Below, piece by piece: positions 1 to 64,000 of a stretch of 64,000 bases of DNA. A program made the position numbers and the translations under genes. A model generated the notes under the pieces. It did no database searches. It had not been told where the DNA came from and was given only the letters and a program-made list of their open reading frames with translations. This DNA is from Vicinamibacterales bacterium. GTDB taxonomy: Bacteria; Acidobacteriota; Vicinamibacteria; Vicinamibacterales; 2-12-FULL-66-21. The stretch spans positions 62,001-126,000 of the forward strand of contig DASSPH010000099.1 of assembly GCA_035699745.1 (NCBI GenBank). Direction: 5' to 3'. The stretch's first letter is position 1. Each line of letters opens with the position of its first letter.

Positions 1-1
1 G

Positions 2-2341
2 ATGGCGACCAACAACTTCCTGAACATGGCGGCGATCGTCGGTGCCTCCGCCGCACTGTGGCTCGCGCGGGACATCGCCGGCCTCACGGCGGATCGCATC
101 GTGCTGGTGTTCGGCGTGCTGACGCTGGCGGCCAGCGTCTACGTCCTCACCGTCGTCCCCGAGTTCCTCCTGCGCTTCTGCCTGTGGCTGCTGACGCACA
201 CCATCTACCGCATCAGGATCGTCGGCCAGGAGCACGTCCCCTCGCGCGGACCGGCGCTGCTGGTCTGCAATCACCTGTCGCACGTGGATGGCGCGCTCGT
301 CGGTGCGTGCATTCAGCGCTTCGTGCGGTTCCTCGTCTACAAGCCTTACTACGAGCATTGGGCGGTGAACCCGCTGCTGCGCATGCTGCACGCCATCCCG
401 GTCGCGGGCGGACGCGACGCGGTCGGCGCGATCGAAGCGGCGCGGCGCGAACTCCGCAACGGGCACGTCGTCTGCATCTTCGCGGAGGGAGCGATCAGCC
501 GCACCGGGAATCTGCTCCCCTTCAAGCGGGGCCTGGAGCGGATCGTCGACGGGCTCGACGTGCCGATCGTCCCGGTGTACCTGGATCGGGTCTGGGGCAG
601 CGTCTTCAGCTTCAAGGGGGGACGATTCCTCTGGAAATGGCCCGCGCGCCTTCCCTATCCGGTGACGGTCGCATTCGGCCCGCCGCTGCCGCCGGCGACG
701 CCTGCCGCCGAGGTGCGCGTGGCGCTGATGACGGTGGGGGCGCAGGCGACGTCGCTGCGGCGCCGATCGCGCGAGACCCTCGGCCGCGCGTTCATCGCGT
801 CCGCGAAACGCCGCTGGGGCGCCTTCTGCATGGCCGACTCCGCCACGCGTGAGCTGACATACGGCCGCGCCCTGACGGCCGCGCTCCTGCTCTCGCGCTG
901 GCTGCGGCGAACCAGGGAGGCGGAGCCCAACGTCGGCGTGCTGCTGCCTGCCTCGGTGGGCGGCGCGCTGACCAACATCGCGATCGCGATCGCCGGCAAG
1001 ACGTCGGTCAACCTGAACTTCACCGCCGGCCCTGCTGCGATGAGCGCGGCGATCGAACGCTGCGGCATCCGCACCATCGTGACCTCACGCACGTTCCTCG
1101 CCAGGGCGGATCTCGCGCCGATGGCCGGCATGGTCTTCCTCGAGGATGTGATCGCGGGCGTCCCGGCCTTCAGAAAAGCGGCGGTCTTCGCCGCCGCGCG
1201 CGTATTGCCCCCGGCGCTGCTCTCGCGCATCTACTCGCGCGACGGCGACTCCGGGGCGCTCGCCACGATCGTCTTTTCGAGCGGCAGCACCGGCATGCCG
1301 AAAGGGGTGATGCTGAGCCACGCCAACATCCTCGCCAACACCGACGCCGTCGCGCAGGTCTTCCAGTTGCGCGAGGACGACGTCATCGTGGGTGTGCTGC
1401 CCTTCTTTCATTCGTTCGGCTTTTCGATCACGCTGTGGCTGCCGATGGTCCAGGGGTTCGGCGCGGCGTATCACCCCAACCCGATGGACGGGAAGGCCGT
1501 CGGCGAGATCGCCGCGAAGCACCGCGGCACGATCCTCGTGAGCACGCCGACCTTCTACGCGTCCTACGTCCGCAAGTGCCGGCCGGAGCAGTTCGCCCAC
1601 GTGCGGTACGCGCTCGCCGGCGCCGAGAAGCTGCGTGAGCCGATCGCGGCCGCGTTCAAGGAGCGCTTCGGCATCACCCTGCTGGAAGGCTACGGCTGCA
1701 CGGAGATGTCGCCGGTCGTCGCCGTGAACGCGCCCGACGTGCACGACGACGGCCAGCACCAGCGCGCGACGCGCGCCGGGACCGTGGGGCATCCGCTGCC
1801 CGGCGTCGTCGCGAAGGTCGTCGACCTCGAGACCGGCGAAGGGCCGCTGATCGGGCGCGACGGTCTGCTGCTGGTCGCCGGCCCGAACCGGATGCAGGGC
1901 TACATCGGCGAGGCCGAGCGGACCGCGGAGGCGATCCGCGACGGATGGTATGCGACCGGGGACATCGCGTGCATGGACGAGGACGGGTTCATCCGCATCA
2001 CGGATCGCGTGTCGCGGTTCAGCAAGATTGCGGGGGAAATGGTGCCGCACATGAAGCTCGAGGAGCAGATCCAGGCTCTGCTGGATCCGCAGTTCGCCTG
2101 CGCGGTGACCGCCGTGTCCGACGACGCCCGCGGCGAGCGGCTGGTCGCGTTCTTCACGGATCCGGCGCTGGCGGCCGCGGAGCTGTGGGAGCGGCTGTGC
2201 CGGAGCGAGCTGCCCCGGCTGTGGATCCCGAAACGCGAAGACCTCCGGTTCATAGACGCGATCCCGACGCTCGGGAGCGGCAAGGTGGATTTGCGCGCCG
2301 TGCGGCAGCTCGCCGCCGGCGCCGGTGAAGCGGTGGCATGA
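2..2341 (+). CDS. aas: Aas-type acyltransferase / acyl-ACP synthetase fusion, probably 5'-partial
   Basis: A bifunctional lysophospholipid acyltransferase plus AMP-forming acyl-carrier ligase, expected to re-acylate lysophospholipids at the inner membrane. Residues 1-60 look like the last two membrane helices of an MFS (LplT-like) domain. A PlsC-type acyltransferase follows, with the H-x4-D motif at about His91/Asp96 and an EGxxS-like motif near 160. The ligase domain carries the AMP-binding loop SSGSTGMPKG near residue 425. In MFS-acyltransferase-ligase fusions the MFS part is about 400 residues, so the true start is probably left of the window and the ATG at base 2 is internal. It ends 1 bp before the next gene's ATG. 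The domain call is firm; the partial status is inferred. Confidence 0.85.
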   Translation: MATNNFLNMAAIVGASAALWLARDIAGLTADRIVLVFGVLTLAASVYVLTVVPEFLLRFCLWLLTHTIYRIRIVGQEHVPSRGPALLVCNHLSHVDGALVGACIQRFVRFLVYKPYYEHWAVNPLLRMLHAIPVAGGRDAVGAIEAARRELRNGHVVCIFAEGAISRTGNLLPFKRGLERIVDGLDVPIVPVYLDRVWGSVFSFKGGRFLWKWPARLPYPVTVAFGPPLPPATPAAEVRVALMTVGAQATSLRRRSRETLGRAFIASAKRRWGAFCMADSATRELTYGRALTAALLLSRWLRRTREAEPNVGVLLPASVGGALTNIAIAIAGKTSVNLNFTAGPAAMSAAIERCGIRTIVTSRTFLARADLAPMAGMVFLEDVIAGVPAFRKAAVFAAARVLPPALLSRIYSRDGDSGALATIVFSSGSTGMPKGVMLSHANILANTDAVAQVFQLREDDVIVGVLPFFHSFGFSITLWLPMVQGFGAAYHPNPMDGKAVGEIAAKHRGTILVSTPTFYASYVRKCRPEQFAHVRYALAGAEKLREPIAAAFKERFGITLLEGYGCTEMSPVVAVNAPDVHDDGQHQRATRAGTVGHPLPGVVAKVVDLETGEGPLIGRDGLLLVAGPNRMQGYIGEAERTAEAIRDGWYATGDIACMDEDGFIRITDRVSRFSKIAGEMVPHMKLEEQIQALLDPQFACAVTAVSDDARGERLVAFFTDPALAAAELWERLCRSELPRLWIPKREDLRFIDAIPTLGSGKVDLRAVRQLAAGAGEAVA

Positions 2342-2342
2342 C

Positions 2343-4526
2343 ATGGAAATCCTGATTGCGCTGTTGATCGCCGCGCTGGTGATGATCGCGCCGCTGATCG
2401 CCGCGGTGATCTCGTTCCTGCGGATCCGCGCGCTGCGCGGAGAGGTGGACGGGTTGCGCGCGCGGATCGGACGGCTCGAGGCGCGCGCCGAGGGAGAGGC
2501 GCGGGGAGCGAGAGAGGAAAGGGCGGCTGCACCCGTCGCGCGGGTGCCCCCTCCGCCACCGCGTGTCGACCCGGTGGCGCCCCCCGTACGCCCCGCCCCC
2601 GTACGGCCCGTCCCCGTACAGCCGGCAGCGCACGAGCCGGCGCTTCCCGAGTCCGAGCCCCCGGACTCCCTCGAGGCTCGCATCGGCGGGCGCTGGCTGT
2701 TGAACGTGGGGATCGCCGCGATCGTCATCGGCGTCGCCTACTTCGAGAAGCTCGCGATCGACAACAACTGGATCAGTGAGACCGCGCGCGTGATTCAGGG
2801 GGGCGTGTTCGGCGCGCTGCTGGTCGCCGCCGGCGGCTGGTTCGTGCGCCGCGGGTACCGCACCTACGGACAGATGATCACGGGCGGCGGCGTCGCGGTG
2901 ATGTACGTGTCGATCTACGCCGCGTTCAACTATTACCGGTTGATCGATCGCCCGGCCGCCTTCGTCATGCTCGTCGCCGTGAGCGCGCTCGGCGCCTGGC
3001 TCGCCGATCGGCACGCGTCACAGGGGCTTGCGATCTTTGCCGTCGGCGGCGGCTTTGTCACCCCGTTCCTGCTGCCCGGCAACACCGACGCGCAGGTCGC
3101 GCTGTTCACCTACGACGCCATCCTGATCGCCGGCACCGTCTTCCTCGCCGGACGCCGCGACTGGCCGTTCCTGCACGTCGTCAGCTACCTGTTCACGCTG
3201 ATCACGATCGCGGCGTGGGCGGATCGCTTCTACAACCCGTCCACGTACGCGCATTACGTCCGTACCGAGCTGTTCTTCACGCTCTTCTGCGGCATGTTCG
3301 TCGCAATCGCGCTGCGCTGCAGAGGCGAGGACGCGCCGGCGGCGCGGTTCGCGGCGCTGTTGTTGTGGACGGCGCCCGCCGCGTACTACCTCGCCTCGCT
3401 CGTCGTTCTCTCGTGGCACGCCGTGCCGTTCCTGGTCTGGTTGATTTGCGTGATGCTCGCCGGCGCCGTTCTCGCGGTGCGCCGGGCTCCCTGGATCGGA
3501 CTTGCCGTGTGGACCGCCGTCGCGGTTCCGCTCCTTGGATGGACCCAGGCGTACGGCGGCCTCGAGTGGCTGACGCCTGGCCTCGCCGCGATCGCCGGGA
3601 TCTACACCATCGCGCTCGCGGCGCAGCTCCGCATCATGGACGGCAGCCGGCCGATCGGTCCCGCTGAAATCGCCTGGCTGCACGGCAACGGGCTGGTGAT
3701 GTTCGCCGCCGCGTACCTGCTGCTCGAAGAGACGCACCTCGCCGTCACCGGTCCCCTGGCCGCCGTCTTTGCCGTCTGGCAGGGAGTGCTCGCCGCATCG
3801 CTGCCCGGCAGATCGCGCGATCACGCGCTCCATTTCGCCGGGCTGGCGTTCTCGCTGCTGACCGTCGCCGTGGCGCTGCAGTACGACGGCCCGGCGGTGA
3901 CCGTGGCGTGGGCCGCAGAGGGGGCGGCGCTCGTCGCGCTCGGTCTGCAGGAGCGGCGCGACTGGCTGCGCGCGGCGGGCGCGGCGCTGCTCGGCATCGC
4001 CGTGGTTCGCGCGCTCGAACTGCTCGTCACTCCGCCGCCGGCCAACTACGCGGTCATCCTGAGTCCTCGCGCGGCAAGCACCGCGTTCGTCGTCGCGCTC
4101 TGCTACGTCACCGCCTGGCTGCACTGGAGATACGCCGACCGCCGCGGCAGGGACGCCGGCATCGGCGCCGGCCTCCTGGTAGCGCAGTTCGTCACCGTTG
4201 CGCTGCTGACCCACGAGATTCGCGCGTTCTTCGCCGTCCGCCACATCCCGTTCCGCGGCGAACTGATGACATCCGTGACGTGGGGCGGGTACGCGACCGC
4301 GCTGATCCTCGTGGGTCTTTACCGGCGCTATGCGCCGTTCCGCTACTTCGGGATCGCGCTGTTCGGGATCACGATTTTGAAAGTGTTTTTCGGGGATCTG
4401 GCCGGACTGCAGCAGATCTACAGGGTCCTGAGCTTCATCGGCCTCGGCGTTCTGCTGCTGCTGACGTCCTACCTCTACCAGCGGATGCGGGGCGCGATTC
4501 TCGGAGGGAAGGGTCCGGACGGGTGA
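2343..4526 (+). CDS. DUF2339 polytopic membrane protein
   Basis: A large inner-membrane protein (727 aa) of the DUF2339 type; function unknown. It begins with one hydrophobic helix, then a short charged coiled segment (about residues 25-65) and a Pro-rich linker with repeated PxRPxPVxP-like motifs. More than twenty hydrophobic segments follow, starting near GGRWLLNVGIAAIVIG. A GTG 18 bp upstream would overlap the previous gene; the ATG at 2343 is preferred because it starts directly with the hydrophobic helix. It is likely cotranscribed with the upstream aas-like gene because of the 1-bp gap. Confidence 0.8.
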   Translation: MEILIALLIAALVMIAPLIAAVISFLRIRALRGEVDGLRARIGRLEARAEGEARGAREERAAAPVARVPPPPPRVDPVAPPVRPAPVRPVPVQPAAHEPALPESEPPDSLEARIGGRWLLNVGIAAIVIGVAYFEKLAIDNNWISETARVIQGGVFGALLVAAGGWFVRRGYRTYGQMITGGGVAVMYVSIYAAFNYYRLIDRPAAFVMLVAVSALGAWLADRHASQGLAIFAVGGGFVTPFLLPGNTDAQVALFTYDAILIAGTVFLAGRRDWPFLHVVSYLFTLITIAAWADRFYNPSTYAHYVRTELFFTLFCGMFVAIALRCRGEDAPAARFAALLLWTAPAAYYLASLVVLSWHAVPFLVWLICVMLAGAVLAVRRAPWIGLAVWTAVAVPLLGWTQAYGGLEWLTPGLAAIAGIYTIALAAQLRIMDGSRPIGPAEIAWLHGNGLVMFAAAYLLLEETHLAVTGPLAAVFAVWQGVLAASLPGRSRDHALHFAGLAFSLLTVAVALQYDGPAVTVAWAAEGAALVALGLQERRDWLRAAGAALLGIAVVRALELLVTPPPANYAVILSPRAASTAFVVALCYVTAWLHWRYADRRGRDAGIGAGLLVAQFVTVALLTHEIRAFFAVRHIPFRGELMTSVTWGGYATALILVGLYRRYAPFRYFGIALFGITILKVFFGDLAGLQQIYRVLSFIGLGVLLLLTSYLYQRMRGAILGGKGPDG

Positions 4527-4568
4527 CGTTTGCCGGAGCTCTGCCAGAGGGTTCATACTACCTGCCAC

Positions 4569-5264
4569 GTGTCGAAACCGCGCGGTGGGTATCCTCTGGC
4601 AGCTGCTGTCGCCGCCGCGGTCTGCCTCGGCATGGCCCCGTCCCGGGGCTCCGAGCCGCAGACCGGCCGGCTGCAAGGCCGCGTCACGATTACGGTTCCG
4701 GTCACGAAGGCGCCGCCGTCCGCCGCGTACGGCGCGCGGCGGGTGGAGAAAGGACCGGCTGAGACGGCCTCCGAGCTGACCAACGTCATCGTGTTCCTGG
4801 ACGATGCCCCGAAGCCGGCGGCTCTTCAGCCGACGCGGGCGCGGATCGTTCAGGAGAACGAGACCTTCGTCCCGCGCGTGGTCGCCATCACCCGCGGATC
4901 CACGGTCGATTTCCCCAACGCGGACCCCTTCTTTCACGACGTCTTCTCGCTGTCTCGCGCCGGAACGTTCGACCTCGGGTCGTATCCCCGCGGCCAGACC
5001 AAGTCGCAGCAGTTCCGCCGCGCGGGCCTCATCAAGGTCTACTGCCATATCCACTCGCACATGTCGGCGAGCATCATGGTGTTCGACCACCCCTACTTCA
5101 CCATCCCCCGCGCCGACGGGACGTTTTCGATCGACGACGTGCCGCCCGGGACCTACAAGGTCAGCGCCTGGCACGAGCGGATCGGAGAAAACACGCAGCC
5201 GGTCCGCATCGAGCCGGGGCGCCCCTCGGAAATTCACTTCGCGCTGCCGATAGCCTCCAGATGA
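4569..5264 (+). CDS. Exported cupredoxin-like protein with a C-terminal Ig/carboxypeptidase-regulatory-like region
   Basis: A predicted exported protein of about 231 aa, resembling the methylamine-utilisation/plastocyanin-like proteins found near sensors in Acidobacteriota. The chosen GTG start gives a signal peptide: a basic start, an AAAVAAAVCLG core and a cleavage zone around PSRGS. A longer TTG start at 4530 is possible but would put 13 polar residues before the signal. The mature part has a cupredoxin-like segment with a His near 'PFFHDVF', then the cluster CHIHSHM (plausible copper ligands), and ends in a 'GTFSIDDVPPGTYKVSAWHE' carboxypeptidase-regulatory-like strand pattern. Its stop overlaps the start of the HD-GYP gene (ATGA), so the two are probably translationally coupled. 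Confidence 0.7.
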   Translation: MSKPRGGYPLAAAVAAAVCLGMAPSRGSEPQTGRLQGRVTITVPVTKAPPSAAYGARRVEKGPAETASELTNVIVFLDDAPKPAALQPTRARIVQENETFVPRVVAITRGSTVDFPNADPFFHDVFSLSRAGTFDLGSYPRGQTKSQQFRRAGLIKVYCHIHSHMSASIMVFDHPYFTIPRADGTFSIDDVPPGTYKVSAWHERIGENTQPVRIEPGRPSEIHFALPIASR

Positions 5265-6952
5265 TGGCGCCGCGCACTCCGCGCTTCGTGGTCCGGACGA
5301 TGGCGACGACGTTTGCGACCGTCGTCTTCATTCTCGGCGCGGTGCTGCTGGTCGTGACGCTCACCGTCCGCGAGCGGATGCGGACCACGGTGATCGAGCA
5401 CCTGTCGACGCAGCAGGGGGTGCTGCGGACGCTCGAGCAGCGGCGCCTGGCGGAGATGCAGTCGCAGGCGCAGATGCTGGCGGAGTCCCCTACCGTCAAG
5501 GCGGCGATGGACACCTACCACTCGGAAGCCCGCATGGCGGACGGCGACGGGCGCACGCAGCTGCTCGTCACCGTCAGCCGCGAGCTCGAGGAGCTGGCGT
5601 CGCGGATCCGGCCCGACATCATCGCCGTCACCGACCCGGCCGGCCTGGTGATCGCCGCGTCGGGCCGCCGGCGGGCGGACTGGCCGCGGGAACTGCCCAA
5701 CAGCGCCGCGGCGGAGTTCGTCACCACGCCCGGCGGAATCTTCCGCGTCGCCGCGGCGCCCTTCGTCGTGCAGCAGACGCTCGTCGGCTACCTCCAGCTC
5801 GGGAGCGCGCTGGACGGCGACTATGCGGCGCAGATCACCTCGCTCTCCGGGACCGGCACCCTGATCGCGGCGAACGGCGCGGTCGTGGCGAGCACGCTGC
5901 CGCCGCGCGCCACCCGGGCGCTGACGCCGCCGGTGCTTGCCGCGATGCCCGACGCCGACATCGTGGATCTCGACGGCGAGCAGTACGCGGTCCGCACGCT
6001 GCTGCGGCATGGCGATCTCGCCGTCTACACGATGGACTCGATTGAAGCCTCGGCGCGTGCGATCCTCGGCACGACGGTGCGCGCGCTCGGCATCATCGCC
6101 TTGTGCTCGCTGGCGCTGGCGGCGATTGCCAGCATGTGGCTCGCGCGCACGCTGGCGCGGCCCATCGACACGCTGTCGCGATCGCTGACGGCGCTCGCCT
6201 CGTCGCGCGACTTCGACCGTCCGGTGGCGCGCACCGGATCGAGCGTCGAAGTCGATGCCCTGACCGACACGTTCAACTCGCTCATGTCGACCGTCGCCGC
6301 CGCCGAGGAGGAGACCCGCAGCACGTACGTCGGCGCCATACGGGCGCTCGCGCTGGCGCTCGACGCGCGCGATCCGTACACGGCGGGGCACTCCGAGCGT
6401 GTCAGCACGATCTCCGTGACGGTCGGCCATCACATGGGGCTGGGCGAAGACGACCTCGACACCCTCCGCCTCGGCGCGCTGCTGCACGACATCGGCAAGA
6501 TCGGCATCAGCGACGACGTGCTGCGCAAGGCGGGACCGTTGACGGCGGTCGAGTACGAGGCGATCAAGCAGCATCCCGTCACCGGAGCGCGCATCCTGCG
6601 GTCGGTCGCGTTCCTGGCGCGGCACCTGCCGATCGTCGAGCTGCACCACGAGCGGCCCGACGGCAAGGGCTACCCCTACGGCCGCCTCGCCGACGAGATC
6701 CCGGTCCTGGCGCGGATCGTCCACGTCGTCGATGCCTTCGACGCGATGACGAGCGCGCGCGCGTATCGTCCCGCGCGCAGCGCCGCCGAAGCGCTGCAGG
6801 AGCTCTGGCGGCACGCCGGATCGCAGTTCGACGCCGACGTCGTGCAGGCGCTGGCCGCGGTCGCGCCGACGCTGCGCCTCGAGCAGGAACGGCACGACGT
6901 GGCTCACGCCCACGCGCCGCGCTCGACCCTGGTCACCTTCCCACGCGCATGA
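5261..6952 (+). CDS. Membrane sensor with HAMP and HD-GYP phosphodiesterase domain
   Basis: A predicted cyclic-di-GMP phosphodiesterase (563 aa). An N-terminal helix (about 17-38) and a second one near 270-295 flank a periplasmic sensing region; a HAMP-like linker follows. The HD domain shows HDIGKIGI at about residues 409-416, and the diagnostic HHERxDGxGYP motif is near 462-472, so catalytic residues look intact. It overlaps the preceding cupredoxin-like gene by 4 bp, suggesting that the exported protein and the sensor act together. Its own last codons overlap the next ATG. The signal sensed cannot be told from sequence. Confidence 0.88.
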   Translation: MMAPRTPRFVVRTMATTFATVVFILGAVLLVVTLTVRERMRTTVIEHLSTQQGVLRTLEQRRLAEMQSQAQMLAESPTVKAAMDTYHSEARMADGDGRTQLLVTVSRELEELASRIRPDIIAVTDPAGLVIAASGRRRADWPRELPNSAAAEFVTTPGGIFRVAAAPFVVQQTLVGYLQLGSALDGDYAAQITSLSGTGTLIAANGAVVASTLPPRATRALTPPVLAAMPDADIVDLDGEQYAVRTLLRHGDLAVYTMDSIEASARAILGTTVRALGIIALCSLALAAIASMWLARTLARPIDTLSRSLTALASSRDFDRPVARTGSSVEVDALTDTFNSLMSTVAAAEEETRSTYVGAIRALALALDARDPYTAGHSERVSTISVTVGHHMGLGEDDLDTLRLGALLHDIGKIGISDDVLRKAGPLTAVEYEAIKQHPVTGARILRSVAFLARHLPIVELHHERPDGKGYPYGRLADEIPVLARIVHVVDAFDAMTSARAYRPARSAAEALQELWRHAGSQFDADVVQALAAVAPTLRLEQERHDVAHAHAPRSTLVTFPRA

Positions 6953-7995
6953 CGACGCTCCGCTACGTGTCCTTCCCGGTCGCCGCTCTCCTGCTTGCGG
7001 GCGGGACTGCGGCGGCGCAGGAGGCGACGGGCGCGCGGGTCTCGGCCGAGACCGTCGTCTCGGCGTCCATGCTGTCGGGCAACGATCGTCCGGGCGTCGT
7101 CTTCGACGCGACCGGCCGCATCGACCTCGGGCGGGGCGCGACGATCGTGATCCGGCCGTGGGCGTGGCGCCGTCCGGACGCGACGTGGTCGACGCAGTGG
7201 TATCAGCTGCAGCTTCGGTATCAGACCCGCACTCGCGTGCCGCTGCGGTTCGACGCGGGCATCATCACGTCGCCGCTCGGCCTGAATACCCTGCAGATGC
7301 GCGCCGACATCAATCCGACGATCGCGCCGGTGTTCTATTACGTGGCCGCGCTGCCGCGCTTCGAGGCCGCGTTCGAGCGGCTGAATGCGATCACCGCGGG
7401 CTATCCGATCGGCGCCATGGTCAGCGCGTCCGGCGCGCGGTGGGACCTGCGCGGCGGCGTGACCGACGCGACGCCGGCGCGGCCGCGCGCCCCGGGCAGG
7501 ACGGACCAGCCGCCGGCGATGCCGCAGGCGATTCTCGGCGGCGGCGTCTCGCCGCTCCCCGGCGTCCGCGTCGGGGCAGGGTTCGCGCACGGCGGCTACC
7601 GCCGCGCGACCGCCGCCGCCCCGCGCGGCACGGCGACGGTGGTCAACCTCGAAGGAGAGTACGCCTTCAACCAGACCCGTCTCAGCGGCGAGTGGGTGCA
7701 GGATCGATTCCGCGCGGGAACGGCGACGTTCACGTCACGGTCGTTCTATGCGCAGGCCGTGCAGACGATCACGCCGAGGCTGTTCGGCGCCGGCCGCATC
7801 GTCCGCACGCAGTCGCCGCCCTTCTTCGTCTCCGGCCTCGTGGCACACCGCACGACGCTGGAGGTCACCGCCGGCTACCGGTTGACGACGGAGTGGACGA
7901 TCCGCGGCGGCTACATTCAGGAACGTCCCTACACGGGACCGGACTGGGAGCACCAGGCCGCGGTCTCGATCGTCTGGGCGAAGCGCTGGTACTAG
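6949..7995 (+). CDS. Putative outer-membrane beta-barrel (porin-like) protein
   Basis: A 348-aa exported protein with a clear Sec signal peptide (MTTLRY then a VAALLLAGG core, cleavage after AAAQ). The mature sequence alternates short amphipathic strands with turns (for example FDATGRIDLGRG, WYQLQLRYQTRTRVPLRFDAG) and ends in an aromatic-rich strand 'VSIVWAKRWY', typical of outer-membrane barrels. No catalytic motif is visible. Overlap with the HD-GYP stop (ATGA) makes it the third member of a coupled unit with the cupredoxin-like protein and the sensor. The exact family was not recognised. Confidence 0.6.
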   Translation: MTTLRYVSFPVAALLLAGGTAAAQEATGARVSAETVVSASMLSGNDRPGVVFDATGRIDLGRGATIVIRPWAWRRPDATWSTQWYQLQLRYQTRTRVPLRFDAGIITSPLGLNTLQMRADINPTIAPVFYYVAALPRFEAAFERLNAITAGYPIGAMVSASGARWDLRGGVTDATPARPRAPGRTDQPPAMPQAILGGGVSPLPGVRVGAGFAHGGYRRATAAAPRGTATVVNLEGEYAFNQTRLSGEWVQDRFRAGTATFTSRSFYAQAVQTITPRLFGAGRIVRTQSPPFFVSGLVAHRTTLEVTAGYRLTTEWTIRGGYIQERPYTGPDWEHQAAVSIVWAKRWY

Positions 7996-8084
7996 CGGCG
8001 GCGGCTGCCGCAGGCCAACTTGCGGCGCGACGAGCGGCTTGCGGGCAGCACGCGAACCGCGCCGGCGTCGAGGTGCAGGACTTC

Positions 8085-8136
8085 GTGAACCTTGCGCCCT
8101 CTGTGCGTCACGACTGCAGCCTCTGTGTTTTTGGGT
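8085..8136. repeat. Decayed 'cacagagg'-type intergenic repeat
   Basis: In the 156-bp gap between two convergent genes there are two imperfect copies of a CTCTGTG word (read leftwards, cacagagg), spaced about 30 bp apart and next to 'ttcacgaag'. They resemble the worn-down direct repeats seen at other gene ends in this window. No gene is seen in the gap. Weak evidence. Confidence 0.3.
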
Positions 8137-8151
8137 CGACGCTGCAGCCGG

Positions 8152-10146
8152 TCACCGCTGCCACCCCACTGAGAACGCGGTCCGGCCGTCACGAAGGCCG
8201 CGCGCGACGTCCGCGCGCAGCACGCCGAAGCCGAGCAGGGCGATCCGGAGACCGGCGCCGGCGTCGGCATGGAGGCGCGTGTCGGACGCCGGCAGGCCGC
8301 GCGCCGCGCGCGCGAGATCGATGAACACCGCCGGCGCGATCCGCAGCAGCCGCTGTCCCTTCGGCTCCACCCACCGCTGCACTTCCGCGGAGGCGAACGC
8401 GATCCGGCGGCCGAACACGCGGCCGTTCACCACGCCGTCGTCGAGCAGCGGGTGCGCGCGCAGCAGCACGTCGCGCGCGTGCCCCGTGTCGGCGCCGGGC
8501 CAGAGCGAGGCAGGCGCCGACGCGCTCGCGAATTGATAGCCGCCGCCCGCCATCCACAGCGTCCCGGACGTCGCGGCGTTCGATCGCCAGACTGCGCGCG
8601 CGTCGGCGGTGGCGAAGCGTTCCGGCGATCCGCGCCAGCCGCGGATGCCCGCCTCGACGCGCAGCCGATCGAGCACCGGCCAGAGTTGCACGCGCGCGGA
8701 TGCCGAGGCGGCGCGGCCGGCGCCCCTCCAACGATCGATCGCCGCGCCGCCCGCGACCCTGAACCGCGGCGTCAGCCAGTTGCCGACGCCCGCGCCGACG
8801 CTCGTCCGCGTCTCCTCGAACCGCGTCGCCGACGCGAACGTTTGCGTCTCGCGAAACGCGTCGATCGTCCAGACGCCTCCCGGACCGGGCGCCGAGTAGG
8901 ACGCGCCGACGCGGGGACGGTGCTCCCACCATCGCCATGCGATCTCCACCGCATCGCCGCCGCCGCTCACGTTGGAGAACGCCGCCGCGGCCTCGCTGTT
9001 GGCGACCGCGCCGAGTCCGAGCCCGATCCACGCGGGATAGGTACGCGGCGCGCGAGCGCGCTCGACCACCGTGGCGTCCACCTGCGCGCGGCCGTTCTCG
9101 ACGGGATGAAAGGTGACGCGCGCCGTCGAGACGGCCGGCAGATCGCGCACGCGCTTCTGCGCGAGCCGCAGCGCGTCAGGCGTCAGCAGCGCCCGCGGCT
9201 CGACGCCGATCGCGCTCGCCACCACCATGTAGCGCGTGTGCGCCAGCCCCTGGATCTCGACGAGATCGACCCGCGGTTCGCCGAGCGCGTTCCACGCCCT
9301 GAGCGCGTCGAGATCGCGGTGGCGCACGTACTCCGCGGTCGCGAGCACGCGCCACGCGTGCTGATCGCCGGGGTCCGCGGCGGTCGCACGCCGCGCGAAG
9401 CGGGCCGCGCCGTCCCAGTCCCTGGCGAGCGCCGCGAGTCCCGCCAGCTCGCGCCAGGGCGCGGCGGCGCCGGGACATGCCGCAGCCGCGGCTTCGAACG
9501 CGGCACGCGCCGCACGCGTGTCCCCTCGCTCCGCGCTCGTCAGCCCATCGGTCATCGACGACTGGCACGCGGGAGTGAGGCGGGGATCGATCCTGGCGTC
9601 AGAGGCGGGCGGAGTCTCCGGCGCGGGCGCCGGAGCGGACGGCGGCGGCGGCTGCACGACGGCCATCCAGCGGTCCGCCTTGCTCCAGCGGGCGTCGAAT
9701 GCGGACGCCGACAAGGATCGCGACGGCGCACGCGCGGGATCGTGGTGGACGACCGGCCCTCCGTCCGCCGCCGACACCACCACGACGTAGTGATAGCGTC
9801 CCGGGCGATCCTCGATCAAGGCGATGACCGGGCGGCCGAGCGTCAGCGCCGCGCGCAGGCGCGGCAGGTCTCCGGCGCCCGCGAGCAGGCGCCAGCCGCG
9901 CTCCTCGAGCGCGCGCGCGAGCACCGACGTGCGGATTCCGCCCGCCGACCAGTCCACCAGCGGCGCGAACGCGTCCGCGTAGACGTCGCGCGCGCCCCAG
10001 AAGCGCATCACCATCGCGGCGGCGGCGCCGCCGCAGAGCGCTTCGGTCTGCGGAAGGTAGGGAACCTGTAAGGGAGGCTGCGCGAGCGCGGGGGACGGAC
10101 CGGCCGCCGCGCAGAGCGCGACGGCCATGACGACCCGTTTCAGCAA
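8152..10146 (-). CDS. Exported C39-type cysteine peptidase fused to TPR, POTRA-like and Omp85-like barrel regions
   Basis: A 664-aa protein. Residues 1-22 are a signal peptide. Residues 27-165 resemble a papain-like C39 peptidase with candidate catalytic Cys38 (TEALCGG), His119 (RYHYVVV) and Asp136 (HHDPA). A Pro/Ala-rich linker (165-185) carries to a TPR-like helical region (about 195-290). Residues 291-366 look like a POTRA unit (LTPDALRLAQKRVRDLP then a beta-rich stretch). The rest is rich in short beta strands and ends 'GVLRADVARGLRDGRTAFSVGW', like an Omp85/BamA terminal strand. The first two parts match the PA2778 cysteine peptidase family, which is normally much shorter. The TTG start lies 3 bp after the stop of the PA2779-like gene, so the pair is tightly coupled. 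The peptidase call is fairly sure; the POTRA/Omp85 assignment is by pattern only. Confidence 0.68.
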   Translation of the reverse strand: MLKRVVMAVALCAAAGPSPALAQPPLQVPYLPQTEALCGGAAAAMVMRFWGARDVYADAFAPLVDWSAGGIRTSVLARALEERGWRLLAGAGDLPRLRAALTLGRPVIALIEDRPGRYHYVVVVSAADGGPVVHHDPARAPSRSLSASAFDARWSKADRWMAVVQPPPPSAPAPAPETPPASDARIDPRLTPACQSSMTDGLTSAERGDTRAARAAFEAAAAACPGAAAPWRELAGLAALARDWDGAARFARRATAADPGDQHAWRVLATAEYVRHRDLDALRAWNALGEPRVDLVEIQGLAHTRYMVVASAIGVEPRALLTPDALRLAQKRVRDLPAVSTARVTFHPVENGRAQVDATVVERARAPRTYPAWIGLGLGAVANSEAAAAFSNVSGGGDAVEIAWRWWEHRPRVGASYSAPGPGGVWTIDAFRETQTFASATRFEETRTSVGAGVGNWLTPRFRVAGGAAIDRWRGAGRAASASARVQLWPVLDRLRVEAGIRGWRGSPERFATADARAVWRSNAATSGTLWMAGGGYQFASASAPASLWPGADTGHARDVLLRAHPLLDDGVVNGRVFGRRIAFASAEVQRWVEPKGQRLLRIAPAVFIDLARAARGLPASDTRLHADAGAGLRIALLGFGVLRADVARGLRDGRTAFSVGWQR

Positions 10147-10149
10147 GGA

Positions 10150-10536
10150 CTAGTCGATGGCGACGATGATCAGGATGATCAGCAGGATGATGATGATCGT
10201 CGTCGTCGTGATGACGACCGTCGCACCACCCGCGAGGTCCTGGTTGACCGCGCGCGCCTGGCTCGCCGCCGCGCGGAGGTCATCCCCCTGCAGCGTCGCC
10301 AGCGCCGCTTCGGCGCGCTCGGTCGACAGCCCCGCCTTCGCGGCCACCTGCTTCACGGTCGGATCGTTCAGGAAGCTGCGGAGCGTTTCCCGGTCCGCCT
10401 GATCCTGGCTGATGCGCTGCTGGACCGCCTGGTCGAGCGCCGACTTGTTGATGACGTGGGTCTGCTGCGCCCACGCCGCCGGTGCGCAGAGCATCACCGC
10501 GAGCGTGGTGGCGAGGATTCGACGAAACATCTGCAT
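10150..10536 (-). CDS. PA2779-like small exported protein with AGG motif and C-terminal hydrophobic segment
   Basis: A 128-aa protein with a signal peptide (cleavage near AWAQ, residue 24), a charged helical middle (30-100) and the sequence NQDLAGG at 98-104. An uncharged Thr/Ile/Leu segment follows to the end (105-127). The order signal, helical region with 'AGLSTERAEAAL', AGG and hydrophobic tail matches the PA2779 family, whose genes sit beside a C39-like peptidase, as here. C39 peptidases classically cut after a double glycine, so the AGG before the hydrophobic tail is a candidate cleavage site (inference). A strong Shine-Dalgarno AGGAGG precedes the ATG. The tail lacks the Arg cluster of GlyGly-CTERM signals. 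Confidence 0.65.
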   Translation of the reverse strand: MQMFRRILATTLAVMLCAPAAWAQQTHVINKSALDQAVQQRISQDQADRETLRSFLNDPTVKQVAAKAGLSTERAEAALATLQGDDLRAAASQARAVNQDLAGGATVVITTTTIIIILLIILIIVAID

Positions 10537-10570
10537 GAGCTGCCTCCTGAAAAGTCACGACGGACGAACA

Positions 10571-11746
10571 CTACGCCCCGTGACTAGCATCTTTTGTACC
10601 CATGTCGCGCGCCAGCAACTGTTCGAGTTCCTCGGCATGGGGCGCGCGCGCCAGCGCCTCGCGCCGCTCGATCAGGCCCTGGCGCACCAGTTGCGCCAGC
10701 GACTCCTCGAACGTGAACGAGCCCTGCTTGCGGGTGATCGTGATCTCCTGATGCAGATGCTGCAGCGCGTTCTTGCGGACGTGCTGCCGCGCGCCGTAGC
10801 TCACCATCAGCAGCTCCGCCGCGGGCACGAGGCCGCCGCCCGTGCGCGGCAGCAGGGTCTGCACCATCACCGCCGCCAGCGCCATCGACAGCTCCTGCCG
10901 GATGGTGTTCTGCCGCTCGTCGGGAAACGAATCGGCGATCCGTCCGACCGTCGACGCGGCGTCGGTCGTATGGACGGTCGACAGCACCAGGTGGCCGGTC
11001 TCGGCGGCCGCCAGCGCGATCCGCATCGTCTCGGGATCCCGCATCTCGCCGACGACGATGATGTCGGGCGCCTGCCGCAGCGAGGCGCGCAGCGCCGTCG
11101 GGAAATCCGGCGCGTCCACGCCGATCTCGACCTGCTCGACGACGCCGGCATGATGCTGGTGCTCGTACTCGATCGGGTCTTCGATGGTGACGATGTGCCG
11201 CGCGTCCCGGCGGCTGATCTCGTCGACCAGCGCGGCAAGCGTGGTCGTCTTGCCCGAGCCCGTGGGACCGCCGATCAGCACCAGTCCGCGAGGCAGGTGC
11301 GTCAGCAGCTCGACGCTCGACGGCAGCCCGAGCGAGGACAGCCGCGGGACGCGGGTGGGCAGCGCGCGCAGCGCGGCGGCCGCCCGGCCGCGCTCGCGAT
11401 GCAGGTTGATCCGGAAGCGTCCCAGCCCCTGGACGCGGAACGAGCCGTCGGCGATCTGCGACTGCCGGTAGATGCGGCGCGCGTGCGGCGGCAGCGCCGG
11501 CAGCACGGCTTCCTCGATGTCGATGCCGTCGATCGGGCCGTCCGCGAGCGGGCGGACGCGGCCGTCGACACGGATCGACGGCGGCGCGCCGGCGACCAGC
11601 AGCAGGTCGCTGCCCCCGGCGTCCGCGAGCCGCCGCAGCCATCCCTCGACCCGCGCGGTATCGCCGAGCGCCGATCCCCTGGGCGCCGACGTCGAGGCGT
11701 GCAGTTCGGCGATCAGCCGGTCGATGTCCTCGGAGTCGCGTCCCAC
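10571..11746 (-). CDS. pilT: PilT/PilU-like secretion ATPase
   Basis: A 391-aa hexameric ATPase of the type IV pilus retraction family. Visible motifs are Walker [12 protein letters not shown] (about 160-170), the Asp box '[10 protein letters not shown]', Walker B '[13 protein letters not shown]' and the His box '[13 protein letters not shown]'. It is about 45 residues longer at the N-terminus than typical PilT. No other pilus gene is in the window. It lies 34 bp upstream of the PA2779-like gene on the same strand, so the ATPase and the peptidase pair may form one transcript. The start is GTG with the hexamer TAGGAT exactly 6 nt upstream and no Shine-Dalgarno, which suggests a leaderless message. 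Confidence 0.9.
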
Positions 11747-11752
11747 CGGTCC

Positions 11753-11758
11753 ATCCTA
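11753..11758 (-). promoter_or_regulatory. Candidate -10 of a leaderless promoter (PilT-like gene)
   Basis: TAGGAT on the minus strand ends 6 nt before the GTG start at 11746, so transcription would begin at or next to the start codon. No good -35 is visible. The arrangement repeats at 14154 and 35574. Confidence 0.4.
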
Positions 11759-11777
11759 TGCCAACCTGCCTGCCTGC

Positions 11778-11942
11778 GTGGTCGACGATCGCCGCCGCGA
11801 GCTGGCGATCCGTCTCGCGCTCGGCGCCCAGCCCGGAGCGCTAGCCGCTGCCGGGCTGCTCCTGCTGGCGGCGGCCGTCGCCTGTCTCGCTCCGGCGTGC
11901 AGGGTCCCCCGCGCCGCCCCGGTAGAAGGACTGCGCGGCGAG
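11778..11942 (+). pseudogene. Remnant of an ADOP/FtsX-type permease C-terminus, with internal deletion
   Basis: The plus strand reads [17 protein letters not shown] directly followed by a [13 protein letters not shown] stretch ending PVEGLRGE. In the intact permeases of this window the corresponding parts (xRxREFGIRVALGARP and a last helix ending LPARRATxxDPMIALR) are separated by roughly 50 residues. This is therefore a truncated, internally deleted tail of such a permease with no start. Its 3' two-thirds are antisense to the end of the VanZ-like gene. Confidence 0.6.
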
Positions 11943-12275
11943 CGAGCCGGCCGCCGCGCCGCACAGCGCCATCAGCACGTCCGTCGCCGAGGGATCCCGC
12001 AGTCTGAAGAACAACTGCGGGATCTCGACCGCCATCGAGACAGCGGCTGCCGCCGCGATGGCGCCGAGGACGCCCCTCATCCCGGGCCGGGACTTTGCGA
12101 ACGACCAGCCGAAGGGCACGAACAGCAGGACGTTGACCAGCATGTCGCGCGGCCGGTCCTCGAACCCGTGAAACGGGATCCACGTGACGCGCGACCACTG
12201 CGGTTCGGGCGCGATGCCGAACCACGGGCCGCTGGCGACGGCGATGACGATGATCCAGAACGGCCACGATCGCAT
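11841..12275 (-). CDS. VanZ-like membrane protein
   Basis: A 144-aa membrane protein of the VanZ-like family (teicoplanin-resistance-associated fold; cellular role generally unclear). It has about four hydrophobic helices and the family pattern: [13 protein letters not shown], then a glutamate in 'VEIPQLFF', then [18 protein letters not shown]. The last 33 residues, from about SFYRGG, are polar and low in complexity, and they are encoded by DNA antisense to the permease remnant at 11778-11942. This suggests that the original C-terminus was replaced or extended by read-through into that debris. Confidence 0.75.
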
Positions 12276-12319
12276 CTGCTACAAGCTCGCGGCTGTTTGC
12301 CGGATCAACGGAGCCCGGA

Positions 12320-12751
12320 CTACCGGACGACGGTCAGGCGGTCCACCACCTGCGCGACCCCGGCGGTCTCACGCGCGAGCTGCACCGCGCGCGTCCGCTC
12401 GGCTTCGGAGGCCACGGTCCCCGTCAACGTCACCACCTGTCCCGAGGTCGTCACGTCGATGCTGCGGGCGCGCACCAGATCGTCCAGCGCCATCTTCGAT
12501 TTGATTTTCGCCGTCAGGGCCCCTTCGTTGAGCATCGCGCCGGCGCGGTTGGCGGCTTCCGCGGTCTTGGCGCCGACCTCCGCACCGACCTCTTTCGCCT
12601 TCTGTGTATCGACGCGTCCCGTGGTCCCGACGGCAGGCCCGGACACCTGCGGCCCGTCGGCGCGATTGCTTCCCCACCACCCGAGGAAGAATGCCCCGGC
12701 CGCGACCAGCAGGACGAGGACGACGACCAGCCTCAGCAGTGCGCGGAACAT
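12320..12751 (-). CDS. BON-domain protein with N-terminal membrane anchor
   Basis: A 143-aa protein. Residues 5-27 ([23 protein letters not shown]) form a single membrane helix or uncleaved signal. A polar Ala-rich linker runs to about 70, and a BON domain fills 75-143 ([18 protein letters not shown], then the beta pattern [15 protein letters not shown]). BON domains bind phospholipid or envelope surfaces, as in OsmY. The ATG at 12751 is chosen because it starts just before the helix and is preceded by a G-rich tract that can act as Shine-Dalgarno. Confidence 0.8.
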
Positions 12752-12821
12752 AACAACCCCCTTAATACCAAGGATCCAGTGCACCTTCCGTGCCCGCCGG
12801 GAATGTGTGAAGATCGCGCAA

Positions 12822-13412
12822 ATGTCAACCGCTGCGCCCGAGATTGACCCGATCGCGTTGTACTTGCGCCTCGCCGAGCGCGCGAGAGTGGAAGGGCTCG
12901 ACACCGCACCCATCGCGCTGGCCACGGCCGACGCCGCCGGCCGGCCATCGGTGCGCATCGTCCTGCTGCGCGGCGTGGACGCGCGGGGCTTCGTGTTCTT
13001 CACGAATTACGAGAGCCGCAAAGGACGCGAGCTGAAGGAGAACCCGCGCGCGTCGCTGTGCCAGTACTGGCCGACGCTGGAGGAGCAGATCCGCATCGAA
13101 GGCCCGATCGAGCTGATCGACGCGGCCGAATCGGACGCCTACTTCGCCGACCGTCCGCGCGAAAGCCAGCTCGGAGCGTGGGCCTCGCAGCAGAGCGCCC
13201 AGCTCGAAGGGCGCCAGATGCTGGATGCGCGCCTCGAAGAAGTCGAGCAGCGCTTCGCCCACGGATCCGTCCCGCGTCCGCCCTACTGGGGCGGCATCCG
13301 CGTCATCCCCGAGCGGATCGAGTTCTGGTACGGCCGTTCCGGCCGCCTGCACGATCGGCTGCTCTACACGAAAGCCGGCGGCGGCTGGGAAACGAGCTGG
13401 CTGTATCCGTGA
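12822..13412 (+). CDS. pdxH: Pyridoxamine 5'-phosphate oxidase
   Basis: A 196-aa FMN enzyme that oxidises pyridoxine or pyridoxamine 5'-phosphate to pyridoxal 5'-phosphate in the cytoplasm. The family core is clear: [30 protein letters not shown] (FMN and substrate binding), [11 protein letters not shown], then [18 protein letters not shown] and the C-terminal RLHDRLLYT. Length is close to normal (about 200-220 aa). The ATG at 12822 follows a weak AAG-type leader; an in-frame GTG 15 bp upstream is possible. It is a single gene between reverse-strand neighbours. Confidence 0.93.
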
Positions 13413-13494
13413 TCGGCCGACCCTCGACCCTCGAACCTCGTCTCGACTCTCACGTCGGCCGCGGGCCCGGCGGCGCGCGGTCGCGGCGGCGCGA

Positions 13495-14142
13495 CTAGTC
13501 GGTCCCGCTGCCGCGAAAGTGATCGTCCTCGTCGGCGAACAGGATGTTGAAGCTGGTGAGGCTGCCATAGCAGCCGGTCACGTATCCCTGCAGCTTCAGC
13601 TTGGCGTCTTCCGGCAGGTCGGCGGCGTTGATCTGCTGCTCCAGGGTGCGCAGCCGGTTGCGCAGCATCACCACCTTGTGGAAGAAGGTCTCGATCGGCC
13701 AGCTCTTCTCCTGGAGCCCCTCGGTCCCGGGGCGCAGGATCAGCTGGCCGTTCCGCCACTTCTCCGCCGGCGCGACCGGCGTGAGTCCCGTCTCTTCGCG
13801 GATGATGCGCCGCAGCAGCAGCTCGATGTCGACGTCGCCCGGTTGTTGTGCGCTCACGCGGGGAACCGTCCTTTCACGATCGCTGACCAGCGGGAACGGG
13901 TCGCGGGATGGCTTCGTCTCACGCCGAACCACCGGCGCCTGCCCTCCGGAGCCCGGCGTCTTCTCGGCCCGAGCGAAGGAGGGACCGCCGCGATAATTGT
14001 GCTCGCTCGAGCAATAGCCGCACGAGACGCGCAGCGGGCGCCCTTCGGTGTCGGTGACGATGACCGTGTGCATCCGATCGATCTTGCAGACGCGGCAGAG
14101 ATCTTCGATCGAATCGCCGGCGCGGTATTTCCGATCCGCCAT
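13495..14142 (-). CDS. Conserved unknown protein with N-terminal zinc-ribbon-like CxxC pairs
   Basis: A 215-aa soluble protein, family not recognised. The N-terminal 50 residues carry CRVC and CGYC pairs around 'MHTVIVTDTEGRPLRVSCGYC', consistent with a zinc ribbon. A polar linker follows to about 100. The C-terminal half is helical, with 'FFHKVVMLRNRLRTLEQQINAADLPEDAKLKLQGYV' suggesting a coiled-coil or helical bundle. It could be a regulatory or scaffold protein. The ATG has TAGAAT exactly 6 nt upstream and no Shine-Dalgarno, so the message may be leaderless. Confidence 0.7.
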   Translation of the reverse strand: MADRKYRAGDSIEDLCRVCKIDRMHTVIVTDTEGRPLRVSCGYCSSEHNYRGGPSFARAEKTPGSGGQAPVVRRETKPSRDPFPLVSDRERTVPRVSAQQPGDVDIELLLRRIIREETGLTPVAPAEKWRNGQLILRPGTEGLQEKSWPIETFFHKVVMLRNRLRTLEQQINAADLPEDAKLKLQGYVTGCYGSLTSFNILFADEDDHFRGSGTD

Positions 14143-14148
14143 CCGGTG

Positions 14149-14154
14149 ATTCTA
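14149..14154 (-). promoter_or_regulatory. Candidate -10 of a leaderless promoter
   Basis: TAGAAT (5 of 6 to the consensus) on the minus strand lies 6 nt before the ATG at 14142. No clear -35. Same hexamer and same spacing as at 35569-35574. Confidence 0.45.
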
Positions 14155-14248
14155 TCCGCGCCGCGGTCTCCCGGCGACGTTCCCACGCGCGCAGCACGGT
14201 GTGCGACGAGACCGCGCTTCGTGATCGGCGCCCGGCGGCGCCCGGCCG

Positions 14249-15676
14249 CTACGCCGGCTTGCGGCCGACGCCGATCAGGCTGAGGCCGCGGCCGATGCGC
14301 AGCGCTTCCATCCCTTTGGCGACCGGCAGCAGGCGCTCGAACCAGCGCATCTGCCGCGGATTCAGATCGCGGCGTCCCAGCTGCTTGTTCATCCACCAGC
14401 CGGGGACCCCCATCCGGTTGAACTCGTCCATCTTCACCAGCTCGAAGCCCGCCGCCTGCATCTTGCCGCGCAGCTCCGGCTCGGTGTAGCGGCGCACGTG
14501 GCCCAGCGCCTCGTCGCAGGCGCTGTACAACGACGGATGCGCCGGCACGAGGATGATCGCGTGGCCGCCGGGCTCGAGCAGATCGTAGTAGGCGCGCAGC
14601 ACCTGTTCGTCCGGCCCGATGTGCTCGAGCACGTTGAGGCAGACGATGGTGTCGAGCCGCTCCGGCTTGAGCTCGGCGTACACCGCCGGATTCGAGAGAT
14701 CCCCCTTGATCGTGATCACGTTCTCCAGGTGCCCGAGCCGCCAGTTCGCCATCTCGACGTAGAGCGGGTCGTTGTCGACGCACACCAGCCGCTCGCGATC
14801 GAGCAGCAGCTCGGTGAAGTTGCCGATGCCACAGCCGGCCTCGAGCACCCGGCCGCCGAGGTAGTGGCGGAACTGCTGCAGGATCCAGCGGTTCAGCCCG
14901 CGCGCCCGCCGCATGCTCTGGAGCACGTAGTAGCCGTCGTGCGTGGTGAACCGATCGTCGACGAAGCGGTACTTGATCAGCGTCCAGATCGCCGACACCG
15001 CGTCCTTCCAGCCGATCTTCTTGCCCTCGGCCACGCTGCGCCCGTGATAGCTGATCGGAACTTCGTAGAGGCGGATGTTCCACTGCGCCAGCTTGGTCGT
15101 CAGCTCGGGCTCGATGCCGAAGCGGTTGCTGTAGAGGGGCGTCTGCTTCAGGATGTCGGCACGGACGGCCTTGTAGCAGGTCTCCATGTCGGTGAGGTTG
15201 ATGTCGTTGAGGATGTTGGTGAGCCAGGTGAGGAAGTGGTTGGCGACGCCGTGCCAGTACAGCAGCACCTTGCGCTGCCCCGCCGACGCGAACCGCGAGC
15301 CGAACACCGCGTCGGCCTTCCCCTGGAGAATCGGCCCGACGAGCGCCGGGTAGTCGGCCGGATCGTATTCGAGGTCGGCGTCCTGGATGAGGCCGATGTC
15401 CCCGCGCATCTCCCGGATCGCGCGGATGATCGCCGCCCCCTTGCCCATGTTGTGCGGCTGGCGGAACACGCGAATCCGCGGGTCCGCCGCCGCCAGCCCC
15501 TCGAGGATCTCGGCCGAGCGGTCGCGGCTGCCGTCGTCCACGCAGACCAGCTCCATCGGCAGCGCCACCGGGCTGGCCAGTACGCGCCGGATGATGGTGC
15601 GGAGCGTGCGGGCTTCGTTGTAGACGGGGATGAGGATGCTGAGCAGCGGCTCTGCGGATGTCGGCGACTCGGCCAT
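14249..15676 (-). CDS. Family 2 glycosyltransferase fused to a SAM-dependent methyltransferase
   Basis: A 475-aa two-domain protein. Residues 10-240 are a dolichol-phosphate-mannose-synthase-like GT2 domain (LSILIPVYNEARTL, CVDDGSRDRS, DADLEYDPADYP), probably cytoplasmic with an undecaprenyl-phosphate or nucleotide-sugar partner. Residues about 285-475 are a class I methyltransferase with motif I VLEAGCGIGNFTE, the acidic 'CVDNDPL' and 'CLNVLEHIG'. This order is known in cell-surface glycan loci. The ATG at 15676 is chosen because the protein then starts a few residues before the GT2 strand. A start at 15706 is possible, but frames further up only translate the octamer repeat. Confidence 0.87.
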   Translation of the reverse strand: MAESPTSAEPLLSILIPVYNEARTLRTIIRRVLASPVALPMELVCVDDGSRDRSAEILEGLAAADPRIRVFRQPHNMGKGAAIIRAIREMRGDIGLIQDADLEYDPADYPALVGPILQGKADAVFGSRFASAGQRKVLLYWHGVANHFLTWLTNILNDINLTDMETCYKAVRADILKQTPLYSNRFGIEPELTTKLAQWNIRLYEVPISYHGRSVAEGKKIGWKDAVSAIWTLIKYRFVDDRFTTHDGYYVLQSMRRARGLNRWILQQFRHYLGGRVLEAGCGIGNFTELLLDRERLVCVDNDPLYVEMANWRLGHLENVITIKGDLSNPAVYAELKPERLDTIVCLNVLEHIGPDEQVLRAYYDLLEPGGHAIILVPAHPSLYSACDEALGHVRRYTEPELRGKMQAAGFELVKMDEFNRMGVPGWWMNKQLGRRDLNPRQMRWFERLLPVAKGMEALRIGRGLSLIGVGRKPA

Positions 15677-15716
15677 CGTCTGCGGCAAAACACAAGAGCG
15701 TATCATGGCGCGGATC

Positions 15717-15852
15717 GGGCCATCGGGCCATCGGGCCATCGGGCCATCGGGCCATCGGGCCATCGGGCCATCGGGCCATCGGGCCATCGGGCCATCGGGT
15801 GATCGGGCGATCGGGTGATCGGGTGATCGGGTGATCGGGTGATCGGGTGATC
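15717..15852. repeat. Tandem octamer array, 17 units
   Basis: Seventeen uninterrupted 8-bp units: ten GGGCCATC, then one GGGTGATC, one GGGCGATC and five more GGGTGATC. The block change from one sequence type to another suggests local unit amplification. It fills most of the 199-bp gap between two reverse-strand genes. There are no spacers, so it is not CRISPR. Confidence 0.95.
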
Positions 15853-15875
15853 GGGGGCTGGCGGCGAGCGGCCGG

Positions 15876-16364
15876 CTACCGCCGGCGGTCCCGGCCTGGT
15901 GCGTCGATGGCGCGTTGCAGTTCGCCGGCGTCGAGCCAGACGAGGTGGCAGGGCGGGCAGGTGTCGATCACGATGTTGCCGGGGCCGTAATACCAGTCGG
16001 TGATCATCGCGTTGCCGCAGCGCGGGCAGGCGGTCTGCCGATCGAGCTCGCGGCGGTCGGCGGGGCTTGGGGTCACGCTCGGCGTGTCTGCCGCGCGGCG
16101 CTTGGCCGTCAGCGTCTCGGCAAAGGCGCGGAGCGGCATCAGGATGCCCTTGCAGCGCTCGCAGATCTCGAGGTGTTCGCGATCGTCCATCACGGCGCGC
16201 AGGAGATGCTGCCGGCAGATGGGACACTCGTGCCCCGGTTCGCTGGTCATCCGCAGGCCGTCGGCAGCGGGCTCGGGACAGACCACGGTGCTGCAATGCC
16301 CGCACTGCCAGCAGGGGCGAGTCGCGAGGAGGGCCATCGGGGCGCCGCAATTGGGGCAGTTCAT
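15876..16364 (-). CDS. Multi-zinc-ribbon protein (zf-TFIIB type)
   Basis: A 162-aa cytoplasmic protein with three or more zinc-ribbon modules: CPNCGAPM and CWQCGHC at the N-terminus, CPICR with CERCKG in the middle, and a C-terminal CPRCGNAM...CPPCHLVWLDAGEL that fits the zf-TFIIB consensus. The role is unknown; such proteins are usually thought to bind nucleic acid or protein partners. The ATG at 16364 is chosen because it gives MNCPNCG, the usual beginning of the family. The tandem octamer array lies just beyond the stop. Confidence 0.78.
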   Translation of the reverse strand: MNCPNCGAPMALLATRPCWQCGHCSTVVCPEPAADGLRMTSEPGHECPICRQHLLRAVMDDREHLEICERCKGILMPLRAFAETLTAKRRAADTPSVTPSPADRRELDRQTACPRCGNAMITDWYYGPGNIVIDTCPPCHLVWLDAGELQRAIDAPGRDRRR

Positions 16365-16502
16365 GTCAGTGTCGGCGATGCTGTTCGCGTGGCGCTGTCC
16401 GCGCAGCGCACGCCAGCCGCCTCGGCAAACTTCAATCGTGCCACAAGCGTACGAAGGTGAGAAGATGCCATCCATCGATCACCCATCCCGATGGAGAACA
16501 CC

Positions 16503-16814
16503 ATGGGCGACTCGTCGGATGAGGAATTCGCGGCAGAACTCGTGGGAACGCACCTGCTGGTCGGCGTGACCCACGTCGATCACGGCGGCAACGTCGTCCG
16601 GCAGGAGCAGTTCCACGGCACGGTGCTGCGGGCGAACGCCACCGAGGGCGTCGTGATCGTCGATTCAGCCGGCGAGGAGCACTGGGTCCCGCTTGATCGT
16701 GAAGCCTTCCGCCTCGCCGATCCCGGCACCTACCGGCTGCGCTCGACGGGGGAAGAAGTCGTCGATCCCGAATGGCTGAGTACCTGGACCGTCTACCCGC
16801 CCGACCACCACTAG
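16503..16814 (+). CDS. Small unknown acidic protein
   Basis: A 103-aa soluble protein with no recognised domain. It is predicted to be mostly beta (LLVGVTHVDHGGNVVRQEQFHGTVLRAN, EGVVIVDSAGEEHWVPL), perhaps a small barrel. An ATG 12 bp upstream is in frame, but GGAG at 16493-16496 lies 6 nt before the ATG at 16503, which decides the start. It is followed after 12 bp by another small forward gene, so the two may be cotranscribed. Confidence 0.65.
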   Translation: MGDSSDEEFAAELVGTHLLVGVTHVDHGGNVVRQEQFHGTVLRANATEGVVIVDSAGEEHWVPLDREAFRLADPGTYRLRSTGEEVVDPEWLSTWTVYPPDHH

Positions 16815-16826
16815 AGGGAGATGAGC

Positions 16827-17258
16827 ATGATCAAACGACTCGCGCTTCTTACGCTGGGAGTGGCAGTCCTGCACGTCAGTGCGGCGGGCGCCCAGCAGTG
16901 CGTTCCCGGCGCCACGCTGACGCCCGAGCAGGTGGCGAGGCGTCAGGAGGGCGTGCGGGCGGCGCGCACGATCAACAACCTCGAAGCCAATCAGCCGGGG
17001 AGTGCATCGAAGAAATACCTGAGCCAGGGTGAGCTGCCTTCGTCACCCTTCGCAGCCACGCAGACCGGTGCCGCCGCCGCGTTCCTCGAGAAGCTCAACT
17101 TCGCGCCCGGCGCAGAGTTGATGCCCGGGTGGGAGTTGACGCTCGACGTGACCGCGACCGGCTACTGGTTTTCGATCCGCGACAAGACGGACCCGTGCGG
17201 TTTCACGTTGATCAGCAACCACAACGGTCTCATCCTGCAGGCGCAGCCTCTTCGATAG
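16827..17258 (+). CDS. Small exported protein of unknown function
   Basis: A 143-aa protein with a signal peptide (MIKRLALLTLGVAVLHVSAAGA, cleavage near AQQ). The mature part has two Cys (QQCVPGA and DPCGFTL) that could form a disulfide and no recognised domain. GAGGGAG at 16814-16820 sits 6 nt before the ATG at 16827, which favours this start over the ATG two codons upstream. Confidence 0.65.
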   Translation: MIKRLALLTLGVAVLHVSAAGAQQCVPGATLTPEQVARRQEGVRAARTINNLEANQPGSASKKYLSQGELPSSPFAATQTGAAAAFLEKLNFAPGAELMPGWELTLDVTATGYWFSIRDKTDPCGFTLISNHNGLILQAQPLR

Positions 17259-17285
17259 GAGGGCGTTCGCGCTCCCGGGCCGGCT

Positions 17286-17576
17286 CTACCTCTCTACGCG
17301 CCTGTCGATCCGCGCGACCACCAGCCTGAGGTTGAACCAATGCTCGACCGCGGGGCGCCCGACTCCCGGTGACGGGGCCTGACATCCGATGAAATCCCCG
17401 CGCACGTCGATGACCGTGCAGTCGCGGCCGCCCCCGTTCGCCTCGAACGCCACGCTGATCGTCTCACCGACCGTGATTCCGGCGTGCGGGCTCTGCGCCT
17501 GTGCGGACGCCCGGGACGACGCCACCACGCTCAACACGATCCCGACGAGAACCAATAGCGGAAGCCACGTGCGCAT
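17286..17576 (-). CDS. Small exported protein of unknown function
   Basis: A 96-aa protein, convergent with the preceding gene. It has a signal peptide (MRTWLPLLVLVGIVLSVVAS, cleavage near ASAQAQ) and a mature part with two Cys (GRDCTVIDVRGDFIGCQ), suggesting a small disulfide-linked beta domain. A GGAG-like Shine-Dalgarno lies 5-8 nt before the ATG. Family not recognised. Confidence 0.6.
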   Translation of the reverse strand: MRTWLPLLVLVGIVLSVVASSRASAQAQSPHAGITVGETISVAFEANGGGRDCTVIDVRGDFIGCQAPSPGVGRPAVEHWFNLRLVVARIDRRVER

Positions 17577-17680
17577 CTCCACACCTCCATGTCGTTCCCC
17601 ATTCTGACGACGGGACGGCAGGCGGAGTTGGGGAGAAGGGAAACGCCGACTGTTCCCGCGCCGGAGTTTCGGCACGGCTG

Positions 17681-17722
17681 CCAGCCGAACCTCGCTCGCG
17701 CGGCAACGCGAGCGAAGGCTGG
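17681..17722. repeat. Inverted repeat / hairpin next to the tRNA-like remnant
   Basis: The arms are CCAGCCgaacCTCGCTCGCG (17681-17700) and CGCGAGCGAAGGCTGG (17707-17722) with a 6-nt loop; the left arm has four unpaired bases. It touches the tRNA-like copy at its 3' side, where a tRNA terminator would be expected, so it may be the original downstream hairpin of the tRNA-Leu transcript. Confidence 0.6.
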
Positions 17723-17769
17723 TGCCGGGGGTGGGCACGGGCCGTTGGCCCTCCGGAGTTCAAGTTGGC
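17723..17769 (-). other. Degraded copy of the 3' half of tRNA-Leu (candidate distal attachment site)
   Basis: TGCCGGGGGTGGG (17723-17735) is identical to the 3' end of the tRNA-Leu gene. After an 11-bp deletion, CACGGGCC matches again, followed by a region with about two-thirds identity that covers the variable arm and anticodon stem. Similarity stops just beyond the anticodon loop. The copy has the same orientation as the intact tRNA 2.2 kb away, as expected for the two ends of an element inserted into a tRNA 3' end. A plain tRNA pseudogene is the alternative. Confidence 0.5.
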
Positions 17770-17899
17770 CAGGCCAGTGAGAATCCCGTGCGCCTCGCGC
17801 ACGGATGTTCGACGGTTGGTGGAGTGGACATCGGGTGGCCAGTGTCGGCGGCGCGCGGCGGTGGTAGGCTCCAAAAGCGTTCTGTGAGGGAGACCTACT

Positions 17900-18505
17900 T
17901 TGGCAAGAAGCCTGATACTGGCGTTGATAATGCCCTGGAGCCAAGTCGCCGCCCCGACGAACGAGGATTGGACTTGGCTCAGTGATCATCGCAACAAGGC
18001 GTTCGAGATGGTGCTGCCGTTGCGGCTTGATGCCGGGGAGATCGTGGCATACCGAAGCTACCGCGACCTGTATCAGAGCGTACCGGAATCGCACTTCACC
18101 ATCGCGGTCATTCGTGACCCCGGGGCTCGCGGCGACCGGTTGACTGCAACGCTGACCCTGCCCTCGGCCGGATCCATTCAAGATCAGCTGCTGAAGTTGC
18201 ACATGGCGGATCGAACGGCTGCCTTCGAAACCCTTGTCCCTCGTGTCGTGGTCAATCGGCAGACATTCACCGAAGAGAGCTGCCCGGCCCTGCGCCCTCG
18301 CGTGAAGGCTCTGTCGAGAGCACGCATCGACATTCCGGATCCAAACACAATCGTCATTCATCCGGTAGTCCATGACATCGTCGTTGACACGCCGACCGGT
18401 CGGATCAAGGCGCATCTCGTCAACGGCCGGGACTTGATGGTGCGCTGGTCGGTGGACACTCTGAAGGCGCTCAAGGCATGCGGAACCGCTGGGAAGAGCC
18501 GGTAG
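17900..18505 (+). CDS. Unknown exported protein, probable cargo of the decayed element
   Basis: A 201-aa protein with a short signal-like N-terminus (MARSLILALIMPW, then SQVAAP). No domain recognised. The body looks mixed alpha/beta, with one Cys near 132 and one near the C-terminus. The start is a TTG with AGGGAGA 7 nt upstream. It lies between the tRNA-like remnant and the integrase remnant and looks less GC-rich than its neighbours, which suggests that it arrived with the element (inference). A longer reverse frame over the same bases was rejected because it runs through the hairpin. Confidence 0.5.
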   Translation: MARSLILALIMPWSQVAAPTNEDWTWLSDHRNKAFEMVLPLRLDAGEIVAYRSYRDLYQSVPESHFTIAVIRDPGARGDRLTATLTLPSAGSIQDQLLKLHMADRTAAFETLVPRVVVNRQTFTEESCPALRPRVKALSRARIDIPDPNTIVIHPVVHDIVVDTPTGRIKAHLVNGRDLMVRWSVDTLKALKACGTAGKSR

Positions 18506-18914
18506 ACGACGGAAGGAGGCACGACCCTTCCGCCCTTCCCCAACTATTCCGAAGGGACGGCCGCAACCTTCCGCCCCTTAAGGGGGGAACGGTTCGCGGC
18601 CTCTCGCGTCCTCTCCGTCATCACTGCATCCCCGGCGCGCCAAACTCGCGCACCGTCGGCGGCACTGGCTCATCGCCGCCCGCCGCCCAGAACTTCGCGT
18701 TCACGCTCCGGCCCATCGCCTTCGCGTCACCGCCGGTGCAGTAGCGCACCAACCGTTCGCTGTGCAGCTGTTCGAGGCTGTGACCGACGGCCTAGCGTTG
18801 CAGCTTGGCGCCCTTGGCAACTTCGTCAGTCGCCTACCACGCGTCACGCTTCAGCCACAAGAACGTCAGGATTTTCTTTGCCGTCGCGCCGTTCTCAACG
18901 TCGTGCTCGTCCTT
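18506..18914. other. Non-coding or eroded segment inside the element
   Basis: About 400 bp without an intact gene. On the minus strand a frame is open from 18791 down to a TGA at 18621 (about 56 codons, reading SLEQLHSERLVRYCTGGDAK and ending FGAPGMQ). It has an in-frame TAG just upstream and no start, so it looks like the tail of a dead gene. A purine/pyrimidine-rich stretch with AAGGGGCGGAAGG-like words lies at 18520-18590. Otherwise nothing is seen. Confidence 0.4.
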
Positions 18915-19820
18915 GGGTACAAGATCAACGGTAAGCGGTCGCTCAATTCGACGGTGATCCGGATCAAGAGGCACCTCTTGGCGGATGGGATGGCTGGAAG
19001 CCGGAGACGCGAATGGTCACGATTGCGACCGATACCGTCCACGCGTACACGCTTCATCGGCTCGAACAGGGCGCGGCTCCGGCTAGCGTGAATCGCGAAC
19101 TGGCGATCATCCGCCGCGCGTTTCTCGCTCGCGGTGAAGGGTGGCACGTTGACCGCGAAGCCGCACGTGTCGATGCTCGCGGAGGATAACGTCCGGACCG
19201 GATTCCTTGAGCAAGCGGAGTTTGAAGCCGTGCGCGAGGCGCTGCCGGCCCACCTTCGAGGCGTCGTCACCCTCGCCTACTTCACCGCGATGCGCGTCAA
19301 ATCAGAGACTCTGACCATGCAATCGTCGCAGGTAGACCGCGAGGCAAAGGTGATCCGACTCAATCGCGGCACGACGAAGAACAAGAAGGGACGCGTGCTC
19401 CCTTACGGCAAGTTGCCGGAGTTGGTCACGGTGATTGATACGGCGTGGCAGGCACACGAGCAGTTGAAGGCGGCTGAGATTGTCTCGCCGTTCGTGGTCG
19501 AGCGTGACGGGGAGCGGGTAAAGGACTTCCGAGGCGTTTGGGAGACGGCGACGGAAACGGCCGGATATCCCGGCAAGCTGCTCCACGACTTCCGCCGCAC
19601 GGCCGTGCGCAATCTCGTGCGTCGTGGCGTGCCCGAAAAGACCGCGATGCAGATCACCGGGCATAAGACGCGCAGCGTGTTCGACCGCTACGACATCGTC
19701 ACCGAGCGCGACATCGAGGCGGGACTCGCCAAGCTCACCGATCGACCGGCCGCAGTCGAGCCGAAGCGTCAACGCGGGAAGGTCCGCCAGTTCCCGAAGC
19801 GCACCGGGACGGACGGTTAA
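18915..19820 (+). pseudogene. Frameshifted tyrosine recombinase (integrase)
   Basis: The longest open part (19134-19820) is a tyrosine-recombinase catalytic domain with the expected Arg (YFTAMRVKSE), Lys (TTKNKKGR), HxxR (HDFRRTAVRN), His (ITGHKTRS) and Tyr (VFDRYDI). The core-binding domain lies upstream in two other pieces. YKINGKRSLNSTVIRIKRHLL is at 18918-18980, and GWDGWKPETRMVTIATDTVHAY through to ELAIIRRAFLA is at 18986-19132 in a second frame. At least two frameshifts (near 18980 and 19132) therefore break the gene. It ends 72 bp from the 3' end of tRNA-Leu, the usual place for an integrase. Confidence 0.8.
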
Positions 19821-19892
19821 GGTAGGTTAAAGTCCGGCCGTTTCGAGCCGACCGCGCCGAAGGACGAACGGCGGTAAGTGGTTGGTTCTAAC

Positions 19893-19979
19893 TGCCGGGG
19901 GTGGGAATCGAACCCACACGGGCCTTTTGGGCCCTTCGGATTTTAAGTCCGATGCGTCTGCCAGTTCCGCCACCCCGGC
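19893..19979 (-). tRNA. tRNA-Leu (anticodon UAA)
   Basis: An 87-nt type II tRNA on the minus strand. The acceptor stem GCCGGGG pairs with CCCCGGC, with discriminator A at 19893. The anticodon stem TCGGA/TCCGA holds a 7-nt loop CTTAAAA (anticodon TAA at 19945-19943). A long variable arm GGGCCC-AAAA-GGCCC is typical of Leu, and the T-loop is GGTTCGATTCC. The 3' CCA is not encoded. It appears intact and is the likely attachment target of the adjacent decayed element. Confidence 0.96.
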
Positions 19980-19998
19980 TCACTCTGATTCTGACAGA

Positions 19999-20040
19999 AC
20001 CGGTTACCGGTTACCGGTGACCGGTCACCGGTCACCGGTA
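19999..20040. repeat. Tandem 7-bp repeat (ACCGGTT family), 6 units
   Basis: Six contiguous 7-bp units ACCGGTN, with the last base T, T, G, C, C, A. They lie between tRNA-Leu and the ADOP permease gene. The same 7-mer family forms nine units at 56245-56307. Confidence 0.9.
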
Positions 20041-20082
20041 GCAGCTCGAACCTCGCCCCTCGCTCTTCCGTCTAGCTCTCAG

Positions 20083-22497
20083 ATGGACGCCGTCCTCGCC
20101 GATCTTCGCTACGCTCTGCGCAACATCGCCCGGCGGCCCGGCTTCTCCGCTCTCGCCGTGCTCACCCTCGCCGTCGGCATCGGTGTGAACGCCGTCGCTT
20201 TTACCGCCGTCAACGCGCTCCTCTTCCACCCGTTCGTGTTCAAGGGGGTGGACCGTCTCGGCTGGATCATGCTCGCCTCACCCGGGAATCCCTACGGGCA
20301 GCTCTCCTACGCCGAACTGGCGGAGATCAAGCGGAACGCCCGGGTCTTCGACGCGTTCTCGGGACAGGGGCGGATACCGCTGGCGATGTCGGTCGACGGG
20401 GGCGCGGAGCAGATCTGGACGCTGATGGTGTCCGACGACTACTTCCGTGCGCTCGGCACGCGCGCCGCCGTCGGGCGGCTGATCGACGCGTCCGACGCCG
20501 CCGGCACGGAACTGGTCGCGGTGGTCAGCCATCAGTTCTGGCGCGCGCGTCTCGAGGGCGGCTCGATTGCCGGGCGCACGATCGTGATCGCCAACCGGAC
20601 GGTGAACGTGATCGGCGTCCTGCCAGACGGATTCCAGGGGCCGGGCGGGTTGTACGCGCCGGATATCTGGCTGCCGCTTGAGAAGGCATCGGCCTTCGCG
20701 CTGCCCGCGCGGATGCTGAACCACGAGGAACGCTGGCTCGGCGCCTTCGCGCGGCTCGCGGACGGGGCCGGGACGCCGCAGGCGCAGGCCGACCTGGCAG
20801 CGCTCTCGGCGCAGCTTCCGCCCGCCGCCGATGCCAAAGACACACGGGAGCGCAGGCTGGGATACTTCCCGATGCGCGACGGCCATCCCGAGGTGCGCGG
20901 CCTGGCGCCGTTCGTCTGGATCGCGATGTCGATCGTCGGCATCGTGCTGGTGATTGCCTGCTTCAACGTCGCGGCGCTGCTGCTCGCCCGCGCCGCGGAG
21001 CGGCAGCGCGAGATCGCCATTCGTTCCGCGCTCGGCGCCGGTCGCGGCCGCATCGTCCGCCAGTTGATCACAGAAGGGCTGGTGCTCGCCGCCCTCAGCG
21101 GCGGGGCGGCGCTGGTGCTCGCCGCGTGGAGCGGACGCCTGCTCGACGCCTTCAGCCTGCCGGCGCCGATTCCGCAGCGGCTGAATCTCGTCGTCGATCG
21201 GCGGCTGATCGCCTTCACCGGCGTGATGGTGCTGGTCGCCGGCGTTCTGCCGGGACTGCTGCCGGCGCTGCAGGCGACGCGCCGGAGCCTGGCCGGATCG
21301 ATGCGGCTCGGCACCTTCGGCGACGGACGGCGATCGCGCGCGCGCGGCGCGTTCGTCACCGCGCAGATCGCCGGCTCCACGCTGTTTCTCGCCACGTCGA
21401 TCCTGTTCGTCCGCAGCTTCTGGAACGCGGCCGCGATCGATCTCGGCTTCCAGGCCAATCAGCTCGTCGTCGCCGAGCTGAACCCGTCCATGCACGGCTT
21501 CGAAGGGGCGCGCGCGGCCGCGTTCGCGCGCGACCTCGAGACGCGGCTCACGGCGATCCCCGGCACGACGGTCGCGCTCGCGGATCGTGCGCCGTTCGCC
21601 GTCGGCTGGCCCCGCGCCGCGGTGGTGTCGAGCCGCACGCTGGACTGCGCCGTCACTGCCTGCAAGCCGACCGTCTTCTACGCGGTCGGACCGCGCCACT
21701 TCGCGGCGCTCGGCCTGCCGCTGCGCGCCGGCCGCGAGTTCACCGCCGGCGATCTGGAGAAGCGCGACGCGGTCGTCGTGAACGAGACGCTGGCGCGCCG
21801 GCTGTGGCCCGGTGAATCCCCGCTCGGGCAGGAAGTGAAGATCGGAGCCGAGCGCGCGTCTGCCCAGGTCGTCGGCGTGGCCGGCGACGTGGCGCCGGGC
21901 TACGTCGGAGGTGCGGCGCAGCCGCTGTTCTACCGTCCGATGGCGGCCGCGGACTTCGGCGGTTTCTCGGTGCTCGTCCGCACCACCGGATCGGAAGCGG
22001 CCGCAATGGCGGCCGTACGCGAAACGGTGCATTCACTCGCCCCGCTGATGCCCTTCGCGTCGCTGGCGCCGATGAACCAGAAACTCGAGCTGCAGATGTG
22101 GCCGCGCCGCACGGCGGCGGCCTTCCTGGTGATCTGCGGCACGCTCGCGCTGCTGCTCGCGACCGTCGGGCTGTTCGGGGTGACGTATTTCACCGTGCGG
22201 CAGCGGACGCGCGAGTTCGGCATTCGCGTCGCGCTCGGCGCGCGTCCGGTGGACGTCATCCGGCAGGTGATGCTGGAAGGGGCGCGGCTCGCCGTTCCGG
22301 GCGCCGCGCTGGGGCTGCTGCTCGCCGCGCTCTCCGGGCGCCTCACGGCACGGATGCTTCTCGGCGTCACGCCCGCCGATCCGGCCAGCTTCGCGGCGGC
22401 AACGGCGATCGAGATCGCGGTCGCGCTCGCCGCCTGCGCGCTGCCGGCGCGCCGCGCCACGCAGGCCGATCCGATGATCGCGCTCCGCGACGACTAG
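20083..22497 (+). CDS. ADOP-type ABC transporter permease (MacB/FtsX domains)
   Basis: An 804-aa inner-membrane protein with two MacB-like periplasmic regions and two FtsX blocks (helices near 20-45, 280-420 and 690-800). Motifs include LRYALRNIARRPGFSALAVLTLAVGIG at the start, ERQREIAIRSALGAGRGRIVRQL mid-protein and RQRTREFGIRVALGARP near the end, finishing DPMIALRDD. It matches the acidobacterial duplicated orphan permease group, which has no adjacent ATPase. Unlike the permease at 58946, it lacks the roughly 80-residue N-terminal helical extension. The ATG at 20083 is chosen because the family starts just before LxDLRYALR. Its stop shares bases with the convergent amidase stop. Confidence 0.9.
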   Translation: MDAVLADLRYALRNIARRPGFSALAVLTLAVGIGVNAVAFTAVNALLFHPFVFKGVDRLGWIMLASPGNPYGQLSYAELAEIKRNARVFDAFSGQGRIPLAMSVDGGAEQIWTLMVSDDYFRALGTRAAVGRLIDASDAAGTELVAVVSHQFWRARLEGGSIAGRTIVIANRTVNVIGVLPDGFQGPGGLYAPDIWLPLEKASAFALPARMLNHEERWLGAFARLADGAGTPQAQADLAALSAQLPPAADAKDTRERRLGYFPMRDGHPEVRGLAPFVWIAMSIVGIVLVIACFNVAALLLARAAERQREIAIRSALGAGRGRIVRQLITEGLVLAALSGGAALVLAAWSGRLLDAFSLPAPIPQRLNLVVDRRLIAFTGVMVLVAGVLPGLLPALQATRRSLAGSMRLGTFGDGRRSRARGAFVTAQIAGSTLFLATSILFVRSFWNAAAIDLGFQANQLVVAELNPSMHGFEGARAAAFARDLETRLTAIPGTTVALADRAPFAVGWPRAAVVSSRTLDCAVTACKPTVFYAVGPRHFAALGLPLRAGREFTAGDLEKRDAVVVNETLARRLWPGESPLGQEVKIGAERASAQVVGVAGDVAPGYVGGAAQPLFYRPMAAADFGGFSVLVRTTGSEAAAMAAVRETVHSLAPLMPFASLAPMNQKLELQMWPRRTAAAFLVICGTLALLLATVGLFGVTYFTVRQRTREFGIRVALGARPVDVIRQVMLEGARLAVPGAALGLLLAALSGRLTARMLLGVTPADPASFAAATAIEIAVALAACALPARRATQADPMIALRDD

Positions 22498-24068
22498 CGA
22501 TCCAGCGACGGCCGGAAGGCGGGCGGGCGACGATGCTTCGTGGCCTGCTCGTAGGCGTAGGCCAGGGCGATCAGCTTCGGCTCCGACCAGGCGGTGCCGA
22601 TGAACGAGAGGCCGACGGGAAGACCGTGCGCCTGTCCCGCAGGGACGGTGATGCTCGGGTAGCCCGCCACCGCCGCCGGTGTCGAGCTCGCGCCGAGGAA
22701 ATGATCGCCGTTGACCGGATCGGTGGTCCACGCGGGGCTGCCGGTCGGCGCGACGATCGCGTCGAGGCGATGGCGCCGCAGGACGAGGTCGATGCCCTGC
22801 TCGCGCGCGAGGCTGCGGCACTGCGCGCGCGCCGTACGGTATCGCGGCGCCGTCAACGGCCCTTTCTTCTGCGCCGAGACGAACAGCTCCTGTCCGAAGA
22901 ACGGCATCTCGCGCTCGCGCTCCTTCTCGTTGAACGCGATGAGATCCTGCAGTGAACGGACGCGCGATGCCGGCCCGCGCGCGGCGAGATACGCGTTCAG
23001 GTCGGCCTTGAATTCGTGGAGCAGGACCTCGATCTCGCAGCCGTCCATCTTCGCCGCGGTGGGAATGTCCGCCGGGTCCACGATCACGGCCCCCTGCGCC
23101 TTCATGTCCGCGATCGCCCGATCGACGAGCCGGTCGGCGGCCGGGCTGTAGCCGAAGTATTGCTTGCGCGCGACGCCGATGCGCGCCCCTTTCAGCGCGG
23201 CGGCGTCGAGGTGGCGCGTGTAGTCGCGAGCCGCGTGCGGACGGCTGCCGCGCGTCGCCGCGTCCCGCGGATCCTCCCCCGCGATGGCGCCGAGCAGCAG
23301 CGCCGCGTCGGCGACGGTGCGGGTCATCGGTCCCGCGGTGTCCTGGCTGTGGGCGATCGGGACGATGCCCGCCCGGCTCACCAGACCCAGCGTCGGCTTG
23401 ATCCCGACCAGGGCGTTGGCGCCCGACGGGCAGACGATCGATCCATCCGTCTCCGTGCCGACCCCGAGCGCACCCAGGTTCGCGGCAATCGCCGCGCCCG
23501 TGCCGGAACTGGAGCCGCAGGGATTCCGGTCGAGCACGTAGGGGTTCTTCACCTGACCGCCGCGCGCGCTCCATCCGCTGGTCGACTTGGTCGAACGGAA
23601 GTTCGCCCACTCGCTGAGATTGGTCTTGCCGAGAATGACGGCGCCGGCGGCGCGCAGCCGCTCGACGATGAACGCATCCTTCGCCGGACGCGATCCCTCC
23701 AGCGCGAGCGACCCCGCGGTCGTCAGCATCCGATCGGCCGTGTCGATGTTGTCCTTGATCAGCACGGGAATGCCGTGGAGCGGCCCGCGCGCCCCCTTGG
23801 TGCGGCGCTCCGCGTCGAGCGACTCGGCGATCGTCAGGGCCTCGGGGTTGACCTCGATCACCGCGCGCAGCGCCGGGCCCTGTCGATCGATTTCCTCGAT
23901 CCGCCGCAAGTACAGTTCGGCGATCTGGCGCGCCGTGTAACGGCCGGACGCCATCCACTCCTGCAACTGCGCGGCGCTGACTTCCTCCAGCGGGAATGCC
24001 GGCGGCTGCGAGGCGAACAGCGAGGCAGTCAGGGAGAGGAGGAGGACAGCGGCGGCGCGGCGGAGCAC
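22494..24068 (-). CDS. Exported amidase-signature family hydrolase
   Basis: A 524-aa amidase with a signal peptide (MLRRAAAVLLLSLTASLFAS). The Ser-cisSer-Lys triad positions are visible: Lys in VLIKDNIDTADR, the Gly/Ser-rich CGSSSGTGAAIA, and the nucleophile region TETDGSIVCPSGANALVGIKPT. Substrate unknown; periplasmic members act on amides or aminoacyl compounds. The GTG start fits the signal peptide. The hexamer TAAGTT sits 6 nt upstream, which may be another leaderless promoter, though a poor match. Confidence 0.9.
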   Translation of the reverse strand: MLRRAAAVLLLSLTASLFASQPPAFPLEEVSAAQLQEWMASGRYTARQIAELYLRRIEEIDRQGPALRAVIEVNPEALTIAESLDAERRTKGARGPLHGIPVLIKDNIDTADRMLTTAGSLALEGSRPAKDAFIVERLRAAGAVILGKTNLSEWANFRSTKSTSGWSARGGQVKNPYVLDRNPCGSSSGTGAAIAANLGALGVGTETDGSIVCPSGANALVGIKPTLGLVSRAGIVPIAHSQDTAGPMTRTVADAALLLGAIAGEDPRDAATRGSRPHAARDYTRHLDAAALKGARIGVARKQYFGYSPAADRLVDRAIADMKAQGAVIVDPADIPTAAKMDGCEIEVLLHEFKADLNAYLAARGPASRVRSLQDLIAFNEKEREREMPFFGQELFVSAQKKGPLTAPRYRTARAQCRSLAREQGIDLVLRRHRLDAIVAPTGSPAWTTDPVNGDHFLGASSTPAAVAGYPSITVPAGQAHGLPVGLSFIGTAWSEPKLIALAYAYEQATKHRRPPAFRPSLDR

Positions 24069-24089
24069 GCCGCTAACTTACCAGATCGC

Positions 24090-24758
24090 CTACGCGCTCA
24101 GGCGATCGACGATGGCGCGCCAGGTCTGCGCGGAGGCGGAGTGCTCCGCCGCCAGGGTCGCGCCGATGAGCGTGCCGTTGGCGTCCTGCGGGTGCGACCA
24201 CACCGGCTGCACTTCGAGCTGCAGGCCGATGCCGGTGACCTCGACGTCGAAGCGATCGGGCAGCGGCACCGATTCCGCCATTTCCAGCCGCAGGCCCCCG
24301 TACGACACGTCCACCACGGCGGCGGGCCGTCCCTTGACGAACACGCGGAAGCCGCCCTGCACGCGCTTGCGCGGCCAGCGGCGCTGGCGCCGCACGCCCG
24401 AGAGCACTTCGTTGACGAGCGCGACGAACTCCGCCGGCTTGATCGGCTTGCGCACCAGTTCGGCGTGGTAGCGATGCGCCTCGAGATCGATCAGCGGGTT
24501 CTCGTAGCCGGTGACGATGATGACCGCCATGTCGGGGTAGTCGACGCGCGTCTGCATCACCAGGTGCAGGCCGTTGAACGAGCGCAGGCGGACGTCCGAA
24601 ATCAGCAGGTCGTACGGGCCGACCGCGAGCAACTGCTTCGCGGCGTCGTAGGTGGCGGCCTCGGTGACGTCGTGGCCCGCCGAGCGCACCAGCTCCCCCA
24701 TGCCGGTCAGGGCATGCTCGTCGTCGTCCAGGACCAGAACGCGGAACGGCAGTTTCAT
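24090..24758 (-). CDS. Response regulator with C-terminal PilZ domain
   Basis: A 222-aa cytoplasmic protein. Residues 5-120 are a receiver with the acidic DDD cluster, phospho-acceptor Asp in LLISDVRLRS, conserved Thr in IIVTGY and Lys in VRKPIK. Residues about 125-222 look like a PilZ domain (RWPRKRVQGGFRVFV, then VVDVSYGGLRLEM). The RxxxR and D/NxSxGG elements for cyclic-di-GMP binding are present (RKRVQ and DVSYGG). It could link phosphorylation to c-di-GMP signalling, which the HD-GYP protein at 5261 may also influence. Single gene. Confidence 0.85.
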   Translation of the reverse strand: MKLPFRVLVLDDDEHALTGMGELVRSAGHDVTEAATYDAAKQLLAVGPYDLLISDVRLRSFNGLHLVMQTRVDYPDMAVIIVTGYENPLIDLEAHRYHAELVRKPIKPAEFVALVNEVLSGVRRQRRWPRKRVQGGFRVFVKGRPAAVVDVSYGGLRLEMAESVPLPDRFDVEVTGIGLQLEVQPVWSHPQDANGTLIGATLAAEHSASAQTWRAIVDRLSA

Positions 24759-24877
24759 TCCGTTCCCGCGGAGGGCAATTGCAGTGCCGGGGGAAATGGG
24801 CGGATTTCCGAACGAAATCGCGCCGGCGCGCGCGAATGAGACGACGACTTTGTCATCGCCGCCACGGATCTGGCTCG

Positions 24878-25237
24878 CTAGTGAACGGTGGACCCAGGGG
24901 GCGCGGCGGCGGCGATGACCCGGCGGATCATCCGATCGAGGCGCTCCTGATCGATCTCGAACGGACCGGCGACCGCCGCCCCCATCGGGATCTCGATGGC
25001 GATCACTACCTCGTGGCCGGCCGAGCCGAGCGGCTCGACGATCCAGCTGAAGCCGCGCAAGGCGACGTGGCGGGCGCCGTCGGTGGGATTCTTGACGCGA
25101 TCGATCGCCAGGAGGATCTGCTTCAGGACCGTTTCGACGTCCAGCTCGCCCCAGGCGCGGGGCTCGGTGCCGTGGGCGATCCGCTCGGTGACCGCGTTGT
25201 TCGTCTCGCGGAGCACGATTTCGACGTCGAATTCCAT
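24878..25237 (-). CDS. Small unknown protein, last gene of the DUF255 operon
   Basis: A 119-aa soluble protein starting MEFDVEIVLRETNNAVTERI. It has an alternating beta-helix pattern (HEVVIAIEIPMGAAVAGPFEIDQERLDRMIRRVIAAA). No catalytic motif is visible and the family is not recognised. The ATG at 25237 lies 7 bp after the CoA-hydratase stop. A longer start would overlap that gene. The position suggests a function linked to the hydratase. Confidence 0.6.
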   Translation of the reverse strand: MEFDVEIVLRETNNAVTERIAHGTEPRAWGELDVETVLKQILLAIDRVKNPTDGARHVALRGFSWIVEPLGSAGHEVVIAIEIPMGAAVAGPFEIDQERLDRMIRRVIAAAAPPGSTVH

Positions 25238-25244
25238 CAGCCCC

Positions 25245-26015
25245 TCACCGATCGGTCCAGCGCGGCGCCCGCCTGGCAAGGAAGGCGGCGATGCCTTCGG
25301 CCGCGTCGGCAGTGCCCATCAACTCCCCCAAGTATAGCCGCTCGAGCTCCGGCAGCAGGGCTCCGGCGTGCTGCCGCAACGCGAGTCTGGCGGCGGCCGT
25401 CGTGTGGCGCAGTGCGGACGCGGACCGTGCGCGCAGGTGGCGCTCGAACCAGGCGTCGACATCGGCCGCGACGCGGCCCGGCTCCGACACCTGCTCGACC
25501 AGACCGCCGCGAAACCACTCGTCCGCCGATCGCTCGGCGCCGGTGAGAATCGCGCTGGTGGCGCGCGCGAGCCCGACGCGTGCCGGCAGCAGCGCGGACG
25601 CCGCCGGCGGAAACACGCCGAGCGCGATCTCGGGCAGGCCGAACACCGCGGTCCGCTCGGCGAAGACGAAGTCGCACGCGAGCGCCAGCTCGAAGCCGCC
25701 GCCGAGGCAGCGGCCGCGGACGATGGCCGCCGTGACCGCGGGAAAGTCGAGGAGCGCGAAGAGCAACGCGTGCATCTGCGGCAGCACCCGGTCGATCTCG
25801 CCGGGGGCATGCTCGGGAATGCTGGCGCCGAAGCTGAAGTCCGTGCCTGCCCCTTCGATCGTGATCAGTTTCAGGTGCGGGCTCCCGGCCAGCGAATCCA
25901 GCGCCTGGGTCAGCGCCGCGACCATGTCGGCGGTGATGATGTTCCCTTTCGGGTGCGACAGCCGGAAGGCGGCGCGGGTCTGATCGTCGGTGAGCGAGAC
26001 CTGCAGCGGGGTCAT
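25245..26015 (-). CDS. Enoyl-CoA hydratase family protein, resembling cyclohexadiene-carbonyl-CoA hydratases
   Basis: A 256-aa crotonase-fold enzyme. The oxyanion-hole segments [10 protein letters not shown] and [19 protein letters not shown] are clear, as is the downstream [18 protein letters not shown]. The FSFGASxxEHxP and LPxxHALxxAL wording recalls cyclohexa-1,5-diene-1-carbonyl-CoA hydratases more than ordinary fatty-acid crotonases, but no other aromatic-degradation gene is visible, so the substrate is uncertain. Its start overlaps the stop of the DUF255 gene by 4 bp (ATGA), so the two are translationally coupled. Confidence 0.8.
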
Positions 26016-28150
26016 GCCGTCCGCCGGAGCTGCTCGGCGAGCGCGCCGGAGTCCGACACCGGCTCGCGGCAGGTGAAATCGCGGCAGACGAACGCGGTCG
26101 CGGCTCCCTCGAGCGGGCGCATGGCGGCGACGAACGGCAGCGCGCGCGCGAGCGCCTGCTGCTGCGCCCCCGGCCGCACCGGGATCGTCAGCGCGAACGG
26201 CAGGTAGTGGCGCGCGATCTCGCGCGTCAGATCGCTGCCGTCTTCGCCGACGATCACGATCTGCGTCGCGCCGGCGTGCCACGTCGACAGCCCGGCGAGC
26301 ATCATCGGGATGACGCGGGCCGCGCGTCCGGCGCGTTCGCCGTAGCGCGCCAGCGTGCGCTCCGCCTTCCGCCGCGCCTCCTCGTCGTCCCGCAGATGCG
26401 CGAGCGTGAGCAGGTTGAGCACCGACACGGAGCTGGCGGAGGGCTCGGCGCCGTCGTAGTCCTCTTTCAGCCGCAGCAGCACCGACGGATCGTGTCCGGT
26501 GGTGCTGAACCAGCCGCCTTCCGCGTCATCCCAGAAACGCGCGTCCTGCTGCTCCTGCAGCTCGCGCGCCCAGTCGAGCCACGACGGATCGCCGTCGGTC
26601 TGGAACAGCTCGAGCAGCCCCCAGACGAGCGCCGAATAGTCTTCGGCGTAGCCCTCGATCGAGGCCTCGCCGTCGCGCCAGCGCCGCAGCAGCGTGCCAT
26701 CCGCCGCGCGCCACATCGTTTCGCGAATGAACTGGGCGGCGCGGCGGGCCGCCTCGAGCCATGCGCCGGCGTGCGGACGCTCCGGGAGCACCCGCGCCGC
26801 GCGCGCGCACGCGGCGATCATCATGCCGTTCCACGACGTCAGCACCTTGTCGTCGAGATGGGGACGCGGACGCCGCGCGCGCGCGTCGAACAGCACCTGC
26901 CGCGCGCGGCCGAGGACGTCGACGACCTCCTGCTGCGAGCGCCCCGTCTCGGCGGCGATCTCGTCGATCGACGCCGCGGTGTACAGGATGTTCTGCCCCT
27001 TGAACTCGTCGTGCGGGTCGTTCGGCGCGTTTCCCTCCGGCCTGATGCCGAACCTGCGCCGGACGACGCCGGCGTCGCCGCCGAGGAGCGACGCGATTTC
27101 GGCGTCGCTCCACGCGTAGAACGCCCCTTCCTTCTTCACGCCCGAGTCGGCCGGGGCGGCACCGGCGAGGTCGAGCGGCACGCTGTCGGCGTCTTCGGCC
27201 GAATAGAATCCGCCGCGCGGATCGCGCATGTCGCGCAGCACGTAGGCGAGCGTGTCCTCCGCCACCGCGGCGAACATCTGGTTGCCCGACGCCTGCGCCC
27301 CCTCGAGATATGCCAGGACGAGCTGCGCCTGGTCGTACAGCATCTTCTCGAAGTGCGGCACGCGCCACTCCGCGTCCACGGAGTAACGGTGGAATCCGCC
27401 GCCGACATGGTCGCGCATCCCGCCGGTGGCCATCGCGCGAAGCGTCTCGACCGCCATCGCCAGCGGCACGTCGGCGCCGGTGCGCGCGTGCTCGCGGAGC
27501 AGGAACAGCAGCTCGGACGGACGCGGGAATTTCGGCGCCTCCCCGAACCCGCCGTGGCGGCGATCGAAGGCGGCCTGATACTGCTGGACCGCTTCGGCGA
27601 GCGCGTCCGGCGGGGCCAGCGCCGTTTCCGCATGCGCGCGGCCGTCCGCGCCGGTGACGGCTCTCAGCCGGTCGAACAGTTCCGCGGCGGCGAAGTCCAC
27701 TCTCGCGCGATCGTGCTTCCACACGCGCGAGATCTCGTGCAGCAGATCGAGGAACCCGGGACGCCCCCACTTCGACGCCGGCGGAAAGTACGTGCCGCCG
27801 AAGAACGGCTTGAGATCGGGCGTCAGCATCACCGTCATCGGCCAGCCGCCCGACCCGGTGGTCGACTGCACGAACGACATGTAGACGCGGTCCACGTCCG
27901 GCCGCTCCTCGCGATCGACTTTGATCGAGACGAAGTCGGCGTTCAGCGCGTCGGCCACCTCGCGGTTCTCGAACGATTCGTGTTCCATCACGTGGCACCA
28001 GTGGCACGTCGAGTAGCCGATCGACAGGAAGATCGGTTTGTCTTCGCGGCGCGCCTTCGCGAACGCTTCCTCGCCCCACGGGTACCAGTCGACCGGGTTG
28101 CCCGCGTGCTGCAGCAGGTACGGGCTCCGCTCGCGTGCCAGACGGTTCAT
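26012..28150 (-). CDS. DUF255 thioredoxin-domain protein (YyaL / SPATA20 type)
   Basis: A 712-aa cytoplasmic protein. It starts [30 protein letters not shown] and has the thioredoxin-like CxxC motif in [16 protein letters not shown] near residue 45, followed by an (alpha/alpha)6-barrel region similar to glycoside hydrolases or N-acyl-glucosamine epimerases ([30 protein letters not shown]). The biochemical role is unknown across bacteria; the usual length is about 680-720 aa, so it looks complete. First gene of a three-gene reverse operon. Confidence 0.9.
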
Positions 28151-28165
28151 GGCCCCATGCTGACA

Positions 28166-28171
28166 TACAAT
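28166..28171 (+). promoter_or_regulatory. Candidate -10 for the ABC exporter pair
   Basis: TACAAT (5 of 6 to the consensus) lies 9 nt before the ATG at 28181, within the 30-bp gap to the divergent DUF255 gene. No Shine-Dalgarno is visible between them, suggesting a very short or absent leader. Confidence 0.4.
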
Positions 28172-28180
28172 CGCGAAGTC

Positions 28181-28939
28181 ATGGAATTCGCCGTCGAGAC
28201 CCGCGGGCTCTCGCGCACGTTCGGATCGAAGCGCGCGGTGGACGGGATCGACCTGCGGGTGCCGGTGGGCAGCTTCTACGGCTTCCTCGGACCCAACGGC
28301 GCCGGCAAATCGACGACGATCAAGTGCCTCACCGGCCTGCTCCGCCCGTCGGGCGGCGAGATCCGGATCCTCGGTCTCGATCCCGCGGGCGACGCAGTCG
28401 AGATCAAGCGCCGGGTCGGGGTGGTGCCCGAGGATCTCGCGCTCTTCGATCGCCTCACCGCGAGTGAAACGCTCAGCTTCGTCGCGCAGGTGCACGGCAT
28501 GCCCGCCGAGACCTACAAGACCCGCTCGTCCGATCTGCTCTCGCTCATGGATCTGATCGGCGCCGCGACGACGCTGGTCGCCGACTTCTCGCACGGCATG
28601 CGGAAGAAGCTGTCGCTGGCGGCGGCGCTGCTGCCGGCGCCGCGGCTGTTGTTCCTCGACGAGCCGTTCGAGGGGATCGACGCGGTCGCCTCGCGCCAGA
28701 TCAAGGATCTGCTGCACGCCTTCGTCGCCCGCGGCGGCACGGTATTCCTCACCTCCCACATCCTCGAAATCGTCGAGCGGCTCTCGACGCATATCGGCGT
28801 CATCGCCGACGGGCGGCTCGTCGCGCAGGGGCGCATCGACGAGGTGCGTGGCGGTGCCCAGGGCACCGCGACGCTCGAGGAGCTGTTCATCGAGCTCGTC
28901 GGCGGCGAGCGGCCGGCGGCGGAGCTGAACTGGCTCTGA
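28181..28939 (+). CDS. ABC transporter ATP-binding protein
   Basis: A 252-aa ATPase. Walker A is GPNGAGKST (about 39-47), the Q-loop region is [12 protein letters not shown], the signature is FSHGMRKKL (the SHGM variant usual in ABC-2 exporters), Walker B is LLFLDEP, and the switch His is in FLTSHILE. The partner is the downstream membrane protein, whose ATG overlaps this stop by one base. The substrate is unknown. An ATG 24 bp upstream is also in frame. Confidence 0.92.
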
Positions 28940-30624
28940 TGGGACGCATCTTCCGCGCGTTCCTGTGGATGCGCTTCCGCGTCCTGGTCAACTCGCTGGA
29001 GCGCACCGGCGCGCGCGACACGCTCGAGCGCTTCTCGGTCGCCACCGAGAAGCTCGGGCCGATCATGGCGATGGTGCTGCTCATCCCGACCAGCATCTTC
29101 CTCCTCATCCTCGGCATGACCGCCGGGTTCGGTCTCGCCACCGGCGACTGGCTGGTGACGATGGAGCTGATTCGCTACTTCCTGCTCCTGGCGCTGGCGC
29201 TCACGCTCATCGGCCCGATCGTCCTGCCGACGCGCGACAGCGGCAGCGTCATCCGCCTGCTGCTCCTGCCGATTCCGCGGCTCGGGCTCTACATCGGCCA
29301 GATGGGCGGCGCCATCGCCGACCCGTGGATCGTGCTGATCGTTCCGGTCGTGATCGGCGTGCCGATCGGGCTCGCGGTCGGGTTGAAGTTCGCCGCCGCC
29401 GCCATCGCGCTGCTCGCCGGCGTGGCGTTCATGCTCTTCGTGATGGGGCTCACCTCGCTCGCCTCGTCGTTCGTGCACCTGCTGCTGCGCGATCGCCGCC
29501 GCGGCGACATCGTCATGCTGGTCGTGGTGCTGATCATTCCGCTGATCGCGATGGCGCCGCAGTTCCTCCTGCGCCAGGAGCGCGAAGGCGGGCGGCGGTT
29601 GACGCGGGCCGAGCGCGCCGCGCTGCCGCCGACGCGGCTGGAGCGCCTCGCCGTCCGATCGCTGCCCTACATTCCCTCCGAGATGTACCGCCACGCCACC
29701 GTCGGCGGCACGCGCTCGCCGCTGGAGGGATTTCCGCCGCTGGCGTCGCTCGTGCTGATCGCGTTCGGGGTGCAGGCGGCGGGGTTCGTCGCCTACCGGC
29801 GCGTGCTCGACATGCCCGTCTCGCTCGGCGCGCGCCGCGCGGGATCGTTCGGCGGCTTGTGGGATCGCGTCGTCCCGGGGCTGAGCCCCGGCGCGTCCGC
29901 GGTGGCGATGACGCAGCTGCGGCTGGCGCTGCGGACGCCGCGCGGACGGGCGTCGATCGGATCGGCGCTGCTCATGCCGCTGCTGCTCGGCGGCCTCGCG
30001 TATCGCAGCGGCCGCATGCCGCTCCCCGGCCTCGACGGGCAGAACGGGCTGGGTCTCGCGGCCTTCGGCACGTTCGCGTCGCTGCTGGCGCTCATCCCGC
30101 TGGCGATGAATCAGTTCGCGATCGACAAGGCGGGATTCACGCGCCAGATGCTGCTGCCGCTGAGCGTCCACGAGCTGCTGCTCGGGAAAGCGGTGGGCAA
30201 CGGGCTCACGGCAGCGATTCCCGGCGTCTTCTGCCTGCTCATTCCGGCGCTGATGTTCTCGCCGGGACCGCTCGGGCCATGGGCGGCGCTCGTGCTGGCG
30301 GTGATCGCCACGTACGCGCTGATCGCCCCGGCGGCCGCGGCGCTCTCCGCCGTGTTTCCCAAGACCGTCGACCTGAACAGCATCGGCAACAGCAGCAATG
30401 CCCATCAGGCGGCGGGCCTGCTCGGCATGCTGGCGTTCGCCGCCGCGATCGCCCCACCGGCGCTCTTCACCGTCCTCGCGCTGCGGCTCATGCAGCGGCC
30501 GGATCTCGTGCCGCTGCTCATGCTCGGCTGGTGCGTGCTCGCGCTGTGCGTCAGCTATCTGCTCTTCATCCCGGTGCGCCGCCTCGTCGAGAGCCGGCGC
30601 GAGACGCTCGCGCAGTACTACTGA
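28939..30624 (+). CDS. ABC-2-like exporter membrane subunit
   Basis: A 561-aa polytopic protein with about twelve hydrophobic helices in two sets, separated by a polar loop ([20 protein letters not shown] to about 260). It begins [24 protein letters not shown], a pattern of large ABC exporter permeases paired with ATPases of the previous type. One-base overlap (TGATG) with the ATPase gene implies coupled translation and a joint complex in the inner membrane. Substrate unknown. Confidence 0.82.
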
Positions 30625-30653
30625 TCGGCACAGCCGTTGCTCGATCGGGCAGC

Positions 30654-32030
30654 GTGCCGCGCGCCAAGTCTCTCGAGCGCCTCATGCACGGGACCTTCGG
30701 ACTCTCCGAGTTCCGTCCCGGGCAGCGCGAAGTCATCCAGTCGATCGTTGCCGGCCGCGACACCGTCGCCATCATGCCGACCGGCGCCGGCAAGTCCCTC
30801 TGCTACCAGCTTCCGGCGCTTCACCTGCCCGGCACGACGATCGTCGTGTCGCCGCTCATCGCGCTGATGAAGGATCAGGCCGACAAGCTCGCCGAGCTGA
30901 ACGTCCGCGCGCGGGCCGTGAACTCGACGGTTCCCGCCGCCGACGTGGAAGCGATCCTCGAGGAGATTCGCGGCGGCGGCGTCGACTTCGTGTTCGCCAC
31001 CCCGGAGCGGCTCGAGGATCCATCGTTTCTCGAGACGCTGCGCGCGACGCAGGTGGATCTGTTCGTCGTCGACGAAGCGCATTGCCTGTCCGAGTGGGGG
31101 CACGACTTCCGCCCCGCGTTCCTGTCGCTCGGCGCGGCCATCACGCGGCTGAAGCATCCGCCGGTCCTGGCCTTGACGGCGACCGCGACGCACCGGGTGA
31201 TCGACGATATCGCGCGCCAGCTGCGGCTGCGACGTCCGGCGATCATCAACCTCGGTGTGTACCGCGAGAACCTGCGCTACTCGGTCGAGCACACCGCGTC
31301 GGACATCAAGAAGCAGCAGACGCTCGTGAACCTGTTGAGATCGCTGGACGGCAGCGGCATCGTCTATGTCGCCACGGTGAAGCACTGCGAGGAGGCCGCG
31401 CGGCTGCTGGCGGCGGAAGGGCTGGCGGTCGAGCAGTATCACGGCCGCCTCGCGGCCCGGACGCGCCACGACACGCAGGACCGCTTCATGGCCGGCGACC
31501 TGAAAGCGATCGTCGCCACCAACGCGTTCGGCATGGGGATCGACAAACCGGAGATCCGGTTCGTGGTGCACTACGACATGCCGGGCTCGCTCGAGTCGTA
31601 CTACCAGGAGTCCGGACGCGCCGGACGCGACGGCGATCCCGCCTCGTGCGTGCTGCTCTACAAGGTCGAGGACCGCCGCACGCACCAGTTCTTCAACGGC
31701 GGCAAGTATCCCGGCCGCGATGCCGTCGCGGCCGTCTGCGCGGCGGGGGACGCGGACGAGGTGGCCGGCGTCCCCAGGACAAAGGTGCGCTCGATCCGGG
31801 CCATGGCGAGGGAACTCGGTACTGCTGACGTGGACGCCATCGCCGCCGAGTATCTCGCGCGGCAGGACGCCGATCGGAACAAGCTGGAACGCATGGCCCG
31901 ATACGCACAGAGTGCGGCCTGCCGGTGGAAGCTCCTGCTGGAGAACTTCGCCGAGGCGGACGGGTTCGACCGCTGCGGCACCTGCGACAACTGCGTCACG
32001 CCGCTCGACGAACGTCTCAAAGCCTCCTAG
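30654..32030 (+). CDS. recQ: RecQ-family ATP-dependent DNA helicase (short form)
   Basis: A 458-aa 3'-5' helicase. Visible motifs are FRPGQREVI (motif 0), MPTGAGKSLCYQ (I), VVSPLIALMKDQ (Ia), VVDEAHCLSEWGHDFRP (II plus aromatic loop), LALTATA (III), YHGRLAARTR (IV), ATNAFGMGIDKP (V) and YYQESGRAGRDG (VI). The zinc-binding Cys set is in ACRWKLLLENF...RCGTCDNC. It ends there, without the winged-helix and HRDC domains of full RecQ. The GTG at 30654 was chosen; ATG 30684 would remove part of the first helix. Confidence 0.93.
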   Translation: MPRAKSLERLMHGTFGLSEFRPGQREVIQSIVAGRDTVAIMPTGAGKSLCYQLPALHLPGTTIVVSPLIALMKDQADKLAELNVRARAVNSTVPAADVEAILEEIRGGGVDFVFATPERLEDPSFLETLRATQVDLFVVDEAHCLSEWGHDFRPAFLSLGAAITRLKHPPVLALTATATHRVIDDIARQLRLRRPAIINLGVYRENLRYSVEHTASDIKKQQTLVNLLRSLDGSGIVYVATVKHCEEAARLLAAEGLAVEQYHGRLAARTRHDTQDRFMAGDLKAIVATNAFGMGIDKPEIRFVVHYDMPGSLESYYQESGRAGRDGDPASCVLLYKVEDRRTHQFFNGGKYPGRDAVAAVCAAGDADEVAGVPRTKVRSIRAMARELGTADVDAIAAEYLARQDADRNKLERMARYAQSAACRWKLLLENFAEADGFDRCGTCDNCVTPLDERLKAS

Positions 32031-32328
32031 CCGAGAGGTTGAGGTAGATCGGGACTCACGTGTGGAGCCGGCTACCCATCAGAGAGTCAGCCGCGTGCTA
32101 TTGACGAGGCTGTACTCCCGATTCCGCCGCATTTCCCCGCGTTTCGACTTGGCATTCCGAATGCTCTATAGAACAGCGTCCGGTCGTCACAAGCGGCCGG
32201 GCCCGCCGCCCAGGTGTTCCGCCGGGGCAACCACCTCGCCAACAACTGCCTGCCACAAGGCTGCAGGGAGCGTCTTCGGACCTCCCTGTCCTGCCGTACG
32301 GAGCCTGTTTTGCTACGGCTGGTGAGCG
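32031..32328. promoter_or_regulatory. 298-bp intergenic region with a palindromic, sigma-54-like site at 32150-32165
   Basis: No gene seen. At 32150 the plus strand reads TGGCATTCCGAATGCT: GG and GC are 10 bp apart as in a -24/-12 sigma-54 promoter, and the centre GCATTC-N-GAATGC is a perfect inverted repeat that could instead be an operator. It lies about 165 bp before the FAD-Rieske gene. The nearby TTGGCA and TATAGA are only 12 bp apart, too close for sigma-70. Confidence 0.35.
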
Positions 32329-33861
32329 ATGCCCAAGAGCACGTCCCTGTGGATAGAGACCAGCCATCGTCCGTCCACGTCGCCGCTGACGCGCGACGCG
32401 AACGCCGACGTCTGCATCGTCGGCGCCGGCATCGCCGGGCTGACGACGGCGTACCTGCTCGCGCGCGAGGGGGCGTCGGTGGTGGTGATCGACGCGGGCG
32501 CGGTGGGCAACGGCCAGACCGCGGTGACGACCGCGCACCTCTCGTCGGTGATCGACGACACCTTCAAGGAGATGCTGCGGCTGCACGGTCCCGACGGCGC
32601 GCGGCTCGCCTGCGAGAGCCACGCCAGCGCCATCGACGCGATCCAGCGCATCTGCGTCGACGAGCACGTCGACTGCCGCTTCGAGCGTCTCGACGGCTAT
32701 CTGTTCCTCGGCCGCGAGGACAAGGAATCGACGCTCGACGAGGAGCTCGAAGCGGCGCGGACCGCGGGGGCCCGCGTCACCCGGCTGCCGCACGCGCCGG
32801 TGACGGGCTTCGACAGCGGCCCCTGCCTGCGCTTCGCCGCGCAGGGACAGTTCCATCCGCTCGAGTACCTCAACGGCCTCGCCACGGCCGTGCAGCGGCG
32901 CGGCGGGCAGATCCATTCGGAGTCGGCGGCGCGTGAGGTGATCGGCGGCGAGCGCGCCTGCGTCAGGACGGCGGCGGGTCACGCGGTCCGGGCGGCGTCG
33001 ATCGTGATCGCGACGAACTCGCCGTTCAACGATCTCGTCGCCATCCACACCAAGCAGGCGCCGTATCACACCTACGCCGTCGGCGCGCGCGTGAAACCCG
33101 GGACGGTGACGCCGGCGCTGTACTGGGATACCGAGGATCCCTATCATTACGTCCGCCTGCACCGCACCAGCAACGCCGAGCTGGGCGGCGACAACAGCGA
33201 GCCGGTGGACATCCTGATCGTCGGCGGCGAGGATCACAAGGCCGGGCAGGCGCAGGATGCCGACGCGCGGTTCGCCGCCCTCGAGAGCTGGATGCGCGAG
33301 CGCTTCCCATCCGCCGGCACGGTGGAATTCCGCTGGTCCGGCCAGGTGATGGAGACCGTGGACGGCCTCGGCTACATCGGCCGCAATCCGCTCGACGCGG
33401 ACAATGTCTACGTCATCACCGGCGATTCCGGCATGGGGATGACGCACGGCACGATCGGCGGCATGCTGATCGCCGATCTGATCCTCCGGCGCGAGAACCC
33501 GTGGACCGAGCTCTACGATCCCGCGCGCGTGCGCACCGGTGCCGTGGTCGAGTGGGTGAAGGAGAACCTCAACGTCGCGCTCCAGTACAAGGCCTGGCTC
33601 ACGCCCGGCGACGTGCCCTCGGTCGATCAGATCACGCCGAACAACGGCGCGGTGATCGTCGAATCGGGGCGGAAGCTGGCGGTGTACCGCGACGAACGCG
33701 GCACGCTGCACCGCCGTTCCGCCGTCTGCCCCCATCTCGGCTGCATCGTCGCCTGGAACCCGGCGGCCTCGAGCTGGGACTGCCCGTGCCATGGATCGCG
33801 GTTCGACAAGTTCGGCGGCGTGTTCAACGGACCATCGCCGCGCGATCTCGATCCCGCCTAG
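32329..33861 (+). CDS. FAD-dependent oxidoreductase with C-terminal Rieske domain
   Basis: A 510-aa protein. The N-terminal DAO-type FAD domain begins DVCIVGAGIAGLTTAYLLAREG (GxGxxG dinucleotide fold near 31-36). The C-terminal Rieske [2Fe-2S] ligands are CPHLGC and CPCHGSRFD (about residues 470-500). This architecture is known from stress-linked oxidoreductases whose substrates are mostly unknown. The last codons overlap the stop of the convergent M48 protease gene by 4 bp. A sigma-54-like site lies upstream. Confidence 0.9.
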   Translation: MPKSTSLWIETSHRPSTSPLTRDANADVCIVGAGIAGLTTAYLLAREGASVVVIDAGAVGNGQTAVTTAHLSSVIDDTFKEMLRLHGPDGARLACESHASAIDAIQRICVDEHVDCRFERLDGYLFLGREDKESTLDEELEAARTAGARVTRLPHAPVTGFDSGPCLRFAAQGQFHPLEYLNGLATAVQRRGGQIHSESAAREVIGGERACVRTAAGHAVRAASIVIATNSPFNDLVAIHTKQAPYHTYAVGARVKPGTVTPALYWDTEDPYHYVRLHRTSNAELGGDNSEPVDILIVGGEDHKAGQAQDADARFAALESWMRERFPSAGTVEFRWSGQVMETVDGLGYIGRNPLDADNVYVITGDSGMGMTHGTIGGMLIADLILRRENPWTELYDPARVRTGAVVEWVKENLNVALQYKAWLTPGDVPSVDQITPNNGAVIVESGRKLAVYRDERGTLHRRSAVCPHLGCIVAWNPAASSWDCPCHGSRFDKFGGVFNGPSPRDLDPA

Positions 33862-34649
33862 CGCGGCATGCGCGGCGCCGGCGGCATTCTGCCGAGCGTG
33901 GCGCGGACGCGTTGAAACGCGGCGCTGTCGCGGCGGCCGCCCCGCTTCACGCGCGCGAGCTGCGCCCGCAACTGCTGGACGCGCTCGGCCGGCGACGGGT
34001 GCGTCGAGAGGAAGACTTCCACCGAGCTCGGATCGCGTCCGCCCTGTTCCCGGAGGATCTCCATGAACTCGAGGAGTCCGCGCGGGTCCCACCCGGCGCG
34101 GCGGAGGATGTCGACCCCCGCCTTGTCGGCGTCACGCTCGTCGTCCCGGCTGAACTTCATCAGGTAGCCGCCGGCGATCACCTGCGCGCCGGTCTGCGCG
34201 GTCCGCGCGCCGCCGGTGTTGCCGAGCACCGCGCCGAGCAGGCCGAGGAGGCCGTTGGCGATCATCCCCTTCGAGATCTGCTGCGCCGCATGCCGGCGCG
34301 CGACGTGCGCGATCTCGTGCGCGAGGACACCCGCCAGCTGCGACTCGTTCCGCGCCGCCTGCAGGACGCCGCGATGCACCCAGACCGGTCCGCCGGGAAG
34401 GGCGAACGCGTTCAAGTCGCGGTAGTTGGCGACGGAAAAGCCGTAGGGATACTTCGGCCCGCCCGCCCTGGCGGCGAGCTGCCGGCCGAGCGAACTGACG
34501 TACGACGCGGTGCTGCCCTGGACCTGCGGCGTGGAGGCGCGGACCTGCTTCTGCGCCTCGCGTCCCAGCTTGATCTCGTCGGCGACGGAGATCAGCGTGA
34601 TCGCGGACGCCGGCAGCACCGCGAGCACCAGCCACATCATGCGAACCAT
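33858..34649 (-). CDS. M48-family metalloprotease (periplasmic or membrane-associated)
   Basis: A 263-aa zinc protease. The N-terminal hydrophobic stretch (MVRMMWLVLAVLPASAITLIS) is a signal or anchor. Catalytic HEIAHVARRHA is at about 110-120, the third ligand Glu in SRDDERDADKAG, and STHPSPAERV is a family element near the end. Related BepA/LoiP enzymes degrade misassembled outer-membrane proteins. A start is placed before the hydrophobic stretch with GAGGG upstream. The next reverse gene (YihY) ends 11 bp before it, so they are likely cotranscribed. Confidence 0.9.
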   Translation of the reverse strand: MVRMMWLVLAVLPASAITLISVADEIKLGREAQKQVRASTPQVQGSTASYVSSLGRQLAARAGGPKYPYGFSVANYRDLNAFALPGGPVWVHRGVLQAARNESQLAGVLAHEIAHVARRHAAQQISKGMIANGLLGLLGAVLGNTGGARTAQTGAQVIAGGYLMKFSRDDERDADKAGVDILRRAGWDPRGLLEFMEILREQGGRDPSSVEVFLSTHPSPAERVQQLRAQLARVKRGGRRDSAAFQRVRATLGRMPPAPRMPR

Positions 34650-34659
34650 GGAACCCTCG

Positions 34660-35562
34660 TCACACGCGTGGCGCCGGAGCCGCCGGAATCTCGTCGGGAC
34701 GGTGGCGCCGCAGCCGCGCGTTGGCCGCCGTCACTTCGACGCCGTAGAGCAGCAGTACCGCCGAGATGTAAATCCATACGAGGAACACCACGACTGCCGC
34801 GATCGATCCATGGAGCCGGTTGAACCGCGCCATGTCGTGGACGTACCAGGAGAAGCCGGACAGCGCCCCGCGCCACAGCAAGCCGGTGACGACGGCGCCG
34901 ACCCACACGTCGCGGAAGCGGACCTTTGCGTTCGGCACGAAGTAGAAGATCAAGCCGACGACGAGGATGAAGACGACGGTCGTCGCCCACCGCACGGCGA
35001 AGTGGTGCAGCACCGACAGTTGCGGCGCGCGGGCGGCGACGACGGCAAACCACCGCGCTTCGACGACGTTGACGGCGCTCACCAGCAGCAGGCCGATCAG
35101 GAGCAGGAGGCTGGCGGCGACGAGCATCACGAACGAGATCAACTTGTGCTTGAGATAGCTGGGCTGCTTCTCGACGCCCCACGCGTGGTTGACCGCGGAG
35201 GTGATGGCGCCGAACACGCCCATCGCCGCCCAGATCATGAGCAGGGTGCCGGCGATGCCCAGCCGCACGGTGTTCTGCTGCATCGCGTCGAGCTGCTGCG
35301 TGACGAACTCGAACTGCCGCGGGAAGTAGCGCAGGACGAACTCGAAGATCCCGGCGCGGTCCGCCGGATCCGAGGTGACGCTGCCGAGCACCGAGAATGC
35401 GAGCAGGAAGAAGGGGAAGAGGGAGAGCAGCGTGTAGTACGCGATCGAGGAAGCGAACGTCAGGTCTTCGCTGTTGTACACCCCGACGACGCCACGCCAG
35501 ATGGCGAGCAGGGTCAGGCGGATCTCCGCGTACAAGCGGAGAACCGCGCGGCGCGCGATCAC
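34660..35562 (-). CDS. YihY/BrkB-family membrane protein
   Basis: A 300-aa polytopic protein with six helices. Family elements are LTFASSIAYYTLLSLFPFFLL (near 30-50), GVFGAITSAVNHAWGVE and the end 'RLHGSIAAVVVFLVWIYISAVLLLYGVEV'. Function is unknown despite old RNase BN and virulence labels. The start is GTG at 35562, preceded by TAGAAT exactly 6 nt upstream, identical in hexamer and spacing to the site before 14142, so leaderless transcription is likely. Confidence 0.9.
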   Translation of the reverse strand: MIARRAVLRLYAEIRLTLLAIWRGVVGVYNSEDLTFASSIAYYTLLSLFPFFLLAFSVLGSVTSDPADRAGIFEFVLRYFPRQFEFVTQQLDAMQQNTVRLGIAGTLLMIWAAMGVFGAITSAVNHAWGVEKQPSYLKHKLISFVMLVAASLLLLIGLLLVSAVNVVEARWFAVVAARAPQLSVLHHFAVRWATTVVFILVVGLIFYFVPNAKVRFRDVWVGAVVTGLLWRGALSGFSWYVHDMARFNRLHGSIAAVVVFLVWIYISAVLLLYGVEVTAANARLRRHRPDEIPAAPAPRV

Positions 35563-35568
35563 GCCGCC

Positions 35569-35574
35569 ATTCTA
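35569..35574 (-). promoter_or_regulatory. Candidate -10 of a leaderless promoter (YihY gene)
   Basis: TAGAAT on the minus strand lies 6 nt before the GTG at 35562. It also overlaps the stop codon of the upstream 80-aa gene, so YihY can have its own promoter despite the 9-bp gap between the two genes. Confidence 0.45.
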
Positions 35575-35814
35575 GCCCGCGAACGTGGACGGCACGTTCG
35601 CCGGCTGGTCCGCGGCGGCGCGCGGACGGCTGGCGTCCCAGGCGTCGCGAACGGTAGTGGCCGTCCAGGCGGCGAGCGGCCCGGCGGCGTACTGCCGCGC
35701 GAGCTGCCAGGCCATCCGGCGGAGCCTCGGCGTGCGCAGGACGAAGACCGCGGCCCCGAGGGCCGCGGCCGCCATCACCACGTTGGCCACCTGGCGTGCG
35801 CGCTGTTCCGTCAT
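35572..35814 (-). CDS. Small membrane-associated unknown protein
   Basis: An 80-aa protein, MTEQRARQVANVVMAAAALGAAVFVLR and onwards, with one hydrophobic helix (about 11-26), then a basic region and a Pro/Ala-rich tail. Family not recognised. It sits in a run of four small reverse-strand envelope-type genes (35572-36898) just upstream of YihY and the M48 protease. The existence of the gene rests on position and its helix; sequence evidence is modest. Confidence 0.5.
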   Translation of the reverse strand: MTEQRARQVANVVMAAAALGAAVFVLRTPRLRRMAWQLARQYAAGPLAAWTATTVRDAWDASRPRAAADQPANVPSTFAG

Positions 35815-35831
35815 GTCACAGCCGACCGCTG

Positions 35832-36227
35832 CTACGCTCCGTAGTTGCCGGTCGAGCCGATATTGCCGGTCGAGCCGAGGTTGCCGGTCGCGCCGGTGCC
35901 GGTGTTGCCGCCGGCGGTGCGGTCGGTGCCGGTCCCGGTCGTGCCTGCCGCCGCCATGGTCCCGCGCGCGCGGTCATAGGCCTCGCGGCCGCGATCGACG
36001 ATCTGGCTCACCTTCTCGCTCGCCTGCTGGTAGCCCTGGTCCGCGACCTCGCGGAGACGGCCGGTCGAATCCGAGATCTGGGTGCCGAGCTGCGAGCGCA
36101 GCTCCGAGCCGGACTTCGGGGCGAACAGCATGCCCAGGCCCGCGCCGAGCACGGTACCGGCGAGCAGGCCCATCAGGAACGAGCCGCCGCCTTCTTCCCT
36201 CTCGAATCGATCGTATTCGTACGCCAT
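35832..36227 (-). CDS. YtxH-domain protein with Gly/Thr/Asn repeat tail
   Basis: A 131-aa protein. Residues 15-38 (SFLMGLLAGTVLGAGLGMLFAPKSG) are the YtxH membrane-helix motif ending in the typical APxSG. An amphipathic helical stretch (40-90) follows, then a low-complexity tail with repeated TGNxGSTGN units. YtxH proteins are small stress-related envelope proteins. AGGAGG lies 7 nt before the ATG. The tail repeats are encoded by near-identical 18-24-bp DNA repeats at 35836-35940. Confidence 0.78.
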   Translation of the reverse strand: MAYEYDRFEREEGGGSFLMGLLAGTVLGAGLGMLFAPKSGSELRSQLGTQISDSTGRLREVADQGYQQASEKVSQIVDRGREAYDRARGTMAAAGTTGTGTDRTAGGNTGTGATGNLGSTGNIGSTGNYGA

Positions 36228-36249
36228 GTGCTGCCTCCTGAAAGAAAAC

Positions 36250-36636
36250 TTACGCGTGTGATTCCCGCTGCAGGAGCGACATGATCACGGCGCGCACGCC
36301 GCGAACCACGCCGACCGCCTGGCTGACTTTGTCGTGCACGCCGGCGCGGACGCGCGACGCGGTGTCGTCCACCCGGTCGATCGTGCCGGTGATCGCGTGA
36401 TCGACCCGCTCGGTCTGCTGGCTGACCCGGGCGGTGATCGATTTGACGTCCACCAGGATCGCGTCCACCTTCTCGCGCAGCGGCGCGATCTGCCGCGCTT
36501 CGAGATCGTTGACGAGGGTCATGACGCGCGAATACGCGAGGTAGCCGGCGACGCCGACGCCGATCAACACCAGCGCCTGGAGCACGCTCACCACCGCCAT
36601 GATCCACAACGGAACGCTCAGAGGCTGCAGGTCCAT
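36250..36636 (-). CDS. DUF948-like membrane-anchored coiled-coil protein
   Basis: A 128-aa protein. One N-terminal helix (about 10-35, LWIMAVVSVLQALVLIGVGVAGYLAY) is followed by a long heptad-like helix (KVDAILVDVKSITARVSQQTERVDHAI) and a short amphipathic end (GVVRGVRAVIMSLL). The pattern fits DUF948-type proteins that often accompany YtxH genes, as here. It is probably part of the same transcript as the two flanking small genes. The role is unknown; a membrane-bound tether is plausible. Confidence 0.7.
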   Translation of the reverse strand: MDLQPLSVPLWIMAVVSVLQALVLIGVGVAGYLAYSRVMTLVNDLEARQIAPLREKVDAILVDVKSITARVSQQTERVDHAITGTIDRVDDTASRVRAGVHDKVSQAVGVVRGVRAVIMSLLQRESHA

Positions 36637-36649
36637 GATTCGTGTCCCC

Positions 36650-36898
36650 CTAGGCCGACCAGCGCCCCTGGGCGCCGCCGGTGATCTCGTTGAGCGAGCG
36701 CCAGCCCTCGTTGGCCGCGGTCCGGGCCTTGTCGACGGTGCCGCGCACGTTCCCCAGCTCCCGGATGAAATCGTCGAGCTTGGGTTCGATCTGCGTCCGC
36801 ACCCGGGCGCCGCCCTCGGTCAGATACAGCCAGCCCCACACGCCGCCGGCGACTGCCCCGATGAGGGTCGCCAGCAATACACGCGATCGTTCTTCCAC
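36650..36898 (-). CDS. Small YtxH-like membrane protein
   Basis: An 82-aa protein with one hydrophobic helix (8-27, LLATLIGAVAGGVWGWLYLTEGG) and a helical polar tail (PKLDDFIRELGNVRGTVDKARTAANEGW). It resembles a minimal YtxH protein. GGAGG lies upstream of the ATG. First gene of the small-protein run that continues to the YihY and M48 genes. The 174 bp between it and the sigma-54 regulator to the right hold no visible gene. Confidence 0.6.
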   Translation of the reverse strand: MEERSRVLLATLIGAVAGGVWGWLYLTEGGARVRTQIEPKLDDFIRELGNVRGTVDKARTAANEGWRSLNEITGGAQGRWSA

Positions 36899-37072
36899 GT
36901 CGCCTCCTTGTCCACTGGGGGTGTTTCAAAACGGGTGCCACGGGACACGCGCCGCTTTCGCTTCGGCCGGAACGTTCACGCCGCTCCCGGCCGGGCAGGC
37001 GGCAGGCGATCGCCGAGAGCCGAATCCCCGCGGCAAGGATGAGTAGCGGACCCCGACAGCGGCGCGCCGCGG

Positions 37073-38482
37073 CTACGCGCCAGCGCTGGCGGCGCGACGC
37101 GCGCCCGACTTCCCGCCATCCTGGATCTCGTGCTTCTTCATCTTGCTGTAGAGCGTCGGGCGGTACAGCCCGAGGATCTGTGCCGCCTCCTGCTTGTTCC
37201 AGTTCGTGCGCTGCAGCGTCTGCAGGATCGCCATCTTTTCGATCTCCGCCAGCGTGCGGTGCGGCGGGATGACGAACTCGGTGGTGGTCGCGCTCTCGGT
37301 GCGCAGCGACTCGGGCAGGTCGTTGACGGTGATCTCCGTCCCCTTCGCCACGAGCACCCCGCGCTCGATCACGTTCTCCAGCTCGCGGACGTTGCCCGGC
37401 CAGCGGTGGCGGATCAGCACGTGATACGCCGCCGGCGCGATCGACTTGACGTTGCGCTGATGGCGCGTCTTGTACTTCTCGAGGAAGTGCTCGCAGAGAA
37501 GCGGAATGTCTTCCGTGCGCTCGCGCAGCGCCGGGACGCGCAGGGTGATGGTGTTGATGCGGAAGTAGAGATCCTCGCGCAGCTTCCCGTCGCGCAGCGC
37601 CGCGTCGAGGTCGATGTTCGTCGCGCAGACCAGCCGGAAGTCGACGCGGACGATCCGATCGCTGCCGATCGGCCGGTACTCGCGCTCCTGCAGCACCCGC
37701 AGCAGCTTCGTCTGCAGGTACGGCGGCATTTCCCCGATTTCGTCGAGGAGCAGCGAGCCCCCCTCCGCCATCTCGAACAGCCCTTCCTTGTCGGTCTGCG
37801 CCCCCGTGAAGGCCCCCTTCTTGTAGCCGAACAGCTCCGACTCGATCAGGTCCTTCGGGATCGCGGCGCAGTTGATCTTGATGAACGGCCCCTTGGCCCG
37901 CTTGGAGTTGTAGTGGATCGCGTTGGCGATCAGCTCCTTGCCGGTGCCGTTCTCCCCCTGGATCAGAATGTTGGCGTCGCTGCCGGCGACGCTCTCCACC
38001 AGCTCGAGCACTTCGTGCATCTTCTTGCTCTTGCCGATGATGTTGCCGAACCGGAACTGCCCTTCGAGCTTCTGCTTCAACAGCAGGTTCTCGCCGACCA
38101 GGTCCCGCCGCTCGATCGCCCGCTCGAGCATCGCCAGGAGGGTATCGGGCTCGATCGGCTTCTCGACGAAGCTATGCGCCCCCCCTTTCATCGCCTCGAC
38201 CGCCTTCGGCACGCTGCCGTGGCCGGTCACGACGATCACTTCGGTGTCGCCGTGGGTCTGCTTGAACTTCCGCAGCAGCTCCAGCCCGTCGATGTCGGGC
38301 AGCAGCATGTCGGTGATGACGACGTCGGGCTTCCAGGTCTTGAAGATCTCCTCGCCCCGCGTCCCGATCATCGCGGTGCGCACCTCGTAGCCCTCGTGTT
38401 CGAGCAGAATTTTCAGCCACTCGATCATGGCCGGCTCGTCGTCAATGGCCAATACGCGATACCGCTTCTTCGGTGTCGTCAT
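37073..38482 (-). CDS. NtrC-family sigma-54-dependent response regulator
   Basis: A 469-aa regulator. The receiver (about 5-120) has the acidic pair in AIDDEP, phospho-acceptor Asp in VVITDMLLPD, and Thr/Lys in VTGHG and EKPIEP. The AAA+ domain (about 145-380) has Walker A GENGTGKE, the sigma-54-contacting GAFTGA loop (KKGAFTGAQ) and Walker B SLLLDEIGEMP. The Fis-type HTH is at the end (NKQEAAQILGLYRPTLYSKMKKH). It should activate sigma-54 promoters when phosphorylated; no sensor kinase is adjacent. The ATG at 38482 has no Shine-Dalgarno and an AT-rich -10-like run just upstream. Confidence 0.95.
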   Translation of the reverse strand: MTTPKKRYRVLAIDDEPAMIEWLKILLEHEGYEVRTAMIGTRGEEIFKTWKPDVVITDMLLPDIDGLELLRKFKQTHGDTEVIVVTGHGSVPKAVEAMKGGAHSFVEKPIEPDTLLAMLERAIERRDLVGENLLLKQKLEGQFRFGNIIGKSKKMHEVLELVESVAGSDANILIQGENGTGKELIANAIHYNSKRAKGPFIKINCAAIPKDLIESELFGYKKGAFTGAQTDKEGLFEMAEGGSLLLDEIGEMPPYLQTKLLRVLQEREYRPIGSDRIVRVDFRLVCATNIDLDAALRDGKLREDLYFRINTITLRVPALRERTEDIPLLCEHFLEKYKTRHQRNVKSIAPAAYHVLIRHRWPGNVRELENVIERGVLVAKGTEITVNDLPESLRTESATTTEFVIPPHRTLAEIEKMAILQTLQRTNWNKQEAAQILGLYRPTLYSKMKKHEIQDGGKSGARRAASAGA

Positions 38483-38494
38483 AATCGGGATAAA

Positions 38495-38562
38495 TATATA
38501 CACATTGCGTGCAGACTGTCCAGATACCAGACATTTGTTCAAATTCCCATCACGGCTATAAT
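38495..38562. promoter_or_regulatory. Divergent promoters between the sigma-54 regulator and the leucine operon
   Basis: Forward: TTGTTC (38535-38540), 16-bp spacer, TATAAT (38557-38562), with the ATG at 38574. Reverse: TGGACA (38522-38517), 16-bp spacer, TATATA (38500-38495), with the ATG at 38482. Both predicted transcripts would begin within about 0-6 nt of their start codons. The region is strikingly AT-rich compared with its surroundings. Confidence 0.5.
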
Positions 38563-38573
38563 CCGAGGCATTG

Positions 38574-40181
38574 ATGGACAGGCTCGAGACCCGCATCGAT
38601 CCCACCAGCGAGGACTTCCGGCGCAATCAGGACCGCATGGCGGCATTGGTCGCCGAGTTACGGCAAAGGACCGAACTGACCCGGCAGGGGGGTGGCGAGC
38701 AGTACGTCCAGCGCCATCGCGATCAGGGCAAGCTGCCGGTCCGCGACCGGATCGCGCGGCTGCTCGATCCGGGGTCCCCCTTCCTCGAACTCTCCCCGCT
38801 GGCCGCCTGGGACCTGTATGACAACGACGCCCCGGCCGCCGGCATCGTCACCGGCGTGGGCCGCGTGGCCGGCCGTGAGGTGCTGATCGTCGCCAACGAC
38901 GCGACGGTCAAGGGGGGCACCTACTATCCCGTCACCGTCAAGAAACACGTGCGCGCGCAGGAAGTCGCGCTGCAGAACCGCTTGCCGTGCGTCTACCTGG
39001 TCGACTCGGGGGGCGCGTTCCTGCCGCTGCAGGCGGAGGTCTTTCCCGATCGCGATCACTTCGGACGGATCTTCTTCAACCAGGCGCGCATGTCGGCGGA
39101 GCGCATTCCGCAGATCGCGGTGGTCATGGGCTCCTGCACGGCCGGCGGGGCGTATGTGCCGGCGATGTCGGACGAGACCATCATCGTGCGCGGCACCGGC
39201 ACGATCTTTCTCGGCGGGCCGCCGCTCGTGAAGGCCGCCACCGGTGAAGAAGTCAGCGCCGAGGACCTGGGAGGCGCCGACGTGCACACGCGCCTCTCCG
39301 GCGTGGCCGACTACCTCGCCGAGGACGACGAGCACGCGCTGCACCTGGCGCGGACGATCCTCACGACGCTGAACAGCGGCAAGCGGCTGCCGGCCGACGT
39401 CGCTACGCCGGAGGAGCCGGCGTACGACCCGCACGAGATCTACGGCATCGTCAGCGCCGACACGCGCAAGGCGTACGAGGTGCGCGAGGTGATCGCGCGG
39501 CTGGTCGACGCCTCGCGCTTCGACGAGTTCAAGGAGCGCTACGCCACGACGCTGGTCACCGGGTTCGCGCGCCTGCACGGCTTTCTCGTCGGCTTCGTCG
39601 CCAACAACGGCGTGCTGTTCTCGGAATCGGCGCTCAAGGCGACGCATTTCATCGAGCTGTGCAACCTGCGCGGCGTGCCGCTGATCTTCCTGCAGAACAT
39701 CACCGGGTTCATGGTCGGCCGGCAGTACGAGCGCGGCGGGATCGCGAAGGACGGCGCCAAGATGGTGCACGCGGTGGCCAACTCGGTCGTGCCGAAGTTC
39801 ACCGTCGTCATCGGCGGCTCGTTCGGCGCCGGCAACTACGGGATGTGCGGGCGCGCCTACGAGCCGCGCCTGTTGTGGATGTGGCCCAACGCGCGCATCT
39901 CGGTGATGGGGGGCGAGCAGGCCGCCGGCGTGCTGACGGCGGTGAAGCGCGATCAGCTCGCCCGCCAGGGGAAGACCTTGAGCGCGGACGACGAAGCCGC
40001 CATCCGCGAGCCGATCCTCGAGAAATACGAGCGCGAGGGGTCGCCGTACTACTCCACGGCGCGGCTGTGGGACGACGGCATCCTGGATCCGGCGGAGACG
40101 CGCCAGGCGCTGGCGCTGGGCATCTCCGCGGCGTTCAATGCGCCGATCCCCGAGGCGAAGTTCGGCGTGTTCCGTATGTGA
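38574..40181 (+). CDS. mccB: Acyl-CoA carboxylase carboxyltransferase (beta) subunit, methylcrotonoyl-CoA type
   Basis: A 535-aa carboxyltransferase of the methylcrotonoyl/propionyl-CoA carboxylase beta family. It transfers carboxyl from biotin to the acyl-CoA. Visible elements are [22 protein letters not shown], the first oxyanion region ([18 protein letters not shown]) and the second ([23 protein letters not shown]). The ending [19 protein letters not shown] fits MccB. Context with biotin carboxylase, hydratase and HMG-CoA lyase points to leucine degradation. A TTG immediately before the ATG is an alternative start. Confidence 0.92.
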
Positions 40182-40204
40182 GCGCGCGCTGCCACGAGGT
40201 TGCG

Positions 40205-40336
40205 CTCCGGCACGAAGATCACAAAGAACACTAAGATCACAAAGGAGTCTTTGTGGTCTTCGTGGTCTTTGTGACCTTTGTGCCGGAGCGTAAGCCGCAG
40301 GCCGGAGCGTAAGCCGTAAGCCGCAGGCCGGAGTGT
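40205..40336. repeat. Long imperfect inverted repeat plus 19-bp direct repeats running into the next start codon
   Basis: 40205-40288 folds into a hairpin with arms of about 40 bp (CTCCGGCAC...GTGCCGGAG outside; 'gatcacaaag' and 'ctttgtgacc' words inside). From 40282 a 19-bp unit GCCGGAGCGTAAGCCGCAG repeats about 2.5 times, and the last copy, GCCGGAGTGTATGCCG, contains GGAG and the ATG of the hydratase gene. The hairpin may also end mccB transcripts. Confidence 0.85.
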
Positions 40337-41110
40337 ATGCCGCTACAAGTTCAACTCGACGGTCCCATCGTTCGCGTCACGCTGAACCGGCCTGACGTGC
40401 GCAACGCCTTCAACGAGGAGCTGATCGCCGAGCTTCGGGGGTGGGCGGAGTCGGTGTCCGCCGGGGGCGCGGCGCGCGTCGCGGTGCTCTCGGGCGCGGG
40501 AAAAGTGTTCTGCGCCGGGGCGGACCTGACGTGGATGTCGAAGATGGCGGCGTACACGCACGAGGAGAACGTGCGGGACGCACGGGAGGCGGCACGGATG
40601 TTCGCGGCGCTCGATGCGCTGCCGATTCCCTTGATCGGCCGCGTGCACGGCGCCGCGCTCGGCGGCGGCGTCGGCCTCGCGGCGGTCTGCGACATCGTCG
40701 TCGCCGCCGACGATGCGGCGTTCGCGCTGACCGAGGTGAAGCTCGGCATCATCCCGGCGGTCATCTCGCCGTATACGATCGCGAAGATCGGCCGGTCCGC
40801 GGCGCGGGAGCTGTTCCTGACCGGCGCGCGCTTCTCGGCCGCCCGCGCCAGGGAAATCGGTCTGGTTCACGCCGTGGCCGACCCGGGCGACCTCGATCGC
40901 GTGGTCGCGAAGTACGTCAACGATCTGCTCACCTCGGGGCCCGAGGCCGTCGCCGCGGCGAAGCGGCTGATTGCCGCGGTGGCGGACGGGGCGCGGACGA
41001 GCGCCGTCGAGTATTCGATCGAGGCGATCGCCGAGCGCCGCGCGTCGAAGGAAGGCCAGGAAGGGATGGGCGCGTTCCTGGCGAAGCGCCCACCGTCATG
41101 GCTGCAGTGA
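40337..41110 (+). CDS. liuC: Enoyl-CoA hydratase, methylglutaconyl-CoA hydratase-like
   Basis: A 257-aa crotonase-fold hydratase, expected to hydrate 3-methylglutaconyl-CoA to HMG-CoA between the carboxylase and the lyase. Family motifs are VTLNRPDVRNAFNEELI, FCAGADLTWM (oxyanion hole, followed by an MxxxAxY helix), VHGAALGGGVGLAAVCDIVVA and the ending GMGAFLAKRPPSW. The start codon and a GGAG 4 nt upstream lie in the last copy of an intergenic repeat. It overlaps the biotin carboxylase gene by 13 bp. Confidence 0.88.
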   Translation: MPLQVQLDGPIVRVTLNRPDVRNAFNEELIAELRGWAESVSAGGAARVAVLSGAGKVFCAGADLTWMSKMAAYTHEENVRDAREAARMFAALDALPIPLIGRVHGAALGGGVGLAAVCDIVVAADDAAFALTEVKLGIIPAVISPYTIAKIGRSAARELFLTGARFSAARAREIGLVHAVADPGDLDRVVAKYVNDLLTSGPEAVAAAKRLIAAVADGARTSAVEYSIEAIAERRASKEGQEGMGAFLAKRPPSWLQ

Positions 41111-42597
41111 CGCGTCCGATCCGGCGGCTGCTGGTCGCCAACCGCGGCGAGATCGCGATCCGGATCTTCAGGGCCTGCCGCGAGCTCGGCATTGAAACGG
41201 TCGCCGTCCACTCCGACGCGGATACGGACGCGCCGCACGTACGCGCCGCCGACCTCGCGATCCCGATCGGTCCCGCCCCCGCCGCAGAGAGCTACTTGAA
41301 GGTGTCCGCGCTCATCGACGCGGCGCGCCGCTCGGGCGCCGATGCGGTTCACCCGGGCTACGGATTTCTCTCGGAACGCGCCGCCTTCGCCGACGCGTGC
41401 GCGTCGGCCGGGCTGCTGTTCGTCGGTCCGCCCGCCGCCGCGATCGAGCGCATGGGCTCCAAGATCGGCGCGCGCGCGCTGATGGAGCGGGCCGGCGTTC
41501 CGGTCGTGCCCGGACGCACACCGAGCGACCAGAGTGACGGCGGCGTCGCCGCCGCCGCGCGCGCGATCGGGTTTCCGGTGCTGATCAAGGCGTCGGCGGG
41601 CGGCGGCGGCAAGGGCATGCGATCGGCCGACGGCGACCGCGCGCTCGCCGAGGCGATTCCCGCCGCGCGCCGTGAAGCACAGGCGGCGTTCGGCGACGGC
41701 ACGCTGTACGTCGAGCGGCTGGTGCGCCGGCCGCGGCACGTCGAGATCCAGGTCTTCGCGGACGCGCACGGACACGTCGTCCATCTGTTCGAGCGCGAGT
41801 GCTCCGTGCAGCGCCGCCACCAGAAGATCGTCGAAGAAAGTCCGTCGACGGCGCTGACCCCGGCCGTGCGCCGGCGGATGGGCGCGGCGGCGATCGCGGC
41901 GGCGCGGGGGGTCGGCTACCAGAACGCCGGCACGATCGAGTTCCTCCTCGAGGGGCAGGGAGATGACGCGTCCTTCTATTTCCTCGAGATGAACACGCGC
42001 CTGCAGGTCGAGCATCCGGTCACCGAACTGGTGACGGGCACCGATCTGGTGCGCGCGCAGCTGCTGGTCGCGATGGGGCATCCGCTCCCGTGGGCACAGG
42101 ACGACCTCGCACAGCGCGGCCACGCAATCGAGTGCCGCGTTTACGCGGAAGATCCGGGCGCCGGCTTCCTGCCCCAGGCAGGCCCGCTGCGCGTCTACCG
42201 CGAACCCGCCGGTCCCGGCATTCGCATCGACAGCGGCCTCGTCGAAGGGATGGACGTCCCGGTGCAGTACGATCCGATGCTCGCGAAGCTGATCGCCGCG
42301 GGGGACTCGCGCCAGGCGGCGATCGCGCGCGCGATTTCGGCGCTGCGCGCCTTCCCCATCCTCGGCGTCCGCACGAACGTGGCGTTCCTGATCAACGTGC
42401 TGCGGCATCCGGCCTTTGCAGCGGGAGATGTGCACACCGGGTTCGTGGACGAGCATCTGTCCGCGCTCCTCGAGGTCCCGCCTCCGCCGGAAATCGTCGT
42501 CACCGCCGCGGCGTACGCCCGCGGTGCGCGCCCCGCGGCGGCCGCGACGACGCCCGCAGTTGATCCATGGACGACGCTCCACGGGTGGGGCCGCTGA
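41098..42597 (+). CDS. mccA: Biotin carboxylase subunit of an acyl-CoA carboxylase
   Basis: A 499-aa ATP-grasp enzyme that carboxylates biotin. It begins RRLLVANRGEIAIRIFRACRELG and has HPGYGFLSE, the glycine-rich ATP loop KASAGGGGKGMR, ERECSVQRRHQKIVEE and FLEMNTRLQVEHPVTE. Most MccA/PccA proteins are about 650-670 aa with a C-terminal biotin domain. Here the protein stops after the carboxylase part, and the biotin domain is the next gene, starting in the stop codon (TGATG). It is therefore a genuine split, not a truncation. Confidence 0.92.
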   Translation: MAAVTRPIRRLLVANRGEIAIRIFRACRELGIETVAVHSDADTDAPHVRAADLAIPIGPAPAAESYLKVSALIDAARRSGADAVHPGYGFLSERAAFADACASAGLLFVGPPAAAIERMGSKIGARALMERAGVPVVPGRTPSDQSDGGVAAAARAIGFPVLIKASAGGGGKGMRSADGDRALAEAIPAARREAQAAFGDGTLYVERLVRRPRHVEIQVFADAHGHVVHLFERECSVQRRHQKIVEESPSTALTPAVRRRMGAAAIAAARGVGYQNAGTIEFLLEGQGDDASFYFLEMNTRLQVEHPVTELVTGTDLVRAQLLVAMGHPLPWAQDDLAQRGHAIECRVYAEDPGAGFLPQAGPLRVYREPAGPGIRIDSGLVEGMDVPVQYDPMLAKLIAAGDSRQAAIARAISALRAFPILGVRTNVAFLINVLRHPAFAAGDVHTGFVDEHLSALLEVPPPPEIVVTAAAYARGARPAAAATTPAVDPWTTLHGWGR

Positions 42598-42980
42598 TGG
42601 CGGAGGTGCGTCCGGGATCGTCGCCGGGGGAGCTGATCGTCCGCGACGGCGACCGCATCACGCGTCTCCATGCCGTCGAGGCGGGGGGCACCGCGTGGGT
42701 GTTTCACGACGGCGTGACGTACGAGATCGCGGAGCAGCACTCCGCGCGGGCCCGCTCGTCGGCCCCGGCGGGCTCGCTCACGGCGCCGATGCCGGCCACC
42801 GTCATCGACGTGAAGGTCAAGGCCGGCGACGAGATCAAGCACGGCGACATCCTCATCGTGCTCGAGGCGATGAAGATGGAGCTGCCGGTCCGCGCGCCGG
42901 GCGACGGCCGCGTCGTGGCGGTACACTGCCGCCCTGGAGAGCTGGTGCAGCCGGACACCAGCCTGATCGAGATCCTATGA
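42597..42980 (+). CDS. Biotin carboxyl carrier protein, separate subunit
   Basis: A 127-aa biotinyl-lipoyl domain protein. The biotin-accepting lysine is in the canonical LEAMKMEL (about residue 90), preceded by LTAPMPATVIDVKVKAGDEI. The N-terminal half is beta-rich and probably docks to the carboxylase subunits, like the BT domain of fused enzymes. The ATG overlaps the carboxylase stop by one base, and its own stop overlaps the lyase ATG (ATGA). An ATG 30 bp further up is in frame but less likely. Confidence 0.9.
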   Translation: MAEVRPGSSPGELIVRDGDRITRLHAVEAGGTAWVFHDGVTYEIAEQHSARARSSAPAGSLTAPMPATVIDVKVKAGDEIKHGDILIVLEAMKMELPVRAPGDGRVVAVHCRPGELVQPDTSLIEIL

Positions 42981-43906
42981 TTCCGCCCCGCGTGCGGATC
43001 GTCGAAGTGGGCCCGCGCGACGGACTGCAGAACGAAGCCGCGTCCATCCCGACCGCGGGCAAGATTGCGTTCGTCGATGCGCTGTCGGCGGCCGGGCACT
43101 CGATCATCGAGGTATCTGCGTTCGTCAGCCCGAAGTGGGTGCCGCAGATGGCCGATGCGGCGGAGGTGTTCGCCGGCATCGCGCGCCGTTCCGGGACGCG
43201 GTACACCGCGCTCGTGCCGAACGTGGAAGGGCTGGAGCGGGCGATCGCGGCGCGCGCCGACGAAGTCGCCGTCTTCGCCGCCGCCTCGGAATCCTTCAGC
43301 CGCCGCAACATCAACCAGGGGATCGACGCCTCGCTCGAGCGCTACCGCGACGTCTGCGATCGCGCGCGCGCCGCCTCGCTTCCGGTGCGCGGCTACGTCT
43401 CGACCGCGTTCGGGTGCCCGTTCGAAGGGGCGGTGGATCCGTCGGCCGTCGCGCGCGTGGCCGCGGCGCTGATCGAGATGGGCGCGTACGAGGTGGCGAT
43501 CAGCGACACCATCGGGATCGCGCATCCCGGCCAGGTTCCCCGCGTCCTCGAGGCCGTGATGGCCCGCCTGCCGCTGAAGCAGATCGCGCTGCACTTCCAC
43601 GACACGCGGGGCACCGCGCTCGCCAATGTGCTCGCCTCGCTGCACCTCGGCGTCGCCGCCTTCGACGCGTCCGCGGGGGGCCTCGGCGGCTGCCCCTACG
43701 CCCCCGGGGCGACCGGCAATCTGGCGACCGAGGATCTGCTCTACATGTTGAACGGGATGGGAATCGAGACCGGCGTGAACATCGACGGTGTGGCCGCCGC
43801 GTCACGGGCGATAGGCGACAAGCTCGATCACCCGCTGCCGTCCCGCTACCTTGCGGCGGCCTTCGGAAAGAAGGCACCAGGGCACGAAGGCACGAAGCCC
43901 GATTAG
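42977..43906 (+). CDS. liuE: Hydroxymethylglutaryl-CoA lyase
   Basis: A 309-aa TIM-barrel lyase that splits HMG-CoA into acetyl-CoA and acetoacetate, the last step of leucine breakdown. Motifs are VEVGPRDGLQNE (catalytic Arg/Asp), ISDTIGIAHPGQV, LHFHDTRGTALAN (metal His pair) and the catalytic Cys loop GGLGGCPYAPGATGN. The final 10-12 residues (KKAPGHEGTKPD) are encoded by one arm of an inverted repeat. Coupled to the carrier gene by an ATGA overlap. Confidence 0.94.
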   Translation: MIPPRVRIVEVGPRDGLQNEAASIPTAGKIAFVDALSAAGHSIIEVSAFVSPKWVPQMADAAEVFAGIARRSGTRYTALVPNVEGLERAIAARADEVAVFAAASESFSRRNINQGIDASLERYRDVCDRARAASLPVRGYVSTAFGCPFEGAVDPSAVARVAAALIEMGAYEVAISDTIGIAHPGQVPRVLEAVMARLPLKQIALHFHDTRGTALANVLASLHLGVAAFDASAGGLGGCPYAPGATGNLATEDLLYMLNGMGIETGVNIDGVAAASRAIGDKLDHPLPSRYLAAAFGKKAPGHEGTKPD

Positions 43907-43962
43907 GCTTTTGTTTTTTTCTTCGAGTTGTTGGCTTCGTGCCTTTGTGCCTTCGTGCCTTT
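43871..43962. terminator. Inverted repeat and T-tract between convergent genes
   Basis: Two arms of about 30 bp of the 'GGCACGAAGGCACGAAGCC' kind (43871-43899 and 43933-43962, opposite orientation). On the plus strand AAGCC-6 nt-GGCTT (43895-43910) is followed by a T-rich tract (43909-43921), a plausible intrinsic terminator for the leucine operon. The stop codons of both convergent genes lie inside it. Confidence 0.7.
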
Positions 43963-45120
43963 ATTGCGAAGCTGCTTCGTGACTTGGCCGCTGCGTTCTC
44001 TCAGCCAGTCGTCGAACTTCCCTTCGTCCCAGCAGTTCACCACGCGATCAGCGGGCACCTGCGCAATCCGGGCGTGGGCGATGGCGTAGTCGGTGAACGG
44101 GAACTCGGCGATGCTGTGGGCGTCGCTGTCGAGCGCGAACAGGCAGCCCTCCTCCAGCGCCACGGCGGCGAGCTCGTAGTCGACGTCCTGGCGGTGCCAG
44201 TTGCCGTCGATTTCGATCGCCACGCCGCGCGCCGCGGCTTCGCGGAACACCTTCCGCCAGTCCGCCGTGATCCCGGGACGGCTGTTGTACATCCGGCCCT
44301 GCGGATGGCCGAGGATCGCCACGCCGGGCGCCGCCACCGCGGCGAGCATCCGCGCGGTCTGATCGGTGTCCTTTCGCAGCTGTGAGTGCGGCGAGGCGAG
44401 CACGTACTCGAACACCGAGCGCTCGCCGGGCTGCAGATCCAGCGTGCCATCGGCGAGGATGTTCGCCTCGACCCCCTTGTAGACGCGCACGCGCCCCGCG
44501 AAGCGCGCGTTCACCTCGTCGATCTCGTGATGCTGCCGAATGGCGGCGTCCATGCTCATGCCGCGAGCGATCGGCAATCCGTACGAGTGGTCGGTGACGC
44601 CGATGCGCGCCCAGCCGAGCTCATAAGCCGCCTCCGCCAGATCGGCCACCGACTCGACACCGTCGCTCCAGGTCGAGTGCATCTGCAGGTCCCCTCGATA
44701 CGCCCGCGGCGAGACCACCGATTTCGCCAGCGGCGCGTCCAGCGCCAGACGCAGCGCGTGGCGGCTCAAGTACGCGCGGCGGAAGCGCCGGCGCTTCTCC
44801 ACTTCTCCCCGCTTCGCCGACGCGCTGACCGCCGCGTCCACCGACGCCGACCCGCCGGTGCGGACCAGCTCGGACACGACGCGCTCGCTCGACGCGCCGA
44901 CATACGGAACGTCCCGCAGCGTGCCTTCCTCGATCAGGTCGACGACCGAGCGATCGACGCCGGCGGCGAGCGCCCGCGCCGCGCGCTTGTATCCGAAAGC
45001 GCTGCGCTCCGAGCTCTGCAGGATCGCCAGATCCGACAGCAGGCCGGCAGCGACGATGTTGCGGTCGCGCCGGACCTCTTCCAACAAGCTCCGCGGTTGG
45101 CGTCTGGACTGGGTAGCCAC
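43903..45120 (-). CDS. PHP-domain hydrolase with PolX-like N-terminal helical domain
   Basis: A 405-aa protein. Residues 20-110 resemble the 8-kDa helix-hairpin-helix region of DNA polymerase X (DLAILQSSERSAFGYKRAARAL, then a DVPYVGASSERVV hairpin). The PHP domain follows directly from about 140, with metal motifs LQMHSTWSDG, GVTDHS, KGVEANILADG, SPHSQL, GHPQG and LDSDAHS. The nucleotidyltransferase palm of PolX is absent. It may be a PHP phosphoesterase or exonuclease. The last 20 residues (NKGTKAQRHEANNSKKKTKA) are encoded by the inverted repeat. The start is GTG. Confidence 0.82.
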   Translation of the reverse strand: MATQSRRQPRSLLEEVRRDRNIVAAGLLSDLAILQSSERSAFGYKRAARALAAGVDRSVVDLIEEGTLRDVPYVGASSERVVSELVRTGGSASVDAAVSASAKRGEVEKRRRFRRAYLSRHALRLALDAPLAKSVVSPRAYRGDLQMHSTWSDGVESVADLAEAAYELGWARIGVTDHSYGLPIARGMSMDAAIRQHHEIDEVNARFAGRVRVYKGVEANILADGTLDLQPGERSVFEYVLASPHSQLRKDTDQTARMLAAVAAPGVAILGHPQGRMYNSRPGITADWRKVFREAAARGVAIEIDGNWHRQDVDYELAAVALEEGCLFALDSDAHSIAEFPFTDYAIAHARIAQVPADRVVNCWDEGKFDDWLRERSGQVTKQLRNKGTKAQRHEANNSKKKTKA

Positions 45121-45205
45121 CTACACACATCCACGAAAATCGGACGTTTTCACCAGCGCGGCCGCAGGCACTTCGCTTGCTGAAACAAAGAAGCGGAGGC
45201 CGAGG

Positions 45206-46981
45206 ATGCGAAGCACACGGCTCGCGGCGGCAGCGATCGCCGCCGCGCTGATCGCCGGCTGCGGCGATCGCGGCAAACGCGCGGACGAGGGCGCCGCCGG
45301 AACGTCCGGGAGCGACCCGAGGACGGTGACGTCCGTGCTCGCCGAAGGTACGCCGGCGTTCGTCGGGCGCGACGCCGAAGGCGGACGGCTCTGGAAGCTC
45401 ACGCGTCAGTTCTATCAGAAACGCGGCGACGCCTTCGCGTGGATCGAGGATCGCAAACCTCGGCGCGAGATGGATGAACTGATCGCGGTCCTGCAGGCGG
45501 CGGACCGCGAAGGACTCGATCCGGCGCTGTACAACGTGCAGCTGCTCACGTCACGGCGGCAGGAGGCGGGCCGCGGCTTTCTCACCACCAAGGGCTTCGA
45601 CGAAGCCGAGGCCGCCGATCTGGACGTCTGGCTGACGTACCTCTACCTGCGCTACGCCTCGGACGTCACCAACGGGATCGCGGGCCTGTCGCACGCCGAT
45701 CCGAGCTGGAAGCTGCGCGACAAGCGCACCGATCCGGGTCCGCTGCTCGAGAAGGCGCTCGCCGAGCATCGCGTCGGGCAGTCGCTCCAGGAACTGACGC
45801 CGGCGCATCAGCAGTACACGCGGCTGCGCGAGGCGCTGGCGAAGTACCGCGACATCGCGCAGCGCGGCGGCTGGCCGTTGGTGCCGCAGGACATCAAACT
45901 GAAGCCGGGCCAGCGTCATCCTCACGTGCTGGCACTCGCGCGGCGGCTGGCCGCGACGGGGGACTACGCCGGGCCGGTTCGGGAGGACGATCCGAACCCG
46001 GAATACGGCGCCGACCTGCAGGAGGCGGTGAAGCGGTTCCAGCGGCGCCACGGCCTCGAGCCCGACGCCGTCGTCGGCCGCGCCGCCGCGGCGCAGATGA
46101 ACGTGCCGGCGGACGCGCGCGTGCAGCAGATCGCGCTGAATCTCGAGCGCTGGCGCTGGCTGCCGCGCGAGCTCGGCGATCGGCACATCCTCGTCAACCT
46201 GCCCGAGTACCGGCTGGAGGTGTGGGAGAACGGCCAGGTGCCGCTGTCGATGCGGGTGGTCGTCGGCAAGAAGGACACGCCGACGCCGATCTTTGCGGAC
46301 GACATGACCTACGTCGTGTTCTCGCCGTACTGGAACGTCCCGTCCGGGATCGCCAGGAACGAGACGGTGCCGTCGGCGCTGCGCGATCCGGCGTTTCTCC
46401 AGCGCACGAACATGGAAGTCCTCGACAAGCGCGGCGAGGTCGTCGATCCGTCGTCGATCGATCTCGCGTCGGTGGGCGAATACCGGTTCCGGCAGCGGCC
46501 GGGCTCCTCGAATTCGCTCGGCCTGGTGAAGTTCATGTTCCCGAACCAGTTCAACGTGTACCTGCACGACACGCCGGCGGACTCGCTGTTCGCGCGCGCG
46601 ACGCGGTCGTTCAGCCATGGCTGCGTGCGCGTGGAACAGCCGCAGAAGCTCGCGGAGTACGTGCTCGGCGACCAGCCCGACTGGACGCCCGAGCGCATCG
46701 CCGAGGCGATGCACGCGGGAACCGAGAGGTCGGTGAAGCTGCGGCGGCCGCTGCCGGTGTATCTCGGCTACTGGACCGCCCGCGTCTCCGCCGACGGCAT
46801 CCTGCAGTTCCGCGACGACATCTACGGCATCGACGCGCGCCAGACGACGCTGCTGGCGAAGACCATCGAGCAGTTGAAACTGCGAGCCGCGGCGGCGGCT
46901 ATGACTTACGACAGAGGGAATCGATCGTCGCCAGCAGCCGATCGAAGTCAACTGGCTTCGATAGCCATGCGTCAGCGGTGA
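45206..46981 (+). CDS. L,D-transpeptidase (YcbB/LdtD type), lipoprotein
   Basis: A 591-aa envelope enzyme that makes 3-3 cross-links in peptidoglycan. It has a lipobox (ALIAGC, Cys20), a scaffold domain (about 50-270), a peptidoglycan-binding repeat (VKRFQRRHGLEPDAVVG) and a YkuD catalytic domain with the diagnostic SHGCVRVE near 475. GGAGG precedes the ATG. The last roughly 28 residues run antisense over the end of the response-regulator gene and are polar, probably a non-essential tail. Confidence 0.92.
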   Translation: MRSTRLAAAAIAAALIAGCGDRGKRADEGAAGTSGSDPRTVTSVLAEGTPAFVGRDAEGGRLWKLTRQFYQKRGDAFAWIEDRKPRREMDELIAVLQAADREGLDPALYNVQLLTSRRQEAGRGFLTTKGFDEAEAADLDVWLTYLYLRYASDVTNGIAGLSHADPSWKLRDKRTDPGPLLEKALAEHRVGQSLQELTPAHQQYTRLREALAKYRDIAQRGGWPLVPQDIKLKPGQRHPHVLALARRLAATGDYAGPVREDDPNPEYGADLQEAVKRFQRRHGLEPDAVVGRAAAAQMNVPADARVQQIALNLERWRWLPRELGDRHILVNLPEYRLEVWENGQVPLSMRVVVGKKDTPTPIFADDMTYVVFSPYWNVPSGIARNETVPSALRDPAFLQRTNMEVLDKRGEVVDPSSIDLASVGEYRFRQRPGSSNSLGLVKFMFPNQFNVYLHDTPADSLFARATRSFSHGCVRVEQPQKLAEYVLGDQPDWTPERIAEAMHAGTERSVKLRRPLPVYLGYWTARVSADGILQFRDDIYGIDARQTTLLAKTIEQLKLRAAAAAMTYDRGNRSSPAADRSQLASIAMRQR

Positions 46982-47264
46982 TCTGCGGGATATCCTCGCG
47001 CGGGCCGGCGGCGGTGACCACCACGACGGGAATCTGCGAGAAGCGCGGGTCGCGCGCCTGGCGCTCGCGGAACTGCCAGCCGTTCATCACCGGCATCATC
47101 AGGTCCAGGAGAATGACGCTCGGCACGCTGCCCACTTCGCGCAGCGCCTCGAGCGCGATCTGCCCGTTCGCCGCGGTGTGCACCTCGAACCCTTCGAGTT
47201 CGAGAAATCGCCCGAGCATCTCCCGCGTATCGCGATCGTCCTCGACGATCATCACCGACGCCAT
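46899..47264 (-). CDS. Single-domain response regulator
   Basis: A 121-aa receiver: acidic VEDDRD, phospho-acceptor in VILLDLMMPVMNG, Thr in VVVTAAG, Lys in WLSKPVD. It has no output domain, so it likely acts by protein contact. It is 5 bp downstream of a second receiver gene on the same strand. Its 3' end overlaps the transpeptidase gene by 83 bp in antisense. Confidence 0.9.
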   Translation of the reverse strand: MASVMIVEDDRDTREMLGRFLELEGFEVHTAANGQIALEALREVGSVPSVILLDLMMPVMNGWQFRERQARDPRFSQIPVVVVTAAGPREDIPQITADAWLSKPVDFDRLLATIDSLCRKS

Positions 47265-47269
47265 CCCGC

Positions 47270-47677
47270 TCAAGCGGTCCGCCGGCCCCGCGCCTGCGTG
47301 ATCAGGCCGGTGAGCGTGGCCTCGAGATCGTCCGGGAGACACGGCTTCGGCAGGATCGCGTCGCAGCCGGCGCGATCGGCGCGCGACGGGTCGTTGGTGA
47401 ACGGCGCATAGCCGGTCACGGCCAGAATCGGAATGTGCTGGGTGCGCGGATCGGTTTTCAACCGGCGCGTCAGCTCGTACCCGTCGATCCCCGGAATGTT
47501 CAAGTCTGTGAGGATGGCGTCCGGCAGCAGGTCGAAGGCGCGCTCGAGCGCCTGCAGGCCGTTGTGCGCCTGCTCGACGTGAAACCCGGATTGCTGCAAC
47601 CACTCCGCGTACATGAGACGGCCCTCCGGGTCGTCTTCCACCAGCAGCACGACAGGGCGGTCGGGCACCAGAGACAC
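47270..47677 (-). CDS. Single-domain response regulator
   Basis: A receiver of about 135 aa: VEDDPEG, phospho-acceptor in AILTDLNIPGIDG, Thr in AVTGYA and Lys in ILPKPCLPD. It pairs with the following receiver gene in a two-receiver unit without an adjacent kinase. The start is uncertain: a GTG at 47677 gives a compact receiver, whereas a TTG at 47704 would overlap the upstream gene's stop by 4 bp. Confidence 0.85.
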   Translation of the reverse strand: MSLVPDRPVVLLVEDDPEGRLMYAEWLQQSGFHVEQAHNGLQALERAFDLLPDAILTDLNIPGIDGYELTRRLKTDPRTQHIPILAVTGYAPFTNDPSRADRAGCDAILPKPCLPDDLEATLTGLITQARGRRTA

Positions 47678-47700
47678 TCGGAATTCCCGAGGCGAGTATA

Positions 47701-48669
47701 TCAACGCCCCTGTGTCGCAAGTGCCACCAACGCGAGGTAATCACCGGCTGGGCTTACCGCGAGACGCGAGACCCCGTTCAAGCTCAGCTTTTCGAGCGCC
47801 GCGACTTCCTTCCAGCCCTGCTGTCCGCGCTTCCACCCGTAGAGCACGCCGTCTTTCGCCATCAGCAGCGTGCCGCCGGGTGTCCACGCGAGGTCGGCCT
47901 CCCGCGCGCCGTCGACGGCGGGCGTGAGCGGCGTCACCTGTCCCGAGGCCGCGTCGAGCTGGTTGATCGTCAACGTCATCTTGTCCCCGTCGCGCGTGCG
48001 CTGCACGAAGCTGATGTGCCGCGTCGCACCGGTGCCGGGCATCCGCTGAAGCGAGCGGCCGATGTCGGTGGCGATCAGGCGCGCGCTGCCGGTGCGCGTG
48101 TCGGCGACCTGCAGCGTGGCGGGCGCCCCGCCGGCGCCGAGGATGAACATCGCGACGGTGTGCTCGTCGGCCCACGCGTGATAGCCCACCGGCTTCACGT
48201 CCGGCAGGATCACGTCCACCTGGATCTTCGGGCCGCTGGGCGCGATGCTCGCCAGGCGCTGCGTGCCGTCTGCTTCCACGCGGATCACCGAGATGCGCCG
48301 GCCATCCGGCATGACCGTCGGCGAATACTCCCCTTCCGCCGTCTGCGTCACGCGAGCGACGGTCTTCGAGGCAATGTGGTAGCGGTAGATGTCCGTCTGC
48401 GTCAGCGAGCCGCCGCCCGCGGGTGCGGCCGGACCTCTGATGGACGTGAACAGGACGCTCTTGCCGTCCGGCGTGAAGAACGGCTGGTTGTCGTAGCCGG
48501 GGTTGACGGTGATGTTGACCGGCGTGCCGACCTCCAGCAGGCCGCCCGCGCTCTTCAGCGGCGCGAGGAAGATCTCGGTGTCGGGCGGCGCCTGCGCGGC
48601 CTGAAAGGCGCCGGCCGCGAGGATCGGCACGAGCACGAGCGCGCCACAGCACGGAAGGACGGGTCTCAT
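47701..48669 (-). CDS. Exported TolB-like beta-propeller protein
   Basis: A 322-aa protein with a signal peptide (LPCCGALVLVPILAAGA, cleavage near QAAQA) and WD40-like/TolB propeller repeats, for example NPGYDNQPFFTPDGKSVLFTSIRG, YSPTVMPDGRRISVIRVE and DLAWTPGGTLLMAKDG. It may bind a ligand or partner in the periplasm. The ATG at 48669 has TATACT exactly 6 nt upstream, so leaderless transcription is probable, from the same DNA as the divergent gene's -10. Confidence 0.78.
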   Translation of the reverse strand: MRPVLPCCGALVLVPILAAGAFQAAQAPPDTEIFLAPLKSAGGLLEVGTPVNITVNPGYDNQPFFTPDGKSVLFTSIRGPAAPAGGGSLTQTDIYRYHIASKTVARVTQTAEGEYSPTVMPDGRRISVIRVEADGTQRLASIAPSGPKIQVDVILPDVKPVGYHAWADEHTVAMFILGAGGAPATLQVADTRTGSARLIATDIGRSLQRMPGTGATRHISFVQRTRDGDKMTLTINQLDAASGQVTPLTPAVDGAREADLAWTPGGTLLMAKDGVLYGWKRGQQGWKEVAALEKLSLNGVSRLAVSPAGDYLALVALATQGR

Positions 48670-48675
48670 GGGCGG

Positions 48676-48683
48676 AGTATATT
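48676..48683. promoter_or_regulatory. Overlapping divergent -10 elements
   Basis: AGTATATT reads as TATATT on the plus strand (8 nt before the ATG at 48692) and as TATACT on the minus strand (6 nt before the ATG at 48669). One 8-bp AT-rich core could therefore serve both directions. No Shine-Dalgarno is seen for the forward start at 48692. Confidence 0.5.
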
Positions 48684-48691
48684 CCCCGGCG

Positions 48692-49408
48692 ATGGGTCCC
48701 GCGCTGGTTCCGGCCGCAATCGTCGGCGGCACCGCCCTGTCCTACGTGGCGGCCGCGGCGGTTGGCGTACCGGCGCTGGTGCCGTTCCTCAACGTCGTGC
48801 CCGCCTTCCCCTTCATGATCGCCTCGCTGCGGCGCGGCCGCATCGGCGAAGCCGTCTGGAGAATGCTCGTCTGGGCCGCCGCGCTCGGGGTCTGCGCGAC
48901 GGTCTACTCGTACCTCGACACGCCGGCAGCCGGGCGCCTCTTCCTGCGCGGCGAGGCGTACCGCAAAGAGATGTTCGAGTACCTGAACACGGGCATCGGA
49001 CCCGAGGGAGATCCGCGCCTGTTCGTCATCACCCATCTGGCGCACGCGTCCGTGTTCTGCCTGCTCGCGCTGGCTACCGGCGCCAGCCTGGCGATGGCGC
49101 TCGGCGCCGTGCTCATGAACTACATGGCGTATTACGCCGGCGCCCTGGGGGCGGCCAGCTCGAACCCGTGGCAGGCGATGGCACTCGCGTGGGTGCCGTG
49201 GGCGCTGATTCGCATCGCCTCGTTCGTCACGCTCGGCGTGGTGCTGGGCGGCCCGTTTCTCGGCCGCGTCCTCGGCTTCCCCTTTTCCCTTCGCGCGCAC
49301 ACCCGATGGCTGGTACTCGCTGCCGCCGGTCTGGCCCTCGATATCGTCCTGAAATGGACCCTGGCGCCCGCCTGGCGTGAGATGATCCGGAGCGCCGCCG
49401 GGTGGTGA
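48692..49408 (+). CDS. Polytopic membrane protein of unknown function
   Basis: A 238-aa inner-membrane protein with about six helices (for example ALVPAAIVGGTALSYVAAAAV, FVITHLAHASVFCLLALATGASLAMALGAVLMNYMAYYAG). A polar loop near 85-115 includes YRKEMFEYLNTGIGPEGDPRLF. Family not recognised. The ATG at 48668 would overlap the divergent start; 48692 is preferred because a -10 hexamer lies 8 nt upstream. The stop overlaps the next gene's region by a few bases, suggesting cotranscription. Confidence 0.7.
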   Translation: MGPALVPAAIVGGTALSYVAAAAVGVPALVPFLNVVPAFPFMIASLRRGRIGEAVWRMLVWAAALGVCATVYSYLDTPAAGRLFLRGEAYRKEMFEYLNTGIGPEGDPRLFVITHLAHASVFCLLALATGASLAMALGAVLMNYMAYYAGALGAASSNPWQAMALAWVPWALIRIASFVTLGVVLGGPFLGRVLGFPFSLRAHTRWLVLAAAGLALDIVLKWTLAPAWREMIRSAAGW

Positions 49409-49410
49409 TA

Positions 49411-50142
49411 ATGAAGATAATGAACCGCATGCTGCCGCTGCTGATCGTGCTCGCCGGCGCCCCCGCGCCCGCCGCCGCGCAGGCGGTCGAGAAGCAGCAC
49501 GTGCTGACGATTACGGCGGCGGACATCGATGGCGGCATCCTGGCCGAGATCACCTGGGACAACGGCGCCCTCCTGCTGCAGGGGGTGATGGCCAATCCGG
49601 ATGGCTCGCTGTCCGGCCGTTACCTCCTCGTTCCCGCGCAGGGCACCGAGCTGCGCAGGCTCAAGGCGCACACCGAAGCGTCGGAGAAATACTGGGAGCG
49701 GAAAGCGCGCCGCAGCAGTCCCACGGGTCTCGGTTCGATCACCAGTGCGACCGACGCGAAGATGCCGATGTACGGCATCGCCAGCCTGGAAACGCGGATG
49801 GGCGACGCCCACAACATGGGCGGCATGCAGAAGAAGCTGGTGTTCCGTCTCGGCCGGCTCGTGCTCCACGAGCGAAATGACGGGCGCGAACCCTACGACG
49901 GCGAGTTCTGGGGATGGTCGCCCGCCGAACTGAACCGCGTCGCCTACGTCGACGGCGAGGGAGATCTGTGGATCGCACGCGCCGACGGCCGCGACCCGCG
50001 CCGCATCCTCAAAGGAGACTTCACGCTGCCGGCCTGGTCCGACGACGGCAAGGCGATCGCCGTCGCCGAACGAAAGGATGGCGGCCGCCGATGGGACATC
50101 AGCGTGATCCTGCTGCCGGAGGCACTCCGATCAGTTCGATAG
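49411..50142 (+). CDS. Exported protein with propeller-like C-terminal repeats
   Basis: A 243-aa protein. Signal peptide MKIMNRMLPLLIVLAGAPAPAAAQ. The middle is unassigned; the C-terminal part contains short TolB/WD40-like strands (ELNRVAYVDGEGDLWIARADGRDPRRI, then PAWSDDGKAIAVAERKDG). It may be a ligand-binding or scaffold protein related in type to the propeller protein at 47701. The ATG at 49411 was preferred to two upstream GTGs because it starts the signal peptide; it lies 2 bp after the previous stop. Confidence 0.65.
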   Translation: MKIMNRMLPLLIVLAGAPAPAAAQAVEKQHVLTITAADIDGGILAEITWDNGALLLQGVMANPDGSLSGRYLLVPAQGTELRRLKAHTEASEKYWERKARRSSPTGLGSITSATDAKMPMYGIASLETRMGDAHNMGGMQKKLVFRLGRLVLHERNDGREPYDGEFWGWSPAELNRVAYVDGEGDLWIARADGRDPRRILKGDFTLPAWSDDGKAIAVAERKDGGRRWDISVILLPEALRSVR

Positions 50143-50155
50143 ATCCGATTGCGAG

Positions 50156-50187
50156 ATTTCCAAATTTCCAAATTCCCAGATTTCCAA
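50156..50187. repeat. AT-rich tandem octamer (ATTTCCAA), 4 units
   Basis: Four 8-bp units: ATTTCCAA, ATTTCCAA, ATTCCCAG, ATTTCCAA. They fill most of the 50-bp gap between two forward genes and stand out as AT-rich in a GC-rich background. Confidence 0.85.
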
Positions 50188-50192
50188 ATCCT

Positions 50193-50498
50193 ATGTCTGA
50201 TTCCCCAAAGAGCGCGATCGAGCTGGCGATGGAACGGCTTCGCAAGAAAGACGCAGAAGCCGGTGTCGTGGAGCAGAAGCTCACTGACGCGCAGAAGGCG
50301 GCCATCGCGGAAGCGCGATCCGTCTACGAGGCACGGGTGGCCGAGCGTCAGATCCTGCACCGTCAGACACAGTTGACCACCATCGACCCGCAGGAGGCCG
50401 CGCGGCTCGACGAGGAATACCGCCGCGATCTCGATCGCTTCGCCACCGACCGCGACGCGAAGATTCGCCGGATCCGGCAGGAGACGGAGACCGAATGA
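50193..50498 (+). CDS. Small charged coiled-coil protein
   Basis: A 101-aa soluble protein that is almost entirely helical and charged (AIELAMERLRKKDAEAGVVEQKLTDAQKAAIAEARSVYEARVAERQIL, then RLDEEYRRDLDRFATDRDAKIRRIRQETE). Family not recognised. The ATG follows the octamer repeat by 5 bp, with no clear Shine-Dalgarno. Its stop overlaps the next ATG by 4 bp, coupling it to the M28 peptidase gene. Confidence 0.7.
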   Translation: MSDSPKSAIELAMERLRKKDAEAGVVEQKLTDAQKAAIAEARSVYEARVAERQILHRQTQLTTIDPQEAARLDEEYRRDLDRFATDRDAKIRRIRQETETE

Positions 50499-51925
50499 GA
50501 GCGGCGCTGCTCGCGCTCGCCGTCCTCCTCGCCGTACCGCCGCAGGACGATGCGCTGACGCGCATCCGGCGGGAGGGACTCGAGCGATCGAAGGTCTTCG
50601 AGCTGTTCTCGACCCTGACCGATCAATTCGGCCCGCGGCTCGCCGGAACGCCCGCCTACAAGCAGTCCGCGGAGTGGGCGCGCGATCGCCTGCGCGAGTT
50701 CGGACTCGCCGGCGCGGCGCTGGAACCCTGGCCGTTCGGACGCGGCTGGGTGCTCGATCGGCTGGTCGTCGAGATGGTCGAGCCGCGCTACATGCCGCTC
50801 ATCGGCTACGCCGAGGCCTGGTCGGCGCCGACGCGCGGCGCGATCGTCGCCACGCCCGTGTTCCTCGGATCGCGCACCGCCGCCGAGATCGCGGCGATGA
50901 AGGACCGTTTGAAAGGGGCGATCGTCATGGTGGCCCCGCAGACGCAGTTCACGAGGGAGGACCGGCCGCAGCCGAGCCTCGCCGACGGTCCGGTCCGGAT
51001 CGGCCAGCCGCCATGGGTCACGCCGCGGCCGAGCCAGGCCGACGCTCGCGCCATCACACAGACCGTCCGTGACGCCGGCGCCGCGGTGCAGATCAGGACG
51101 AGCGAGGGAGAGCACGGCACCGTGTTCGTGCTCGGGCGCGATCAGGGAGAGAACGCGCTCCCCTCCGTGGTCCTCGCCGGCGAGCACTACAACATGATCG
51201 CCCGGATGCTCGCGCGCGGCATTCCCGTCAAGCTGCGGGTCGACGTGCAGGCGCGCTTCCTGACCGACGATCCCAACAGCTACAACGTCGTCGGCGACAT
51301 CGCCGGCGCCGATCCGCAGCTGAAATCAGAAGTCGTGATGATCGGCGCACACCTCGACTCGTGGCACACCGGCACCGGTGCGACGGACAACGCCGACGGC
51401 GCCGCGGTGGTCCTGGAGGCAGCGCGCATGCTGAAAGCGATCGGCCTGCCGGCGAAGCGAACGATTCGGGCGGCGTTGTGGGGAGGCGAGGAGGAAGGGC
51501 TCCTGGGATCGAAGGCATACGTGGCGGCCCACTACGCCGGCGATGCCAACAAGGAGGCGCGCGACAAGCTGTTCGCCTATCTGAACCTGGATCCGGCGAG
51601 CGGCCCGATCTACGGCTGGTACATGGAGAAGAGCGCCCCCGCGAAGACGCTGTTCGATGCCTGGCTGGAACCGCTGAAGGATCTGGGCGTCCGCAAGAAC
51701 GTCATCGAAGGGATCGGCAACACCGACCATCTCAGCTTCCGCGCCGCCGGCATCCCCGGGTTCAACCCGATCCAGGAATACAAGGACTACGACGTCCGCA
51801 CGCACCACACCAACGTGGATCTCTACGAGCGCGTCCGCGAGCAGGACCTGAAGCAGAACGCGGTCGTCCTGGCGTGGTTCGCCTGGCAGGCGGCGAACGC
51901 CGCCGAGCGCATTCCCAGGCCCTGA
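50495..51925 (+). CDS. M28-family exported metallopeptidase
   Basis: A 476-aa zinc aminopeptidase-like enzyme. It has a short signal peptide (MRAALLALAVLLAVP) and a PA-type insert domain (about 100-250). The catalytic M28 domain has metal ligands in GAHLDSWHTGTGATDNADG, WGGEEEGLLGS, YLNLDPASG, and the final His in RTHHTNVD. It likely degrades peptides in the periplasm. The start overlaps the coiled-coil gene (ATGA). MurJ follows after 6 bp. Confidence 0.92.
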   Translation: MRAALLALAVLLAVPPQDDALTRIRREGLERSKVFELFSTLTDQFGPRLAGTPAYKQSAEWARDRLREFGLAGAALEPWPFGRGWVLDRLVVEMVEPRYMPLIGYAEAWSAPTRGAIVATPVFLGSRTAAEIAAMKDRLKGAIVMVAPQTQFTREDRPQPSLADGPVRIGQPPWVTPRPSQADARAITQTVRDAGAAVQIRTSEGEHGTVFVLGRDQGENALPSVVLAGEHYNMIARMLARGIPVKLRVDVQARFLTDDPNSYNVVGDIAGADPQLKSEVVMIGAHLDSWHTGTGATDNADGAAVVLEAARMLKAIGLPAKRTIRAALWGGEEEGLLGSKAYVAAHYAGDANKEARDKLFAYLNLDPASGPIYGWYMEKSAPAKTLFDAWLEPLKDLGVRKNVIEGIGNTDHLSFRAAGIPGFNPIQEYKDYDVRTHHTNVDLYERVREQDLKQNAVVLAWFAWQAANAAERIPRP

Positions 51926-51931
51926 CGGCGA

Positions 51932-53467
51932 GTGGCGGCCACCGCGGTCGGCGCCGGCATCCTGATCAGCCGCCTCGCGGGGCTGGTGCGCGTCTCGCTG
52001 TTCGCGAACTACCTCGGGCAGCAGACGATCGAGGCGGACGCCTTCACGGCGGCGTTCCGCATTCCCAATCTGCTGCAGAACCTGTTCGGCGAGGGGGCGC
52101 TCTCCGGCGCCTTCATCCCGATCCACTCCGCACTGCGCGCCCGCGGCGAGGAACGGGCCGCGGCGCAGGCGGCACGGACGTTCTTTGCGCTGCTGACCCT
52201 CGTGGTCTCGACGATCGTCCTGATCGGCATCCTCGCGACGCCGTGGATCATCCCGGCGCTCGCGCCGGGGTTCACCGGCGCGAAGCGGGACCTCACCATC
52301 CGGCTGGTGCGGATACTGTTTCCCGGCGCCGGATTGCTGGTCGCGTCCGCGTGGTGCCTCGCCGTCCTCAACAGTCACCGGAAATTCCTGCTCTCGTACA
52401 CGGCGCCGGTCGCGTGGAACGCGGCGATGATCGGCTGCCTGCTGCGGTTCGGCGGGCACACCGCGCTGGACACGCTCGCGGTCTATCTCGCCTGGGCGTC
52501 CGTGATCGGCAGCTTTCTGCAGTTCGCGGTGCAGGCGCCGCTCGCGTTCGCCCTGTCGCGCCACGACGGCAGCATGGCGCTGACCGATCCGGTACGGCAG
52601 GCGGTCCGGAACTTCTTTCCCGTGCTGATCAGCCGCGGCGCCGTGCAGCTGAACGGCTACATCGACGCGATGATCGCCAGCCTGCTGCCGACCGGCGCGG
52701 TGGCCGCGATCTCGAACGCGCAGCTGATCTACACGCTTCCCGTCAGCCTGTTCGGCGTCTCGATTTCCGCCGCCGAACTGCCGGCGATGTCGGGCGACGC
52801 CGCCACCGGCGACGGCTACGGCGCGCTGCGGTCCCGGCTCGAGAGCGCCCTTCGCCGCCTCGCCTTCTTCGTCGTCCCATCCGCCGTCGCCTTCGCCGCG
52901 CTGGGTGACGTCATCGCCGGCGCGCTCCTGCAGCGCGGGCGGTTCACCCCGGAGGACGCGCAGATCGTCTGGATGATCCTCGCCGGGTCGTCCGCCGGCC
53001 TGCTGGCATCGACGATGGGCAGGCTGTACGCGGTCGCGCACTATGCGATCGGCGACACGAAGCGTCCGCTGCGGATCGCATTGGTGCGGCTGGCGTGTTC
53101 CTCGGCGCTCGGCTACGCGATCGCCGTGGTGGTGCCGCCCCGTCTGGGGCTCGATCGGATGTGGGGCGCGGCAGGCCTGGCGCTGTCGTCCGGATTGGTG
53201 GGCTGGCTCGAGTTCATCCTGCTCCGCCGCAGTCTGAACGAACGGATCGGCCGCACCGGCGTCCGCGCCGGTTATGCCACGCGGCTGTGGACGGCAGCGG
53301 TCGCCGGAGCGGCCATCGGTTATTCAGTGAAGCTGCTGCTGCCGCCGCTCGATCCGATCCTGCGCGGCGCGCTGGTCCTGCCGGCCTTCGGCGTGGTGTA
53401 CCTCGGGATGGCGTTCGCGATGCGGGTGCCGATGCCCGGACTCGGAAGGGGTCCGGGGCGGGTCTGA
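51932..53467 (+). CDS. murJ: Lipid II flippase MurJ
   Basis: A 511-aa MOP-superfamily transporter that flips lipid II across the inner membrane. It has about 14 helices and the family elements ISRLAGLVRVSLFANYLG, DAFTAAFRIPNLLQNLFGEGALSGAFIP, QLIYTLPVSLFGVSISAAELPAMS and AVAHYAIGDTKRPLRIALVRL. The start is a GTG; the in-frame TGA of the preceding peptidase gene lies just upstream, so no longer N-terminus is possible. Confidence 0.95.
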   Translation: MAATAVGAGILISRLAGLVRVSLFANYLGQQTIEADAFTAAFRIPNLLQNLFGEGALSGAFIPIHSALRARGEERAAAQAARTFFALLTLVVSTIVLIGILATPWIIPALAPGFTGAKRDLTIRLVRILFPGAGLLVASAWCLAVLNSHRKFLLSYTAPVAWNAAMIGCLLRFGGHTALDTLAVYLAWASVIGSFLQFAVQAPLAFALSRHDGSMALTDPVRQAVRNFFPVLISRGAVQLNGYIDAMIASLLPTGAVAAISNAQLIYTLPVSLFGVSISAAELPAMSGDAATGDGYGALRSRLESALRRLAFFVVPSAVAFAALGDVIAGALLQRGRFTPEDAQIVWMILAGSSAGLLASTMGRLYAVAHYAIGDTKRPLRIALVRLACSSALGYAIAVVVPPRLGLDRMWGAAGLALSSGLVGWLEFILLRRSLNERIGRTGVRAGYATRLWTAAVAGAAIGYSVKLLLPPLDPILRGALVLPAFGVVYLGMAFAMRVPMPGLGRGPGRV

Positions 53468-53473
53468 GCGCTT

Positions 53474-54013
53474 TTACCCGCCGGAGGTCACGCCCGAGCC
53501 CTCGACCCACCGGTGCCGCCGCGCGCGCGACACCGCGTCGAGCACCGTCTCCTGCGACAGCGGCTTGCGCAGCAGCAGGAAGACGCCGTACTCCTCGACG
53601 CGCTGCAGGCGCACCGGATCCATCACTCCCGTCATCAGGATCACGACCGGCGGGTGCGGCTGCCGCCGCAGCCGCTCGCAGACGGCAAGGCCGTCGGGCG
53701 GAGGGATCACGAGATCGAGCAGCACGATGTCGGGACGATGCGCGAGCGCGGACTCGAGGGCCTGCCGGCCGGACGTCGCCGTGACGACGTCGTAGCCCTC
53801 GTCTTCGAGCCACATTTCGATCAGCGACACCAGCTGATCCGAATCGTCGACGACGAGCACGCGCACCGGCGGTACGCGCGCGCGTCCCGACGTGCCCGCC
53901 GTCAGGTGCACCATCCACACGCGATTACACTTCTCGCACTGGTAGAACGCACGGGCATCCTCATGGCCCGCCGGCACCGCCGGAACTCCGCATCGCGCAC
54001 AGCGAATGTCCAT
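53474..54013 (-). CDS. Response regulator with N-terminal zinc-ribbon
   Basis: A 179-aa protein. Residues 1-34 hold two Cys pairs (CARCG and CEKCN) of a zinc ribbon, then a short linker. A receiver runs from about 50 to 165, with VVDDSDQ, phospho-acceptor Asp in DIVLLDLVIPP, Thr in LMTGVM and Lys in LLRKPLS. A zinc ribbon ahead of a lone receiver is uncommon and might bind DNA or a partner. No kinase is adjacent. Confidence 0.85.
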   Translation of the reverse strand: MDIRCARCGVPAVPAGHEDARAFYQCEKCNRVWMVHLTAGTSGRARVPPVRVLVVDDSDQLVSLIEMWLEDEGYDVVTATSGRQALESALAHRPDIVLLDLVIPPPDGLAVCERLRRQPHPPVVILMTGVMDPVRLQRVEEYGVFLLLRKPLSQETVLDAVSRARRHRWVEGSGVTSGG

Positions 54014-54145
54014 AAGACGACGGCTCCGGACCGCGTGTGCATCGGGACACTACGGCAGGGAGCGTGAAAGCTGGGGCACCGCCGGAGAGAGCAAGAAAGA
54101 CGCCGTCGCCTCGATTACACTTGCGTTTCTCAGGAGACCGATCAC

Positions 54146-55423
54146 ATGCGCGTATCCAGACGAAAGTTCGTTCAGGCTGCGGCTGCCGCGGGCGCCGCGC
54201 TCGTCCCCGGCAGTGCCGCCGAGGCGCAGGGACGCGGCGGCGGGAATCCCGTGCCCACGTCAATCCTCGCGCTCCAGCCGCTGCCCAACCCCGCGCCGCC
54301 GATCGCGGATGACGAACGCCGCGCGCGCATCGCGAAAGCCCAGCGGCTGATGGCCGAGCAGGGCATCGGCGCGATCGTGCTCGAGAGCGGCACGAGCATG
54401 TCCTACTTCGTAAACGTCCGCTGGGGCCTGAGCGAACGCCCGTTCCTGCTGGTGATGCCGGCGAAGGGGGAACCGGCCTATATCTGCCCGGGGTTCGAGG
54501 AGCAGCGGGCGCGCGAGGTGATCCGCTTCTCGACCGACGTCCGCGTCTGGCAGGAGGACGAAGATCCGCTGCGGCTCGTCGGCGGCATCCTGAAGGATCG
54601 CGGCGTCGCGACCGCCAGAATCGGCGTCGAAGAGCGCGTGCGGTTCTTCATCGCGGACGCGCTCGGCAAGGCGCTGCCCGCGTCGCAGGTGGTACTCGCC
54701 ACGCCGATCACCGCGGGCTGCCGCATGTACAAGTCGCCCGCCGAGATCGCGAACATGCAGTACGCGAACGACATCACCATCGCCGGCTTCAAGGCGGGAC
54801 TCGCCACGCTGCGTGAAGGAATGACGCAGGGAGATCTTGCCGCCAACATCGGCGCCGCGTTCCGGCAGCTCGGCGCCAGCGGCGGCGTCTCGGTCTCGTT
54901 CGGCAAGTACACTGCGTTCCCGCACGGCAGCATCGAGCCGCAGCGGCTCAAGGACGGCGACTTCGTCCAGATCGACAACGGCGTCAGCTGGAACGGCTAC
55001 CAGGCGGACATCACGCGCACGGCCGTCTTCGGCAAACCCACCGCACGGCAGACGGAGGTCTGGAATCTCGAGAAGAAGGCGCAGGCCGCCGCCTTCGCGG
55101 CGGCGCAGGTCGGCGCGACCTGCGAGTCGGTGGATGCGGCGGCGCGCAAGGTGATCACCGATGCCGGGTTCGGTCCCGGCTACAAGGTGCCCGGGCTTCC
55201 CCACCGCACCGGCCACGGCATCGGGATGGACGGCCACGAGTGGACGAACTTCGTGAAGGGAAACACCACGAAGCTCGCGCCCGGGATGTGCTTCAGCGAC
55301 GAGCCGATGATCGCGATCTACGGCGAGTTCGGCGTCCGCCTCGAGGACTGTCTCTACATCACGCCGGACGGACCGAAGTTCTTCACGCCGCCCAGCCCGG
55401 CGATCGATCAGCCGTTCGCATGA
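54146..55423 (+). CDS. Tat-exported M24-family (Xaa-Pro peptidase-like) enzyme
   Basis: A 425-aa pita-bread metallopeptidase. The N-terminus MRVSRRKFVQAAAAAGAALVPG is a twin-arginine signal. The N-terminal creatinase-like domain spans about 45-185. The catalytic domain has metal ligands in QIDNGVSWNGYQADITRT, HRTGHGIGMDGHE, DEPMIAIYGEFGVRLEDC. It likely cleaves X-Pro dipeptides in the periplasm. AGGAG lies 9 nt before the ATG. The stop overlaps the next ATG by 4 bp. Confidence 0.92.
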   Translation: MRVSRRKFVQAAAAAGAALVPGSAAEAQGRGGGNPVPTSILALQPLPNPAPPIADDERRARIAKAQRLMAEQGIGAIVLESGTSMSYFVNVRWGLSERPFLLVMPAKGEPAYICPGFEEQRAREVIRFSTDVRVWQEDEDPLRLVGGILKDRGVATARIGVEERVRFFIADALGKALPASQVVLATPITAGCRMYKSPAEIANMQYANDITIAGFKAGLATLREGMTQGDLAANIGAAFRQLGASGGVSVSFGKYTAFPHGSIEPQRLKDGDFVQIDNGVSWNGYQADITRTAVFGKPTARQTEVWNLEKKAQAAAFAAAQVGATCESVDAAARKVITDAGFGPGYKVPGLPHRTGHGIGMDGHEWTNFVKGNTTKLAPGMCFSDEPMIAIYGEFGVRLEDCLYITPDGPKFFTPPSPAIDQPFA

Positions 55424-56238
55424 AGCGGCGATTTCTGCTTCACGCGGCCGCCGCGCTCGCCGTGTCGGGCGCCGCGGCGTGCGCCTCTCTCCCGTGGTCG
55501 CGGCCGCAGCCGATCCGCGTGCTCGTGCTCAACATGCACGCCGGAAAGGATGCGAAGGGGGCGGACAACCTCGACGGAGTCGCGCGCCTGATCGACGCGG
55601 CCCGCCCCGACATCGTCCTGCTGCAGGAAGTCGATCGCGGCACGGCGCGGTCGGGCAACGTGGATCAGATCGCGCGGCTGGCGGAGGCCACCGGCTACGC
55701 CGCCGCGTTCGCGCCGAGCCTGGTGAGCTACCAGGGCGGTCAATACGGCATCGCCGCGCTCGCACGGGCGTTCGTCGGCTATCACTCCACGATCCCGCTG
55801 GCGGTCACGCCGGTGCAGACGCGCGCCGGCGGCTCGCGCGAGCCGCGGGTCGCGCTGCTCGCCTTCGTCACCGTCCGCGGATCGTCGTGGCGCCTCGTCA
55901 ACACCCACGTCGATCCGTCCGACGCGGCGGCGCGCGCGCAGGAACTGAAGCAGATCGCGGACCTCGCCCGTCAGCAGCAGGCGGAAGGACGTCCGCTCGT
56001 GGTTGGCGGCGATCTGAACGCGACCCCGGACGACGCCGGTCTCGAAGCGCTTCGCGCCGCGGGACTGCGGGACGCGTGGGTGGAGTGCGGCACGGGGGAC
56101 GGCTTCACGTACCCCGCGGACAAGCCGGCGAAGCGAATCGATTACCTGTGGCTTGCCGGGTCGCTGCATTGCGCGTCGGCGGCGGTGATCGACAGCACGA
56201 TCTCGGATCACCGGCCGCTGCTGGTGACGTTGAAGTAG
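55420..56238 (+). CDS. Endonuclease/exonuclease/phosphatase-fold lipoprotein
   Basis: A 272-aa EEP-superfamily hydrolase. It has a lipoprotein signal (AAAALAVSGAAAC, Cys21). Catalytic elements are VLNMHAG, DIVLLQEVDRG (metal Glu), VNTHVDP, VVGGDLNATPDD and the final TISDHRPLLV (catalytic Asp-His). The substrate could be nucleic acid or a phospho-compound in the envelope. It overlaps the M24 peptidase by 4 bp, so the two are translated together. Confidence 0.88.
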   Translation: MKRRFLLHAAAALAVSGAAACASLPWSRPQPIRVLVLNMHAGKDAKGADNLDGVARLIDAARPDIVLLQEVDRGTARSGNVDQIARLAEATGYAAAFAPSLVSYQGGQYGIAALARAFVGYHSTIPLAVTPVQTRAGGSREPRVALLAFVTVRGSSWRLVNTHVDPSDAAARAQELKQIADLARQQQAEGRPLVVGGDLNATPDDAGLEALRAAGLRDAWVECGTGDGFTYPADKPAKRIDYLWLAGSLHCASAAVIDSTISDHRPLLVTLK

Positions 56239-56244
56239 CTGAAC

Positions 56245-56307
56245 GGTAACCGGTAACCGGTAACCGGTTACCGGTTACCGGTTACCGGTTGCCGGTTGCC
56301 GGTTGCC
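56245..56307. repeat. Tandem 7-bp repeat (GGTTACC family), 9 units
   Basis: Nine perfect 7-bp units in three blocks: three GGTAACC, three GGTTACC and three GGTTGCC. It lies between the EEP gene and the convergent S9 peptidase gene, and it encodes the last residues and the stop codon of the latter. It belongs to the same 7-mer family as 19999-20040. Confidence 0.95.
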
Positions 56308-58440
56308 CGCCGGTTGCGGCTTCAGATGCCTGGCAAAGAAGTCGTCGACTCTCGTCCATGCGTCGCGCAGCACGTGCTCGCGCGTGAAGTAGTGGAGCTC
56401 GCCGGGATACGTCATGAACTCCACCAGCGGCCCTTTGTTGTTCTTCAGCAGCGCATCGATCAGCCGCACCGAGTGCAGATACGGCACGTTGACATCCGCT
56501 GTACCGTGCAGCACCAGCAGCGGCGTGACCAGCCGGTCCACGTGTGAGACCGGCGAGGCCTGCGCGTAGACCTTCGGGTTCTGCTCCGGCGTGCCGATGC
56601 GGCTCACCGTCCACCCGCCGTGATACGGGTCCTCGTAATACATCGCGTAATCGACGACGCCCGCGACGTTCACCGCCGCCTGGAATGCCGCCGGCCGTTC
56701 CGTCACCGCGAGCATCGTGAAGAATCCGCCGTAGCTGAGTCCCCAGATGCCGAGCCGGTTGGCGTCCACGTAGGGCAGCGTCTTCAAATAGTCCGCGCTC
56801 ATCGCCGCGTCCTTGAAGTCGTTGCCCCCCACGTCCATGTAGACGCCTTCGCGCCACGCCGATCCGTAGCCGATGCTGCCGCGGTAGTCCGGGGCGAGGA
56901 CGACGTAGCCCTTCTGCAGCAGGTACTGGTGGAAGCTGTAGTACACGGCGTAGTTGCGCTGCACGTGCCAGCCGTCGTAGTTCTGGTTCACGCCGTCGCC
57001 GTGCACCCAGACGATGGCCGGGTGCTTCCTGGCGCGATCGAGGTTCTTCGGCACGAAGAGATACGCCGGCACCGGTTTCCCGTCCGGGCCGGGATACTGG
57101 ACCAGCTGCGGCTCGACGAACTGCGAGCGATCGACGCCGGCCGGCATCGAATCGGTCAGCCGTACCGGCCTGGCGTTCGGCGTTGTCGTGTCGATGACGT
57201 AGAGGTCGGCGGAGTTCTGTGGATCGGTGTGCTGGTACACCAGCCAGCGGCCGTCGGGCGACCACTGCGCATCCGTGTTGGTGCCGCGCCCGGATGTGAC
57301 GGTACGGATCTCCTTCCCCGGCGCATCCCCGGCGAGCGACAGGATGCGGATGTGGCGCTGGCCGGGATTCGCTCCTTCATTGGAGTCGAACGCGATCTCC
57401 CGGCTGTTCGGGGACCACGAGGGACGCCACGCTTCATACGAGCCCTTGGTGAGCTGGATCGGCTCGCCTCCGTCCGGCTTCATCACGTACAGGTGATCCC
57501 ACCCGTCGCGATCGCTGAGGAACGAAATCCACTGCCCGTCCGGCGACGCCTGCGAGCCGCCGCGCGCGTCGCCCGTCATGCTCCAGAACTTGTCCTTGAC
57601 GTCCTCGGTCAGGACCTTCGGCTCGCCGCCTTCGGTCGACCCGAGCAGGATCGCGCGCCGCTTGTAGTCGGGGCTCTGGCGATCGAGGATGAACCGCGTC
57701 CGATCGACCCAGCGGGGCCCGCCGCGGCCGCCGAATCCGCCGCCCGGACCGCCGTCGTAGCGGCGGATCTTCCCGTCCGTCAGGTTCAGCACGTACATGT
57801 CCGGCGGCGGACCGGGGATCCGCTCGGTGATGGTGTAAATGATCTTCGACCCCGAGTACTCGGGCGTCTGCTCGTGCCGCTTGGTCTCCCCGCGGCCGCC
57901 GGCGCCGGTCAGCGCCAGACGGGTGTCGTCGATCCAGGTGATCGCCGTCGGCGGCACGTTCACAGTCGCGATCACGTCGTCGCTGCCCTCGGTGAGCGAG
58001 CGGACACGGATGGCGCCGCGATCGCCGACATAGGCGACGCGCGTGCCGTCCCGCGACACGCTCGGGCTGCGAAAGGTGACACCCGGCAGCGGCCGCGCCG
58101 CGCCCCCTTCGAGCGGAATCGTCATCAGCTCTCCCTGCTGGAAGAACTGGATGCCGTCGCTCCTGGCGCTCCAGAAATAGCCCTGCGGGGCGTCCGTGTC
58201 GGTGAGCGCCCGCGGTTTCGCGCTGCCGTCCGCCGGCACGACGTAGAGATTGGAGACGCCGGCGCGGTCCCACGTGAACGCAATCCACTTGCTGTCGCGC
58301 GACCACTGCGGGCCGGACGGGTGCCTGATGTCGATCAACTGATCGATGGTGAGGGTGCGGCTGGCGGGCCGCTGAGCGGCGGGCATGGCGGACACCGCCA
58401 GGGTCAGCGATGTCAGCGAGATCGCGAGCAGCGTGCGCAT
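56275..58440 (-). CDS. Exported S9-family prolyl oligopeptidase-like peptidase
   Basis: A 721-aa serine peptidase. Signal peptide MRTLLAISLTSLTLAVSAMPA. An N-terminal beta-propeller (about 30-450) is followed by an alpha/beta hydrolase domain. The nucleophile Ser is in WGLSYGGFF (GxSxGG), the Asp in GTADVNVPYLHS and the His in GELHYFTREH. It is typical of dipeptidyl-peptidase-IV-like enzymes of the Acidobacteriota periplasm. The last 13 residues (from PAGNRQPATGNR) and the TAA stop come from the 7-bp repeat array. Confidence 0.93.
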   Translation of the reverse strand: MRTLLAISLTSLTLAVSAMPAAQRPASRTLTIDQLIDIRHPSGPQWSRDSKWIAFTWDRAGVSNLYVVPADGSAKPRALTDTDAPQGYFWSARSDGIQFFQQGELMTIPLEGGAARPLPGVTFRSPSVSRDGTRVAYVGDRGAIRVRSLTEGSDDVIATVNVPPTAITWIDDTRLALTGAGGRGETKRHEQTPEYSGSKIIYTITERIPGPPPDMYVLNLTDGKIRRYDGGPGGGFGGRGGPRWVDRTRFILDRQSPDYKRRAILLGSTEGGEPKVLTEDVKDKFWSMTGDARGGSQASPDGQWISFLSDRDGWDHLYVMKPDGGEPIQLTKGSYEAWRPSWSPNSREIAFDSNEGANPGQRHIRILSLAGDAPGKEIRTVTSGRGTNTDAQWSPDGRWLVYQHTDPQNSADLYVIDTTTPNARPVRLTDSMPAGVDRSQFVEPQLVQYPGPDGKPVPAYLFVPKNLDRARKHPAIVWVHGDGVNQNYDGWHVQRNYAVYYSFHQYLLQKGYVVLAPDYRGSIGYGSAWREGVYMDVGGNDFKDAAMSADYLKTLPYVDANRLGIWGLSYGGFFTMLAVTERPAAFQAAVNVAGVVDYAMYYEDPYHGGWTVSRIGTPEQNPKVYAQASPVSHVDRLVTPLLVLHGTADVNVPYLHSVRLIDALLKNNKGPLVEFMTYPGELHYFTREHVLRDAWTRVDDFFARHLKPQPAGNRQPATGNR

Positions 58441-58483
58441 CGGATTCCTCCCGGGTCAGCGTCTACGGTACATCAAAGCGTAG

Positions 58484-58489
58484 TAACAT
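58484..58489 (+). promoter_or_regulatory. Candidate -10 before the pseudo-receiver gene
   Basis: TAACAT lies 8 nt before the ATG at 58498 in the 57-bp divergent gap; no Shine-Dalgarno seen. Modest match. Confidence 0.3.
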
Positions 58490-58497
58490 CCCGCGGC

Positions 58498-58878
58498 ATG
58501 AATCCCGAATCAGAGCGGCGCGGCAGTCCGGATCGGCGCCGCAGCCCGCGCGGCGGCCGGCGTCCAGGCGACACCATGGGCTACTCCCCCCTCGTCATGG
58601 TGGCGGATGACGACGCCAGCAACGGCGCGCGGTGCGTGGCGATCCTGGCGAAGCTGCGCTTTGCGGTGGCGCCGGCCCATTCCGTGGAAGAAGCGGTGAA
58701 GGTCCTGCACGCGCTCCGGCCGAATCTCATCGTCGCGCGCCTGGCCGACGAGCCGGAACTGCGCCGCCAGATGGCCAAGGACCCGGCGCTCGGCCAGATC
58801 CCCATCGTCACGATGACGGCCGCCAACGACGATCCCGAGATCCTCATCGAGGAGATCCGCGCCGCGCTGCGCCGCTGA
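58498..58878 (+). CDS. Degenerate response regulator (pseudo-receiver)
   Basis: A 126-aa protein. The N-terminal 25 residues are very basic (RRGSPDRRRSPRGGRRPGD). A receiver fold follows, with the acidic VADDDASN and the Thr strand IPIVTMTA. The strand that normally carries the phospho-acceptor Asp reads PNLIVARLADEP, and the usual Lys-Pro is missing, so phosphorylation is unlikely. The stop is 3 bp before the first palindrome of the ADOP promoter. Confidence 0.75.
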   Translation: MNPESERRGSPDRRRSPRGGRRPGDTMGYSPLVMVADDDASNGARCVAILAKLRFAVAPAHSVEEAVKVLHALRPNLIVARLADEPELRRQMAKDPALGQIPIVTMTAANDDPEILIEEIRAALRR

Positions 58879-58881
58879 CTT

Positions 58882-58950
58882 CCCATCGGCACACGATGGG
58901 CGTTGACTTTTCCCGCTAACCTCCGCATGCTCCCATCGTCTAACGATGGG
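58882..58950. promoter_or_regulatory. Twin palindromic operators with promoter, ADOP-PadR unit
   Basis: Two 19-bp palindromes CCCATCG-N5-CGATGGG (58882-58900 and 58932-58950) have identical arms and different centres. Their centres are 50 bp apart, about five helical turns. TTGACT (58903-58908), a 17-bp gap and CATGCT (58926-58931) form a weak sigma-70 promoter between them. The second palindrome covers the probable start of transcription and the first ATG. The best candidate binder is the PadR protein encoded downstream. Confidence 0.65.
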
Positions 58951-61633
58951 AATGGCGCACATCATCCGTCTCGTCCGCCGCGTGCGGTACTGGTTGGGCG
59001 CCCGCCGCCACGCCGCCGATCTCGCCGCCGAACTGGAAGATCACCGCGCCCGGCTGCAGGCCGCCCTCGAGGCGGACGGCGTGCCCGCGGCGGACGCGCG
59101 GGCCCGCAGCCGGCGTGCCATGGGCAACGTCACGCTGGCGCGTGAAGACGCCCGCCACGTCTGGATCGCGTCGGCTGTCGACCGCGTGTGGGCCGACGTG
59201 CGCTACGGCGGGCGCGCGCTGCGCCGCGACCCGTCGTTTGCCGTCACGGCCCTGTTGACGCTGACGCTCGGGATCTTCACGACCACGACGGTCCTCACGA
59301 TTGTCGATGCGGAGCTGTGGAAGCCGCTGCCCTTCCGCGACCCCGAGCAACTCGTCGCCGCCGTTGGCAGGAAGCCGGGTCCCACCGGCGTCAGCGAGCT
59401 GATATCGATTCCCGACTTCCGCGACTGGCAGGCGCAAGCGGCGCTGGCCGAGTACGCCGCCGACAGGGGGTTCTTTCGCCGGGTGCTCCGGCGGGGCATC
59501 GCGGAATCGGTGATGGTGCGGCCGGTCTCGACCAACTACTTCACGGTGCTGCGGCACGTGCCGCGGCTCGGGCGTGGATTCGATCCGGCTGCCGATGCAG
59601 GCGCGGCCGTCGCGGTGCTGAGCGATCGCGGCTGGAACCGGCTGCTGAACGCCGACCCGCACCCGATCGGCCGGGTGCTGAACCTCGATGGCACCGACTT
59701 CACCGTCGTCGGCGTCGACGCCGGACACCACTCCCGCCTCGGCGACGAACCGGACGTGTTCGTCCCGCTGGACCACGCCGCGCCGGCGTTCGGCGATCGT
59801 TTCGCCCGCACGGTCAACGTCATCGGGAGGCTGCGGCCGGGCGTGACGGCCTCTCAGGCGCAGGCCGAACTGCAGGCCATCGCCGCCCGCATCGCGCAGC
59901 TGTACCCGGACGATCATGCCGGCCACCGCGTCGAGCTGACGTCGATGGATCTCCTGTACCTCGGCTACAGCTGGCGGCCATTACTCTTCTTCCTCGCCGC
60001 GGCCGCCGTCGTGCTCGCCCTCAGCTGCCTCAATGTCGCCGGCCTGCTGCTGGCGCGGGCGCTGCGCCGTCAGCGCGAGTTCGCCATCCGCGGCGCGCTC
60101 GGCGGCGGCCGCGCCGCGCTGGCGCGGCAGCTGATCGTCGAAGGCGCGCTGCTCGCGGTGCCCGGCGCAACCGCGGCGGCGCTGCTCGCCGGGTGGACGG
60201 TTCGGATCGTCGGCACGCAGCTGCCCGAGGACTACATCTCGCGCGGCGCGCCCCTGGCGCTCGACGGCCGCATCGTCGCGGCGGTGGCGGCGATCGCGGC
60301 AATCACCACGATCCTGCTGTCGCTCGCGCCGCTCTTCTTCGCGCACCGGCTCGATCTGAACGTGACGCTCAGCCAGGGGGCGCGATCGGGCACGTCGCCG
60401 CGACACGTCCGGGCGCGCAACGGATTGCTCGTCGCGCAGCTCACGCTGACGCTCGTGCTCGTCACCGCTGCGGGGCTGTTCGTGCAGAGCTTCATGCGGC
60501 TGGTCGCGGCGCCGCTCGGGTTCGAGCCCGACGGCCGGCTCAGCGTGCGCGTGACGCTGTCAGGGTCGCGATACGCCGGAGATGCCCCGGTGCGAACATT
60601 CGCCGCCGATCTGCTCGAGCGCGTTCGCGCGATCCCGGGAGTCGAGCACGCCGCGATCGACAGCTCGTCACCGCTCGACAGCGGGCCGATCGTCCGTCTC
60701 GCCGCCGGCGATGCGCCGCGGCCGCAGCCCGGCACCGAGCAGACCGCCATTCTGCGGGCGGTCTCGCCGGAGTATTTCGGCACGCTGGGCATCGGCCTCG
60801 CCGCGGGACGCGCCTTCACGCCGGAGGATCGCGATGGCGCACCCCGTGTCGCGATCGTCAACGAGTACCTCGCGTCGCGGCTGTTCCCCGGGGGGAACGC
60901 GGTGGGTCAACGGCTGGATCTCGTGCCCGGCGCGCGCGCCCCGTGGACGCGCCGTCCGGGCATCGTGCTCATCGTCGGCGTCGTGCCCAACATCAAGGAC
61001 GTTGGCATCAACGAGGTGGAGTTCGGCAATCTCTACCTGCCGTTCGCGCAGGCGCCGGCCCCCGGCCTCGAAGTGCTGGCACACACCAGCATTCCTGCGG
61101 GACCCGTCGTCGACGCCATCCGCCGCGCTGTGGCGCAGGTCGATCCCGTCCTGCCGGTGACGCGGGTGCAGACGCTCGACGCGCGCGTCGCCGCAGCGCT
61201 GAAGGCCGACCGCTTCAACCTGATGCTGATCGGGTCATTCGCCGCGGCCGGAATCGTCCTTGCCGCCGTCGGCATCTATGGCGCGATGGCGTGTGCGGTG
61301 CGGGAACGGACGCGCGAGTTCGGCGTGCGCCTGGCGCTCGGGCAGCCGCCGCGATCGCTGATCCGATCCACCTTGTGGCAGTCGGCGCGGCTGGGACTTG
61401 CCGGCGCCGCGCTGGGACTGGGTCTCGTGTTCGTCATCGCGCGGCTCCTCGGCAACGCGCTCTATCTGGTGCGCGGCGAGCACAACGGCATTCTGTACGG
61501 CGTCACGACGACCGATCCCCGTTCGCTCGCCGCGGCCGCGGCCGCGCTCGTCGCGATTGCGACGGTGGCGGGGATCTTCCCGGCGCGTGAAGCGACGCGC
61601 GTCGATCCATTGATCGCGCTGCGACAGGAGTGA
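58946..61633 (+). CDS. ADOP-type ABC transporter permease with N-terminal helical extension
   Basis: An 895-aa inner-membrane protein. The first 80 residues are a helical cytoplasmic region (HIIRLVRRVRYWLGARRHAADLAAELEDHRARL) typical of ADOP permeases whose operons carry a PadR gene. Two MacB/FtsX units follow (VWADVRYGGRALRRDPSFAVTALLTLTLGIF; RRQREFAIRGALGGGRAALARQL; RERTREFGVRLALGQPP), ending VDPLIALRQE. No ATPase is adjacent. The ATG at 58946 lies inside the second operator; the ATG at 58952 is equally possible. Confidence 0.9.
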   Translation: MGMAHIIRLVRRVRYWLGARRHAADLAAELEDHRARLQAALEADGVPAADARARSRRAMGNVTLAREDARHVWIASAVDRVWADVRYGGRALRRDPSFAVTALLTLTLGIFTTTTVLTIVDAELWKPLPFRDPEQLVAAVGRKPGPTGVSELISIPDFRDWQAQAALAEYAADRGFFRRVLRRGIAESVMVRPVSTNYFTVLRHVPRLGRGFDPAADAGAAVAVLSDRGWNRLLNADPHPIGRVLNLDGTDFTVVGVDAGHHSRLGDEPDVFVPLDHAAPAFGDRFARTVNVIGRLRPGVTASQAQAELQAIAARIAQLYPDDHAGHRVELTSMDLLYLGYSWRPLLFFLAAAAVVLALSCLNVAGLLLARALRRQREFAIRGALGGGRAALARQLIVEGALLAVPGATAAALLAGWTVRIVGTQLPEDYISRGAPLALDGRIVAAVAAIAAITTILLSLAPLFFAHRLDLNVTLSQGARSGTSPRHVRARNGLLVAQLTLTLVLVTAAGLFVQSFMRLVAAPLGFEPDGRLSVRVTLSGSRYAGDAPVRTFAADLLERVRAIPGVEHAAIDSSSPLDSGPIVRLAAGDAPRPQPGTEQTAILRAVSPEYFGTLGIGLAAGRAFTPEDRDGAPRVAIVNEYLASRLFPGGNAVGQRLDLVPGARAPWTRRPGIVLIVGVVPNIKDVGINEVEFGNLYLPFAQAPAPGLEVLAHTSIPAGPVVDAIRRAVAQVDPVLPVTRVQTLDARVAAALKADRFNLMLIGSFAAAGIVLAAVGIYGAMACAVRERTREFGVRLALGQPPRSLIRSTLWQSARLGLAGAALGLGLVFVIARLLGNALYLVRGEHNGILYGVTTTDPRSLAAAAAALVAIATVAGIFPAREATRVDPLIALRQE

Positions 61634-61643
61634 GGGGATCCGC

Positions 61644-61982
61644 ATGGGAGTGACCAACCAGCCGCCCGACCTCCTTCCCGGCACGCTCGATCTGCTGATC
61701 CTGCGCACGCTGGTTGCCGGGCCGCTGCACGGCTACGGGATTGCGGATCGCCTGCGGCTGCTGTCGCAGGAGGTGCTGGTCGTCGGCGAGAGCTCGCTGT
61801 ATCCGGCGCTGCAGCGCCTGCTGCTGAACGGCTGGGTGAAGGCGGAATGGGGCGCGTCCGAGAACAACCGCCGCGCGCGGTTCTACACGCTCACCGCCGC
61901 GGGGAAGAAGCGTTTGAGCGCCGAACGCGCCGAGTTCGAACGGCTGGTCGGCGCCATTCAGCGCGTGCTGAATACGGCGTGA
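61644..61982 (+). CDS. PadR-family transcriptional regulator
   Basis: A 112-aa winged-helix repressor: LLPGTLDLLILRTLVAGPLHGYGIADRL (family start), ESSLYPALQRLLLNGWVKAEWG (recognition helix region) and RARFYTLTAAGKKRL (wing). It lies 10 bp after the permease stop with GAGGGG before the ATG, so it is in the same transcript and may repress it through the twin palindromes at 58882-58950. The inducer is unknown; PadR relatives of ADOP operons are usually linked to toxic compounds. Confidence 0.93.
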   Translation: MGVTNQPPDLLPGTLDLLILRTLVAGPLHGYGIADRLRLLSQEVLVVGESSLYPALQRLLLNGWVKAEWGASENNRRARFYTLTAAGKKRLSAERAEFERLVGAIQRVLNTA

Positions 61983-61997
61983 CCGCCAGCGCGACGC

Positions 61998-64000
61998 CTA
62001 CTCGGACCGCAGCGCGATCATCGGATCGACCCGTGTCGCGCGGCGCGCCGGCACCAGCGTGGCGAGCAGCGACACGGCGGTAATCAGCGCAACCACGATC
62101 GCGTAGGTCGCCGGATCGGTCGCGCTGACGCCGAACAGAATGTTCTGAATCCCGGCGCCCGCGATTCTCGCGACCGCCAGGGCGAAGCCGAGGCCGAGCA
62201 CGAGGCCGATGGCGAGCTGCACCGCCCCCTGCCGCAGCACCATCCGCAGGATCCGGCTGTAGTGCGCGCCGAGCGCCATGCGCACGCCGAACTCCTGGCG
62301 CCGCTGGTTCACCGAGAACGACATCACGCCGTACATCCCGACCGAGGCGAGCACCATCGCCACCAGTCCGAAGATCGAGAACATCGTCGCGATGATCCGG
62401 TTCTGGGCGACGAACCCGTCGAGCTGCGCCTTGGGTGTACCGACGAAGTAGAGCGGCAGGTTGGGATCCACCTTGGCCACCAGACGCCGCAGCGTCACGC
62501 CGAGCGCGTCGGCGCGCTGCCCGCCGCGCGGCCTGGCCACGATCGTGGCGAACTGGCTGACGAACGGCTCGGGCTGGACAGGGCCGAACGGGTTCGAGAA
62601 GAACGGCACGTAGAACCCGCTCTCGTCGACGTTGGGAGCGTTGAACGGCGGCATCATGCGGATGGTCGAGACGACGCCGACGATCGTGCGCCACGGCCCG
62701 GGCTGCTGGCCGTTGTTGCCGATCGTGCGGAACCGCCGGCCGAGCGCGCTCTCGCTGCCGTAGTGCTTCCTCGCGAACGCCGCATTGACGACGGCGACCG
62801 GCTGGCGGGCGTCGAGATCGTCGGCGGTGAACGCACGCCCCTCGAGGAGCTGCTGCCCCGTCACGGAGAAGAAGGTGCCGCTCACCTGCTCGAAGTTCGC
62901 GATCGGCCGATCGCGGTTCTCCCGGTATTGCCGGCCGTCGATCTCGATCGGTCCGTTGCCCGAGAACACCATCCGGAACCGGTTGGTGAGCGCCACGGAC
63001 TCGAACTCGGAGACGCTCGCCAGTTCCTGCAGCAGGCGATCGTAGAAGACCTTGCGGGCCGCGGGTGACGGGTAGTCGCCGTCCATCAGTCCCATCCGCG
63101 CCGAGATCAGTCCGGCGGTGTCGTAGCCGTAGTCGATCGTCTGCTGGTTGGTGATCGAGCGCACCTGCAGCAGCGAGCCGACGAGGAGCACGCAGGTGAC
63201 GACGATCTGGAACACCACGAGGCCGCGCGTGACCAGGTTGACGCTGCGGCTGGTGTTGCCGCGTCCCGCGTCGCGCAGCACGTCGACGGCGTTCGCCCGC
63301 GAGGACATCACCGCGGGCAGCAGCCCGGAGACGACGGCGGCGGCGAGCGTCGCCAGCACGGTGAAGGCGAGCACCGGCGCGTCGACGTCGAAGGTGATGT
63401 AGGCCGGCGGCGGGTTCTCGAGGTTGCGGACCGTCGCCGACAGCCAGTCGATCGAGAGATACGCCAGCCCGATACCGACCACCGCGCCGATCCCGGCGAC
63501 GAGCAGGCTCTCGGTCAGCATCTGCCCCACCAGGCGTACCCGCGACGCCCCCAGCGACGACCGGACGGCCAGCTCTTTGGCGCGCAGCGTCGCCCGCGCG
63601 AACTGCATGTTCATCACGTTCACACAGGAGATCAGCAGCACGCCGACACAGAACGCCAGCATCGTCCACAGCGTGCCGCGCAGCGGCCGCGGCGTGAACG
63701 CGTCGAGCAGCGGCTGCACCTGGCCGGTGTTGAACTGCTTGTTGCTCTCCGGGTAGGCGTCGGCGAACCTGCGGGCGAGCGCGCTGGCTTCGGCGTTCGC
63801 CTGGTCGAGCGACACCCCCTCGCGCAGGAGCCCCAGCACCGCCGGGCTGTTGGCTGCGGGATCGTTCCTCTGCCGCGGCGGATACTCGTTGAACAGCGCG
63901 CTCCAGATCTCCTCGTTGACCGGGAAGGCAAACCCTTTCGGCATCACGCCGATGATGGTTGCGGGCTTGCCGTTCAGGCGGACGCCCTTGCCGACGATGT
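61998..64000 (-). CDS. ADOP-type ABC transporter permease, 5'-partial at window edge
   Basis: At least 667 residues of a MacB/FtsX permease whose N-terminus lies beyond the right edge; the frame is open to base 64000 (IVGKGVRLNGKPATIIGVMPKGFAFP). Motifs are RATLRAKELAVRSSLGASRVRLVGQML and NQRRQEFGVRMALGAHYSRILRMV, ending RVDPMIALRSE. It is convergent with the PadR gene, 15 bp away. Third ADOP permease in the window. The sequence differs clearly from the permease at 58946, so this is not a recent duplication. Confidence 0.9.
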   Translation of the reverse strand, partial: IVGKGVRLNGKPATIIGVMPKGFAFPVNEEIWSALFNEYPPRQRNDPAANSPAVLGLLREGVSLDQANAEASALARRFADAYPESNKQFNTGQVQPLLDAFTPRPLRGTLWTMLAFCVGVLLISCVNVMNMQFARATLRAKELAVRSSLGASRVRLVGQMLTESLLVAGIGAVVGIGLAYLSIDWLSATVRNLENPPPAYITFDVDAPVLAFTVLATLAAAVVSGLLPAVMSSRANAVDVLRDAGRGNTSRSVNLVTRGLVVFQIVVTCVLLVGSLLQVRSITNQQTIDYGYDTAGLISARMGLMDGDYPSPAARKVFYDRLLQELASVSEFESVALTNRFRMVFSGNGPIEIDGRQYRENRDRPIANFEQVSGTFFSVTGQQLLEGRAFTADDLDARQPVAVVNAAFARKHYGSESALGRRFRTIGNNGQQPGPWRTIVGVVSTIRMMPPFNAPNVDESGFYVPFFSNPFGPVQPEPFVSQFATIVARPRGGQRADALGVTLRRLVAKVDPNLPLYFVGTPKAQLDGFVAQNRIIATMFSIFGLVAMVLASVGMYGVMSFSVNQRRQEFGVRMALGAHYSRILRMVLRQGAVQLAIGLVLGLGFALAVARIAGAGIQNILFGVSATDPATYAIVVALITAVSLLATLVPARRATRVDPMIALRSE

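Follow-up and report, generated by a model that had tools for sequence, protein, structure and literature searches.

What would a C39 peptidase do when it is fused to an Omp85-type barrel and encoded beside a small exported protein that carries a conserved double glycine? The question is raised by two adjoining genes in the window, by which we mean the whole 64,000-nucleotide stretch of the Vicinamibacterales contig that was analysed. The usual work of Omp85 proteins is protein assembly or translocation, and in the literature that we searched, which took in no preprints and few subscription papers, no C39–Omp85 protein is described. The accessible part of one survey (PMC4104836) names WD40, patatin and metallo-type domains as extra Omp85 domains, with no C39 peptidase among them, and contains neither 'peptidase' nor 'TPR' in its main text.

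Both open reading frames were confirmed on the minus strand where the original prediction had placed them (Table 1). The fusion gene starts with TTG 3 nt past the stop codon of the small gene, and no obvious Shine–Dalgarno sequence was seen by eye. As read from the sequence and a predicted structure, the domain order within its single chain is a signal peptide, a C39 peptidase, tetratricopeptide repeats (TPRs), a single POTRA domain and an Omp85-type barrel.

Table 1. Features of the fusion gene, its small partner and the adjoining ATPase gene (positions in the window).
Feature	Position	Strand	Basis or remark
C39-TPR-POTRA-Omp85 fusion gene	8152..10146	(-)	664 aa, single ORF, TTG start
Small PA2779-family gene	10150..10536	(-)	128 aa; NF033919 match, AF2 model
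PilT-family ATPase gene	10571..11746	(-)	34 nt upstream of small gene; TIGR01420 375.6 bits, cut-off 319.1
Fusion signal peptide, residues 1-22 (LLKR...ALAQ)	10081..10146	(-)	by eye
C39 peptidase domain, residues 26-167	9646..10071	(-)	PF13529/PF03412 above cut-off; HMM row
Catalytic Cys38 of fusion	10033..10035	(-)	alignments
Catalytic His119 of fusion	9790..9792	(-)	alignments
Catalytic Asp136 of fusion	9739..9741	(-)	alignments
TPR region, six helices, residues 192-286	9289..9573	(-)	PF13428 23.9 bits vs 23.5; helices in model
Single POTRA, residues 292-362 (model 270-340)	9061..9273	(-)	beta-alpha-alpha-beta-beta in model
Helix between POTRA and barrel, residues 370-383 (model 348-361)	8998..9039	(-)	model; expected place of barrel strand 1
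Omp85-type beta-barrel, residues 385-663	8158..8994	(-)	15 DSSP strands; structure matches
Arg563 in LLRAHP	8458..8460	(-)	R in 33/33 covering fused rows; split rows (n=11): R 9, K 2
Asp610 in FIDLA	8317..8319	(-)	D in 32/32 covering fused rows, 10/11 covering split rows
AGG junction of small protein, residues 102-104, proposed cleavage site	10225..10233	(-)	conserved GG
Hydrophobic tail helix of small protein, residues 111-127	10156..10206	(-)	sequence, AF2 model

The C39 domain lies above the Pfam cut-offs for both PF13529 (29.1 versus 24 bits) and PF03412 (25.1 versus 22 bits), and each of these models was matched by 31 of 32 fusion rows (E ≤ 0.01); a PF03412 search of the window's own genome did not return the fusion at E ≤ 0.001, with one candidate scored, and we take that zero as no evidence. 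The catalytic residues are intact. Aligning the window protein with 12 relatives shows no variation at Gln33, Cys38, His119 or Asp136, which bears out the triad that had been suggested as plausible, and the Gln upstream of the Cys, together with the triad, is kept in every fused or split C39 row that covers these sites. Exceptions occur only in kin without a barrel, the Asp column holding Ser in L062 and L063 and Gln in L126. A sequence search of the PDB with the fusion gave TPR proteins as the matches at E ≤ 0.001.

Resemblance to the PA2778/PA2779 families, named after Pseudomonas genes, had been part of the original prediction. It holds for the small protein, which scores 40.9 bits against NF033919 (PA2779), just above the cut-off of 40 (40.3 bits in the genome search), a model matched by 35/35 small proteins at E ≤ 0.01. 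It holds less well for the peptidase: NF033920 (PA2778) is matched by 32/32 fusion rows (E ≤ 0.01) and, in the window protein, over positions 4-246 of 255, but with 46.7 bits, far under the curated cut-off of 150. The shared arrangement is thus a small exported PA2779-family protein beside a C39-TPR peptidase, whereas the fusion peptidase falls under the PA2778 cut-off and adds a POTRA domain and an Omp85 barrel; PA2778 itself, apparently 292 codons long in the accessible part of PMC3697988, would be too short for these. Our literature search found no functional paper on either family.

The AlphaFold2 model of the fusion (mean pLDDT 90.4, pTM 0.87) predicts both the POTRA-like and the barrel-like parts that had been proposed, and these match TamA and BamA, the best structural matches in the PDB (Z 21-22; for the TamA entry 8us1, Z 22.4 and rmsd 5.3 over 340 aligned residues). 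Foldseek adds to this evidence. Across POTRA and barrel together the Omp85 matches reach Z 19-22 at 12-18% aligned identity, and many of the alignments begin at model residues 260-270 and run through the POTRA. Sequence-only detection is weak, with NF047779 at E 0.038 for the window protein, PF01103 in 4/32 fusion rows and the POTRA model PF07244 in only 1/32, and the case for the barrel therefore rests on fold comparison. Two residues of the barrel are nearly constant (Table 1): Arg563 corresponds in position to the RGF/Y-type motif of loop 6 in Omp85 proteins, although the rest of that motif is not kept (RAH), and Asp610, on a late strand, corresponds to the FxDxG motif. With TamA, BamA and FhaC the fusion accordingly shares the POTRA and barrel fold, the loop-6 Arg and the FxDxG Asp, and it differs from them in having one POTRA only and an N-terminal TPR and C39 part. 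Because the model has 15 strands by DSSP, against the 16 of the Omp85 criterion, and a helix where strand 1 is expected, the geometry of the pore is ambiguous.

The small protein consists of a signal peptide, a four-helix domain (residues 31-102), the AGG sequence and a helical hydrophobic tail (111-127), as read from the sequence and an AlphaFold2 model of pLDDT 80.8. Searches of the PDB with its fold brought up nothing useful (lowest Foldseek E 3.0; VIA Z ≤ 3.9), an absence that rules nothing out. The tail had been described as uncharged as well as hydrophobic; hydrophobic it is, and its one charge is the last residue, Asp128. We examined the junction in 55 small proteins (leaving out copy C219 of G082 and those of G015, G028, G051 and G271). 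Gly-Gly is present in 36/36 of those linked to a fusion, the window's included, whereas the split systems described below have AAG instead (7/7), so that the expected conservation of AGG stands as a double glycine in the fused form. Gly occurs at the junction in 9/9 unlinked small proteins, and AAG in 2/2 at the barrel-less locus L126, where the alignment is shifted and the reading was made by eye. In all, the junction Gly is found in 54/54 examined small proteins with a C39 partner, and is absent from the one whose genome has no dedicated C39. Mean pairwise identity over 35 rows reaches 0.97 at the GG, compared with 0.39 for the helical domain and 0.46 for the tail region (phmmer had found 35 small proteins, and the A3 alignment has 34 of them, omitting L060, with its start cut off). 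Fused and split systems diverge markedly in the segment that joins glycine and tail. Conservation of the tail equals that of the helical domain, more than a plain anchor would call for, and we count this against the tail being one.

A scan with two peptide patterns, both within the C39 domain and hence blind to barrel genes lacking it, gave 42 related loci, and 28 of them encode the full architecture in one ORF. The frame of L044 matches model residues 6-590 only; five loci are cut by contig ends (L046, L051, L055, L056 and L058, of which L056 and L058 share an assembly and are probably pieces of a single broken locus); three have interrupted frames (L049, L053 and L060); three encode C39 and barrel in separate genes (L059, L061 and L064); and two have C39 only (L062 and L063). 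In the tree the fused rows form one clade. The tree was built from aligned pieces of at least 200 residues, includes 10/14 split-form rows (L120, L131, L138 and L061 being absent) and counts as split L119, a C39-less row on a very long branch; the A2 alignment took in 31 of the 42 loci. An assembly or frameshift artefact is ruled out by the 28 whole single ORFs and the single fused clade.

The small gene was found by HMM at 36/42 loci, directly upstream on the same strand in 34 and downstream in two; a search of all 42 did not find it at L049, L058, L059, L062, L063 and L064. Of the three genes that might have been expected to stay together, then, the fusion and the small gene do so; the PilT-family gene adjoins them at 6/7 loci of the window's own tree clade, and its linkage is confined to these closest relatives. 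A search of a plasmid collection gave no match. Elsewhere in the Acidobacteriota the small gene, the C39 gene and the barrel gene lie side by side as separate neighbours, and in some members of the phylum there are several small genes elsewhere in the genome, so that the pairing originally described is a property of the fused form.

At least 17 of 247 phylum genomes carry the TPR-POTRA-barrel unit (matches covering at least 200 positions of that part, which leaves out short C-terminal Omp85 matches in G012, G025, G069, G186 and G264), and in at least six of these it is fused. Of the 18 genomes with a small gene, 17 also carry the TPR-POTRA-barrel gene, and no other of the 247 does among the matches listed (Fisher p 2e-25, uncorrected for relatedness); both counts are lower bounds, few candidates having been scored per genome (at most five in the barrel search). 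The distribution of the fusion is patchy: within the order, outside the window's own family, it is full-length in only 4/48 genomes. One genome, G064, has the small gene and the barrel and no dedicated C39. The patchiness and G064 count against a processing and export unit.

When the 596 heuristic ORF calls of 62 loci were compared all against all, no partner apart from the fusion and the small gene proved to be shared by most loci. The calling is rough, its largest small-gene cluster comprising 15 loci against the 36/42 found by HMM. The next largest clusters, cluster 2 and an OmpA-type cluster with one annotated member, occur at eight loci each; an example of cluster 2 lies antisense inside the fusion gene. 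A PF13505-type barrel cluster, again with one member annotated, occurs at 3/62 loci.

We propose that the small PA2779-family protein would be exported by Sec and then held by its C-terminal hydrophobic helix, and that the large protein would have its Omp85 barrel in the outer membrane and its POTRA, TPR and C39 domains in the periplasm. Cleavage of the Ala-Gly-Gly junction by C39 would free the four-helix domain from the tail, and the TPR/POTRA part would deliver the freed domain to the barrel and thus to the cell surface. The processing step, cleavage at the glycine junction by the C39 domain, is probable in view of the conserved candidate site in the partner, cutting after a double glycine being a prediction here; it would need no barrel, because C39-TPR relatives exist without a barrel match (L126, and in G137 and G091 as frames some 350 aa long). 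Processing together with export of the freed helical domain through the barrel is put forward more cautiously, as a tentative reading in which we infer the cleavage, the membrane that holds the tail and the passage through the barrel. In having just one POTRA and a compact cargo of four helices, the proposed system is, to our knowledge, unlike the translocators known for unfolded chains. Most likely, the Omp85 part either passes the helical domain through the outer membrane or only holds the protease there.

A division of labour of this kind is seen in the Fap system, in which, according to the accessible part of PMC5557850, FapD is a Sec-exported C39 peptidase that, with its active-site Cys, is required for amyloid secretion through the pore FapF. 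Both systems would have a periplasmic C39 peptidase and an outer-membrane barrel acting on exported proteins; they differ in that FapD and FapF are separate proteins and that FapF is not an Omp85 protein, the paper describing it as a trimeric autotransporter-like barrel of 12 strands that carries a coiled coil. The FapD model NF058616 was not matched by the window protein (E ≤ 1), and was matched weakly by 2/32 fusion rows.

The serious rival to export, which we consider somewhat less likely, is that the Omp85 part does no more than tether the protease to the inner leaflet of the outer membrane; C39 would cut at the glycines and the freed domain would work in the periplasm or envelope, nothing crossing the barrel. 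PlpD, a member of the patatin-Omp85 proteins (formerly type Vd), likewise has an enzyme, a POTRA domain and an Omp85 barrel in one chain, and in the accessible part of PMC11116518 its patatin domain is kept periplasmic, the authors arguing against its secretion. The fusion differs in having C39 and TPRs in place of the patatin domain, which is not among its profile matches at E ≤ 1, and in its adjoining partner gene. The C39-TPR relatives that have no barrel match also fit a barrel that only anchors. What speaks against such an anchor is that the TPR-POTRA-barrel unit accompanies the small gene also where it is a protein of its own, not attached to C39, for which a protease anchor has no need, and that G064 has the unit and the small gene with no dedicated C39.

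It is improbable that the tail is itself the product, the helical part serving as a leader, as in Nif11/NHLP-type precursors, and C39 releasing a 24-residue hydrophobic C-terminal peptide for the Omp85 part to insert into the outer membrane or carry across it. In ABC exporters, C39 peptidases do cut after the leader at GG (PMC5557850, accessible part), the NHLM exporter-peptidase model is matched by 29/32 fusion rows, two Nif11 models are each weakly matched by 1/35 small proteins (E 0.006 and 0.007), and conservation is no lower in the tail than in the helical domain (0.46 against 0.39). The tail is, however, a plain predicted helix able to span a membrane, and the divergence of the glycine-tail stretch between fused and split forms is allowable for an anchor and unexpected for a defined peptide.

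Slightly less probable again is a TamA/BamA-like assembly factor for some outer-membrane protein, regulated by the C39 enzyme and the small protein, for instance through a plug that cleavage removes. TamA and BamA being the best structural matches agrees with this, as does one unlinked small gene in each of G082 and G106 that follows a gene for a TonB-receptor-type barrel (PF25183 at 541 bits in L123, with which L128 clusters by sequence); no outer-membrane client, however, is common to the majority of loci, the OmpA-type and PF13505-type clusters being confined to 8/62 and 3 loci. Autotransport of the type Vd kind, with the C39-TPR part as a passenger taken to the cell surface by its own barrel, is very improbable: the enzyme-POTRA-barrel order is that of PlpD, for which such transport was first proposed (PMC4104836, accessible part), but PlpD topology data challenged that model (PMC11116518, accessible part), TPRs and a POTRA lie between enzyme and barrel here, and the candidate substrate, anchored after export through its signal peptide, should lie on the periplasmic side.

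Returning to processing with export, the broadest form of this proposal, more tentative than export in the fused system, is a new self-contained outer-membrane secretion route in which a tail-anchored small protein would be released by C39 at the double glycine and secreted via the fused Omp85 barrel, with the split three-gene version in other Acidobacteriota serving several dispersed substrates. The locus may be an envelope processing machine. For the PA2778/PA2779 families it offers a concrete hypothesis, namely that the C39 enzyme cleaves its neighbour at the glycine junction, and a leader-type peptidase combined with an Omp85 barrel and a double-glycine partner would link substrate maturation of the type I style to the outer membrane.

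The C39 peptidase domain and the TPRs of the 664-residue protein were recognised by both Pfam and NCBIfam; residues 290-664 matched no curated model of either collection above threshold, giving weak matches alone (NF047779, E 0.038; TIGR03303, E 0.12). Among 32 rows of relatives, four matched the Omp85 model PF01103 and one the POTRA model PF07244. The AlphaFold2 model built from a 32-row alignment was confident (mean pLDDT 90.4, pTM 0.87) and shows the C39 domain joined through a loose linker to six TPR helices, which are followed by a POTRA domain, a helix and a barrel with 15 DSSP strands. Over about model residues 260-642, its closest structures in the PDB were TamA of Pseudomonas aeruginosa (Z 22.4) and of E. 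coli (Z 22.0); BamA reached Z 21.7 at best and FhaC Z 19.6. By Foldseek alone, BamA ranked first (E 7e-13). The C39 triad is retained in every fused and split row covering it, and every fused row covering them keeps an Arg at the position of the Omp85 loop-6 motif and an Asp at that of the Omp85 FxDxG motif. On the lateral gate side, a modelled helix (8998-9039) stands where the first Omp85 barrel strand lies, and could be a plug or a fault of the prediction. The protein counts as a C39 peptidase and, on structural grounds, as an Omp85 protein; NCBI's cut-off keeps it out of the PA2778 family but places its small partner in the PA2779 family, if narrowly (40.9 against 40 bits). The chain combines known kinds of protein; no description of a C39 peptidase joined to an Omp85 protein was found in the literature searched.

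Co-directional genes at the fusion locus in the window
Gene	Coordinates	Strand	Remarks
PilT-family ATPase	11746-10571	minus	first of three co-directional genes
small gene, 128-aa exported protein	10536-10150	minus	AGGAGG ribosome site by eye
large-protein gene, 664 aa	10146-8152	minus	TTG start; 3 nt past the small-gene stop

The close spacing of the last two genes, together with a TTG start that has no obvious ribosome site ahead of it, suggests translational coupling. A profile search of the source genome (6.3 Mb in 110 contigs), for which the closest relatives bearing a name are Acidobacteria, found a single match to the small-protein family. The PilT gene scores over the PilT cut-off, as the lowest of four such genes in that genome. 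Among loci taken from other genomes, L023 and L025-L028 have a PilT homologue immediately upstream, as does L024, where the gene is cut by the contig end; none was found in that position in L042. In the barrel tree, L023-L028 and L042 group with the window in a single clade (93/90), and the sole PilT match in the flanking DNA of the other 35 loci is an opposite-strand ATPase in L064. If PilT has a role, it can only be one added in this lineage. Elsewhere in the window, at about 15720-15800, a short direct repeat reading as MARWPDGP units opens the minus-strand ORF 14249-15787; the true start probably lies further in, and the repeat is then non-coding.

The 60 relatives surveyed include 12 genomes from the family to which the window belongs. 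The gene occurs in 11 of them, the copies in G002 and G010 being fragments at contig ends; the genome without it, G003, is 57% complete. The remaining 48 genomes of the order gave four full-length copies and one C-terminal fragment. A scan of a species-genome collection found 42 loci, of which 28 have the whole architecture in one ORF. The record titles of the 42 assign them to Acidobacteria (also Vicinamibacteria and Bryobacterales), Gemmatimonadetes, Eisenbacteria, Latescibacterota, a deltaproteobacterium, Rokubacteria and unnamed bacteria. Isolated odd phyla among them may reflect mis-binning, because nearly all the genomes are metagenome-assembled. In the unrooted barrel tree (43 rows), a single branch (support 100/99) separates the 33 fused rows from all others, and 98% of bootstrap trees require one change between fused and split, which fits a single fusion event; with the tree unrooted, loss or splitting is compatible too. 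The system is patchy across the phylum.

Several loci depart from the usual arrangement. A lone C-terminal barrel fragment (149-aa frame) lies inside a contig at about 1453-1635 of L016 (G012:C41:32489-35620), and may be the remnant of a fusion gene that has decayed. In L049 (7866-9056) the fusion frame stops after 397 codons within a long contig, as a broken gene or a frame error, and no small gene was found nearby. The sister loci L033 (3951-4340) and L056 (1731-2123) carry the small gene downstream of the fusion rather than upstream. Near the fusion in L032, L035, L037, L040, L049, L052, L055 and L058 are members of a loose sequence cluster, with varying strands and distances; one, L032 4755-5807, is an OmpA/DUF4398 protein.

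Across the phylum, 18 of 247 genomes had a small-gene match: six with the fused form, one (G086) with a C39-TPR gene lacking a barrel match, and 11 in which TPR, POTRA and barrel are encoded by a gene with an open frame to itself (516-675 codons). All but one of the 11 have a separate C39 frame (161-457 codons) directly ahead of the barrel gene (frames were measured stop-to-stop, and the genes are shorter). Small, C39 and barrel genes are consecutive in six of these (L120, L125, L130-L133), and L061, from the species-genome scan, is a seventh example. In G082, G106, G262 and G281, respectively 4, 3, 2 and 1 small genes were found outside the C39-barrel pair; one in G106 shares its contig, some 4 kb away on the opposite strand, and the remainder are on other contigs. 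Their neighbours include genes for an alpha/beta hydrolase, a TonB-receptor-type barrel and a GWxTD protein, as well as for DNA polymerase I and a protein kinase. Pair and small genes thus co-occur in a genome though unlinked, and one C39-barrel machine may serve several small proteins. G082 and G106 carry several such PA2779-like genes each (L122-L124, L127-L129), some adjoining the hydrolase (PF20091), the receptor-type barrel (PF25183) or the GWxTD protein, and their products are possibly multiple substrates of one machine.

In the model of the small protein (pLDDT 80.8), a signal helix is followed by four helices (31-102); the AGG lies in a loop, and a helix at 111-127 would suit a membrane anchor; comparison with PDB structures gave no useful match. 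Where the helical domain meets the tail, GG is present in all 36 fusion-linked proteins, the window's included, and AAG in all seven split-linked proteins and in both of the barrel-less L126 locus, while nine unlinked proteins examined have AGG, QAG, RAG, AAG or AGL. Thus the double glycine is not universal but one glycine is, save in a single protein, from L119 of G064, which has SMS. In the stretch ahead of the junction, further GG pairs occur in five of 55 small proteins. Such a pattern would be expected of a required cleavage site, the evidence from loss being weak with a single protein. Mean pairwise identity is 0.46 in the tail region and 0.39 in the helical domain; the tail, being as conserved as the domain, could therefore do more than anchor the protein, as happens in leader-core precursors.

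C39 peptidases cleave at GG or, in some cases, GA, and usually work on the cytosolic side as parts of ABC exporters; an exception is FapD, a C39 peptidase that is exported by Sec to the periplasm and whose active Cys is required for amyloid secretion through FapF, its cleavage target being still unclear (PMC5557850). By analogy, the C39 domain would probably cleave the small protein at its glycines, thereby releasing the helical domain from its anchor. As to what the barrel may add, the anchor reading is favoured by PlpD (enzyme, POTRA and barrel), which keeps its enzyme in the periplasm (PMC11116518). However, the barrel unit accompanies the small gene even where the C39 peptidase stands apart as its own protein, and also in G064, which lacks a dedicated one; this argues that the unit does more than anchor a protease, and for that reason we rank export narrowly ahead of a simple anchor. 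For the wider C39-TPR family the barrel is optional, because C39-TPR proteins without it exist. In G064, L119 (G064:C164:33000-44000, 4195-6191) pairs a small gene with a TPR-POTRA-barrel gene, without a C39 gene or the glycine junction, and against the C39 part of the model the genome gives a single, weak match (E 8e-7), within an 1803-aa frame elsewhere; the locus offers a natural experiment on the proposed cleavage.
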